DNA of 33,534 nt from Deltaproteobacteria bacterium. GTDB taxonomy: Bacteria > Myxococcota_A > UBA9042 > DTJE01 > S145-11. Shown here in pieces: positions 1 through 33,534 of the stretch. The DNA lies in assembly GCA_015493765.1 (NCBI GenBank), contig WGCQ01000183.1, positions 1 through 33,534 of the forward strand. The letters run 5' to 3'. Numbering within the stretch: position 1 is the stretch's first letter; each line of letters opens with the position of its first letter. Position numbers and translations under genes: made by a program. The notes under the pieces are model-generated. The model saw only the letters and a program-made list of their open reading frames with translations. It made no database searches and was not told where the DNA came from.

Positions 1-1
1 C

Positions 2-91
2 CTGGTATTTGAGCATGACCCGTTTCACGCCGCTGCAATAATCACTAAAGAAGGTCGAAACTACAAGGTCAAGGAATTCGTGGACCTTTAG
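2..91 (+). CDS. C-terminal end of a probable MBL-fold metallo-hydrolase (partial)
   Basis: Only the last 29 codons are inside the window; the gene enters from the left edge and stops at TAG 89-91. The visible tail contains LVFEHDP, then a short Ala/Ile stretch and a final charged segment GRNYKVKEFVDL. The FEHDP pattern near the C-terminus is typical of metallo-beta-lactamase-fold hydrolases, where the HDP histidine is a late metal ligand. This is recognition from a very short tail, so the family call is tentative. No start, operon context or function can be read from what is present. Confidence 0.35.
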   Translation: MVFEHDPFHAAAIITKEGRNYKVKEFVDL

Positions 92-296
92 GAATGATTT
101 TGTTTCTTCCGGATCCCGCCTGGGTAGTATCTACCAGTGAAGCCCAAAAGCACTTAAAATTTAACAAGAAATAAAAAATGATTTTTAGTATATAAACCTC
201 CCCCCACCACCCCACACAGTCGGACCCTATCAGCCGATATGTATCGCATATCAAACTCAAATCTCGATCCATTACCCAGGCTAATTCCGGAAGAGC

Positions 297-324
297 CAAA
301 TTTGACAGGTAACAGGTAATTTGA
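297..324. repeat. Solo terminal end of the dispersed AATTACCTG element
   Basis: The spacer after the first partial gene contains CAAATTTGACAGGTAA followed directly by CAGGTAATTTG, which matches the right-hand terminus of the fuller elements at 2672-2824 and 5485-5647. Only the terminus is recognisable, with CAGGTAA duplicated. The rest of the 92-373 spacer shows no gene, only AT-rich sequence and a C-rich run near 205-220. Confidence 0.4.
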
Positions 325-373
325 GTGATCTTGGTACTTGCAAAGATGAATGGCTTGCAGTAAGTTGCTGTGT

Positions 374-1252
374 ATGAGGCTCGTATTATTATCAGACCTG
401 CATCTTGTATCATTTAAAGGGTTCAGGAAACGTGACATGTTCACAAAGCGTTTCCTGGCCTTGGTGAACCTGAAAACCAACAGAAAGGATGCTGCCCGCG
501 GTGAACGTCTCGCCAGGCTGGCGGTCCGGCAGATAATGGATTTGCAACCGGACCACGTACTGCTTACCGGTGATTTCAGTAACATGGCCCTGGCATCAGA
601 ATTCGAACTCGCCAGGGACGTGTTGGCCCCCCTGTGGGACCATAAACGGCTCAGCGTGGTTCCGGGAAATCACGATTACTATACCAGGGACAGTACAAGG
701 ATCAGGTTGTTCGAACGGTATTTCGGTCACTTGATATGGGGGGTGCCCCCCAACAGCAGTACCTATCCGGGCATCAAGACGATTGCACCCGGTGTGGTGT
801 TGCTGTTATTCCGCTCTACACATTACCTGCCCGGGATCCTTTCGTTCGGCTGGATTTCACGGGACCAGATTGACCGGGCACGGGCTGCGGTAAACGCCTT
901 GAATCCGGAATTCGCCATTGCCGCATTTCATCACAACCTGCATAAAAGGGGACTGATGGTGGAATTGACCGGCAGGATGTTGTACCGGGAACAACTGAAG
1001 CAGCAACTGTTGGACCTTGGTGTAAACCTGGTGCTTACGGGACACGACCACCATCACTTGGAATATGTGGTGTCGCATGGAAACAGGAGTATGCAGGTGA
1101 TCGGCAGCGGTTCCACCACGCTGGCAACAAAAGGACATATACCAAATTTTACAGTGCTCGACCTGGATACGAAACATCCCAAAAAGCCTCTACAGATCAA
1201 GGTGTTTTCGTATGACCCGGCAAAAGATGAATTCCATGAAGGCAACGGATAG
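374..1252 (+). CDS. Calcineurin-like metallophosphoesterase
   Basis: This encodes a 292-aa predicted hydrolase of phosphate esters with a two-metal active site. The family motifs occur in order: SDLHL near residue 8 (D-x-H), LTGDFSN (G-D), PGNHDYY (G-N-H-D), a histidine pair in FHHNLHK, and the final TGHDHHH metal-binding motif. The ATG at 374 is preferred over one 24 bases upstream because it puts the D-x-H beta strand at the N-terminus as in relatives; no strong ribosome binding site helps the choice. There is no signal peptide, so it is probably cytoplasmic or membrane-peripheral. The 3' end overlaps the CPBP protease gene, so the two are probably co-translated. The substrate cannot be told from sequence; UDP-diacylglucosamine-type, nucleotide and phosphoprotein substrates all occur in this superfamily. 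Confidence 0.85.
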   Translation: MRLVLLSDLHLVSFKGFRKRDMFTKRFLALVNLKTNRKDAARGERLARLAVRQIMDLQPDHVLLTGDFSNMALASEFELARDVLAPLWDHKRLSVVPGNHDYYTRDSTRIRLFERYFGHLIWGVPPNSSTYPGIKTIAPGVVLLLFRSTHYLPGILSFGWISRDQIDRARAAVNALNPEFAIAAFHHNLHKRGLMVELTGRMLYREQLKQQLLDLGVNLVLTGHDHHHLEYVVSHGNRSMQVIGSGSTTLATKGHIPNFTVLDLDTKHPKKPLQIKVFSYDPAKDEFHEGNG

Positions 1253-1943
1253 TAACGGCTATCTAAAGACAACCAGACGCCCATTATTTGCCTTTGTCGT
1301 TACATCGCCCTTGCTGCTATTGTACAATCTGGCCTACGTCTTTGACACCAACATAAAAAACGGTGTGGATTTTTTGTCCAGGTTTCTGTTTCGGTACACC
1401 GGTTACACGGGCTTTCTGCTGGTAAACCTGGGACTACTATTGGCCTCCGTGGTAGCAGGCATCTATTTGAAACGGCGGGGTAAGTTGTCGCTGAAAACCT
1501 GGGGTTTCGTTGTCGCCGAAGGTACTGTTTACGGGATCATCATGGGTAAAACCGTGGTCCTGCTCATGCAACAGGTCCACCTGTTGAGCACTACGGGGCC
1601 AATCCATATGTCACCGGCCATGGATGTGCTGATGGCCGCCGGGGCCGGTTACCACGAGGAACTGGTGTTCCGTTTGATTCCCCTGGAATTGACCTTGTGG
1701 CTACTCCGGCGATTTTCACCCGGACGGAAATTCCGGTATTTTTCATGGGTCTTACTGGTTGTATTGACCGAATCCGCGCTCTTTTCCCTGGCCCATTTTA
1801 TGGGCCTTAGTGCCGTGTCCTGGTATGCGTTTTGGTTTCGTTTTTTTGCCGGCATCATATTCAGCATCCTGTTCCTGTCCCGAGGTTTTGCCGTGGCTGC
1901 ATATTCCCATTTCCTGTATGACGTCATGGTGATGCTATTTTGA
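1212..1943 (+). CDS. CPBP (Abi/CAAX-type) family intramembrane metalloprotease
   Basis: This is a 243-aa polytopic membrane protein with about six hydrophobic segments. It carries the three CPBP motifs: HEELVFR (E-E-x-x-x-R) around residue 150, F-S-L-A-H-F (F-x-x-x-H) around 195, and H-F-L-Y-D (H-x-x-x-D) near the C-terminus. These supply the catalytic glutamate and metal-binding residues of the Rce1-like glutamate intramembrane protease family. The start is uncertain: ATGs at 1212, 1227 and 1236 are in frame, all inside the end of the metallophosphoesterase gene, so coupling is likely whichever is used. Bacterial relatives have been linked to peptide maturation, immunity to bacteriocins and regulation, but nothing here fixes the target. 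It is several kb from, and on the opposite strand to, the precursor-peptide cluster. Confidence 0.85.
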   Translation: MTRQKMNSMKATDSNGYLKTTRRPLFAFVVTSPLLLLYNLAYVFDTNIKNGVDFLSRFLFRYTGYTGFLLVNLGLLLASVVAGIYLKRRGKLSLKTWGFVVAEGTVYGIIMGKTVVLLMQQVHLLSTTGPIHMSPAMDVLMAAGAGYHEELVFRLIPLELTLWLLRRFSPGRKFRYFSWVLLVVLTESALFSLAHFMGLSAVSWYAFWFRFFAGIIFSILFLSRGFAVAAYSHFLYDVMVMLF

Positions 1944-1947
1944 TATA

Positions 1948-2063
1948 CCCGGATTAGAAATCAGGCCAAGGTGAAAAAATCCTTCATTGGGCGCTGGTTC
2001 GAAATCTTGCATCTGGATCGGGTTCGGCGTCCTGTGTCCTCAATTTTGACCGTCAATCCGGGG
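1948..2063. repeat. Degenerate copy of the dispersed AATTACCTG element
   Basis: This sequence lies between the convergent CPBP and lytic transglycosylase genes. Its right half reads TTCGGCGTCCTGTGTCCTC, then AATTTTGACCGTCAATCCGG. This aligns with the right half of the element at 5485-5647 (TTCCGGCGTACTCTGTCCTC, then AAATTTGACAGGTAATTCGG). The left end is poorly conserved. It is probably a decayed member of the same family. Confidence 0.45.
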
Positions 2064-2090
2064 ATGACATCAATGTTGGCTTTGGACAGA

Positions 2091-2624
2091 CTACCAGTTG
2101 CACCCATGCAACAAAAAATGAGACCTGGCGTGTAATACCGCTTCCACGTAGGAAAAATTCCTGGGTACAGTGGAATTTCTGTCCGCCTGGTCAGGATAGT
2201 AGTGACCTGCATTGTAACCGCTCAGGGCAAGCACCAGGTTTCCATTGTAGTAGTCCAGAAACCCTTTCAATACCCTGGCTCCACACAGCAAATTGGCGCG
2301 CGGGTCGTAAAGGGGCCCGCATCCCTTGGATTTTGCGGTGGAGGGGATTACCTGGGTCAGGCCGATTGCACCAGCCCCGGAGCGTGCATTCGGATTGAAA
2401 TTGCTTTCGACCCTGACCACGCCTACCAGCAACGCGGGGTCCACACCTGCCTTTGATGCGGCCCACTTGATGTCGGGCAATAGTGCCTTGCATCGTTTCG
2501 ATGTGCTCCTGCTGAAGTATGCACGCCTGGTTTTGTTCGCATGGTGACTCCTGATTACCGTGGAAGTGGGGGTACAGGCGGCCACAAACAACATTACACA
2601 GTACAGAATGATCCTTTTTTTCAC
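2091..2624 (-). CDS. Lipoprotein lytic transglycosylase, Slt family 1
   Basis: This predicted 177-aa enzyme cleaves the glycan strands of peptidoglycan to 1,6-anhydro-muropeptides. The SLT motifs are present: VRVESNFNPNARS with the catalytic Glu in V-E-S, GAIGLTQVIPSTA (GLMQ-like motif), and ALSGYNAGHYY (the A-Y-N-A-G motif). I place the start at a GTG (2622-2624), which gives V-K-K-R followed by a short hydrophobic stretch ending in LFVAAC. That is a lipobox, so the protein is likely lipid-anchored in the envelope. The frame stays open about 300 bases further upstream, but that part runs through a repeat element and looks non-coding. At 177 aa it is short for the family and contains only the catalytic domain. 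It converges with the CPBP gene and diverges from the rRNA methyltransferase gene. Confidence 0.85.
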   Translation of the reverse strand: MKKRIILYCVMLFVAACTPTSTVIRSHHANKTRRAYFSRSTSKRCKALLPDIKWAASKAGVDPALLVGVVRVESNFNPNARSGAGAIGLTQVIPSTAKSKGCGPLYDPRANLLCGARVLKGFLDYYNGNLVLALSGYNAGHYYPDQADRNSTVPRNFSYVEAVLHARSHFLLHGCNW

Positions 2625-2671
2625 AAAAAGAAATACTTTCCCGGTTATGAAAATTCTGTGGATGTATTTGT

Positions 2672-2824
2672 CCCAAATTACCTGACTAAATTCGGGAGTC
2701 GGTTGCTGCAAGCGGCCCGTCTGCCGCGTCGTTTTGATGGTACGCCTGCGCTCAAATCGGCTCAACGATTTGCATTTGAACCCATTTCTGTAACCTTTAT
2801 CCTCAAATTTCACATGTAATTTGG
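2672..2824. repeat. MITE-like dispersed element with inverted termini, copy 2
   Basis: The left end CCCAAATTACCTGACTAAAT and the right end, which reads CCAAATTACATGTGAAATTT on the opposite strand, are inverted repeats of each other. An internal block GCTGCAAGCGGCCCGTCTGC matches the copies at 5485-5647 and, inverted, at 16733-16800. It fills the spacer between the divergent lytic transglycosylase and rRNA methyltransferase genes. There is no coding capacity for a transposase. Confidence 0.65.
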
Positions 2825-2834
2825 CTTTGTCCGG

Positions 2835-2863
2835 TTGCCACTTCATCAATTTAAGGTTAGTAT
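2835..2863 (+). promoter_or_regulatory. Sigma70-type promoter for the rRNA methyltransferase gene
   Basis: TTGCCA (2835-2840) and TAGTAT (2858-2863) are separated by 17 bases and lie about 36 bases before the start codon. The 12-base sequence TTGGCTTTGTCC occurs twice, at 2821-2832 and 2871-2882, bracketing this promoter. The second copy runs into the AGGAGG ribosome binding site at 2883-2888. Confidence 0.5.
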
Positions 2864-2898
2864 ATATGAGTTGGCTTTGTCCAGGAGGGACACGAAAA

Positions 2899-4077
2899 AT
2901 GCGAAAAGGACTCAGAGTCAGGTCCACCTATGCCAAAGGTCTATGGCATGGCGAACCATGGGTGTTTTCAAAGGCGATCATCGATTCAACGATCAACCTG
3001 AGACCGGGTGAATTTATTGATGTTCGTTCACGTGACGGCAAGGTGATCGGCCAGGGATTCTTTAATCCCATGTCAGAGGTCATGATTCGGATGGTCAGGT
3101 GGTGGAACGAAAAGGTCCCCAACACCGAGGCCGAACTGCTGGAAACCCGTTTGCAAGAGGCGTTTTTACTGCGCCAACGCCTGGGCCTGCCCAACTCGGC
3201 CACAAACGTATTCCGCCTGGTAAACAGCGAAGGCGACAGGCTGAGCGGGCTGACAATCGACTGCCTGGGCAAGGTGGCTGTTATCCAGTATTCCGCGTTG
3301 TGGGTTGCCGAGAGGGCCCGGACCTTGAAACAGATGGTACTGGACCTGGGCATAGCGGACAAGGTCGTGTTTCGGGTATCCAGGGCGATGAAGGAAAAGG
3401 AGCACATCGATGAGATCGATTTCACGTATTCCGATGATGTGGAACAGTCCCAGGTCCTGGAACACGGTCTGAAATACTATGTTGACCCGAAGGCCGGCCA
3501 GAAAACGGGCTTTTACATCGACCAGAGGGACAACCGCATGATGATGCGCAGTTTTGCACAGGGGGCGAGTTGCCTGGACGTTTGCAGTTTTACGGGTGGA
3601 TTTTCCATGAACCTGGCTGCTGGAGGGGCCAGTGACGTGACAGCCATTGATTCCAGTGAACCTGCGCTGGACCTTTTGGCGAAAAATGCAGAGGCCAACG
3701 GTTTTGACAACATAAAGACCATTGGCGGGGACGCCCAGCATATCATGGACAACATGGATAAACGCTACGATATAGTGGTCCTGGACCCGCCAAAACTGGC
3801 CAGGCGTATGGACAGTTTTGCCGTGGCTCGGGCAAAGTACGAATACTGGAACGCATCGGCGTTGCGCAGGGTGGAGAGGGGCGGTTTGCTGTTGACGTGT
3901 TCATGCTCGTCCATAATGAAGCGGGACACGTTCATCGCCACGTTGAAAGAGGCCGCACACCGGGCAAAACGCCACGTCAGGATCATCAAGGTAACACACG
4001 CTGGCGGGGACCACCCGATCGTCCCGGCATATCCCAGGGGTGAGTACCTCAAGTGCCTGTTGGTTGAGGTTCGCTGA
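2899..4077 (+). CDS. rlmI: RlmI-like 23S rRNA (cytosine-C5) methyltransferase (COG1092)
   Basis: This 392-aa class I SAM-dependent RNA methyltransferase has the domain order of RlmI. An N-terminal PUA-like RNA-binding domain (to about residue 75, W-V-F-S-K and L-R-P-G-E-F segments) is followed by a central RlmI-like region and a C-terminal Rossmann methyltransferase domain. Visible catalytic-domain motifs are CLDVCSFTGGFS (motif I region), VTAIDSSEPAL (motif II), VVLDPPKLAR (motif IV, D-P-P) and LLTCSCSS (motif VI, with cysteines). The ATG at 2899 follows AGGAGG by ten bases, a strong reason to choose it over the upstream in-frame ATGs. E. coli RlmI methylates C1962 of 23S rRNA; the same site is probable here but not shown. 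The 3' end overlaps the convergent M20 peptidase gene by 29 bases. Confidence 0.88.
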   Translation: MRKGLRVRSTYAKGLWHGEPWVFSKAIIDSTINLRPGEFIDVRSRDGKVIGQGFFNPMSEVMIRMVRWWNEKVPNTEAELLETRLQEAFLLRQRLGLPNSATNVFRLVNSEGDRLSGLTIDCLGKVAVIQYSALWVAERARTLKQMVLDLGIADKVVFRVSRAMKEKEHIDEIDFTYSDDVEQSQVLEHGLKYYVDPKAGQKTGFYIDQRDNRMMMRSFAQGASCLDVCSFTGGFSMNLAAGGASDVTAIDSSEPALDLLAKNAEANGFDNIKTIGGDAQHIMDNMDKRYDIVVLDPPKLARRMDSFAVARAKYEYWNASALRRVERGGLLLTCSCSSIMKRDTFIATLKEAAHRAKRHVRIIKVTHAGGDHPIVPAYPRGEYLKCLLVEVR

Positions 4078-5416
4078 CCAGAAAATCCAGTACCATGGGC
4101 ACGAAAATCGATACACCGAAGCGGAATCCCTCCACAGGGATGCGTTCATCTATTCCGTGTACCAGGCTGGACGCCTGTAACCCCTTTGGCAGTGGCAAGG
4201 GACCAAATCCATATGTTTTGATACCCAGTTTCTGAAACGCTATGGCATCCGTGTACCCGGATAACAGGTAGGGGACCGTACTGGCCGTCGGGTCCATGCG
4301 TTTCACCGCCCTGGTTATGGCCGCGGTCAATTCGGATTCCATTGGCGCCTCGTACGGCTCGGCCTTGTGCAGGACCTCGATTTCCACACCGGGTCCCAGC
4401 AGGGAGCCGATTTGTGCAATAATGTCCTGGGTACTACGGCCAGGCAAAAACCGCACGTCCAGCAAGGCGAATGCCGTTTCCGGCACCACGTTTGCCTGGT
4501 TTCCGCCTGAAAGTGCCGTGATTGTAACCGTGTCGTTTAACGCAGCGGTGAAATACGCAGACAGTTCAGGGTCCTTCAGCAGGTACCTGTTCATTAATCC
4601 TGCGAGCCTTTCGTTACGCAAGCCTTGCAACACCCCCCCCAGAAACATGGGTAGTGCCCGGCCTATCCCCTGTAGCATGCCTATCGTCGCGTCAGTCAAC
4701 CTGAATCCGAGTTTTCCCGTCTTCAACCTGGCGAGTGCCGCAACCAGGTCCCGGGTTGCGTAATGCTCACGCAGCACACTGCCGTGGCCCTGTTTCCCCC
4801 TGGTCGTAACCCGCAGCCAGACAAAGCCTTTTTGAGCCACCTGGATTGGATAGAACCGTTTTTTGCCGATTTCAAAGGCCAGGCCACCCATTTCCGTCAG
4901 GCAGTATTCGGACCTGACCAGTTCCGGGTGTTTTTCTGCCAGAAACAGGCTGCCGTATTGGCATCCCGTTTCCTCACCCGCCACAGCGGCAAACACGAGG
5001 TCCCGTTTTAGTGGTATTTCGTGACGTTTGACAGTCAGCATGACCGCAAGGTTGTATGCCATCATGTACTTCATGTCGATGGTGCCCCTGGCCCAGATGA
5101 AGCCGTCGGCCATGGTCGCTGAAAACGGGGGATACCGGAAACTTGCAGGGTCTGCCGGGACCACGTCACTGTGTGCCGACAGCAACAGGCCATGCTCAGG
5201 CCGGCCGATTGACAGCCGCGCCACGATATTTGCCCTGCCCGGCGCGGATTCTACCACCTCGTAAGGGATGTTTTCCTGGTCAAACACCCGGGCCAGGTAA
5301 TCAGCCACCAGTTTTTCATTGCCCGGCGGATTGGATGTGTCCAGCCGCAGCAGGTTGACGAAGTGGTCCATTACCTCGTCCAGGAATGCAGAATCCATCA
5401 AGGCATAATAGTTCAT
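4049..5416 (-). CDS. M20 family zinc peptidase / deacylase
   Basis: This 455-aa predicted zinc metallopeptidase resembles M20/M25/M40 carboxypeptidases and deacetylases. The motifs are SAHSDVVPAD (first metal-binding His and Asp), ARGTIDMKY (bridging Asp), VAGEETG (catalytic Glu and metal Glu), LTEMGG, and a late LVHGIDERI that supplies the last His. A dimerisation domain fits between the two catalytic halves. The length is normal. I prefer the ATG at 5414-5416; the frame stays open upstream, but that sequence is the repeat element at 5485-5647. There is no signal peptide, so it is probably cytoplasmic. The substrate is unknown; N-acyl amino acids and small peptides are usual. It is convergent with rlmI and diverges from the Cys-rich protein gene. 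Confidence 0.85.
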   Translation of the reverse strand: MNYYALMDSAFLDEVMDHFVNLLRLDTSNPPGNEKLVADYLARVFDQENIPYEVVESAPGRANIVARLSIGRPEHGLLLSAHSDVVPADPASFRYPPFSATMADGFIWARGTIDMKYMMAYNLAVMLTVKRHEIPLKRDLVFAAVAGEETGCQYGSLFLAEKHPELVRSEYCLTEMGGLAFEIGKKRFYPIQVAQKGFVWLRVTTRGKQGHGSVLREHYATRDLVAALARLKTGKLGFRLTDATIGMLQGIGRALPMFLGGVLQGLRNERLAGLMNRYLLKDPELSAYFTAALNDTVTITALSGGNQANVVPETAFALLDVRFLPGRSTQDIIAQIGSLLGPGVEIEVLHKAEPYEAPMESELTAAITRAVKRMDPTASTVPYLLSGYTDAIAFQKLGIKTYGFGPLPLPKGLQASSLVHGIDERIPVEGFRFGVSIFVPMVLDFLVSEPQPTGT

Positions 5417-5484
5417 ACCATCACCATAAACAGCCCGAGCGATTCTATCACCACCACATGGATTGCGCAATAATGGATAAGACT

Positions 5485-5647
5485 CCCGAATTACCTGACT
5501 AAATTCGGTAGTCGTACGCCGCAAGCGGCCCATCTGCTGTGTCGGTTGCACCCATGTATACTCGACGTACCGCTCAAACAGGCCTAACTCCGCGTATCTG
5601 AACCGCTTCCGGCGTACTCTGTCCTCAAATTTGACAGGTAATTCGGG
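5485..5647. repeat. MITE-like dispersed element with about 50-base inverted termini, copy 1
   Basis: The left arm begins CCCGAATTACCTGACTAAAT. The right arm, read on the other strand, begins CCCGAATTACCTGTCAAATT. The similarity continues inward: the left arm has GTACGCCGCAAGCGG and the right arm has GTACGCCGGAAGCGG. The whole unit of about 163 bases could therefore fold into a long imperfect hairpin. It has no coding capacity. Related copies lie at 2672-2824, 1948-2063, 16733-16800 and, as a bare end, 297-324. Confidence 0.75.
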
Positions 5648-5661
5648 ACACGAAAAAACTG

Positions 5662-5690
5662 TTCAAAAATCAATCAAAATTTTATATAAT
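5662..5690 (+). promoter_or_regulatory. Sigma70-type promoter of the Cys-rich protein gene
   Basis: TTCAAA (5662-5667) is followed after 17 bases by a perfect TATAAT (5685-5690). The ribosome binding site AGGAGG is at 5701-5706 and the ATG at 5712. The stretch AGGAGGCTGTTATG is identical to the start region of the precursor peptide gene at 14723. Confidence 0.65.
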
Positions 5691-5711
5691 ATGCCATCAT
5701 AGGAGGCTGTT

Positions 5712-7910
5712 ATGCTGGTGAAAAACGTTGTTCGTATATTGGTGGATGTCCTAATCATGGGGTTGTTTTTGGAAGTCGCCTGTGGTGGCAATGGCGCAAC
5801 GCCCAGGATACCTGACGTGTTGATAACCCAGCATGATGGCAAAACCAACACGGGCCAGGACCAGTATCAATTTATTGATTCCGATGCAGGACGTGGTGAC
5901 GGACGTATATCAGCGGATATACCAACGGTGTCGGATACGGCAGGTGAGGTCCTGGACACGGCTCCTGCCAAAGGCCGGCTGGGTTATCCCTGCGACTCGA
6001 ATACCGATTGTCAGAGCGGTATCTGCCTGGATACGGCAAAGGGCAAGGTGTGTACGGAATTCTGCATGGAATCATGCCCCTCGGGGTGGGCCTGCAAGGA
6101 TATTTCATGGGCGGGTGACACGGTTTTTGTGTGTCTGCCCCGGTTTTCCACGTTGTGCGACCCTTGCAATACCCCGTCGGATTGTAATCCGCCAATGTCA
6201 GCGGGTAATGCGGCTTGCATAGATACAGGTGGTAACGGTAGTTTCTGTGGTGGTGATTGTGCCGACAGCGATTGCCCGGATGGCTATGTATGCAAAAAGG
6301 TTTCCGTGCCCGGTGGGGTCAGCAAACAATGTGTGCCAAAATCGGGTAAATGCAAGTGCAGTAAATCGGCTATACTCCGGGAATTGTCCACGAAATGCTA
6401 CATACAAAACAAGGCCGGGAAATGCATGGGTGAACGCAAATGCCTGGCCACCGGACTGTCAGACTGTGATGCAAAAACACCAAAGCCCGAGGAATGCAAC
6501 AAGATCGATGACAACTGTAACGGCTTGACGGACGAGGGTTTGGACAAGGTCCCATGCAAGAATTCGAACGATTACGGGACGTGTTCGGGGACTGCAAAAT
6601 GCGTGGACGGCCAGGTGATCGGGTGCGATGCCCCAACGCCGAAACCCGAGAAATGCGATGGTTTCGACAATAATTGCGACGGAAACACGGATGAAAACAC
6701 GTGTTTTGACGGCAATCCTTGTACGGAGGATAAATGTGACCCGTCCCAGGGAAAATGCGTGTATGCACCGCTTTCCGGTGCGCCATGTGACGACGGAAAC
6801 AAGTGCACGGAAGGGGACCATTGCGAATCCGGAAAATGCGTTGCGGGTATGCAAAAAAACTGCGATGACAATAACCCGTGCACCGATGATATTTGCGACC
6901 CGAACACAGGTAAATGCACGCATGTCAATAATCACGCAAAGTGCGAGGACGGTAATCCTTGCACGGTCAACGACTATTGCGAGTCCGGGCAGTGCCAGCC
7001 CGGGACGCCCAAGGCGTGTAAGGATGCGCCTCCATGTAAAACCAGTGGGAAATGTAATCCGCAAACCGGGCAATGCGAGTACACGTACAACGATGGCTTG
7101 ATATGCGACGATGGCAACAGGTGTACATCCAACGACAAGTGTTCAGGCGGTAAATGCGTGGGAGGACAGGTGAAACAATGTCAGAACGACCCTCCGTGCA
7201 AGACCGATGGGAAATGTGACCCTGCGACAGGACAGTGTACGTACAAATTAAACGACGGTGCCCCCTGCGAGGACGGTAATCCTTGCACCATCAACGACAA
7301 GTGTTCAGGCGGTTATTGTAAATCCGGGGCTCATAAACAATGCCCTGATGACCCTCCGTGCAAGACCTTTGGTTACTGTGACTCCAGTACCGGTCAGTGC
7401 AAATACACCTATAACGACAACTGGAGTTGTGACGACGGAAACAAGTGTACCACCGGCGACCACTGCATGGGCGGTAAATGCGTGGGAGGACAGACGGTCC
7501 AGTGCCATGATAATCCACCATGCAAAACCAACGGAAAATGCAACCCGAATACGGGGCAATGTGAATACACCTTTAATGATGGCGTATCCTGCGATGACGG
7601 CAACCTGTGTTCCACGGGCGGCACCTGCTACCAGGGGGAGTGCAAGGGTGGCAGCCAGGTCCAGTGTCCCAATAATCCGCCTTGCAAAATCAACGGCCAT
7701 TGCAACCCCAGTACGGGTCAGTGCGAATACACAATGAATAACGGGACACCGTGCGATGACGGGGATGAATGTACGGTTAACGACAAGTGCTCCGGCGGGC
7801 AATGTATAGCGGGCACACCATATTGCACCATGCATCCGTGTGCATCAGGTTGTTACTCGTTGGGTTGTATTGTTATATTCGGGCCGACCTGTCAATGTGT
7901 CTGTCCGTGA
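5712..7910 (+). CDS. Exported Cys-rich repeat protein with MopE-type metal-binding motifs
   Basis: This 732-aa protein is predicted to be exported and Cys-stabilised. The N-terminus is hydrophobic and ends in FLEVACGGNG. It resembles a lipoprotein signal, but the Glu at -3 is unusual for a lipobox. A linker follows, then a Cys-rich segment (residues about 95-240) with pairs such as SNTDCQSGICL and CPDGYVCKK. Two putative metal-binding motifs of the MopE type come next, CNKIDDNCNGLTDEG (about 262) and CDGFDNNCDGNTDENTC (about 314). Residues about 332-705 form seven tandem units of about 53 residues, and the C-terminus is CASGC...CQCVCP. Such proteins are typical of Myxococcota surfaces. The MopE motif is known for copper/calcium-type binding, but the function here is unknown. 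A strong promoter and ribosome binding site precede it. Confidence 0.8.
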   Translation: MLVKNVVRILVDVLIMGLFLEVACGGNGATPRIPDVLITQHDGKTNTGQDQYQFIDSDAGRGDGRISADIPTVSDTAGEVLDTAPAKGRLGYPCDSNTDCQSGICLDTAKGKVCTEFCMESCPSGWACKDISWAGDTVFVCLPRFSTLCDPCNTPSDCNPPMSAGNAACIDTGGNGSFCGGDCADSDCPDGYVCKKVSVPGGVSKQCVPKSGKCKCSKSAILRELSTKCYIQNKAGKCMGERKCLATGLSDCDAKTPKPEECNKIDDNCNGLTDEGLDKVPCKNSNDYGTCSGTAKCVDGQVIGCDAPTPKPEKCDGFDNNCDGNTDENTCFDGNPCTEDKCDPSQGKCVYAPLSGAPCDDGNKCTEGDHCESGKCVAGMQKNCDDNNPCTDDICDPNTGKCTHVNNHAKCEDGNPCTVNDYCESGQCQPGTPKACKDAPPCKTSGKCNPQTGQCEYTYNDGLICDDGNRCTSNDKCSGGKCVGGQVKQCQNDPPCKTDGKCDPATGQCTYKLNDGAPCEDGNPCTINDKCSGGYCKSGAHKQCPDDPPCKTFGYCDSSTGQCKYTYNDNWSCDDGNKCTTGDHCMGGKCVGGQTVQCHDNPPCKTNGKCNPNTGQCEYTFNDGVSCDDGNLCSTGGTCYQGECKGGSQVQCPNNPPCKINGHCNPSTGQCEYTMNNGTPCDDGDECTVNDKCSGGQCIAGTPYCTMHPCASGCYSLGCIVIFGPTCQCVCP
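6705..7824 (+). repeat. Seven tandem ~159-base coding repeats (Cys-rich units)
   Basis: Within the Cys-rich gene, each unit encodes a pattern like P-P-C-K-T-x-G-K-C-N-P-x-T-G-Q-C-E-Y-T, then N-D-G-x-x-C-D-D-G-N-x-C-T-x-x-D-x-C, then S-G-G-K-C-V-G-G and a closing Cys. The first two units are more divergent (N-P-C-T-E-D-K-C and N-P-C-T-D-D-I-C starts) and the later five are alike, which suggests internal duplication. Each unit has about eight cysteines. Confidence 0.75.
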
Positions 7911-7921
7911 CCCGAATTTAC

Positions 7922-7950
7922 TTGACACCAACCTTGGCAGCACGCATAAT
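7922..7950 (+). promoter_or_regulatory. Near-consensus sigma70 promoter of the Lcl_C lipoprotein gene
   Basis: A perfect TTGACA (7922-7927) and CATAAT (7945-7950) are spaced by exactly 17 bases. They start 12 bases after the stop of the Cys-rich gene and 20 bases before the next start codon. The downstream pair is therefore probably transcribed on its own as well as by any read-through. Confidence 0.7.
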
Positions 7951-7969
7951 TAGCAGGGCAGGTAAGGAT

Positions 7970-8482
7970 ATGATGCATAAGATGACCAGAGAATTGGGAT
8001 TTTTGTTGTTCCTGGGCTTATCCGTATGGGCTGTTACCGGCTGCCAGGGAAAGGATTCGGGGATCCTGGGCGGGGACACGGTATGCAATATCCCGGAAAC
8101 GTGGTCCACGCGATTTTCGGCAAATGGCAATACTGTGGTGGATGGCAAGAAGGGGCTGTTGTGGACGCTGAAGGTCAAATCCGACATGAAGTGGCAGGAA
8201 GCCGATGATTATTGCAAGGGATTAAACCTGGATGGCAAAAAATGGCGTTTACCTTCGAAATCAGAATTCAGGGCCTTGCTGAATGAATGTCCTTTGGACA
8301 ACGGATGCCGCTTGAGTCCCGTATTCGAGGGCAAATGCGGTATATTTTGGGTCTCCAGTTCCTATAAGAACAAGGACACGGGAGCCGAATTGTACGGTTT
8401 TGTGGATGCCCAGTTCGGGGGCGATGGTTTTGACAATCCTGATGAGGGACACCTGGTAAGATGCGTATCGTCAAACAAGTAA
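7970..8482 (+). CDS. Lcl_C (DUF1566) domain lipoprotein
   Basis: This is a 170-aa predicted lipoprotein. The N-terminus carries a basic region, the hydrophobic LGFLLFLGLSVW and the lipobox A-V-T-G-C at about residue 24. The remainder matches the Lcl C-terminal/DUF1566 fold: G-L-L-W-T-L-K-V, MKWQEADDYCKGLN, KKWRLPSKSEFRALL (the diagnostic W-R-L-P motif), FWVSSSY and a final HLVRCVS. The domain is common in secreted and surface proteins and is related to sulfatase-modifying/C-type lectin-like folds; its role here is unknown. Three ATGs (7970, 7973, 7982) are possible; GTAAGGA at 7962-7968 favours the first two. It overlaps the next gene by 22 bases, indicating translational coupling. Confidence 0.8.
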   Translation: MMHKMTRELGFLLFLGLSVWAVTGCQGKDSGILGGDTVCNIPETWSTRFSANGNTVVDGKKGLLWTLKVKSDMKWQEADDYCKGLNLDGKKWRLPSKSEFRALLNECPLDNGCRLSPVFEGKCGIFWVSSSYKNKDTGAELYGFVDAQFGGDGFDNPDEGHLVRCVSSNK

Positions 8483-9387
8483 TCCTTGGTTTTCTGGTGG
8501 TTGCGCTTGTTCCGATTGTGGGCTGGACTGATACGTTGCAGCCCGGGGAGCAGGCAATACAGAATTGTATCCTGAAATCGGTGAGTTCGTTGGACAGGCG
8601 AAGGGCAGGACGGCTGCGTGCACCGGCGTATTTGTTCGTGACAGCCGAGCCTGCATGGGCCAAGATATTCATTGATGGCAGGAAGGTGGGCAAGGGTACT
8701 GCGATGTTCACCCGTTCAAAGGGCAGCCCGTTTGTCAGGATTCGGATCACGGCACCTGATCACCAGGCGATACAGGGGTGGTTGCGTTTGAAACCGAAAA
8801 TCGTGTTGAAAGTCAGGGCCAAATTGCACAGGCGCGGCGGCAATTTAACGCTTCTTACCCCGCCTGCGCATGCCAAGGTCAAGATCGACGGGATTTACTC
8901 CGGTGTGACCCCGGTCACGATTAGTAATCTCGACCCAGGTCCTCATAAGGTTGAAATGAGTGCCGGAGCATGGCAGTGGCAGGCCATGTTACAGGTCAAG
9001 GCAGGACAAACGCAGGTATTGTCCATGAATGTGCCTTCGGGCATAGTGCGACCTGCGCAGCCTGCTCCAGTGGCATCCCCAGCACCGGCGGCCTCTGAGC
9101 CCAGGGCGGTAGAAGCGGCTAAACCGGCCCCCGGGCCCCAGCAACCGCCCGCGCCACCGGTAAAAAAGACCGTAAAGGTGGACATGACAAAAAGAAGGCC
9201 CAATTGTAAACTGATTTGTGCGCATTATGCGGATGCATCCCACGCATCCAAGGCCGTGCGCCAGGTTTTAAAAAGCGCATGCATGGACCGTTGCAATGCC
9301 CTGGACCTGCCGTTTTCCGTGTGTGCATGGAAGGCTAAATCCATGTCCGATATACAAAAATGCCAAAGCATGCCAGCATCCAGGTAG
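8461..9387 (+). CDS. Exported PEGA-domain protein with Cys-paired C-terminus
   Basis: This is a 308-aa secreted or periplasmic protein. A signal peptide is visible (V-I-L-G-F-L-V-V-A-L-V-P-I-V-G-W). Two PEGA-like beta modules follow: FVTAEPAWAKIFIDGRKVGKG at about residues 58-80, with a tail through about 120, and TLLTPPAHAKVKIDGIYSG at about 128-180. An Ala/Pro linker spans about 195-238. The C-terminal about 70 residues hold six cysteines (CKLICAHY, SACMDRCN, FSVCAWK, IQKCQSM), probably disulfide-bonded. PEGA domains occur in surface layer and peptidoglycan-associated proteins of deltaproteobacteria and are thought to bind other proteins or cell wall. It is probably expressed with the preceding Lcl_C lipoprotein and may form a surface assembly with it. 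Confidence 0.75.
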   Translation: MRIVKQVILGFLVVALVPIVGWTDTLQPGEQAIQNCILKSVSSLDRRRAGRLRAPAYLFVTAEPAWAKIFIDGRKVGKGTAMFTRSKGSPFVRIRITAPDHQAIQGWLRLKPKIVLKVRAKLHRRGGNLTLLTPPAHAKVKIDGIYSGVTPVTISNLDPGPHKVEMSAGAWQWQAMLQVKAGQTQVLSMNVPSGIVRPAQPAPVASPAPAASEPRAVEAAKPAPGPQQPPAPPVKKTVKVDMTKRRPNCKLICAHYADASHASKAVRQVLKSACMDRCNALDLPFSVCAWKAKSMSDIQKCQSMPASR

Positions 9388-9423
9388 CCCGGTTTTAGTC
9401 CGGTAATTTTGGCGTAGGCATTC

Positions 9424-10353
9424 CTATTTACACAGGCTGTACCACAACATCCGGTCCTTCATGCGGGCGTTTTGTCGTTGGGCAAAGTGTTCGGATAGGC
9501 GTTCGGACGAAGTTACGAACAGGGCACTGGATATTCCAGCCTCGTGTAGCGTGTTGTTCAGGTAGGCGTATCCGTCGTCGGTTAATCCCCGGCCACGGAC
9601 GGGCTTGGTTACACCCATGGCCATAATATATACCTCGGCCGGGCCTGTGCGTTGCAGCAGGCAAAAACCCACCACATCCTTACTGCCAGGCTCCAATGCG
9701 GCGAATGACAGGTGGTTGTCAAAGCCACGGGTTGCCAGGATCATGCGCAGGGCCTCGTACCAGTCCATGTCCTTGCCGCCAAAGACCTTTACGTAACTCT
9801 CTGCCAGTTTTGCGGGGTCGATACCGTCCAGTCGAATGAATTGCCACCGTCCGGAACGGGGCTGTTCGTTTTTTTTGATTGGTATCTCCATGTAAAACGC
9901 ACCTTTGCCGGCGCGCTGAAAACCCAAGGATTCAAAGAACGGTATGGCCTGCCTGTTGTCCCGTTCCATAAGGGTGATGAACAGGCACAAACGTCCGTTT
10001 TTTATGCCCAGGATATCGTGCATGGCTGTAATCACGCCCTTTGCGGTTTCGGAAGGGTCCTCCTGATGTGCGAATTCGTGAATCAGGGATACATTGTAGA
10101 GCATGTAGTTATCCAAAACGCGGGCACGTTCGGCAAAGGCTGAGTCCTGCATATTTCCTATATGAAATTTTGGGTCCCTGTAGTCCTCGAATATACCGAA
10201 TCCGGTCAGTTTATCCTGGTCAAAGCGTCCTATTACGTACGTTTCAGGCTTATACAGGCCCAATAACGCAGGGTCACGGCCCAAATCCGTACGAATGTGC
10301 TGTTCAACCAGTTTGAATGTCGAGTCCTTTTGGGAGATCAACCTTGATATCAT
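9424..10353 (-). CDS. Double-GNAT acetyltransferase of the peptide cluster
   Basis: This 309-aa protein looks like two fused GCN5-related N-acetyltransferase domains. The first half (about 1-165) has DNRQAIPFFESLGFQRAG, the typical GNAT C-terminal strand-helix. The second half has YIMAMGVTKPVRGRGLTDDGY, the acetyl-CoA-binding V-x-x-x-x-R-G-x-G pattern, and a following helix. The start ATG at 10353 is well supported by AAGGAGGG about nine bases upstream. It lies inside the end of the radical SAM gene (50-base overlap), so the two are translationally coupled. In this setting a role in acetylating the modified peptide, or in self-protection, is plausible, but that is inference. An unrelated cytosolic acetyltransferase cannot be excluded. 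Confidence 0.7.
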   Translation of the reverse strand: MISRLISQKDSTFKLVEQHIRTDLGRDPALLGLYKPETYVIGRFDQDKLTGFGIFEDYRDPKFHIGNMQDSAFAERARVLDNYMLYNVSLIHEFAHQEDPSETAKGVITAMHDILGIKNGRLCLFITLMERDNRQAIPFFESLGFQRAGKGAFYMEIPIKKNEQPRSGRWQFIRLDGIDPAKLAESYVKVFGGKDMDWYEALRMILATRGFDNHLSFAALEPGSKDVVGFCLLQRTGPAEVYIMAMGVTKPVRGRGLTDDGYAYLNNTLHEAGISSALFVTSSERLSEHFAQRQNARMKDRMLWYSLCK

Positions 10354-11419
10354 TTACTTTTCCCTCCTTTTCAAGGCGATAGAAACAATAGGGATTGTTG
10401 AACGTATCGCCGGTTACAGTAAAACCCACATTTGCACAGCCGGCCCTGCACGTGGCACCAAAGGGGCAGGACTTGCAGGCACCTGTTAATTGTTGCGGGT
10501 CGAAATGACGATTGCGTGCAAATAACTGCGGGTCGTTCCATATCTCAATCAGGCTACGGTTTCGTATGCTGTCTTCTATAAATGCATCATGCATGCTCAG
10601 GCACCCCTTTACCCTGCCGTCAGACAGGATTCCCAGTGTGTACAAACCGGCTGCGCAACCATCCCAGCCAGGTAGTTCCGAGTAACGGGATAGCACGCTG
10701 CTGTTATAGCCTATGTCGTGACTGCCCGCAACAGGCAGGCGTTCGACAGGGAGCGTATTGCGGAGTTTGCTGATAAACGCGCCTACCCAGTAAAATTCCC
10801 TGGGTGACAGCATGAAACTGCGGTCAAAACGTGCCCCTTCAGGGGTTGCCATCTGGATCTGCCAACTCATGTCCTGGTCCAACAATATTTCGGCCATTTT
10901 TGGCAATTCGGCCAGGTTGTGTTTTGTAACCGTGGTGATTACTCCGGTTTCGATGCCCTCATCCCGAAACATCTTTGCAGCCTGCCATGCCTTTTCGAAA
11001 GAGCCTGGTCTGCGCCTTATTGCATCATGTGTGCCGGGTGTTGCACCATCGATGCTCACACCAATGCGATCCAGGTTACGAAGCCGTTTTAGTCGGGCCA
11101 GCAAGTGCCCATCTACCACGTAGCCGTTGGTGATAAACACCAATCGCAGTCCCTGACGGTCCGCAGCCCTTGCAACATCAAACCAATCGGACCGGACAAA
11201 GGGTTCACCGCCCAGCAAGCAGACCTCGTACCCGCCCAGGCGGCGAAGGTCCGCAAACAGATTATCGAATTCCTGTACACTCAATTCGTTTGGCCTGGGC
11301 CTGCCAGCACTGGAGCCGCAGTGTTCACATCGCATGTTGCATGCCAGGGTCAGTTCAACGTTTACACTGTAAGGATACCAGCCATTTTCCTTTACTATGC
11401 CGCGCAATTCTTTTTTCAT
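10304..11419 (-). CDS. Radical SAM/SPASM protein 2 of the peptide cluster
   Basis: This 371-aa protein is a candidate peptide-modifying enzyme. The radical SAM cluster motif is ACNMRCEHC (C-x3-C-x2-C), followed by LLGGEPFVRSDW (G-G-E-P, SAM binding), VFITNGYVVD and IGVSIDGATPG. The C-terminal SPASM-type region begins after about residue 275 (DGCAAGLYTLGILSDGRVKGC) and ends with SCPFGATCRAGC and a final Cys in NNPYCFYR, ligands for auxiliary iron-sulfur clusters. I prefer the ATG at 11417-11419; an ATG 12 bases upstream is also possible. It is about 30% like its neighbour at 11938 by eye and shares the motif AGRPRP-NELS/DELD. No RRE (PqqD-like) domain is evident. Together with the precursors it argues for a RiPP pathway. 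Confidence 0.85.
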   Translation of the reverse strand: MKKELRGIVKENGWYPYSVNVELTLACNMRCEHCGSSAGRPRPNELSVQEFDNLFADLRRLGGYEVCLLGGEPFVRSDWFDVARAADRQGLRLVFITNGYVVDGHLLARLKRLRNLDRIGVSIDGATPGTHDAIRRRPGSFEKAWQAAKMFRDEGIETGVITTVTKHNLAELPKMAEILLDQDMSWQIQMATPEGARFDRSFMLSPREFYWVGAFISKLRNTLPVERLPVAGSHDIGYNSSVLSRYSELPGWDGCAAGLYTLGILSDGRVKGCLSMHDAFIEDSIRNRSLIEIWNDPQLFARNRHFDPQQLTGACKSCPFGATCRAGCANVGFTVTGDTFNNPYCFYRLEKEGKVNDIKVDLPKGLDIQTG

Positions 11420-11931
11420 GACAGGCCCCATTGGGATGTTCGTTGCCACGCACAACAGTCCGGTAATCCGGACTGTTTCGGACCAGGAGTCCGAATTTCC
11501 GGACTGTTTAGTCGTATGTACCTGTAAGTGCCATTATGTAATGCTTTGAATATCAAGATTTTTTTTCTTTGCCCTGGGTTTGGTATGCTGTTTGCATATG
11601 GTACGACGTCCCTTGCGGGATGATTGACAGGCCGCTGCAGTGGCGAACAGGGTACCCGGGGTTTAGCCCCACAGACCTTTGGTGGTGGACAGGTCTGCCC
11701 TTGGACCTGGAACAGGCTCGGCGTGACGGCGGGGGAGGGCCCATGCGTTAGCCCGGCGTCTGGCCCGTGGCCAACCCCCCTTTCTTCACAATGTGTTACA
11801 AGCATTTTTACCCTGCCACCATGGACGCAACGCCCCTGCGCTCCAATATCAAAATCCATCCATTCAAGCCAGCCTGCCGACCTGATTTTTTGCGGATTTT
11901 CGTTCCCACTGCCCCAGAACACCGCAACCAT
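11416..11931 (-). CDS. Doubtful 171-codon ORF filling the gap between the two radical SAM genes
   Basis: This otherwise gene-free spacer is open in one frame from an ATG seven bases after the stop of radical SAM 1 to a TGA that overlaps the ATG of radical SAM 2 (A-T-G-A). That fit suggests a coupled gene. The predicted protein is unfamiliar: Gly-, Pro- and Cys-rich in the middle (TCPPPKVCGAKPRVPC) and basic near the end (PGQRKKILIF). Against it are rare codons (CGA, CTA, ATA, AGA) in the last third, other open frames on both strands, and perfect palindromes within it (11455-11505). The spacer also contains hairpins such as GGGG-CTAAA-CCCC. I consider a regulatory or structured spacer at least as likely. 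Confidence 0.25.
   Translation of the reverse strand: MVAVFWGSGNENPQKIRSAGWLEWMDFDIGAQGRCVHGGRVKMLVTHCEERGVGHGPDAGLTHGPSPAVTPSLFQVQGQTCPPPKVCGAKPRVPCSPLQRPVNHPARDVVPYANSIPNPGQRKKILIFKALHNGTYRYIRLNSPEIRTPGPKQSGLPDCCAWQRTSQWGLS
11455..11505. promoter_or_regulatory. Two tandem palindromes before the second radical SAM gene
   Basis: Bases 11455-11476 form a perfect 9-base inverted repeat, ACAGTCCGG / CCGGACTGT, around TAAT. Bases 11488-11505 form AGTCCG / CGGACT around AATTTC. On the minus strand both begin AAACAGTCCGGA, and their centres are 31 bases apart, about three helical turns. They lie 36-86 bases before the start of radical SAM 2. They could be operators for a dimeric regulator or RNA hairpins affecting the operon message. 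Confidence 0.5.
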
Positions 11932-11937
11932 TTCTCA

Positions 11938-13011
11938 TCATCCTATCTCGCCCTGCTGTTCCATGTGGTACAGGCAAAACGGGTACTCATATATGGACCC
12001 TGTGTATGCCAGGGCATGGTCCATACAACCGGCCCTGCAAATGGCCCCGTATTTGCACCCCCTGCACTTGCCCTGCAGGTCCTGCACGCGAAACTGCCGA
12101 TTATAGGCGCAACACTCAGGGGACTCCCATATCTGTTTCAGCGTGCGCTGTCTCACGTTTCCTTCAATAAACCGGTCAGGCAGGATGCTGCACCCGGTCA
12201 CATCGCCGTTACTGCGTATGCCCAGCGTGGAAATACCGGCCTGGCAACCGTTCCACGGGTCTTCGTGTAATTCCCCGAACACATTCGAAAAATATCCCAG
12301 GTCGTGCGTTGCCGTGATGGTCAAACGGCCTTTATACCTGGCCCTGTTTTCACCTATAAAACGGGCCAATCTCAGAAATCCGGTCTTATCCAGCATCATG
12401 GCGCTGGACAGCCTGGTGAATTCGTGGCTGGACGACATATTGAGCATCCACGTAAAGCCAGGCGCCTTATCCAACAGGATATCGAGTGTCTCTTCCAGGT
12501 ATTCTATATTCATCGTATTCACCGATGTGATTACGGTCTTGTATGCGAGGTCCATGCCTGCGATCAGTTCGATTGTGCGCAGTACCCGATCAAACGACCC
12601 CGCAACCCCTCGAATCCGGTCGTGCACCTGCCTTGGACCGTCCAGGCTGACACCTACCTGCACGATACCCAGGTCCGCAACCTGCCTGGCCACTTCCTTA
12701 TCAAACAACGTGCCGTTCGTGATCAGTCCAACCGCGATCTCTCGTTCCGCCAGGCCTGCTGCAATTCTGACCCAATCCCTGCGCAATAAGACCTCGCCCC
12801 CCATCAACGCAACAGCAGGCACACCCAATTCTCCCAGCTGCTCCACCACGTCCAGGGCCTCCTGCCGGTCCAATTCATCCGGCCTGGGCCTGCCTGCTGC
12901 AGCGGCGCAATGCCTGCAACGCAGGTTACATCGCAGTGTGACCTCCCAGATCACATAATCAGGCGGTCCCGGAAATGCACACATGCCCTGTTCTCCATAC
13001 AAAGTCTCCAT
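11938..13011 (-). CDS. Radical SAM/SPASM protein 1 of the peptide cluster
   Basis: This 357-aa protein has the radical SAM motif TLRCNLRCRHC (C-x3-C-x2-C) near residue 30, ALMGGEVLLRRDW (G-G-E), GLITNGTLFD and GVSLDGPRQVHDRI. Its SPASM-type C-terminal region carries NGCQAGISTLGIRSNGDVTGC, then GKCRGCKYGAICRAGC and a last Cys in EYPFCLYH. It therefore probably binds three iron-sulfur clusters, as in peptide-maturing enzymes such as PqqE and MftC. The ATG at 13011 overlaps the methyltransferase gene by 53 bases; a second ATG at 12984, behind GGAGAA, would reduce this. A paralogue lies downstream. Two different SPASM enzymes beside repeated small peptide genes suggest two successive modifications, or one enzyme per precursor. 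Substrate assignment is inference. Confidence 0.85.
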   Translation of the reverse strand: METLYGEQGMCAFPGPPDYVIWEVTLRCNLRCRHCAAAAGRPRPDELDRQEALDVVEQLGELGVPAVALMGGEVLLRRDWVRIAAGLAEREIAVGLITNGTLFDKEVARQVADLGIVQVGVSLDGPRQVHDRIRGVAGSFDRVLRTIELIAGMDLAYKTVITSVNTMNIEYLEETLDILLDKAPGFTWMLNMSSSHEFTRLSSAMMLDKTGFLRLARFIGENRARYKGRLTITATHDLGYFSNVFGELHEDPWNGCQAGISTLGIRSNGDVTGCSILPDRFIEGNVRQRTLKQIWESPECCAYNRQFRVQDLQGKCRGCKYGAICRAGCMDHALAYTGSIYEYPFCLYHMEQQGEIG

Positions 13012-14224
13012 AATTGAAAGGCCTGTTGTCAGGCCTCCCCTGTTTCAACAAATTTATACGCCTGTTTATTTCGTGGCGCAGCAATTCGTATTCGCTGCCA
13101 TCCAATCTGTCAAAAATTTCCTTATATTTTGCAATGGATTGTGCCATTCTGCCCCGTAAGCCTTGTGTGCATGCCATATTCAAATCCCCGTACAGCCATA
13201 ACCCTGCCCTTGAAGCCCGCGTAAACATGTCCATTGCCCCGACAATGTCATGGTCCAGCAACGCCTTGTTGCCCTGCACAAGCAGTTGCCTCAGGAACCG
13301 CTCATGCCTGTAACGACTGAATAAACGTACATCCACATGCTCCGAATCGTCCTTGAGTTCGCCTTTGGCCCACAGGCATGTTTCCTTGACAAAAGCCTCA
13401 TAATCCATGGCCTTGTCCACCTCGGCCAGCCTGCGTTCATACCGTCCCAGCATGTACCCCAGCCAGTCTTTTTTCCACAGTCCGTCCGCAATCTCCTGTA
13501 TTTCCCGTTTTTTTGCACCCCATGGCCGCCCGTCACCCCACGACTCTGCGAAACCCTTTGCCACCACAGGATGCAAAGCCACCAGCCCGAACATGCACCC
13601 CATGTCCGGTTGTCCTTGCGCCAGGCACGCCGCCACGGATTCACGCAACTGGAGCACCTCCAATTGGTTTGCCGAGTCCAGCACCCCCATGTTTACCATT
13701 TTGGGCCAGAACCCGGACCAGAAATCTGCCGTTTCCGTCACCTTCTTCCTGGCCACGATCCGCAGCCCCGGCGAGGACAGGTGGCTTTGACCCTCGCCGT
13801 TTTCAATGACCTCAAAACCCGCTGTTTCCGTTTCCATTTGTAACAACGCCCCTGGCAGCAACATTTCGTGTTTCATTCCGGGCATATCGAGCCCGAATAT
13901 AAAGGACAACATGCGTTTGCGTTCGTGTACATCGCCTTGCAGGAATGCTTCAAAACTGCCCTCGATATCCGGTGTTTCCAGTATAAACACCCCACCAGGC
14001 CGCATTACCCTATAGACCCCGGACAATACGGCTGGCAGCGTCCTGTATGGCAGATGTTCTATGACATGACTCATGCACACGTTGTCAAACACCCCCGCCT
14101 TGAACGGTAGAGCCAGGGCCTCGGCCTGTACATCGGGTAAAAACGTGGCGTCCAGGTCGATATTCACCCAGCCGGGCAGATAATTATCCCCTGCGCCGAT
14201 GTGCAATCCCTTAAATGCATTCAT
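12959..14224 (-). CDS. SAM-dependent methyltransferase with a long uncharacterised C-terminal region
   Basis: This is a 421-aa protein. Residues about 1-175 form a class I methyltransferase domain of the COG4627-like type. The motifs are GLHIGAGDN followed by LPGWVNIDLD (motif I and the acidic residue binding SAM), ALALPFKAGVFDNVCMSHVIEHLPY, and a post-motif VMRPGGVFILETPD. The remaining about 245 residues (from FWSGFWPKMVNMG on) are alpha-helical-looking, rich in Trp, Leu and charged residues, and I do not recognise them; they may be a substrate-binding domain. The gene follows the precursor genes by about 20 bases and overlaps radical SAM 1, so it belongs to the same operon. O- or N-methylation of the peptide is a reasonable inference. 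Sugar or lipid methylation is the alternative, because this domain type is frequent in polysaccharide loci. Confidence 0.75.
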   Translation of the reverse strand: MNAFKGLHIGAGDNYLPGWVNIDLDATFLPDVQAEALALPFKAGVFDNVCMSHVIEHLPYRTLPAVLSGVYRVMRPGGVFILETPDIEGSFEAFLQGDVHERKRMLSFIFGLDMPGMKHEMLLPGALLQMETETAGFEVIENGEGQSHLSSPGLRIVARKKVTETADFWSGFWPKMVNMGVLDSANQLEVLQLRESVAACLAQGQPDMGCMFGLVALHPVVAKGFAESWGDGRPWGAKKREIQEIADGLWKKDWLGYMLGRYERRLAEVDKAMDYEAFVKETCLWAKGELKDDSEHVDVRLFSRYRHERFLRQLLVQGNKALLDHDIVGAMDMFTRASRAGLWLYGDLNMACTQGLRGRMAQSIAKYKEIFDRLDGSEYELLRHEINRRINLLKQGRPDNRPFNYGDFVWRTGHVCISGTA

Positions 14225-14245
14225 TTTGTATCTATGAATGTCAGT

Positions 14246-14581
14246 TCAACAGATTGGAACGTTTGAGTAAACCGTAAAGAGTCCCGGACGCATAAGGTGT
14301 CGGTACAGGTGGCTTTTTCCGCTGGCAGCAGCACGTTTTTCCAGTTGTTCCAACCCATGGACAGTCATGTCCTTTTTTCCCGATGCGGTCACATCCGCCT
14401 GCAGCAGGTTTGACCGCTTGATCAGCCCGTAATCAGCCCCGGGTGGGTACGGCGGAGGTACAGGTGGCTTTTTTCCCGGCACACCCGGTGTACGCCGTTT
14501 TTCCAGTCGTTCTGCACCTGCCACACCTGACTTTTCTTTATCCTGCCGGACCTTGCCTGTCTTTTTCAGGTTTTTATCCAA
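14246..14581 (-). CDS. Two-core RiPP precursor candidate, second core frameshifted
   Basis: As read, this is a 111-codon frame beginning at TTG 14579-14581, which overlaps the stop of the first precursor by eight bases and has AGAGG seven bases upstream. It begins with a basic leader (MDKNLKKTGK), then AERLEKRRTPGVPGKK, then PPPYPPGADYGLIKRSNLL. It then repeats the design: TVHGLEQLEKRAAASGK. In the next codons the second copy loses the frame. Where the first copy has six A's (plus strand T's 14469-14474), the second has five (14314-14318). Restoring one A gives PTPYASGTLYGLLKRSNLLN and a stop at 14241-14243, closer to the methyltransferase start. The shared block across three copies argues that this is a peptide substrate, not a random frame. 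The change could be a sequencing error, a real mutation or slippage. Confidence 0.65.
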   Translation of the reverse strand: MDKNLKKTGKVRQDKEKSGVAGAERLEKRRTPGVPGKKPPVPPPYPPGADYGLIKRSNLLQADVTASGKKDMTVHGLEQLEKRAAASGKSHLYRHLMRPGLFTVYSNVPIC

Positions 14582-14723
14582 GGTTGGACCTCTTGATCAA
14601 ACCGTATTTGGTGCCCGGTGGATACGGCGAAGGGCTGGGATTTTTCTTGCCGCTGGGTGCGGCACGTTTTTCCAGTTTCTCCACCTTTGGTGCATCTTTC
14701 TTATCTTTTTTTTCTTCAGCCAT
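14574..14723 (-). CDS. Small RiPP precursor candidate, single core (49 aa)
   Basis: This short gene is easily overlooked. The ATG at 14721-14723 follows AGGAGG closely (AGGAGGCTGTTATG) and the frame ends at TAA 14574-14576. The peptide starts with a highly charged MAEEKKDKKDAPK leader, then VEKLEKRAAPSGKK, and ends PYPPGTKYGLIKRSNLG. The same leader-hinge-core arrangement recurs twice in the next gene. LEKR offers a dibasic-type cleavage site, and the invariant tail YGL(I/L)KRSNL is the obvious candidate core. It is the first gene of a minus-strand operon with a methyltransferase, two radical SAM/SPASM proteins and an acetyltransferase. A ribosomal peptide natural product is the simplest explanation; a small regulatory or structural protein family is the alternative. 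Confidence 0.75.
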   Translation of the reverse strand: MAEEKKDKKDAPKVEKLEKRAAPSGKKNPSPSPYPPGTKYGLIKRSNLG

Positions 14724-14772
14724 AACAGCCTCCTGTGTCACGTTAGTTCACCAATCACCTATTGCAAACAAT

Positions 14773-14800
14773 GATATATAAAATCATCTGGATTTGTCAA
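14773..14800 (-). promoter_or_regulatory. Promoter of the peptide cluster
   Basis: On the minus strand, a perfect TTGACA (14800-14795) is followed after 16 bases by TATATC (14778-14773), about 50 bases before the first precursor start. No other convincing promoter was seen between here and the end of the GNAT gene, so this may drive the entire cluster. Confidence 0.6.
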
Positions 14801-14847
14801 TAGTGATCGGATTTTTCTTGACCAGGGACAATCAGAGCAAGTTTTTA

Positions 14848-16575
14848 TTATGGATTTTGCTTGATCGTTTTTTTGATGATGATAGGCGTCTGTTCGATGA
14901 TCGTGAATTCAACCCGGCGGTTCTTTGCGCGGCCTGCACGCGTCTTGTTTGAGGCAATGGGCCTGGTCGGGCCATAACCTGCATACTCCAGGCGATTGGG
15001 ATCGACCCCGGCCTTGACCAGGAATTTCATAACGGACTTTGCACGCCGTTTACTGAGCCTCATGTTGAAGCGCCTGCTGCCCCTGCTGTCCGTATGACCT
15101 TCAATCCGTATCTTCTTTATCTGAGGATTCTGATTCAGGACCTGGGCAACCTCTTTCAACAGTTCGTACGAGTCCATCATGATCTTTGCACTGCCAGTCT
15201 TGAAATGCACCTTTTGCATGATCACGATTTTCTTCTTCGTGATCTTGACCAGCGGAGGCGGACAACCGTTGTATTTGCGCTCACCACGGACCTTGGGGCA
15301 TTTGTCCTCGAGGTCAATGATGCCGTCGCCGTCGCTGTCAGGGCATCCCTGGTATTTCCTGGGGCCTGCGACCTTCGGACAGTGGTCCTCGGAATCCTGG
15401 ATCCCGTCGTTGTCCGTGTCAGGACAGCCGTCAAACTGCCTGAGGCCCGGGACCTTGGGGCATTTGTCCTTGCGGTCTTCTATGCCGTCCTTGTCCGTAT
15501 CAGGACAACCCTTGAATTCGATTAGTCCCGGTGTCTTGGGGCACTGGTCATCTTTGTCCGCAACCCCGTCCTTGTCCGTGTCAGGGCAGCCTTTTAACTC
15601 GGCCGGCCCGGCCACCTTGGGACAACGGTCCTTGTCGTCCGGTACACCGTCGCCGTCGGAATCGCACACGGTGCGGTCAGGCCTGTACGCAAGCCCCACA
15701 ACCACACGCGCCTTGGGACTGCCAAACCCCCGCGTGGTACCGCCCCCTGCAGCCACCATCAAGCCCAGGCTCATGGGCAGGTGGATGTCAACACCACCCA
15801 GCAAATCCAGTGATGTGTTGTACTTGCTGGAGAATGCGTGTGCAGCCTGGGTACGCAATTCGGCCGTGCCAATCAGGTCCAGTTTTTTGCACCACACAGG
15901 CAGGCGTGTACCCAGAGAGAACAACAATTCGTCACCCACGGTAAATCCTGCCACATTCACGTTTTTCCTGGCCCGGTACCCGATGTCGAATGCAAAGATA
16001 TAACCCTTATGGTTATAGTCCATGGCCAGAAACGTGGTGGACGTGACATTGTCATCGCCCGTAAAGTTGTGGGCAGTGGCCGTGGGCATGGTCAGGTCCT
16101 CGGCCAATGCAAGGGAAAAGCCCTGTGCACCCTGGCTGAACAATTTTACCTTCAAGCCGAGCCTCAGGTCGCCCAGGGACCCGCCGTTGATTTTGTACAG
16201 GCTGGATGACCCGGGTGAATCGCCCTTGGACGTAAAGTACACCGGGATGTCCAAGCCAACCGTGACCCAACCCCACAGGGACACACTGCCATAGATGTCC
16301 ATGCCTGCCTGGTGCGTCACTGACTGGTAGATCATCTTGCCATTACTGGCGTCCACAATGGCCAGGGGCTTGTAGGCATACTTGAAGAATGCGCCTGCAG
16401 TGAACTTGAGGTGACCCGGCAGCCAGCCTGTCTGCACGCCCAGTATGTCACCGGGATGCACTGACGGCCTGAAAAAGTCCATGTTCACCTTGGGCGCCTG
16501 TTTTGCCTGTACCAGATTTGAACCGAATATCAACGATATTCCAATCAAAAGATACGCCGTGTGCTTTAATTTCAT
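14848..16575 (-). CDS. OmpA-family outer membrane protein with five thrombospondin type 3 repeats
   Basis: This 575-aa outer membrane protein has four parts. A signal peptide (residues about 1-24, AYLLIGISLIFGSNLVQA) is followed by an about 280-residue predicted beta-barrel. Five 27-residue thrombospondin type 3 repeats come next (304-438, pattern C-P-D-T-D-K-D-G-x-x-D-x-x-D-x-C-P-K-x-x-G). The OmpA-like peptidoglycan-binding domain completes it (about 455-565, with RIEGHTDSRGSRRFNMRLSK and the final NRRVEFTI). The repeats bind calcium in known proteins and would act as a rigid spacer between barrel and cell wall. The ATG at 16575 follows GGAGG closely. A promoter is 50-80 bases upstream. The architecture is widespread in deltaproteobacteria and Bacteroidetes. 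It has no visible functional link to the adjoining peptide cluster. Confidence 0.88.
   Translation of the reverse strand: MKLKHTAYLLIGISLIFGSNLVQAKQAPKVNMDFFRPSVHPGDILGVQTGWLPGHLKFTAGAFFKYAYKPLAIVDASNGKMIYQSVTHQAGMDIYGSVSLWGWVTVGLDIPVYFTSKGDSPGSSSLYKINGGSLGDLRLGLKVKLFSQGAQGFSLALAEDLTMPTATAHNFTGDDNVTSTTFLAMDYNHKGYIFAFDIGYRARKNVNVAGFTVGDELLFSLGTRLPVWCKKLDLIGTAELRTQAAHAFSSKYNTSLDLLGGVDIHLPMSLGLMVAAGGGTTRGFGSPKARVVVGLAYRPDRTVCDSDGDGVPDDKDRCPKVAGPAELKGCPDTDKDGVADKDDQCPKTPGLIEFKGCPDTDKDGIEDRKDKCPKVPGLRQFDGCPDTDNDGIQDSEDHCPKVAGPRKYQGCPDSDGDGIIDLEDKCPKVRGERKYNGCPPPLVKITKKKIVIMQKVHFKTGSAKIMMDSYELLKEVAQVLNQNPQIKKIRIEGHTDSRGSRRFNMRLSKRRAKSVMKFLVKAGVDPNRLEYAGYGPTRPIASNKTRAGRAKNRRVEFTIIEQTPIIIKKTIKQNP
15262..15666 (-). 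repeat. Five tandem 81-base repeats encoding thrombospondin type 3 units
   Basis: Each unit encodes a segment like CPDTDKDGVADKDDQCPK plus a nine-residue linker ending K-G or N-G. The DNA copies are similar enough that length variation by recombination would be plausible. Confidence 0.75.
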
Positions 16576-16627
16576 AAATCCTCCATCAAAGAAAGCCTAC
16601 ATAAAGCCTGCGTAAGGTAGTTGAAAG

Positions 16628-16656
16628 GTTTTAATGAAATTTTGACTTTTTGTCAA
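16628..16656 (-). promoter_or_regulatory. Promoter of the OmpA-family gene
   Basis: On the minus strand TTGACA (16656-16651) and TAAAAC (16633-16628) are 17 bases apart, 53 bases upstream of the ATG. The -35 region overlaps a small inverted repeat TTGAC-TTTTT-GTCAA. Confidence 0.5.
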
Positions 16657-16732
16657 GTACAAATGATTCCTAAAGATTTTTCCATACAGGTCATTTTTAG
16701 AACATCTTGTTTATCAAGGGGTTACAGAACAT

Positions 16733-16800
16733 CCAAATTACCTGTCAAAAGCATTGCGAAGCACACGCACGACAGATGGATCGCTTGCGGCGTACTCCCT
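16733..16800. repeat. Truncated, inverted copy of the dispersed AATTACCTG element
   Basis: The end CCAAATTACCTGTCAAA is followed by ATCGCTTGCGGCGTACTC. Read on the other strand this is GAGTACGCCGCAAGCGATCC then ATCTGTCGTGCG, which matches the left arm and core of the element at 5485-5647 (GTACGCCGCAAGCGGCCC then ATCTGCTGTGTC). It lies in the 323-base gap between the OmpA gene and the transporter gene. Otherwise that gap holds only the OmpA promoter. Confidence 0.55.
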
Positions 16801-16898
16801 AAAACGAGCCGTAAGGCGAAGTTTCACTGCCGAAATCAGGCATGTAGTTTGGGAATCGATGGTGATTTGGCATTCGGTTACGGTGCAACGTAACTGTT

Positions 16899-19502
16899 TC
16901 AATGTTTGCTCCACAGCACGCGCGACAGCCCGGTGACCAGGACGGCGCAGGCCAGGCCCACGCCCATCACGAACCCGACGCGTACGACAGGCAACACGCC
17001 GGCCAGGGCAATGGACAACCCGGCGGCTGCCAGGCCCAGGGCAAAGCCGGCCGCATACCTGCGTCCCTCGAACGGTGAATTGCGGTAAAACCCCGGTGAC
17101 AGGAAAATCGCACTGACAAACGGGACCAGGTACAGTGTTGCCGAACCCGAGTCCACACCGATCCCCGTAACCCAGCCCAGGGCACCGGTCAGCATGACCG
17201 CAAGCAGGCCGTCGAGCACACTGGAAAACCCGGCCCAGGGTATTGGCGCCAAAAACAGGGCAAAAACCAGGAACAGGGCCACGAGTATCCCCGCCGTGCG
17301 CCATACGCCTGCCCTCAGGTCAGATGCAATGGCGCTGCGCACCAGCGGGAAACCGCTGACATGGTACTGGAATTTGCCCGGTCCCGTATGGGGCATCAGC
17401 AGGTCCGCGAATACGCCCTTGCAACGCATCTTCAGGATGCCTGATACATGCGATTTTCCCTTGAACAGGCGTTGCATGGCCGTTTTTATCCTCAATCCGA
17501 TGGCAATGTCCGACACCTGGGTCACGATGGCCCGGGCCATGCGGCCTGCAACCCGCGCAGGCAGACCCATGACCTTGAATGAATCAAGCGTCGCGATTGC
17601 CGTGGCAAGGGCCTTGACGTCTATCGGGTGCTGTTTCAGGAGCGGCGCCATTTGCTGCCACTCCGTCGGTTTGGGCGTAAACGGTGCATCCGGCGACTGC
17701 ATCCATGCATGTACCGCCTTCAGTACGCCTTCATCGGAGCCCCCACGGGCCGCAGCCCAATCAACCACCTGTTGGACGCGGGTCCGGGGGATGTCCACGT
17801 GAAAATGCCCCAGCAACGCTGACAGGCGCATTACAGCGGCCTGCTTGCCCTGCAGTGCACTGTTGCGCAAGGCCTTTTCAACCAGTTTTGCCAGGCGCGG
17901 CGGGTTGCTGTTTGCAGGTATGCGCAGCGCCAGCATGGCCTCCTTGCGGTCGTCCCGCACGAGGGGCTGTACGTCCCGGTTGCCCTCCAGGAAAAACCAT
18001 ATATTTGCCAGGGACTTGCGGGTGTTCGGGATGCGATAGTACGTGCCCATGCCCTGGGTCAGGGCACCGAGCACCTGGGTAATCGAGCGTACGTCAGCAA
18101 AGGCGTTCGTACCTTCGATCAGGTCGGTTGCACGCATCAACCGGGCCGCTGTGTCAGGGTCACGCAGGTCACCCCGGACCGACACCTGGATGAAGTCGTG
18201 ACCACCGAACCTGCGGTCAAAAAACGACAGCATCCTGCCCACCTCGCCGTGGCTAAAAAACAGGTCGTCCAGACCTACGGCAAAGGGTATGCGAATGGAT
18301 CCGACCAGGCCGAACAGGCCTATGAGCACCAACAGCCATATCGCGGTGCTGCGCCGGATTGGCCATACCTTTGGGTCGGCAACAGGCTGTGAGGCGGGCT
18401 TGATGAACGTGCTGAGCGGCAGGAACACGAGCAAGCAGGTGCCGGCCATGGCGAGCAGGCCAAGGGCCATGGCCTCGCCAAACAGGGCCAGGTAAGGCAG
18501 CACAACCGTGGTCCTGCGGTCGAACACGGCAACGCCTGCAAAGGCCACGCTGCCAACGATGATCAAGGCCCAGGACACGAACGAATGCGGGGTTCCGGAA
18601 ACACGGGCCTGCATACCCCTTGCAAACACGAGGACACCGATGACCAGCAGCAACAGTATTGCGTTGACATTGGTCATGGTCAACGGATAGCCTGCGACGT
18701 GCATGAATGCCAGCCACCAGACCAGGGTCACACCGGCCGCAAACAACACCACCACGATCGTCCAGCCGTGCCTGATGCTGACAACGATGACGCCGACCAG
18801 CAACAGGATGAACAACGGAGCAATCCACACCAGTTTGCGATACACGTTCCTGGTTACCTCGTTTGCGATAAACGGTGCCCCGAAATAAAAAACACGGAGG
18901 TTCCCGTGGCGGGCGTCGCAGGTCTTTTGCACAAGCCTGGCAATGCTACGCTGGTCCTTGCGGGGATCCGGCTGGATAAGTATCAGGTATGCGCGCAGGT
19001 CCCTGCTGACCAGTGCACCGGGCACCTGCATGTCCCCCAGCACCCGTTTCATGGCCTTCTTTCGTTGTGCCGCGTTGGCAGGCAGTTTCGGCAGTAACAA
19101 ACCGGCCTGCAACGTGCCGGTTTCGTCCTTTTCCATGTGTTGCACGTTCGTAATGCTACGTACGGACAGTATGCCGTCGGCCTTGTGGCGCTGCAATTCC
19201 CCGGTTATGGCCGCAACGCGGCGCAGCCCCTGGATCGTAAACGGCTGTTTTGGCTCCTCCAGTCCCACCATCAGGGTGCCCAGTACACCGAATCGTTTAT
19301 TGAATTTCAGCCAAAACCTTACGGACTTGCGGTTACGCGGGATATAGGCCGTTGGGTCGGCATTGCTGTGGATGGTGGGGGACACGGCGGCTGAAAACGC
19401 AGTGATTGCCAGTCCGATTGCGAGCACGTACCATCGATACCTGACAACCCAGCGCTGCATGCGGCCCCACAGGGAGCGGTCCTTTGCATCAAGGGGACTC
19501 AT
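16899..19502 (-). CDS. RND/MMPL-superfamily transporter
   Basis: This 867-aa membrane protein has the RND two-fold layout. It has a first membrane span (about 25-45), a large periplasmic loop starting STIHSNADPTAYIPRN-like sequence, and a cluster of spans (about 230-395). A second half repeats this: a span near 395, the motif GLDDLFFSHGEVGRMLSFFDRRFGGHDF at the loop start, and final spans from about 720 on. It resembles the MMPL and hopanoid-associated branch rather than drug-efflux AcrB, because the periplasmic loops are short. The gene follows the lipoprotein by four bases in an operon with a LolA-like carrier and an outer membrane barrel. This grouping suggests export of a lipid or other hydrophobic compound across the periplasm; that is inference from context. 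Confidence 0.8.
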   Translation of the reverse strand: MSPLDAKDRSLWGRMQRWVVRYRWYVLAIGLAITAFSAAVSPTIHSNADPTAYIPRNRKSVRFWLKFNKRFGVLGTLMVGLEEPKQPFTIQGLRRVAAITGELQRHKADGILSVRSITNVQHMEKDETGTLQAGLLLPKLPANAAQRKKAMKRVLGDMQVPGALVSRDLRAYLILIQPDPRKDQRSIARLVQKTCDARHGNLRVFYFGAPFIANEVTRNVYRKLVWIAPLFILLLVGVIVVSIRHGWTIVVVLFAAGVTLVWWLAFMHVAGYPLTMTNVNAILLLLVIGVLVFARGMQARVSGTPHSFVSWALIIVGSVAFAGVAVFDRRTTVVLPYLALFGEAMALGLLAMAGTCLLVFLPLSTFIKPASQPVADPKVWPIRRSTAIWLLVLIGLFGLVGSIRIPFAVGLDDLFFSHGEVGRMLSFFDRRFGGHDFIQVSVRGDLRDPDTAARLMRATDLIEGTNAFADVRSITQVLGALTQGMGTYYRIPNTRKSLANIWFFLEGNRDVQPLVRDDRKEAMLALRIPANSNPPRLAKLVEKALRNSALQGKQAAVMRLSALLGHFHVDIPRTRVQQVVDWAAARGGSDEGVLKAVHAWMQSPDAPFTPKPTEWQQMAPLLKQHPIDVKALATAIATLDSFKVMGLPARVAGRMARAIVTQVSDIAIGLRIKTAMQRLFKGKSHVSGILKMRCKGVFADLLMPHTGPGKFQYHVSGFPLVRSAIASDLRAGVWRTAGILVALFLVFALFLAPIPWAGFSSVLDGLLAVMLTGALGWVTGIGVDSGSATLYLVPFVSAIFLSPGFYRNSPFEGRRYAAGFALGLAAAGLSIALAGVLPVVRVGFVMGVGLACAVLVTGLSRVLWSKH

Positions 19503-19506
19503 GGGG

Positions 19507-20388
19507 TCATTTTCCCGGCGGGTTGGCGAACACGCTGTCCTTGTGCGTCAGCAGGTCCTGGCACGTGAAATTGCCAGGCACGCGCCGCATCAGGTACGTG
19601 TTGTCATTTTTGGGTGTCACCGGCGCCACGGTCATGAGCAACTGGTCGCTGGCACCAATGGCCTTCTGGTCGATCTGGAATTTCAGAGTACCCGTAATCC
19701 ACAGGAAGTCCTTGTCAGGTGTGCCCTTGGCCAGTTTCCAGATGCCACGCCGGATCATGTAACGGTCCCCGGTTAGCGGTTTTGTCACCACGATCGTAAC
19801 ACCGGGATGGCCGTCCCCGTCCTGGTCCCATATCCTGCTGTCGCCCTTGTCAGGCAAGGGGTCGTGCCACGGGTCCTTCATATTGCGCAGCCCCCACAGC
19901 CACAACACGTTGATTGCCGGCAGGCTGTTTAACGACGGCTTTGAAAAGGGCACCCACGTGCTGACCATGGCGTCCTTGAGCCCCTGGCCGATATGGGACT
20001 GGGGCCGCATGGGGTTTTGTTTCTTGTCCGGGCCGAATGGAGGGGTGGTCACATGCATCAACTGGTCGCAGAACGTGAAATAGACACCTGAGCCATCGGG
20101 CGGAATATTGGCCAGGTAGAGGCCTGTCAAATAGAGTTGCCATGTCTCGCCCGTTGGAGCGATCGTGCCGTGCTGGTTGACCTCGACGGCCCAGCGGCCT
20201 GCAATGGACTGGGCAGGTGTGGTGGTCACCCGGACGTCACCCTTGCCGTTGTTTGCACTGTCCTTCAGGCATGACGTGCCGCTGCCGTAGGTGTCGCGCA
20301 GGTACTGGGGCCCGTCCGCCTTCCAGTCACCGCATCCAGCAAGCAATCCAATGATAACAACCAACAAAAATCCCTTATGTTCCAACAT
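19507..20388 (-). CDS. Lipoprotein of unknown function in the transporter operon
   Basis: This 293-aa predicted lipoprotein has the signal GFLLVVIIGLLAGCGDW, with the lipobox L-L-A-G-C at about residue 19. The mature part has a beta-rich look: AGRWAVEVNQHG, TWQLYLTGLYLANI, and a calcium-loop-like segment DQDGDGHPG around 195. It ends with FTCQDLLTHKD. I do not recognise a family. The ATG at 20386-20388 is six bases after AGGAGGT, which also overlaps the stop of the upstream barrel gene. Its position between an outer membrane barrel and an RND transporter suggests an accessory subunit of the same export route. Confidence 0.7.
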   Translation of the reverse strand: MLEHKGFLLVVIIGLLAGCGDWKADGPQYLRDTYGSGTSCLKDSANNGKGDVRVTTTPAQSIAGRWAVEVNQHGTIAPTGETWQLYLTGLYLANIPPDGSGVYFTFCDQLMHVTTPPFGPDKKQNPMRPQSHIGQGLKDAMVSTWVPFSKPSLNSLPAINVLWLWGLRNMKDPWHDPLPDKGDSRIWDQDGDGHPGVTIVVTKPLTGDRYMIRRGIWKLAKGTPDKDFLWITGTLKFQIDQKAIGASDQLLMTVAPVTPKNDNTYLMRRVPGNFTCQDLLTHKDSVFANPPGK

Positions 20389-20398
20389 CCAAGACCTC

Positions 20399-21925
20399 CT
20401 ACCAGTTCAACTTGCCTTTCAGGTACACCACGCTGCGGCCTGCCGCCTTCTGACCGAATTTGCTGCGGCCTGCGTACGATTCAGGGTCCAGGGGCTTGGT
20501 ATCGCCCAGGTTCCACCATGCGCCCAGGGTCATCTGTACGGAAGGGGCAGGCACCCAGATAATCGACGGAAAGACCGCGGCGGACAGGTCGTCCACGTTC
20601 CATGCCGCGGACAGCCTCAGTTTGAAGGCGCTGTCCAGGAACGTAAAGTCGATATCCGGGACCACGTAGTTGTGTATGCCGTACGCATCGTTGAATTCGT
20701 CGAAAAATCCCCTTACGTACTGGACGTTCATGTACAACCACGATGTAAACGTGTAATCCATGCCGAACGTGGCCTTTACAAAGGGCCTGGAATCCACGTT
20801 CACGTTGGACATGCTCAGGGAATTTACGACATTGCCGTTACGCAGCACGCCCAGGCCGAATATGACCTTTTCGGGGAATATGACCGCGAGCTCGCCAAAG
20901 ATCCCGGGCACGTACTGGCTGGCAGCGGAAAAACTGAAGTCAAATCCGGCCACTTGCATGCGCGGATAGATGACATTCACCAGGTAATCCACGTCCATGA
21001 CACCGGCCTTTTTCGGGTCGTCCATCAGCTTGGCAACCGCGGTGTAGGCCACGGGGAAGGTGAACCTGCCGTAGTAGTAACTCAGCGAAAATCCCAGGTC
21101 ACCCACGTCCCCCAAACCCACGTCGAAGTGGGCGCGGGCCCCGGCCTGGGAATTACTGATGTCCAGCCCGGGTTTCATCACGTTTATCTGCGGTGTGTTG
21201 AAGTGCAGTTCGCAGGGCGAGTACTGGTCGAACATGTTTTCCAGCGCCTTGACCTGGTAACGTTGCAGGGGCGGCGCAGGCGCTGACACGAAACACCCGT
21301 CCCTGCTGGTCTCCACGGCAAATGCGTAGTCCGTGGACGGCGGCAGCAGGGATGGCTTGAACACGGGCACCCATACCAGGCTCAGGCTGAACCAGTCCGT
21401 GGGATAAAGGTCGATTTCCAGCATCTGGTTTGGGACCTTGGCCGTGTAATCCAGCGGGTCCGAGAAGTCCCTGGCGTTCAGGTTGTCCGTGGGATTGAAC
21501 AGGTCCGCCGTGCCCCATTGCTCGATCAAGCGGCCCAGTTTGAAGTCCATGATCTCCGATGGCCACCCGTGCACGGCCAGGTACGCCTCGTTCAACTGGA
21601 AGTCGAAACGGTCCACCTTGTTCCAGCCGTACAATTCCGCGATCCGGTTGGCCCGGTTGATCCCGTAAAACCGGATCCTGGCGTCCACAATGGCCTCGAC
21701 CTTGCGGTTGGGCGTAAATCGCAGCCTGAAATCCACGTCGTTGCGGTTCGTTTCGAACTTGTAGCCGTCGCCGTTCCTGGGGCCGCGGTAGTCCTCGATG
21801 GAAAAACGGATGTCGCTTTGCACGTAACCGGAAAAATCCAGCATGTCCGTCCAGTTTTTGGCCTTCACACCTTCAGGCACCAGCAAAAACAGCATCAGGA
21901 TGGCAAAAAAAACTGTTCGAAACAT
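20399..21925 (-). CDS. DUF1302-like outer membrane beta-barrel protein
   Basis: This 508-aa exported protein has a signal peptide (FFAILMLFLLVPEGVKA). Many alternating beta strands with aromatic girdle residues follow, such as FSGYVQSDIRFSIEDY, DVDFRLRFTPNRKVEAIVD and FDFQLNEAYLAVHGWPS. The segment LGRLIEQWGTADLFNPTDN is characteristic of the DUF1302/alginate-export-like porin group. The C-terminus ends KGKLNW, with the terminal aromatic residue typical of outer membrane barrels recognised by the Bam complex. It is 54 bases downstream of the LolA-like gene and 10 bases upstream of the lipoprotein. DUF1302 proteins are often found with LolA-like proteins and RND transporters, so an outer membrane partner in hydrophobic compound transport is likely. 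Confidence 0.75.
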   Translation of the reverse strand: MFRTVFFAILMLFLLVPEGVKAKNWTDMLDFSGYVQSDIRFSIEDYRGPRNGDGYKFETNRNDVDFRLRFTPNRKVEAIVDARIRFYGINRANRIAELYGWNKVDRFDFQLNEAYLAVHGWPSEIMDFKLGRLIEQWGTADLFNPTDNLNARDFSDPLDYTAKVPNQMLEIDLYPTDWFSLSLVWVPVFKPSLLPPSTDYAFAVETSRDGCFVSAPAPPLQRYQVKALENMFDQYSPCELHFNTPQINVMKPGLDISNSQAGARAHFDVGLGDVGDLGFSLSYYYGRFTFPVAYTAVAKLMDDPKKAGVMDVDYLVNVIYPRMQVAGFDFSFSAASQYVPGIFGELAVIFPEKVIFGLGVLRNGNVVNSLSMSNVNVDSRPFVKATFGMDYTFTSWLYMNVQYVRGFFDEFNDAYGIHNYVVPDIDFTFLDSAFKLRLSAAWNVDDLSAAVFPSIIWVPAPSVQMTLGAWWNLGDTKPLDPESYAGRSKFGQKAAGRSVVYLKGKLNW

Positions 21926-21979
21926 CCAAACACCCCATCTTATTGCGTTAGATCAATTTACCCCAGGAAAAAACGGGCC

Positions 21980-22741
21980 TCACATGCCCCATTTCAATTG
22001 ACGTACCGTGAACATCGAATCGGGAAGTCCCTGGTTGACCTTGAAATCATGGATATCGAGCCTGGTGGAATGGCCCGTGCGCACGTCCGTCATGACCACC
22101 ACGCTGTTGATTTTTACGCCGTGAAAGTCCTTGGGATGGCTGCTGCGCATCTTTTTGATCAACTTGCCATCCGGTCCGTAATAGTCCACGCCGTCCTCAA
22201 AAAAGGTCTTTTTGCCAACCATCATCACCAGCCTGGAATAATGCAGACCGGCGTCCGGCTTGAGTTTGCAATTGATGTACCAGTGGTCCTTGTCCTCCTT
22301 GAGCAGGCTGGGGATACACATCTCCGACCACGCCCTGGGTGTCGAGTCCTCATTGGTGAAATCCGAGCCGGCAAATGACTGGGTCATGGCGTGCGCAGCG
22401 ACCCTCCTGACCTTCTTGAACCCGGGTAAATACACGAATGCCTTGCTTTTACCCAGCACCAGCAATGCCATGCCCTTTATTTCCCCGGATGTAAAGCGAA
22501 CCAGGCGCTTTTTCGTGCCCTTTTGCATCACCGTAAAGTCGTAAGAACGTTTTTCGCCCTTTTCGTTGGTAATGGTCATGGTGTTTTTCATGACCTGGTC
22601 CTTGTATCCGCTGATCGTTTTATCCATCTTTGCCAGGATCTGGATAGGCGTCAGTTTTGTTTGCGCCTGGACGTCGGGCATACCGATGACAAGGATTGAC
22701 GCAAGGATCAGCACGTATTGAAGATTCCAAACTTTTCTCAT
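21980..22741 (-). CDS. LolA-like outer membrane lipoprotein-sorting family protein
   Basis: This 253-aa periplasmic protein has a signal peptide (NLQYVLILASILVIGMPDVQA). The mature part matches the LolA-like fold used by proteins annotated as outer membrane lipoprotein-sorting: TPIQILAKMDKTISGYKDQVMKNTMTI, TKKRLVRFTSGEIKGMALLV, KAFVYLPGFKKVRRVAAHAMTQSFAGSDFTNED and a final VNQGLPDSMFTVRQL. The ATG at 22739-22741 follows GGAGG closely; the frame remains open 180 bases upstream but has no signal or ribosome site there. It is the first gene of the operon with the DUF1302 barrel, lipoprotein and RND transporter. A shuttle for lipid or lipoprotein in the periplasm is the usual proposal for this family; the true cargo is unknown. 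Confidence 0.85.
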   Translation of the reverse strand: MRKVWNLQYVLILASILVIGMPDVQAQTKLTPIQILAKMDKTISGYKDQVMKNTMTITNEKGEKRSYDFTVMQKGTKKRLVRFTSGEIKGMALLVLGKSKAFVYLPGFKKVRRVAAHAMTQSFAGSDFTNEDSTPRAWSEMCIPSLLKEDKDHWYINCKLKPDAGLHYSRLVMMVGKKTFFEDGVDYYGPDGKLIKKMRSSHPKDFHGVKINSVVVMTDVRTGHSTRLDIHDFKVNQGLPDSMFTVRQLKWGM

Positions 22742-22787
22742 ATCAGGCCTCCGGCAATGGGTGTAAAAAAGGTCTGTGACCTTAAGT

Positions 22788-22816
22788 AACCTACAGTCTA
22801 AGACAATTTGAGTCAA
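22788..22816 (-). promoter_or_regulatory. Possible promoter of the LolA-like/RND operon
   Basis: On the minus strand TTGACT (22816-22811) is followed after 17 bases by a weak TAGGTT (22793-22788), 47 bases before the start codon. The -35 sits in GTACTTGACT, very similar to GTACTTGACA at the OmpA promoter, so the two envelope genes may share activation. Confidence 0.35.
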
Positions 22817-22929
22817 GTACTTTTTTAGTGGCGTTGACCGTGGCCGTGTGATTCGGCGGTGTTGATTGGTTTTGAAACAGATCAGGGATTTCGTGTTTTT
22901 ATAACATCTTGATTTTAAAGTCATTTAAG

Positions 22930-23236
22930 AATGCCGGCTGGAAGCCGGCGATCCCAGGGGGGACTTTTTCAACAGCCTCGAGGTCGCCTGCGCCCCACGA
23001 CTTTCGTTTTCACCGGGATCACACGGCCAACGGTCACGGACTCGGGCCTCTGGAATCGGGATTCGGGACGCAGCCTGCGGCTGCTTCGGGACGGCCCTTC
23101 GGGCCTTGCGGGAAACTTCCGTTGTAACCGGGAGCACACTGCCACGGACTCGGTCACGGACTCGGCCACGGACTCGGTCACGGACTCGGCCACGGTCAAC
23201 GGCCACGGCCTTGATCGCTGTAGCGGCAGGTGGTCG
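22930..23236. repeat. REP-like hairpins and CACGGACTCGG tandem repeat in the gap between envelope operons
   Basis: The spacer between the amidase gene and the LolA-like gene (22742-23236) has no credible gene apart from the operon promoter. It starts with GCCGGC-TGGAA-GCCGGC (about 22932-22948). Further hairpins are GCAGCC-TGC-GGCTGC and GGCCC-TTC-GGGCC near 23065-23105. It ends with four perfect 12-base units CACGGACTCGG(T/C) at 23143-23190, continuing into CACGGTCAACGGCCACGG. An earlier single unit occurs at about 23031-23044. The frames open here are an artefact of the repeat. Confidence 0.7.
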
Positions 23237-25471
23237 TTACCATTCGCCCTTTCCAGGAAGCCTGCGAAGTTGCTTCATCACATCCTGGACGTAGCTATCC
23301 CAGTCCGTAACCGGGCCGGAAATCTTGATTCCGTGGGAGTCGTCTATGTCCTCTGCCTTCTCATGACCCCGGTGGTGCCTGTGTGAACGCTGTTCGATTT
23401 CCTTGTTTATGTCCCGGATGATCTCTTCCACCGTCTTACCACGCATCACGGAACGTCGATAAGTGCCCCAAACCATCATGGTAACCGGGTTAAAAAAGTA
23501 CAAGACACCCGATTCACCCTGCATCTTTAGTTGCAGGTGGTTGAGTACATCGTCCGACAGCCAGTACAGCGGCATGTACTGGGCCAAAAAATGCCTGTAC
23601 ATCCCAAGATGCTTTTCCCCGGGGCCGAACATGCGTGCAAACCAGTCCCCCTGCTGCCTCAAGGCATCAATCCAGGCAACGTGTGTGGACCATTCCGACA
23701 TGTGTCTGACAACCAGTTTCCTGAGCATCACCTTGGCACCGGTGTCATAGGAGGATGTGAAAAAACGACGGATTTGTGCGCGGGCAAAGTGCTTACCTGT
23801 GGGTAGCACCGTGTAATCAAGTTGGTCCAGGAAGGCATCCTTTTTGCCGAACAACCCCAGCAGTGTAGGTGAATGCACCACCAGGTCCGCGTTTGGCTCA
23901 TCTGGACCCAACAGTATCATGTCACCGTTCAAAGCCGGGTCCACCGCATCCAGCCATGTCTCGTCCGCAAAGGTCTCAAGGTGTAAAAACGCCCGTCGTG
24001 TGCCCTGTAATCCGAATGAACCCACCAGGCCTATCGTTTGTGTGGTGTCCACAGGGATCCGGGTACTGTCATCCTCCCCGAACATCGCCACGTAACCCAG
24101 TTTCAAGGCCTGAAACTGGTTACATCTGGATACGGTTTCCGGCAGCCTGGATTTAGGTGCGGTTTTGACCGGGTCCTTGTCCTGGTACACCCTTTTTACG
24201 GTGTCCAGCCACTGTATGCCTTCGGGCGGCTTGTCCAGGTCCATGGGGGCCAGGTGCATATACAGCGAATAAAACGTGAATGGCCTGGTTACGACCTTTT
24301 GATCGGATGCGGATTGTACATCCAGTTTATGCCGAATCAATACGAAGTTTGTGCTGCCTATGTCCCGGTATTCCTTGACGAAACGTGCTGCCACCACCTC
24401 GCCTGAAAATATTGGCCTGACCTTTGTCCCCTTGTCAGCCACCAGGTGTATGCCGTCGTGCCAGGTCTGGTTGATGCCCACGGGGTAAAAACCTCCCTGT
24501 GCCCTGTGTTCGGCATTTTTGTACAGGCAGCCGGCGACCTCACGGGCCTGGGCCTCGGAGCGCCTGATCATGGAAAACGGCGACCCGGATAACGTCTTGA
24601 ATTCCGACACATCCACCGGGATACCGGCACTTTCCTGGCCCGAACGCAGCCCGGTCAGGATCCTCTGCCAGTCCAATCCGGGCCCCGGGTCGAACTTGTC
24701 CTGCTTTATGTGCCAGTGGCACAGGATTCCGCTGAACGTACTGGCGGGCAGTGCCATGACCTCCGGCAGGATCGCGCCCTGTTCGTTCAAGGGAAAGGCC
24801 GCAGGGATGTCGAATAACCGCATGAGCAGGCGCAGCAGGGCGATCAGGGAGTCGTATTGCTGGTCCGTAAAGCCGGTGGACTTCCACGGCACTCCGTTTA
24901 TGACCATGTTGTCACTGATGGGCCTGCCATGCATGCACGCAGGCATTGGTGCACCTGCAGCCAGGTTTGGCTGTGCATTGCTCAGGTCCACACCCACACT
25001 GACCGGGTTTGGCATACCACAATGTAAGGCCACATCCACCACGTCAGTGGCCTGATGGATCGTACCATTGCCCTCGATCATGAAATGCGTGGACAATGCA
25101 CGTTGCTTTAACACGTGAAATGTTTGTGCGCTGGTACAGGTCAACGGTGTATGCAGCACAATGCTGTGAAGGCGGCCCTTGAGGTCCTGTATGACCTTGT
25201 CCGGGTCGCAACCGCCCGCGATACACCCGCCCAGAGGAGGTCGATAATCCTTGGGCGGAGGTATGTAGCGGGGGCGTACCAGGTTTCTGGGCTCACCCGT
25301 GTCCGGTGAAGGCATCTGCAGGGAGGTCGGTGGATTGAGGGATTCGTAAAAGGAATACCCCCCCGGCTGCGTAAAATTGATTACCTGAATGCCTGGCAGT
25401 TCGAATCCCTTGCCCGCGACCACGACCTTGCCTGCAAGGCTTGCTGTGTCCGGTACCCGACCCTGTGTCAT
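23237..25471 (-). CDS. Fused N-acetylmuramoyl-L-alanine amidase (Amidase_2) and M23-like protein
   Basis: This is a 744-aa protein. Residues about 95-275 form an AmpD-type amidase domain that would cleave the bond between muramic acid and the stem peptide. Its zinc-site pattern is visible: LHSIVLH (His107), VVDVALHCG (His150) and the late CHWHIKQDKFDPGPGLDW. Residues about 325-510 resemble an M23 (LytM-like) endopeptidase: HLVAD (His342-x3-Asp346) and YMHLAP (His406). The final H-x-H is replaced by F495-L-H497, so this half may be inactive or divergent. No signal peptide is apparent. The ATG at 25471 follows AAGGAAGGGG and overlaps the vWA gene stop as ATGA. The C-terminal about 200 residues include WGTYRRSVMRGKTVEEIIRDI and are unassigned. 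Co-expression with a membrane vWA protein suggests envelope or cell-wall work. Confidence 0.75.
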   Translation of the reverse strand: MTQGRVPDTASLAGKVVVAGKGFELPGIQVINFTQPGGYSFYESLNPPTSLQMPSPDTGEPRNLVRPRYIPPPKDYRPPLGGCIAGGCDPDKVIQDLKGRLHSIVLHTPLTCTSAQTFHVLKQRALSTHFMIEGNGTIHQATDVVDVALHCGMPNPVSVGVDLSNAQPNLAAGAPMPACMHGRPISDNMVINGVPWKSTGFTDQQYDSLIALLRLLMRLFDIPAAFPLNEQGAILPEVMALPASTFSGILCHWHIKQDKFDPGPGLDWQRILTGLRSGQESAGIPVDVSEFKTLSGSPFSMIRRSEAQAREVAGCLYKNAEHRAQGGFYPVGINQTWHDGIHLVADKGTKVRPIFSGEVVAARFVKEYRDIGSTNFVLIRHKLDVQSASDQKVVTRPFTFYSLYMHLAPMDLDKPPEGIQWLDTVKRVYQDKDPVKTAPKSRLPETVSRCNQFQALKLGYVAMFGEDDSTRIPVDTTQTIGLVGSFGLQGTRRAFLHLETFADETWLDAVDPALNGDMILLGPDEPNADLVVHSPTLLGLFGKKDAFLDQLDYTVLPTGKHFARAQIRRFFTSSYDTGAKVMLRKLVVRHMSEWSTHVAWIDALRQQGDWFARMFGPGEKHLGMYRHFLAQYMPLYWLSDDVLNHLQLKMQGESGVLYFFNPVTMMVWGTYRRSVMRGKTVEEIIRDINKEIEQRSHRHHRGHEKAEDIDDSHGIKISGPVTDWDSYVQDVMKQLRRLPGKGEW

Positions 25472-26988
25472 CGCCCCTTCCTTTTCAACTTGGCCCTTGC
25501 CGCTTTTTGTAGTTTTTTTGCCTTGCCAATATTTTTCAACGCCTTGATTAACTTGATAATACTCGCGATAAACACATAAATCAGCAATATCGCCAACACC
25601 AACACGACCCAGGTCAGCGGGGGCCCCCAGTTGTTTCCCACCTTGGCGCACATGAAGCCTTCCAGCCTGTTGAATAACCTGATCACAATAAAAGGCCTGG
25701 GTGCGACGAATGCCAGGTAGGCGTGTCTGCTGGTCATTTCCTTTTTCGATGCCTGTCGCTGTGCTGCTGCGAAGAAAGCATACCATTTGCCTGTTTGCAG
25801 GGTCTTGTCAATGGTAATAACGGCCTCCTGGGCGATCTCGGTGGTTGTTTGGGTAATCAGGTTGATAAAGGTCTTGCGGTCGGCATTGCGTCCACTGCGA
25901 AACGTCCCACCGGTTTTTTCCGCCAGGGCGCTTAGCAACTGTTCTTCAAGGGAATGGCTGTGTGGGTATGACACCACGAATACTCGCAGGTTCAGTGCCT
26001 GTAAAAAAGGAATCAGGCGTTTCAGGTAACGCACTCGCGCCTGGTACCTGGGCACGGCCTTTTTGGCGATTGCCCGGGACAGGCATTGCAATGCCTTACG
26101 TATGTCGCCCTGCTTCTGGCATCGTGTTGCGGACTGGGCTGCGAATACGGTCTGGGCATCCAGGTATCCATCCCTGCCGTCAGACAATACAATGATTACA
26201 CGTTCGCTGTGACTGGGGGCCAGTGCCATGATAAGGCGGGCCGCTGCCTCGATGGCCCCCTGGGCGAACAATTCCTGTTTCTTCTGAAATAAATAGGTAT
26301 CCATTGGGTAATGCCCACGCTTTTTTGCCTCCGCCACCAGGGACTCATGTATACCCCATAGTTTCGGGAACATGCCGATGGTGTGAAACCGATGTCGTCT
26401 CAAGGACTTAAGCGCTTTGGGTGCCACAAAGCAGTCCTGGACCTTGACCTTATGGTTGCGTAATTCCGCCAGCAAACGGCCGTCCTCATTTACGTCCACG
26501 AAATGCAGGGAACCCTTTGTATTCATTAGCAGCCTGATCCTGTCACCATACAGTAACAACCCCACCTTCGTATCCTGGCGGAACGGTTTGACCGCCTTGC
26601 CCAGCCCTTCCCGAATCGCTGATTCCATGGACCTCGATACGTAACCGTGCATGGCTGCCACGAACACCACGAACAAGGGTACCTGTGATTTACCGGAGAG
26701 TACAAATTTGCCTGTTGTAGGCCCTATGGAACCCTGGTTCTGGAACTCCAGGGTCAGTTCCTGGCCCTCCTGCGGTTGTCCGTTGTCCAGCGGCACCGCA
26801 TCCACCCTCAAATACTCGAAATCGGACAGGTTTACCGGTGCCATGGTTTTGCGGTTAACTGCGGACAGTACCACCCTGACATTGGATGGGTCAGCAGTGT
26901 CCACCCACCCCACCTTTACCCGGCCCCTGGCCCACGCTGATAGCGGCAAAAACAGTAACAAAATCAGGGCTATTCGTAAGTTTGCCAC
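25468..26988 (-). CDS. vWA-like membrane protein with a degenerate metal site
   Basis: This 506-aa protein is anchored at both ends. The N-terminal signal is LRIALILLLFLPLSAWA, and the C-terminal span TWVVLVLAILLIYVFIASI is followed by a lysine-rich tail. Between them lies a von Willebrand factor A-like fold: SQVPLFVVFVAAMHGYVSRSMESAIREGLGKAV at residues about 101-133, TKVGLLLYGD, VIIVLSDGRDGY, and LNLRVFVVSYPHS. Classic MIDAS D-x-S-x-S is replaced by A-A-M-H-G, so metal-dependent adhesion is probably lost. I choose the GTG at 26986-26988, one base after the stop of the Tat-signal gene; an upstream TTG is the alternative. The substrate or partner is unknown. A membrane scaffold for the amidase encoded next (ATGA overlap) is plausible. 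Confidence 0.65.
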   Translation of the reverse strand: MANLRIALILLLFLPLSAWARGRVKVGWVDTADPSNVRVVLSAVNRKTMAPVNLSDFEYLRVDAVPLDNGQPQEGQELTLEFQNQGSIGPTTGKFVLSGKSQVPLFVVFVAAMHGYVSRSMESAIREGLGKAVKPFRQDTKVGLLLYGDRIRLLMNTKGSLHFVDVNEDGRLLAELRNHKVKVQDCFVAPKALKSLRRHRFHTIGMFPKLWGIHESLVAEAKKRGHYPMDTYLFQKKQELFAQGAIEAAARLIMALAPSHSERVIIVLSDGRDGYLDAQTVFAAQSATRCQKQGDIRKALQCLSRAIAKKAVPRYQARVRYLKRLIPFLQALNLRVFVVSYPHSHSLEEQLLSALAEKTGGTFRSGRNADRKTFINLITQTTTEIAQEAVITIDKTLQTGKWYAFFAAAQRQASKKEMTSRHAYLAFVAPRPFIVIRLFNRLEGFMCAKVGNNWGPPLTWVVLVLAILLIYVFIASIIKLIKALKNIGKAKKLQKAARAKLKRKGR

Positions 26989-26989
26989 G

Positions 26990-27298
26990 TCAAAAACCCG
27001 GATTGAATGGATGAAGTACCATGGACCACGCAAAGGCCGAAAAAGGTCCTGAAACCTCTACGGATACAGGCGCATTGAGTTCGCGAATCCATGGGTCCAA
27101 TGCAAAACAGGTACACAGTACACCCCTGGACACAGGATTTATTATGCGGCCATTCAGTCTGACCCTGCAAAAGCGATGTGCAATGCCCCTTACCACCAAG
27201 CGTTTGCCCTTTAACTTTACGTTGAACGGCGTTGCAGTCACTGCAACGGAAGTTGCCAGCCCGAAGATAGTGATACCGAGGAAATTACGCCGGGTCAT
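26990..27298 (-). CDS. Small Tat-signal exported protein, predicted leaderless
   Basis: This 102-aa protein begins MTRRNFLGITIFGLATSVAVTA-like, with a twin-arginine motif T-R-R-N-F-L-G and a hydrophobic core. It should be exported folded through the Tat system. The mature part of about 78 residues has a beta look (NVKLKGKRLVVRGIAHRFCRV, APVSVEVSGP) and three cysteines; I recognise no family. It ends one base before the vWA gene GTG, so it is first in a three-gene operon. The start codon lies only six bases after the -10 element and has no purine-rich ribosome site, which predicts a leaderless message. Tat export implies a bound cofactor or fast folding, but nothing shows which. Confidence 0.55.
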   Translation of the reverse strand: MTRRNFLGITIFGLATSVAVTATPFNVKLKGKRLVVRGIAHRFCRVRLNGRIINPVSRGVLCTCFALDPWIRELNAPVSVEVSGPFSAFAWSMVLHPFNPGF

Positions 27299-27304
27299 AG
27301 GGGA

Positions 27305-27332
27305 AGTATAATATAAGGGCTGGGTAAGTCAA
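27305..27332 (-). promoter_or_regulatory. Promoter of the Tat-protein/vWA/amidase operon
   Basis: On the minus strand TTGACT (27332-27327) and TATACT (27310-27305) are 16 bases apart. The next ATG is at 27298, six bases after the -10. Transcription would start at or next to the A of ATG. Confidence 0.6.
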
Positions 27333-27360
27333 TATCGGGGAATCTTCGCTGTAAGGAGGC

Positions 27361-27474
27361 GGAGCGACTGCGCTCCATGGTCCCTGTCACCATCGGGAGC
27401 ACACGGCCACGGCCACGGTCAACGGCCCACGGTCTCGGTTTCGGTCAACGGCCACGGCCCACGGTCAACGGCCT
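27361..27474. repeat. REP-like hairpin plus CACGGTCAACGG repeats
   Basis: GGAGCG-ACTG-CGCTCC (27361-27376) is followed by GGGAGCACACGGCCACGG and repeated CACGGTCAACGGCC with CACGGTCTCGG variants to about 27474. The block GGGAGCACAC(T/G)GCCACGG recurs just before the tandem repeat at 23143. The gap between secG and the Tat-protein gene (27299-27598) shows nothing else but its promoter and an AT-rich segment. Confidence 0.6.
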
Positions 27475-27598
27475 GGCATCAAACAGAAATCCTGATTCAA
27501 TACAAACAATTACAACTATACAGGCTAAGATAAATTCTAATAGTAACTGTAACTGACTTCGGTGTTTTTGTCCCAACAAGGCCTATGTTACGTGTATA

Positions 27599-27949
27599 TT
27601 ACTTGGATTTCTTTTGCGTGGTCTTGACTTTGCCCGTCGTGCTGCTGCCCGATGTCTTGCTGACGGGTTGGTGCTGGGCCGGCGGTTGGGCGACCTTGTC
27701 CACCACACTCTTGGAAGGACCGGTGATCAGGGATATGGATATGGATAGCACGAAAAAGATCGCAGCCAGCACACCGGTCAGTTTGGACAGAAAATTGGTG
27801 GCCCCTCTGCCGCCGAACAGCGCCTGGGTGCCGGCACCGCCGAATGCCATGCCAAGGCCCTGGTCGCTGGGTTGCAGCAGGATTGCAATGATCATGACGA
27901 TACTGACCAGAACCTCTATACCAATCAGGATTCCATAAAGCAGTTGCAT
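27599..27949 (-). CDS. secG: Preprotein translocase subunit SecG
   Basis: This 116-aa inner membrane protein is the SecG subunit of the SecYEG protein-export channel. Two membrane segments are visible, LLYGILIGIEVLVSIVMIIAILLQ at residues about 3-26 and GVLAAIFFVLSISISLI at about 58-74. They are linked by the family motif LQPSDQGLGMAFGGAG and the segment NFLSKLTG. The C-terminal about 40 residues are hydrophilic, with Gln, Ser, Thr and Lys, as in many SecG proteins with a variable tail. The ATG at 27949 is three bases after the tpiA stop, and GAGG in the end of tpiA serves as the ribosome site. The order pgk-tpiA-secG is common in bacteria and supports the assignment. Confidence 0.95.
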   Translation of the reverse strand: MQLLYGILIGIEVLVSIVMIIAILLQPSDQGLGMAFGGAGTQALFGGRGATNFLSKLTGVLAAIFFVLSISISLITGPSKSVVDKVAQPPAQHQPVSKTSGSSTTGKVKTTQKKSK

Positions 27950-27952
27950 AGT

Positions 27953-28708
27953 CTATACCTCGAAATTTATTATTGCCGAAAATGATTCCACGTCCAGGCT
28001 GGCCCCGCCAACCAGGGCGCCGTCAATGTCCTTCTGTGCCATGAGTCCGTTTATATTGCCAGGTTTTACGCTGCCGCCGTAAAGTATCCGTAAATCCTCG
28101 GCTGTTGCATTGTCGAACATACGCTGGATTACCCACCTCAAAAATTCGTGAATTTCCTGGGCCTGCCGGGGCGTGGCCGTTTTACCCGTGCCAATCGCCC
28201 ACAAGGGTTCATACGCCAACACAACGTGGCCCATGGCATCCTGGTCCAGCCCTGCCAGCCCCCGCTCTGTTTGACGCTGCACCACGTCGAATGCGGCACC
28301 GCGTTCCCGTTCCCGCAGGTTTTCACCTACGCACAGGATCACGTTCAGCCCGGCACTTAGTGCCCGTTTCACCTTGTTGTTTACGATTTCATCCGTTTCC
28401 AGGTGGTAATTTCGGCGTTCGGAATGCCCTGCGATCGTCCATGTGGCCCCGGTTGACACCACCATTTCGGCACTGACCTCGCCGGTAAATGCGCCGGCCT
28501 CGTGTTCGCTGATGTCCTGGGCGCCCACTTCCAGCCTTGAATCCTGGCAAAGCCCTGCTACAGCAGGTAAAAAGGGATACGGCGGAAACAAAATTATCTC
28601 GCGGTCACGAAACCTGGCGTTTTTGGACACCAGCCCACGGGCCAGTTCCTTGGCCGACTGCATGTCCTTGTTCATTTTCCAGTTGCCCGCAATAATCGGT
28701 GTCCTCAT
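27953..28708 (-). CDS. tpiA: Triosephosphate isomerase
   Basis: This 251-aa enzyme interconverts dihydroxyacetone phosphate and glyceraldehyde 3-phosphate in glycolysis, in the cytoplasm. The motifs are complete: AGNWKMN with the catalytic Lys near residue 13, TIAGHSERR with the electrophilic His, [17 protein letters not shown] with the catalytic Glu at the start of the mobile loop, and [10 protein letters not shown] for phosphate binding. The length is normal. The ATG at 28708 overlaps the pgk stop as ATGA and is preceded by AAGGAGG inside the end of pgk, so translation is coupled. The gene is part of the pgk-tpiA-secG operon. Nothing unusual is seen. Confidence 0.97.
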
Positions 28709-29919
28709 CGCTGCCTCCTTTGGCGTAAGGCCTCAAGCCCGGGCAGTTCCTTGCCCTCCAGAAATTCCAGACTGGCCCCGCCCCCGGTGGAAACATGCGT
28801 GAAAAAGGGCGACAGCATGAACTGTGTTACGGCACTGACCGTGTCGCCACCCCCCACTATGGTAACGGCACTGGATTTGGCGATCAATGAGCCGATACGC
28901 CTGGTACCATCCTCGAATGGTTTCTTTTCGAACAGGCCCATGGGACCGTTCCAGAATATGGTTTTTGCGTCCGCCAACACCTTACCGAAGGCCTCCACGG
29001 ACCCTGGTCCTATGTCCAACGCCATGGCATCCGTTGGGATCTTGTCCACACCTACCACTTCAGTTTCGGCATCATCAGCGACCTGCCTGGCCACGACCAC
29101 GTCCTCTGGCAGCAGGATATCCACGTTGCGCAAGGCAGCGCGCTTGAGTATATCCCGTGCCACATCGATTTTGTCCTGTTCCAACTTGGAGGCCTGCATA
29201 TCACGGCTCTGTGCGGCCAAAAACGTGTTGGCCATGGCACCGCCGATAACGATTGCCCGAACCTTCCCCAGCATGTTATTGATTACCCCGATTTTGTCCG
29301 ATACCTTGGCACCGCCCAGGACCATGATAAACGGCTGCTCCGGATGTTCGGCAAGCCTTTCCAACATATGTACTTCTTTTTGCATCAACAGGCCGGCAGC
29401 CCTGGTGCCCACGAAACGAGTAATCGCGTGTACTGACGCATGTGCTCGGTGGGCCGCACCGAACGCATCGTTCACGTAAACCGGTGCCAGCGAGGCCAGT
29501 GCCCTGGCAAAAGTCTCGTCGTCCTGCCTCTCACCTGCGTGAAAACGCAGATTTTCCAACAGCACCACGTCGCCCTCAGTACGTTCCAACAGTACGCCAC
29601 GTACCCCGTCGCCAATGCAGTCATCGGTCACGAAGACCTCCTGGTCCAGCAGTTCGGCCAGGCGCTGCCCGACAGGCACCATGGATAGTTTGGGATTGTG
29701 CTTGCCCTTGGGACGTCCCAGGTGGCTGGCCAGGATTAACTTGGCACCGCGTTCCTGTAGCAATTTTATGGTCGGCAGTGCATTGCGAATACGGGTATCA
29801 TCAGCAACCTTCAGGTCATCGGTCAGGGGGACGTTAAAATCCACCCTTACGAACACCGGTGAGGCCGTAATCGCATCCAGGTCCTGGACACGCATGATGT
29901 CCTGCATGAAATCTGTCAT
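28705..29919 (-). CDS. pgk: Phosphoglycerate kinase
   Basis: This 404-aa cytoplasmic glycolytic enzyme transfers phosphate from 1,3-bisphosphoglycerate to ADP. Recognised segments are [11 protein letters not shown] near residue 20, [56 protein letters not shown] and the C-terminal [10 protein letters not shown] and [18 protein letters not shown], in the normal order. The ATG at 29917-29919 follows GGAGG by five bases; a TTG four codons upstream is in frame but lies on that ribosome site. The only clear promoter for the operon is at 29941-29969. No gapdh gene lies directly upstream as in many genomes; instead an AT-rich membrane protein gene precedes it. Confidence 0.97.
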
Positions 29920-29940
29920 CTCAACCTCCAAGGACGGATT

Positions 29941-29969
29941 ATCTTAAGGCTTTTATGCATTTATGTCAA
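29941..29969 (-). promoter_or_regulatory. Promoter of pgk-tpiA-secG
   Basis: On the minus strand a perfect TTGACA (29969-29964) is followed after 17 bases by TAAGAT (29946-29941). The pgk ATG is 22 bases on, giving a short leader. Upstream, 29977-29997 can form a hairpin GTCCCCC / GGGGGAC without a U run. The rest of the gap to 30210 shows no gene. Confidence 0.65.
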
Positions 29970-30210
29970 TATCGTTGTCCCCCCCCCTCTGGGGGACTAT
30001 GCACACTCAAAAACACCCCGCATCCCTACTCTGTACTGTCACACTATTTCCCCATGCCTCCCCCTCTCTTTTTTGGCCAAAAGTGGTGACATATTCCTGG
30101 TTATTGACAGCCTGAATCCTGCTCGCAAGGAGCCCAAACCCTGATTACAAAATGGTAAATCTAATTGACATCGTGGAATCAGTGAGTGCGATAACAACTC
30201 GGACCGAGTT

Positions 30211-32292
30211 TTACGGTAAAAGAACGCGAAAATAGTTATCTCCAAGTGGACCAACCATGGCCTTTTGCAACAAAAAAGCCTTTTTAATGACTGCTGTTGT
30301 GGGTTTGACGCATTGTTTCCTGAGTTTTGCAGTAAAACCACATATATTTCTGAATACTTGTTTTCGTGACTCCTGGCCCGGCTTATCGAATCCTGAAATA
30401 TTGCCAGTAAAGCCTTCGGTATATATTACAGGAATTCCCTTGCTTAAATACTTTCGAATCACAGGGACCAGTTTGCTAAGAGGCACTGTTTTAAGATGCC
30501 TTAGCGGAATATCTTTATGGTTTCTATCTAATGTATTTAATACCTCTATCTGGCTAAATTTTGCAAAATACCACTCTCCAATAATTACGCGGCCGGGGAT
30601 GACAAGGACGCCCTTGGAATCCAACCGACTGTTGAGCATTTTTATCTCCTGAAAAAACGAATTTTCTTTCCCCAACCCCTCGATAAGTTGCCCGGGCATA
30701 TAGCGCACCAGGAAGGCAAGGGCTAAAATGCCATAAAGAAATCGTATTTTTTTGGACACAGGAACGGCGTGCAAAGCAACAGCACCTAAAGGGGCCAACA
30801 GAATAAATACTGCAAAGATAAATCCGTTATATACATTAAAAAAGAGGAAGAAAAATCCCAGGATTAATAGATTTAGTAAAAAAGCCCTTAGTATATTAAA
30901 GCGGCTCCGGTCTTTTTTATTGAAAACCCATATCAAGGATATATACACGAAAGACAGGACTAAAAACCACACAGTTCTGTGGTAAAAGACAGAAAACAAG
31001 TGGGGTATGGAGGCATCAAAAACAGAGGAGTGCGGGACCTGTTGCCACCTGGCTATGGTTTGCATGTTTATTCGGACATGAAATGGCTTTACGTATGGAT
31101 TACCAGCCTCTTTTAAATACAAAAGCAGATAGCTGGATATGAATGTCAGAAAAAAGCCAAATGTAAAATTTACCACGCCCCTTTTCAGTTCATGTTTCTC
31201 CTGCATGGAAGTAGAGTAATATATCACAAAGGCTATGACCAATACAGAAGCGGACAGGTGCAGTCCCGCTGTAATGCCTAACAAAAGCCCTGAAAGAAAA
31301 ATTGTCCTGCTATTTAATTTTTTAGTGAGTGTAATATACCATGCCAACATAAGGATAAAACCAGCCCATGCATATGGGACCGGACGAATTGCTGCCTCCC
31401 TTACAAGAATCATCAGGCTCCACAGGGTTGTGGCCAACAGCGAACTCCAACTTCCGGCCAGGCGTTCCCCTAATCGGTACAGGACAAGCAGGGCCAATCC
31501 ATCTATAAAAATATTAAGACCTTCAAGCACATAGATGAACCTGTGGTAACATTTCAGCCCCTTTAATGCTACATGGATGGCATACATGAAGGGTACATAA
31601 AGTGGATGAAGAAATTCCAGGATTGATGGGATGTTAAACTCTATCGACTGTAGGTACCATACATCAACTGTATCGTAAGGTAGAAATTTTATTTCCATCA
31701 CCACATACCAGATGACAACAAAAAGCATGAGAAACCTTGCCCACATGCTTGAAGGCTCTTTATCCACAGGCTGTTCCGAATCCGGCGATGTTTTTATAGT
31801 ATAAAGCAATAGTATTAACAGGCCTATAAGACCAAGCCATACCAGGACTACTGCCAATATAGCCTTCAACCTGAAAAACAATGCACCTATTTGTGTTCTC
31901 TGGACGGTTTGCTGATTATGGGGGAATACAGGACCTAAACAAGAATAGACTTGTTTGGCGTTGGTATTGGCGATATATGCCCTTATTTGGGATATGAGGT
32001 GTATAAAAGCAGGTGGGGGGGTATTGCCTATTTTCTGACCTATATACCGAACCTTGAATCGGCCTTTTTGGTAGGCAATCAGGACTTCCTCTATAGTCCC
32101 ATTTTGGGCCTTATACGAGATATGGGTTCCTGTCTGGTCCCGAACTATCCTGGGTTGGGTAAGTCCTGTTATTTCTAATCTGAAGTTTATACACGGCAGC
32201 CTTCCAAGTTCTTTGGCCCTTCCGATATTTGTACTTAAAAGAAAAAATATGAAAAACAAAAAGACTATAAATTGGCTGTGAGGCCTACGCAT
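30211..32292 (-). CDS. GT-C-like polytopic membrane protein
   Basis: This 693-aa protein has an N-terminal signal-anchor (FIVFLFFIFFLLSTNIG), an about 120-residue extracytoplasmic region, then about eleven membrane segments. A short acidic motif K-F-L-P-Y-D-T-V-D-V-W follows the second span, as in GT-C glycosyltransferases (PMT/ArnT type), which use lipid-linked sugars. GLLLGITAGLHLSASVLVI is also typical. The C-terminal about 140 residues are soluble, with VLVIPGRVIIGEWYFAKF. I chose the ATG at 32290-32292; one 48 bases upstream is possible. The DNA is clearly more AT-rich than its neighbours, with codons such as ATA and TTT frequent, so recent acquisition is possible. No sugar or acceptor can be named, and membrane O-acyl or polymer enzymes are alternatives. 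Confidence 0.6.
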   Translation of the reverse strand: MRRPHSQFIVFLFFIFFLLSTNIGRAKELGRLPCINFRLEITGLTQPRIVRDQTGTHISYKAQNGTIEEVLIAYQKGRFKVRYIGQKIGNTPPPAFIHLISQIRAYIANTNAKQVYSCLGPVFPHNQQTVQRTQIGALFFRLKAILAVVLVWLGLIGLLILLLYTIKTSPDSEQPVDKEPSSMWARFLMLFVVIWYVVMEIKFLPYDTVDVWYLQSIEFNIPSILEFLHPLYVPFMYAIHVALKGLKCYHRFIYVLEGLNIFIDGLALLVLYRLGERLAGSWSSLLATTLWSLMILVREAAIRPVPYAWAGFILMLAWYITLTKKLNSRTIFLSGLLLGITAGLHLSASVLVIAFVIYYSTSMQEKHELKRGVVNFTFGFFLTFISSYLLLYLKEAGNPYVKPFHVRINMQTIARWQQVPHSSVFDASIPHLFSVFYHRTVWFLVLSFVYISLIWVFNKKDRSRFNILRAFLLNLLILGFFFLFFNVYNGFIFAVFILLAPLGAVALHAVPVSKKIRFLYGILALAFLVRYMPGQLIEGLGKENSFFQEIKMLNSRLDSKGVLVIPGRVIIGEWYFAKFSQIEVLNTLDRNHKDIPLRHLKTVPLSKLVPVIRKYLSKGIPVIYTEGFTGNISGFDKPGQESRKQVFRNICGFTAKLRKQCVKPTTAVIKKAFLLQKAMVGPLGDNYFRVLLP

Positions 32293-32389
32293 ACAAAAAT
32301 CATAACACGCCAGATGAAGGATAGGAAATTCAAAACACATAGTTTAATCTAAAGCGCATAACTGCGGGGGTTGAGGGGGCCGGTTTTTG

Positions 32390-32747
32390 GTGCGTGAAGG
32401 GCAAGGAATGCCTGGCAGTGCTGTTCGGAGATCGGGTGGTCCCGTGGAGGTGGTAATCACCTTTACCAATCCCGGGATTTCTAAAAAGGTTAAAGGCCTG
32501 GTGAATGACCCGTACAATGAGGCCCTTGGATTCATCCGGTAACGCCTATTTCTTCCGGAAAACCATCCGGGGCAAGAAGGCCGAGAACCGGTTGGATAGT
32601 GAGATTTCATCCGGGGTCAACTTCCTGAAATCCATGGCCCGGGTACCAATTGGAGGGTTTCAACAGGTTCCTGCCAACACACTGTTGACCGACATCCCAC
32701 CTGAGGTTGTCAAGGCCTTTGAGGAACAATTCCTGACAAAGGCATAA
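32390..32747 (+). pseudogene. Probable broken gene in two overlapping frames
   Basis: One frame, from GTG 32390 to TAA 32542, encodes about 50 residues including VEVVITFTNPGISKKVKG and NDPYNEALGFIR. A second frame, starting before that stop and running to TAA 32747, gives SSGNAYFFRKTIRGKKAENR, then FLKSMARVPIGGFQQVPANT and a last helix PPEVVKAFEEQFLTKA. Both read like one continuous protein split by a single-base shift near 32530-32545. I recognise no family, and neither piece has a clear ribosome site. It could also be two small genes, or a chance frame. Confidence 0.35.
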
Positions 32748-32833
32748 GCAGTCCAAGTCTTAGGGCCTGCGGGATTCAGGGACAGTGTTACCGGTTACGG
32801 AAATTTGGTACACGTAACGCGATCTTTTACCAT

Positions 32834-33534
32834 TTAAGCCAGAAGTCCCCATTCCATCCCAAAATCCACACCCACTCCCACACTGTCACCGTCACTGCCA
32901 AACATCATTCCCGTTGTCATTACCACCTTCGGCTGGCAGGGCCTTGAATCCACACTGAATTCGGCCAATGGTACCGAAAACTTTACCGTAATGTCACTGG
33001 ATTGGATGGACACAAATCTTACAGGTTTTTCGTTCGTGTATACACCGTTCTCGTACAGTCCATACACGTTCAGGACATTTACCCGGTAAAAATGATTGCC
33101 TTGTGCAGGCAGGCATGGAAACCTGGTTGCACGAGGCCCTAATATGGGGATCTCATATGGAAAAGGAAGGACCAGGATTACCGGAACGTATAAAGGTATG
33201 CATCCTGGTTCTGGGCCAACGACCCGGTCAGGCCACCCAGGATCAAGGCACGATTGGTATTCAGCATTACCGACATATTGCCCATAATGGCACTGGGCAT
33301 AATGGCGCCGACAGGTGCGATGTCGATCTTCAAACTGCCGCTCTGCGTCGAGATTTCAACGACAACCTCGGCGGAATCAGTGACCTTGGGCGACTGTCCC
33401 TTTGGAAACACGACCCCTCCTGCGATCAGCACCGTGTTCAGGCCATGCAGGTACTGTAGTGTGGCTGCACCCGCAGCCCTGGGCATGGCCAGGGTAAGGA
33501 ACTGGGTCGGCGTCACATTGGCCGAGAAATTTCC
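32834..33534 (-). pseudogene. Kelch-like repeat protein, running off the right edge and apparently frameshifted
   Basis: The gene enters from the right edge (first codons G-N-F-S-A-N-V-T-P-T-Q-F) and reads to TAA 33178-33180. This part shows kelch-like strands with double Gly, NTVLIAGGVVFP and RALILGGLTGS, and ends DAYLYTFR. Just past the stop another minus-strand frame is open down to 32834, with VPVILVLPFPYEIPILGPRA, VNVLNVYGLYENGV, FVSIQSSDITVKFSV and the final FGMEWGLLA. A shift near 33170-33190 would join them. Kelch repeats form beta-propellers and are common in exported proteins of this lineage. The start and total length are outside the window. The joining is inference. Confidence 0.4.

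Follow-up and report, generated by a model that had tools for sequence, protein, structure and literature searches.

The minus-strand genes at 9424–14723 of the window (the whole stretch of DNA analysed, a single contig of 33,534 bases from a 3.57-Mb draft genome, G000) encode, in order of transcription, two precursor peptides, a methyltransferase, two different radical SAM (rSAM)/SPASM proteins, termed A and B, and finally a GNAT protein. All of these had been listed in a sequence-only reading of the DNA, and all are present on that strand. That they form a RiPP cluster is well supported by sequence comparison, and the cluster is probably of the spliceotide type, with splicing of the precursor backbone, a known but uncommon reaction, as its predicted chemistry. 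In the PlpXY system, PlpX together with PlpY removes tyramine from Xaa-Tyr-Gly (PMC11002830). The splicease reading is taken here because the X-Y-G pattern of the cores is the substrate signature of PlpX and because both rSAM proteins belong to a lineage associated with such XYG motifs. Membership of the spliceotide class is not claimable as shown: the cores carry the motif, the family scores of the enzymes lie below cut-off and a PlpY partner was not found.

Precursor peptide 1 (14574–14723), a 49-aa ORF with AGGAGG before its ATG and a profile match of 3.3e-22, has a leader with KVEKLEKRAAPS and the core KKNPSPSPYPPGTKYGLIKRSNLG, in which the XYG site, Lys-Tyr-Gly, is at 14601–14609. Precursor peptide 2, a 111-aa ORF (14246–14581), starts at a TTG that overlaps the end of peptide 1. 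It carries block 2 (profile match 7.0e-26; XYG site Asp-Tyr-Gly, 14426–14434) and block 3, so that the two ORFs hold three core blocks between them. Block 3, KKPPVPTPYASGTLYGLLKRSNL (14250–14321; Leu-Tyr-Gly), is shifted by one base from the frame of its leader, MTVHGLEQLEKRAAASGK; near 14318 it has an A5 run where block 2 has A6. Of the two related blocks earlier attributed to the second peptide gene both are there, but the second one is out of frame. Since synonymous sites of the precursor codons are near saturation and non-synonymous differences are low, the peptides are, by this measure, selected coding sequences under purifying selection. The pattern extends to the out-of-frame block, where the high pS and low pN argue for the frameshift being either a recent loss or an assembly/sequencing error.

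The consensus of 12 complete cores from four genomes is KKxPxPxPYxxGxXYGLxxRxNL, with 13 of its 23 columns invariant. X, directly before the invariant Y-G-L, is the column of highest entropy (2.36 bits; K, L, D, Y, R or G), and the second Tyr (in PxPYxxG), the KK pair and RxNL are also invariant. In the leader an ExxExR-type motif is kept, mostly as LExRxAP (consensus VExLExRxAP). The peptides match no family in Pfam or NCBIfam, the leader matches neither the Nif11 nor the nitrile-hydratase models, a search of the precursor against plasmids gave no match and the GDL motif is absent from the peptides. The earlier view that the cluster is undescribed and matches no nameable precursor class is half right: the invariant (X)YG is a known splicease substrate motif and the enzymes are in the XYG-associated rSAM lineage.

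The peptide profile, searched through 379 genomes of the phylum, has matches in five of them: G000, G006, G008, G216 and, weakly, G200. The sequence-only reading had proposed looking for the core motif beside SPASM proteins and for conserved synteny, and both searches bear it out. Scanning of 14 genomes of the order for the DNA pattern YGLxxRxNL, with the reversed pattern as control, found it at the clusters of G000 (3), G006 (3) and G008 (1), with all seven of these matches within clusters; the one further match is in G003, where the reversed control pattern matches too. The gene order in G006 is peptide, methyltransferase, A, B, GNAT, peptide, peptide and M50-family protease. That in G008 is peptide, methyltransferase, A and B up to a contig end, with GNAT, peptide and M50 protease on another contig (C92). 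In G216, which is of another family, two peptides are followed by a methyltransferase gene within which the contig breaks off, and two more precursors are on a contig whose inspected stretch contains no recognisable cluster gene; searches of this genome gave no close orthologue of the rSAMs, its own being 36–42% identical. A conserved leader, a partly variable core and synteny with a modifying enzyme, by which RiPPs are generally recognised, are all seen here. Adjoining the precursors in G000 is an OmpA protein that bears thrombospondin type 3 repeats (window 14848–16575); a similar protein occurs in G216 (L153, about 1300–2030) and is absent in G008, and the association may be coincidence.

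The two rSAM/SPASM proteins, A (11938–13011; PF04055 and PF13186) and its paralogue B (10304–11419), are both candidate spliceases on the evidence of Pfam, NCBIfam and a tree. Both keep CxxxCxxC and all of the SPASM cysteines. For each the best NCBIfam matches are TIGR04103 (nif11-3 maturase) and TIGR03913 (GDL-motif maturase). Because the scores (202 and 187 against a curated cut-off of 725 for TIGR04103, 189 and 186 bits against 591.75 for TIGR03913) are far below the curated cut-offs, the two proteins are, as judged by these models, members of neither family. Searching PDB sequences with A returned general SPASM/rSAM enzymes only, such as SkfB and PqqE, and a scan of genome contigs with A found distant relatives only.

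Models for AhbD, NirJ and MftC match both proteins as well, with lower scores, as might be expected of a NirJ/AhbD-like pair of heme or cofactor enzymes that happens to lie beside unrelated small ORFs and makes no RiPP at all. This is highly improbable, being already contradicted by the synteny and by the tree. In the latter, of 66 rSAMs rooted on AhbD, NirJ, TIGR04347 and MftC, A and B are in an XYG-associated clade of 55 rows that is separated from AhbD/NirJ/MftC with support of 98/95. Moreover, separate AhbD-like genes are present in both G000 and G006, and the small ORFs show purifying selection and accompany the cluster in other genomes. A heme/cofactor assignment was rejected on the tree separation and the separate AhbD-like genes. 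Within the XYG-associated lineage, the Nostoc TIGR04103 protein is in a clade that does not include A and B. The G006 orthologues of A and B group with their counterparts with support of 100/99 each, and of 100/97 together. Orthologues of A are 54–57% identical to the protein in the window and the orthologue of B is 56–57% identical, while A and B are 38% identical to each other. By sequence, A and B are paralogues of ancient origin, and each is also kept in a relative that shares the gene order.

The association of this rSAM lineage with XYG is broad. Of 50 homologues, 20 have at least three sense-strand XYG per 120 aa beside or within them, compared with none of 15 AhbD loci (p 0.002), and leaving out two spurious-looking cases (L072, L126) gives 18 of 50 (p 0.004). 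On a Nostoc plasmid, p057_G (L057), the TIGR04103 protein is flanked by a Nif11 precursor whose last residues are ALYGLPPELF and by a 71-aa protein, a layout that looks like the PlpX/PlpY arrangement. In Azospirillum the TIGR03913 protein is downstream of three peptides, two of which have LYG or PYG near the N-terminus (in the segments PIRMLYGG and PLRSIKPYG). Single XYG peptides are also found in the lineage, as in Agathobacter (GPVMYGTGVRM, upstream of its rSAM), and at a sister locus, L128, a peptide terminates in TTKYGIDEED. The link of the lineage to YG is not a strict one, since in one clade (L052, L055) the rSAMs are preceded by PPYMAPDSGP/PEYMAPDSGP repeats in which xYM replaces xYG.

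Several further arrangements came to light in this survey. An rSAM is in one open frame with C-terminal XYG repeats at L047, L048, L050 and L053, and the same fusion of enzyme and repeats is present at L034, L036, L049, L051, L054, L078 and L082 (repeats such as CCxCDYGIIPEEVW and PDVQxEYGIPPDV); here a splicease-like rSAM apparently forms one protein with the XYG substrate on which it would act. In a more distant clade (L114, L115, L116, L117) the rSAMs are beside repeats of the GPVVKYGGPPD kind, another XYG-type substrate, in which X is Lys. The stretches L129 7792–9972 and L156 1–4000 show further multiple rSAM genes: G366 has another tandem rSAM pair, followed by a sulfatase-like gene, and on contig C290 of G216 a similar sulfatase-like gene comes after one rSAM, together with a second rSAM.

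The reactions of SPASM rSAMs are many, and A and B score below the family cut-offs, both of which would accommodate some other radical chemistry at the Tyr (MftC-like decarboxylation, crosslinking or epimerisation) with no splicing. Such chemistry is unlikely, however, in view of the placement of A and B away from MftC in the tree and of the pattern of variable X before invariant YG, which is common to PlpX-type substrates. A PlpY-type partner was sought with the Nostoc partner as query and found neither in the window nor in the relatives; the same single-sequence query had no match at other XYG loci either, and hence the search is a weak one. As no PlpY-like partner was found, rSAM-B or another protein may fill that role.

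In the spliceotide pathway proposed for the cluster, the ribosome would make the short precursors, whose conserved leader (VExLExRxAP) would be bound by the enzymes, and one or both of the rSAM/SPASM proteins would target the invariant Xaa-Tyr-Gly within the core. A tyramine unit (C8H9NO) would be excised from the Tyr and the chain rejoined, yielding an alpha-keto-beta-amino acid whose side chain is that of the variable X. Methylation would be the part of the methyltransferase and acylation that of the GNAT protein, and an M50-type protease, whose gene is linked in two relatives and unlinked in G000, would release or process the product.

A possible, if not a probable, extension of this pathway is that the two rSAMs differ in chemistry, with one splicing XYG and the other modifying another invariant site, candidates being the second Tyr, in PxPYxxG, the two Lys of KK and the tail motif R-x-N-L. 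Divided labour is suggested by the ancient divergence of the paralogues, each kept in G006 and with 38% mutual identity, and by the invariance of all three candidate sites; the PPYMAP/PEYMAP repeats at L052/L055 suggest that the lineage may act on Tyr outside YG. On the other hand, rSAM-B could equally be the partner of A or serve a subset of precursors, and the invariant residues may be recognition elements. Rather unlikely is a pathway in which the duplicated and diverged spliceases install two different modifications in one 23-residue core (for instance one at XYG and one at the Tyr of PxPYxxG), with methylation and acylation to follow. If two modifications are indeed made per core, the products would be a spliceotide subclass with new rSAM chemistry.

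The methyltransferase (12959–14224) is of class I by Pfam. Its C-terminal half is all-helical in a low-confidence model (pLDDT 53) and TPR-like, with TPR matches in orthologues; the suggestion that structure prediction be used to detect an RRE led to an all-helical half that lends an RRE no support. In the GNAT protein (9424–10353; orthologues in G006 and on C92 of G008) there are probably two tandem GNAT folds. The double GNAT of the earlier description is plausible from two beta-alpha repeats in a low-confidence model, though the Pfam match (PF00583, residues 209–293) is clear for the C-terminal half only. It had also been stated that no RRE, dedicated protease or exporter is visible. The cluster yielded neither an RRE nor an exporter; a protease candidate is the M50-family gene that follows precursors in G006 and G008. 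Its homologue in G000 (29% identity) is on another contig (L131, 8434–9657), with no XYG cluster in the stretch read.

An unbroken run from one promoter, with most gene ends overlapping, was a further feature of the sequence-only reading. All of the genes are on the minus strand and there is one strong promoter-like pair, TTGACA-18-TATCAT (14771–14800, minus strand), upstream of peptide 1; it has 11/12 matches in a consensus scan, which is not evidence of function, and promoter-like sites in the cluster region are no more frequent than in shuffled sequence. The ends of peptide 1/peptide 2, methyltransferase/rSAM-A and rSAM-B/GNAT overlap, but a 518-nt gap splits rSAM-A from rSAM-B. In the gap is a dispersed repeat (11452–11772, minus strand) that has dozens of copies in the genome; it is about 320 nt long and consists of a block of about 150 nt (about 85% identity) with a long palindromic hairpin of about 55 nt at its end. 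Rfam gave no match to it or elsewhere in window 9000–15000. G006 has no such gap between its two rSAM genes. An ORF at 11416–11931, between the rSAM genes, was discarded as spurious because it overlaps the repeat. The insertion of the repeat, together with the one-base difference in block 3, could be taken as signs that the cluster is dying in G000. Decay is quite unlikely, however: two cores are intact, as are the catalytic motifs of both rSAMs, the methyltransferase and GNAT frames are open throughout, and the block 3 difference may be an assembly error.

As a splicease system the cluster would be compact: its cores run to about 23 residues, its leaders are short, and X is naturally K, D, L, R, Y or G. 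If the reading is true, the side chains available in ketoamides would be extended to charged and aromatic ones, and short tags for protein labelling would follow. The paired rSAMs offer a direct test case for the division of labour between duplicated spliceases. The survey, for its part, ties a broad set of uncharacterised rSAM/SPASM proteins of the phylum to XYG substrates, among them enzymes fused in frame with their presumed substrate repeats.

Of the known systems, PlpXY of Pleurocapsa and TIGR04103-type loci such as that of Nostoc (L057) likewise have an rSAM/SPASM protein next to precursors in which Tyr-Gly is invariant and X varies. The core here is PxxYGL-like (splice tags tested for PlpXY contain PxYGLPI; PMC10533398) and TIGR04103 is the best NCBIfam match. 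Unlike in those systems, the leader matches no Nif11/nitrile-hydratase model, there are two rSAM paralogues with a methyltransferase and a GNAT protein, no PlpY homologue was found and the family score is below cut-off. The TIGR03913 GDL-motif system (DUF1843 peptides; Azospirillum, Aureibacter; L058, L126) shares a related rSAM lineage and multiple short peptides, several with xYG, but its xYG is near the N-terminus, before the GDL segment, whereas here it is near the C-terminus, and the rSAM scores here are below cut-off for that family too. Multi-XYG repeat systems of the same phylum (such as L047, L048, L053, L038 and L065) have homologous rSAMs (about 30–41% identity) and repeated xYG; they differ in that the XYG is carried by long repeat proteins or by the rSAM itself as a fusion, and the flanks read hold no methyltransferase or GNAT of the present kind. 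With selidamide-type RiPPs (discussed in PMC9505594) there is in common a GNAT protein in a RiPP cluster, the maturase in their case, and the core here has conserved Lys residues; acylation here is putative, and the likeness drawn is one of gene type. Predicted splicease systems to the number of 939 have been catalogued (Scott et al. 2022, as cited in PMC11002830 and PMC10533398), and the present variant may already be among them without description. Most likely the precursor family, its leader and the tandem rSAM pair are what is new here, along with differing tailoring genes, while the chemistry is of the known spliceotide kind.
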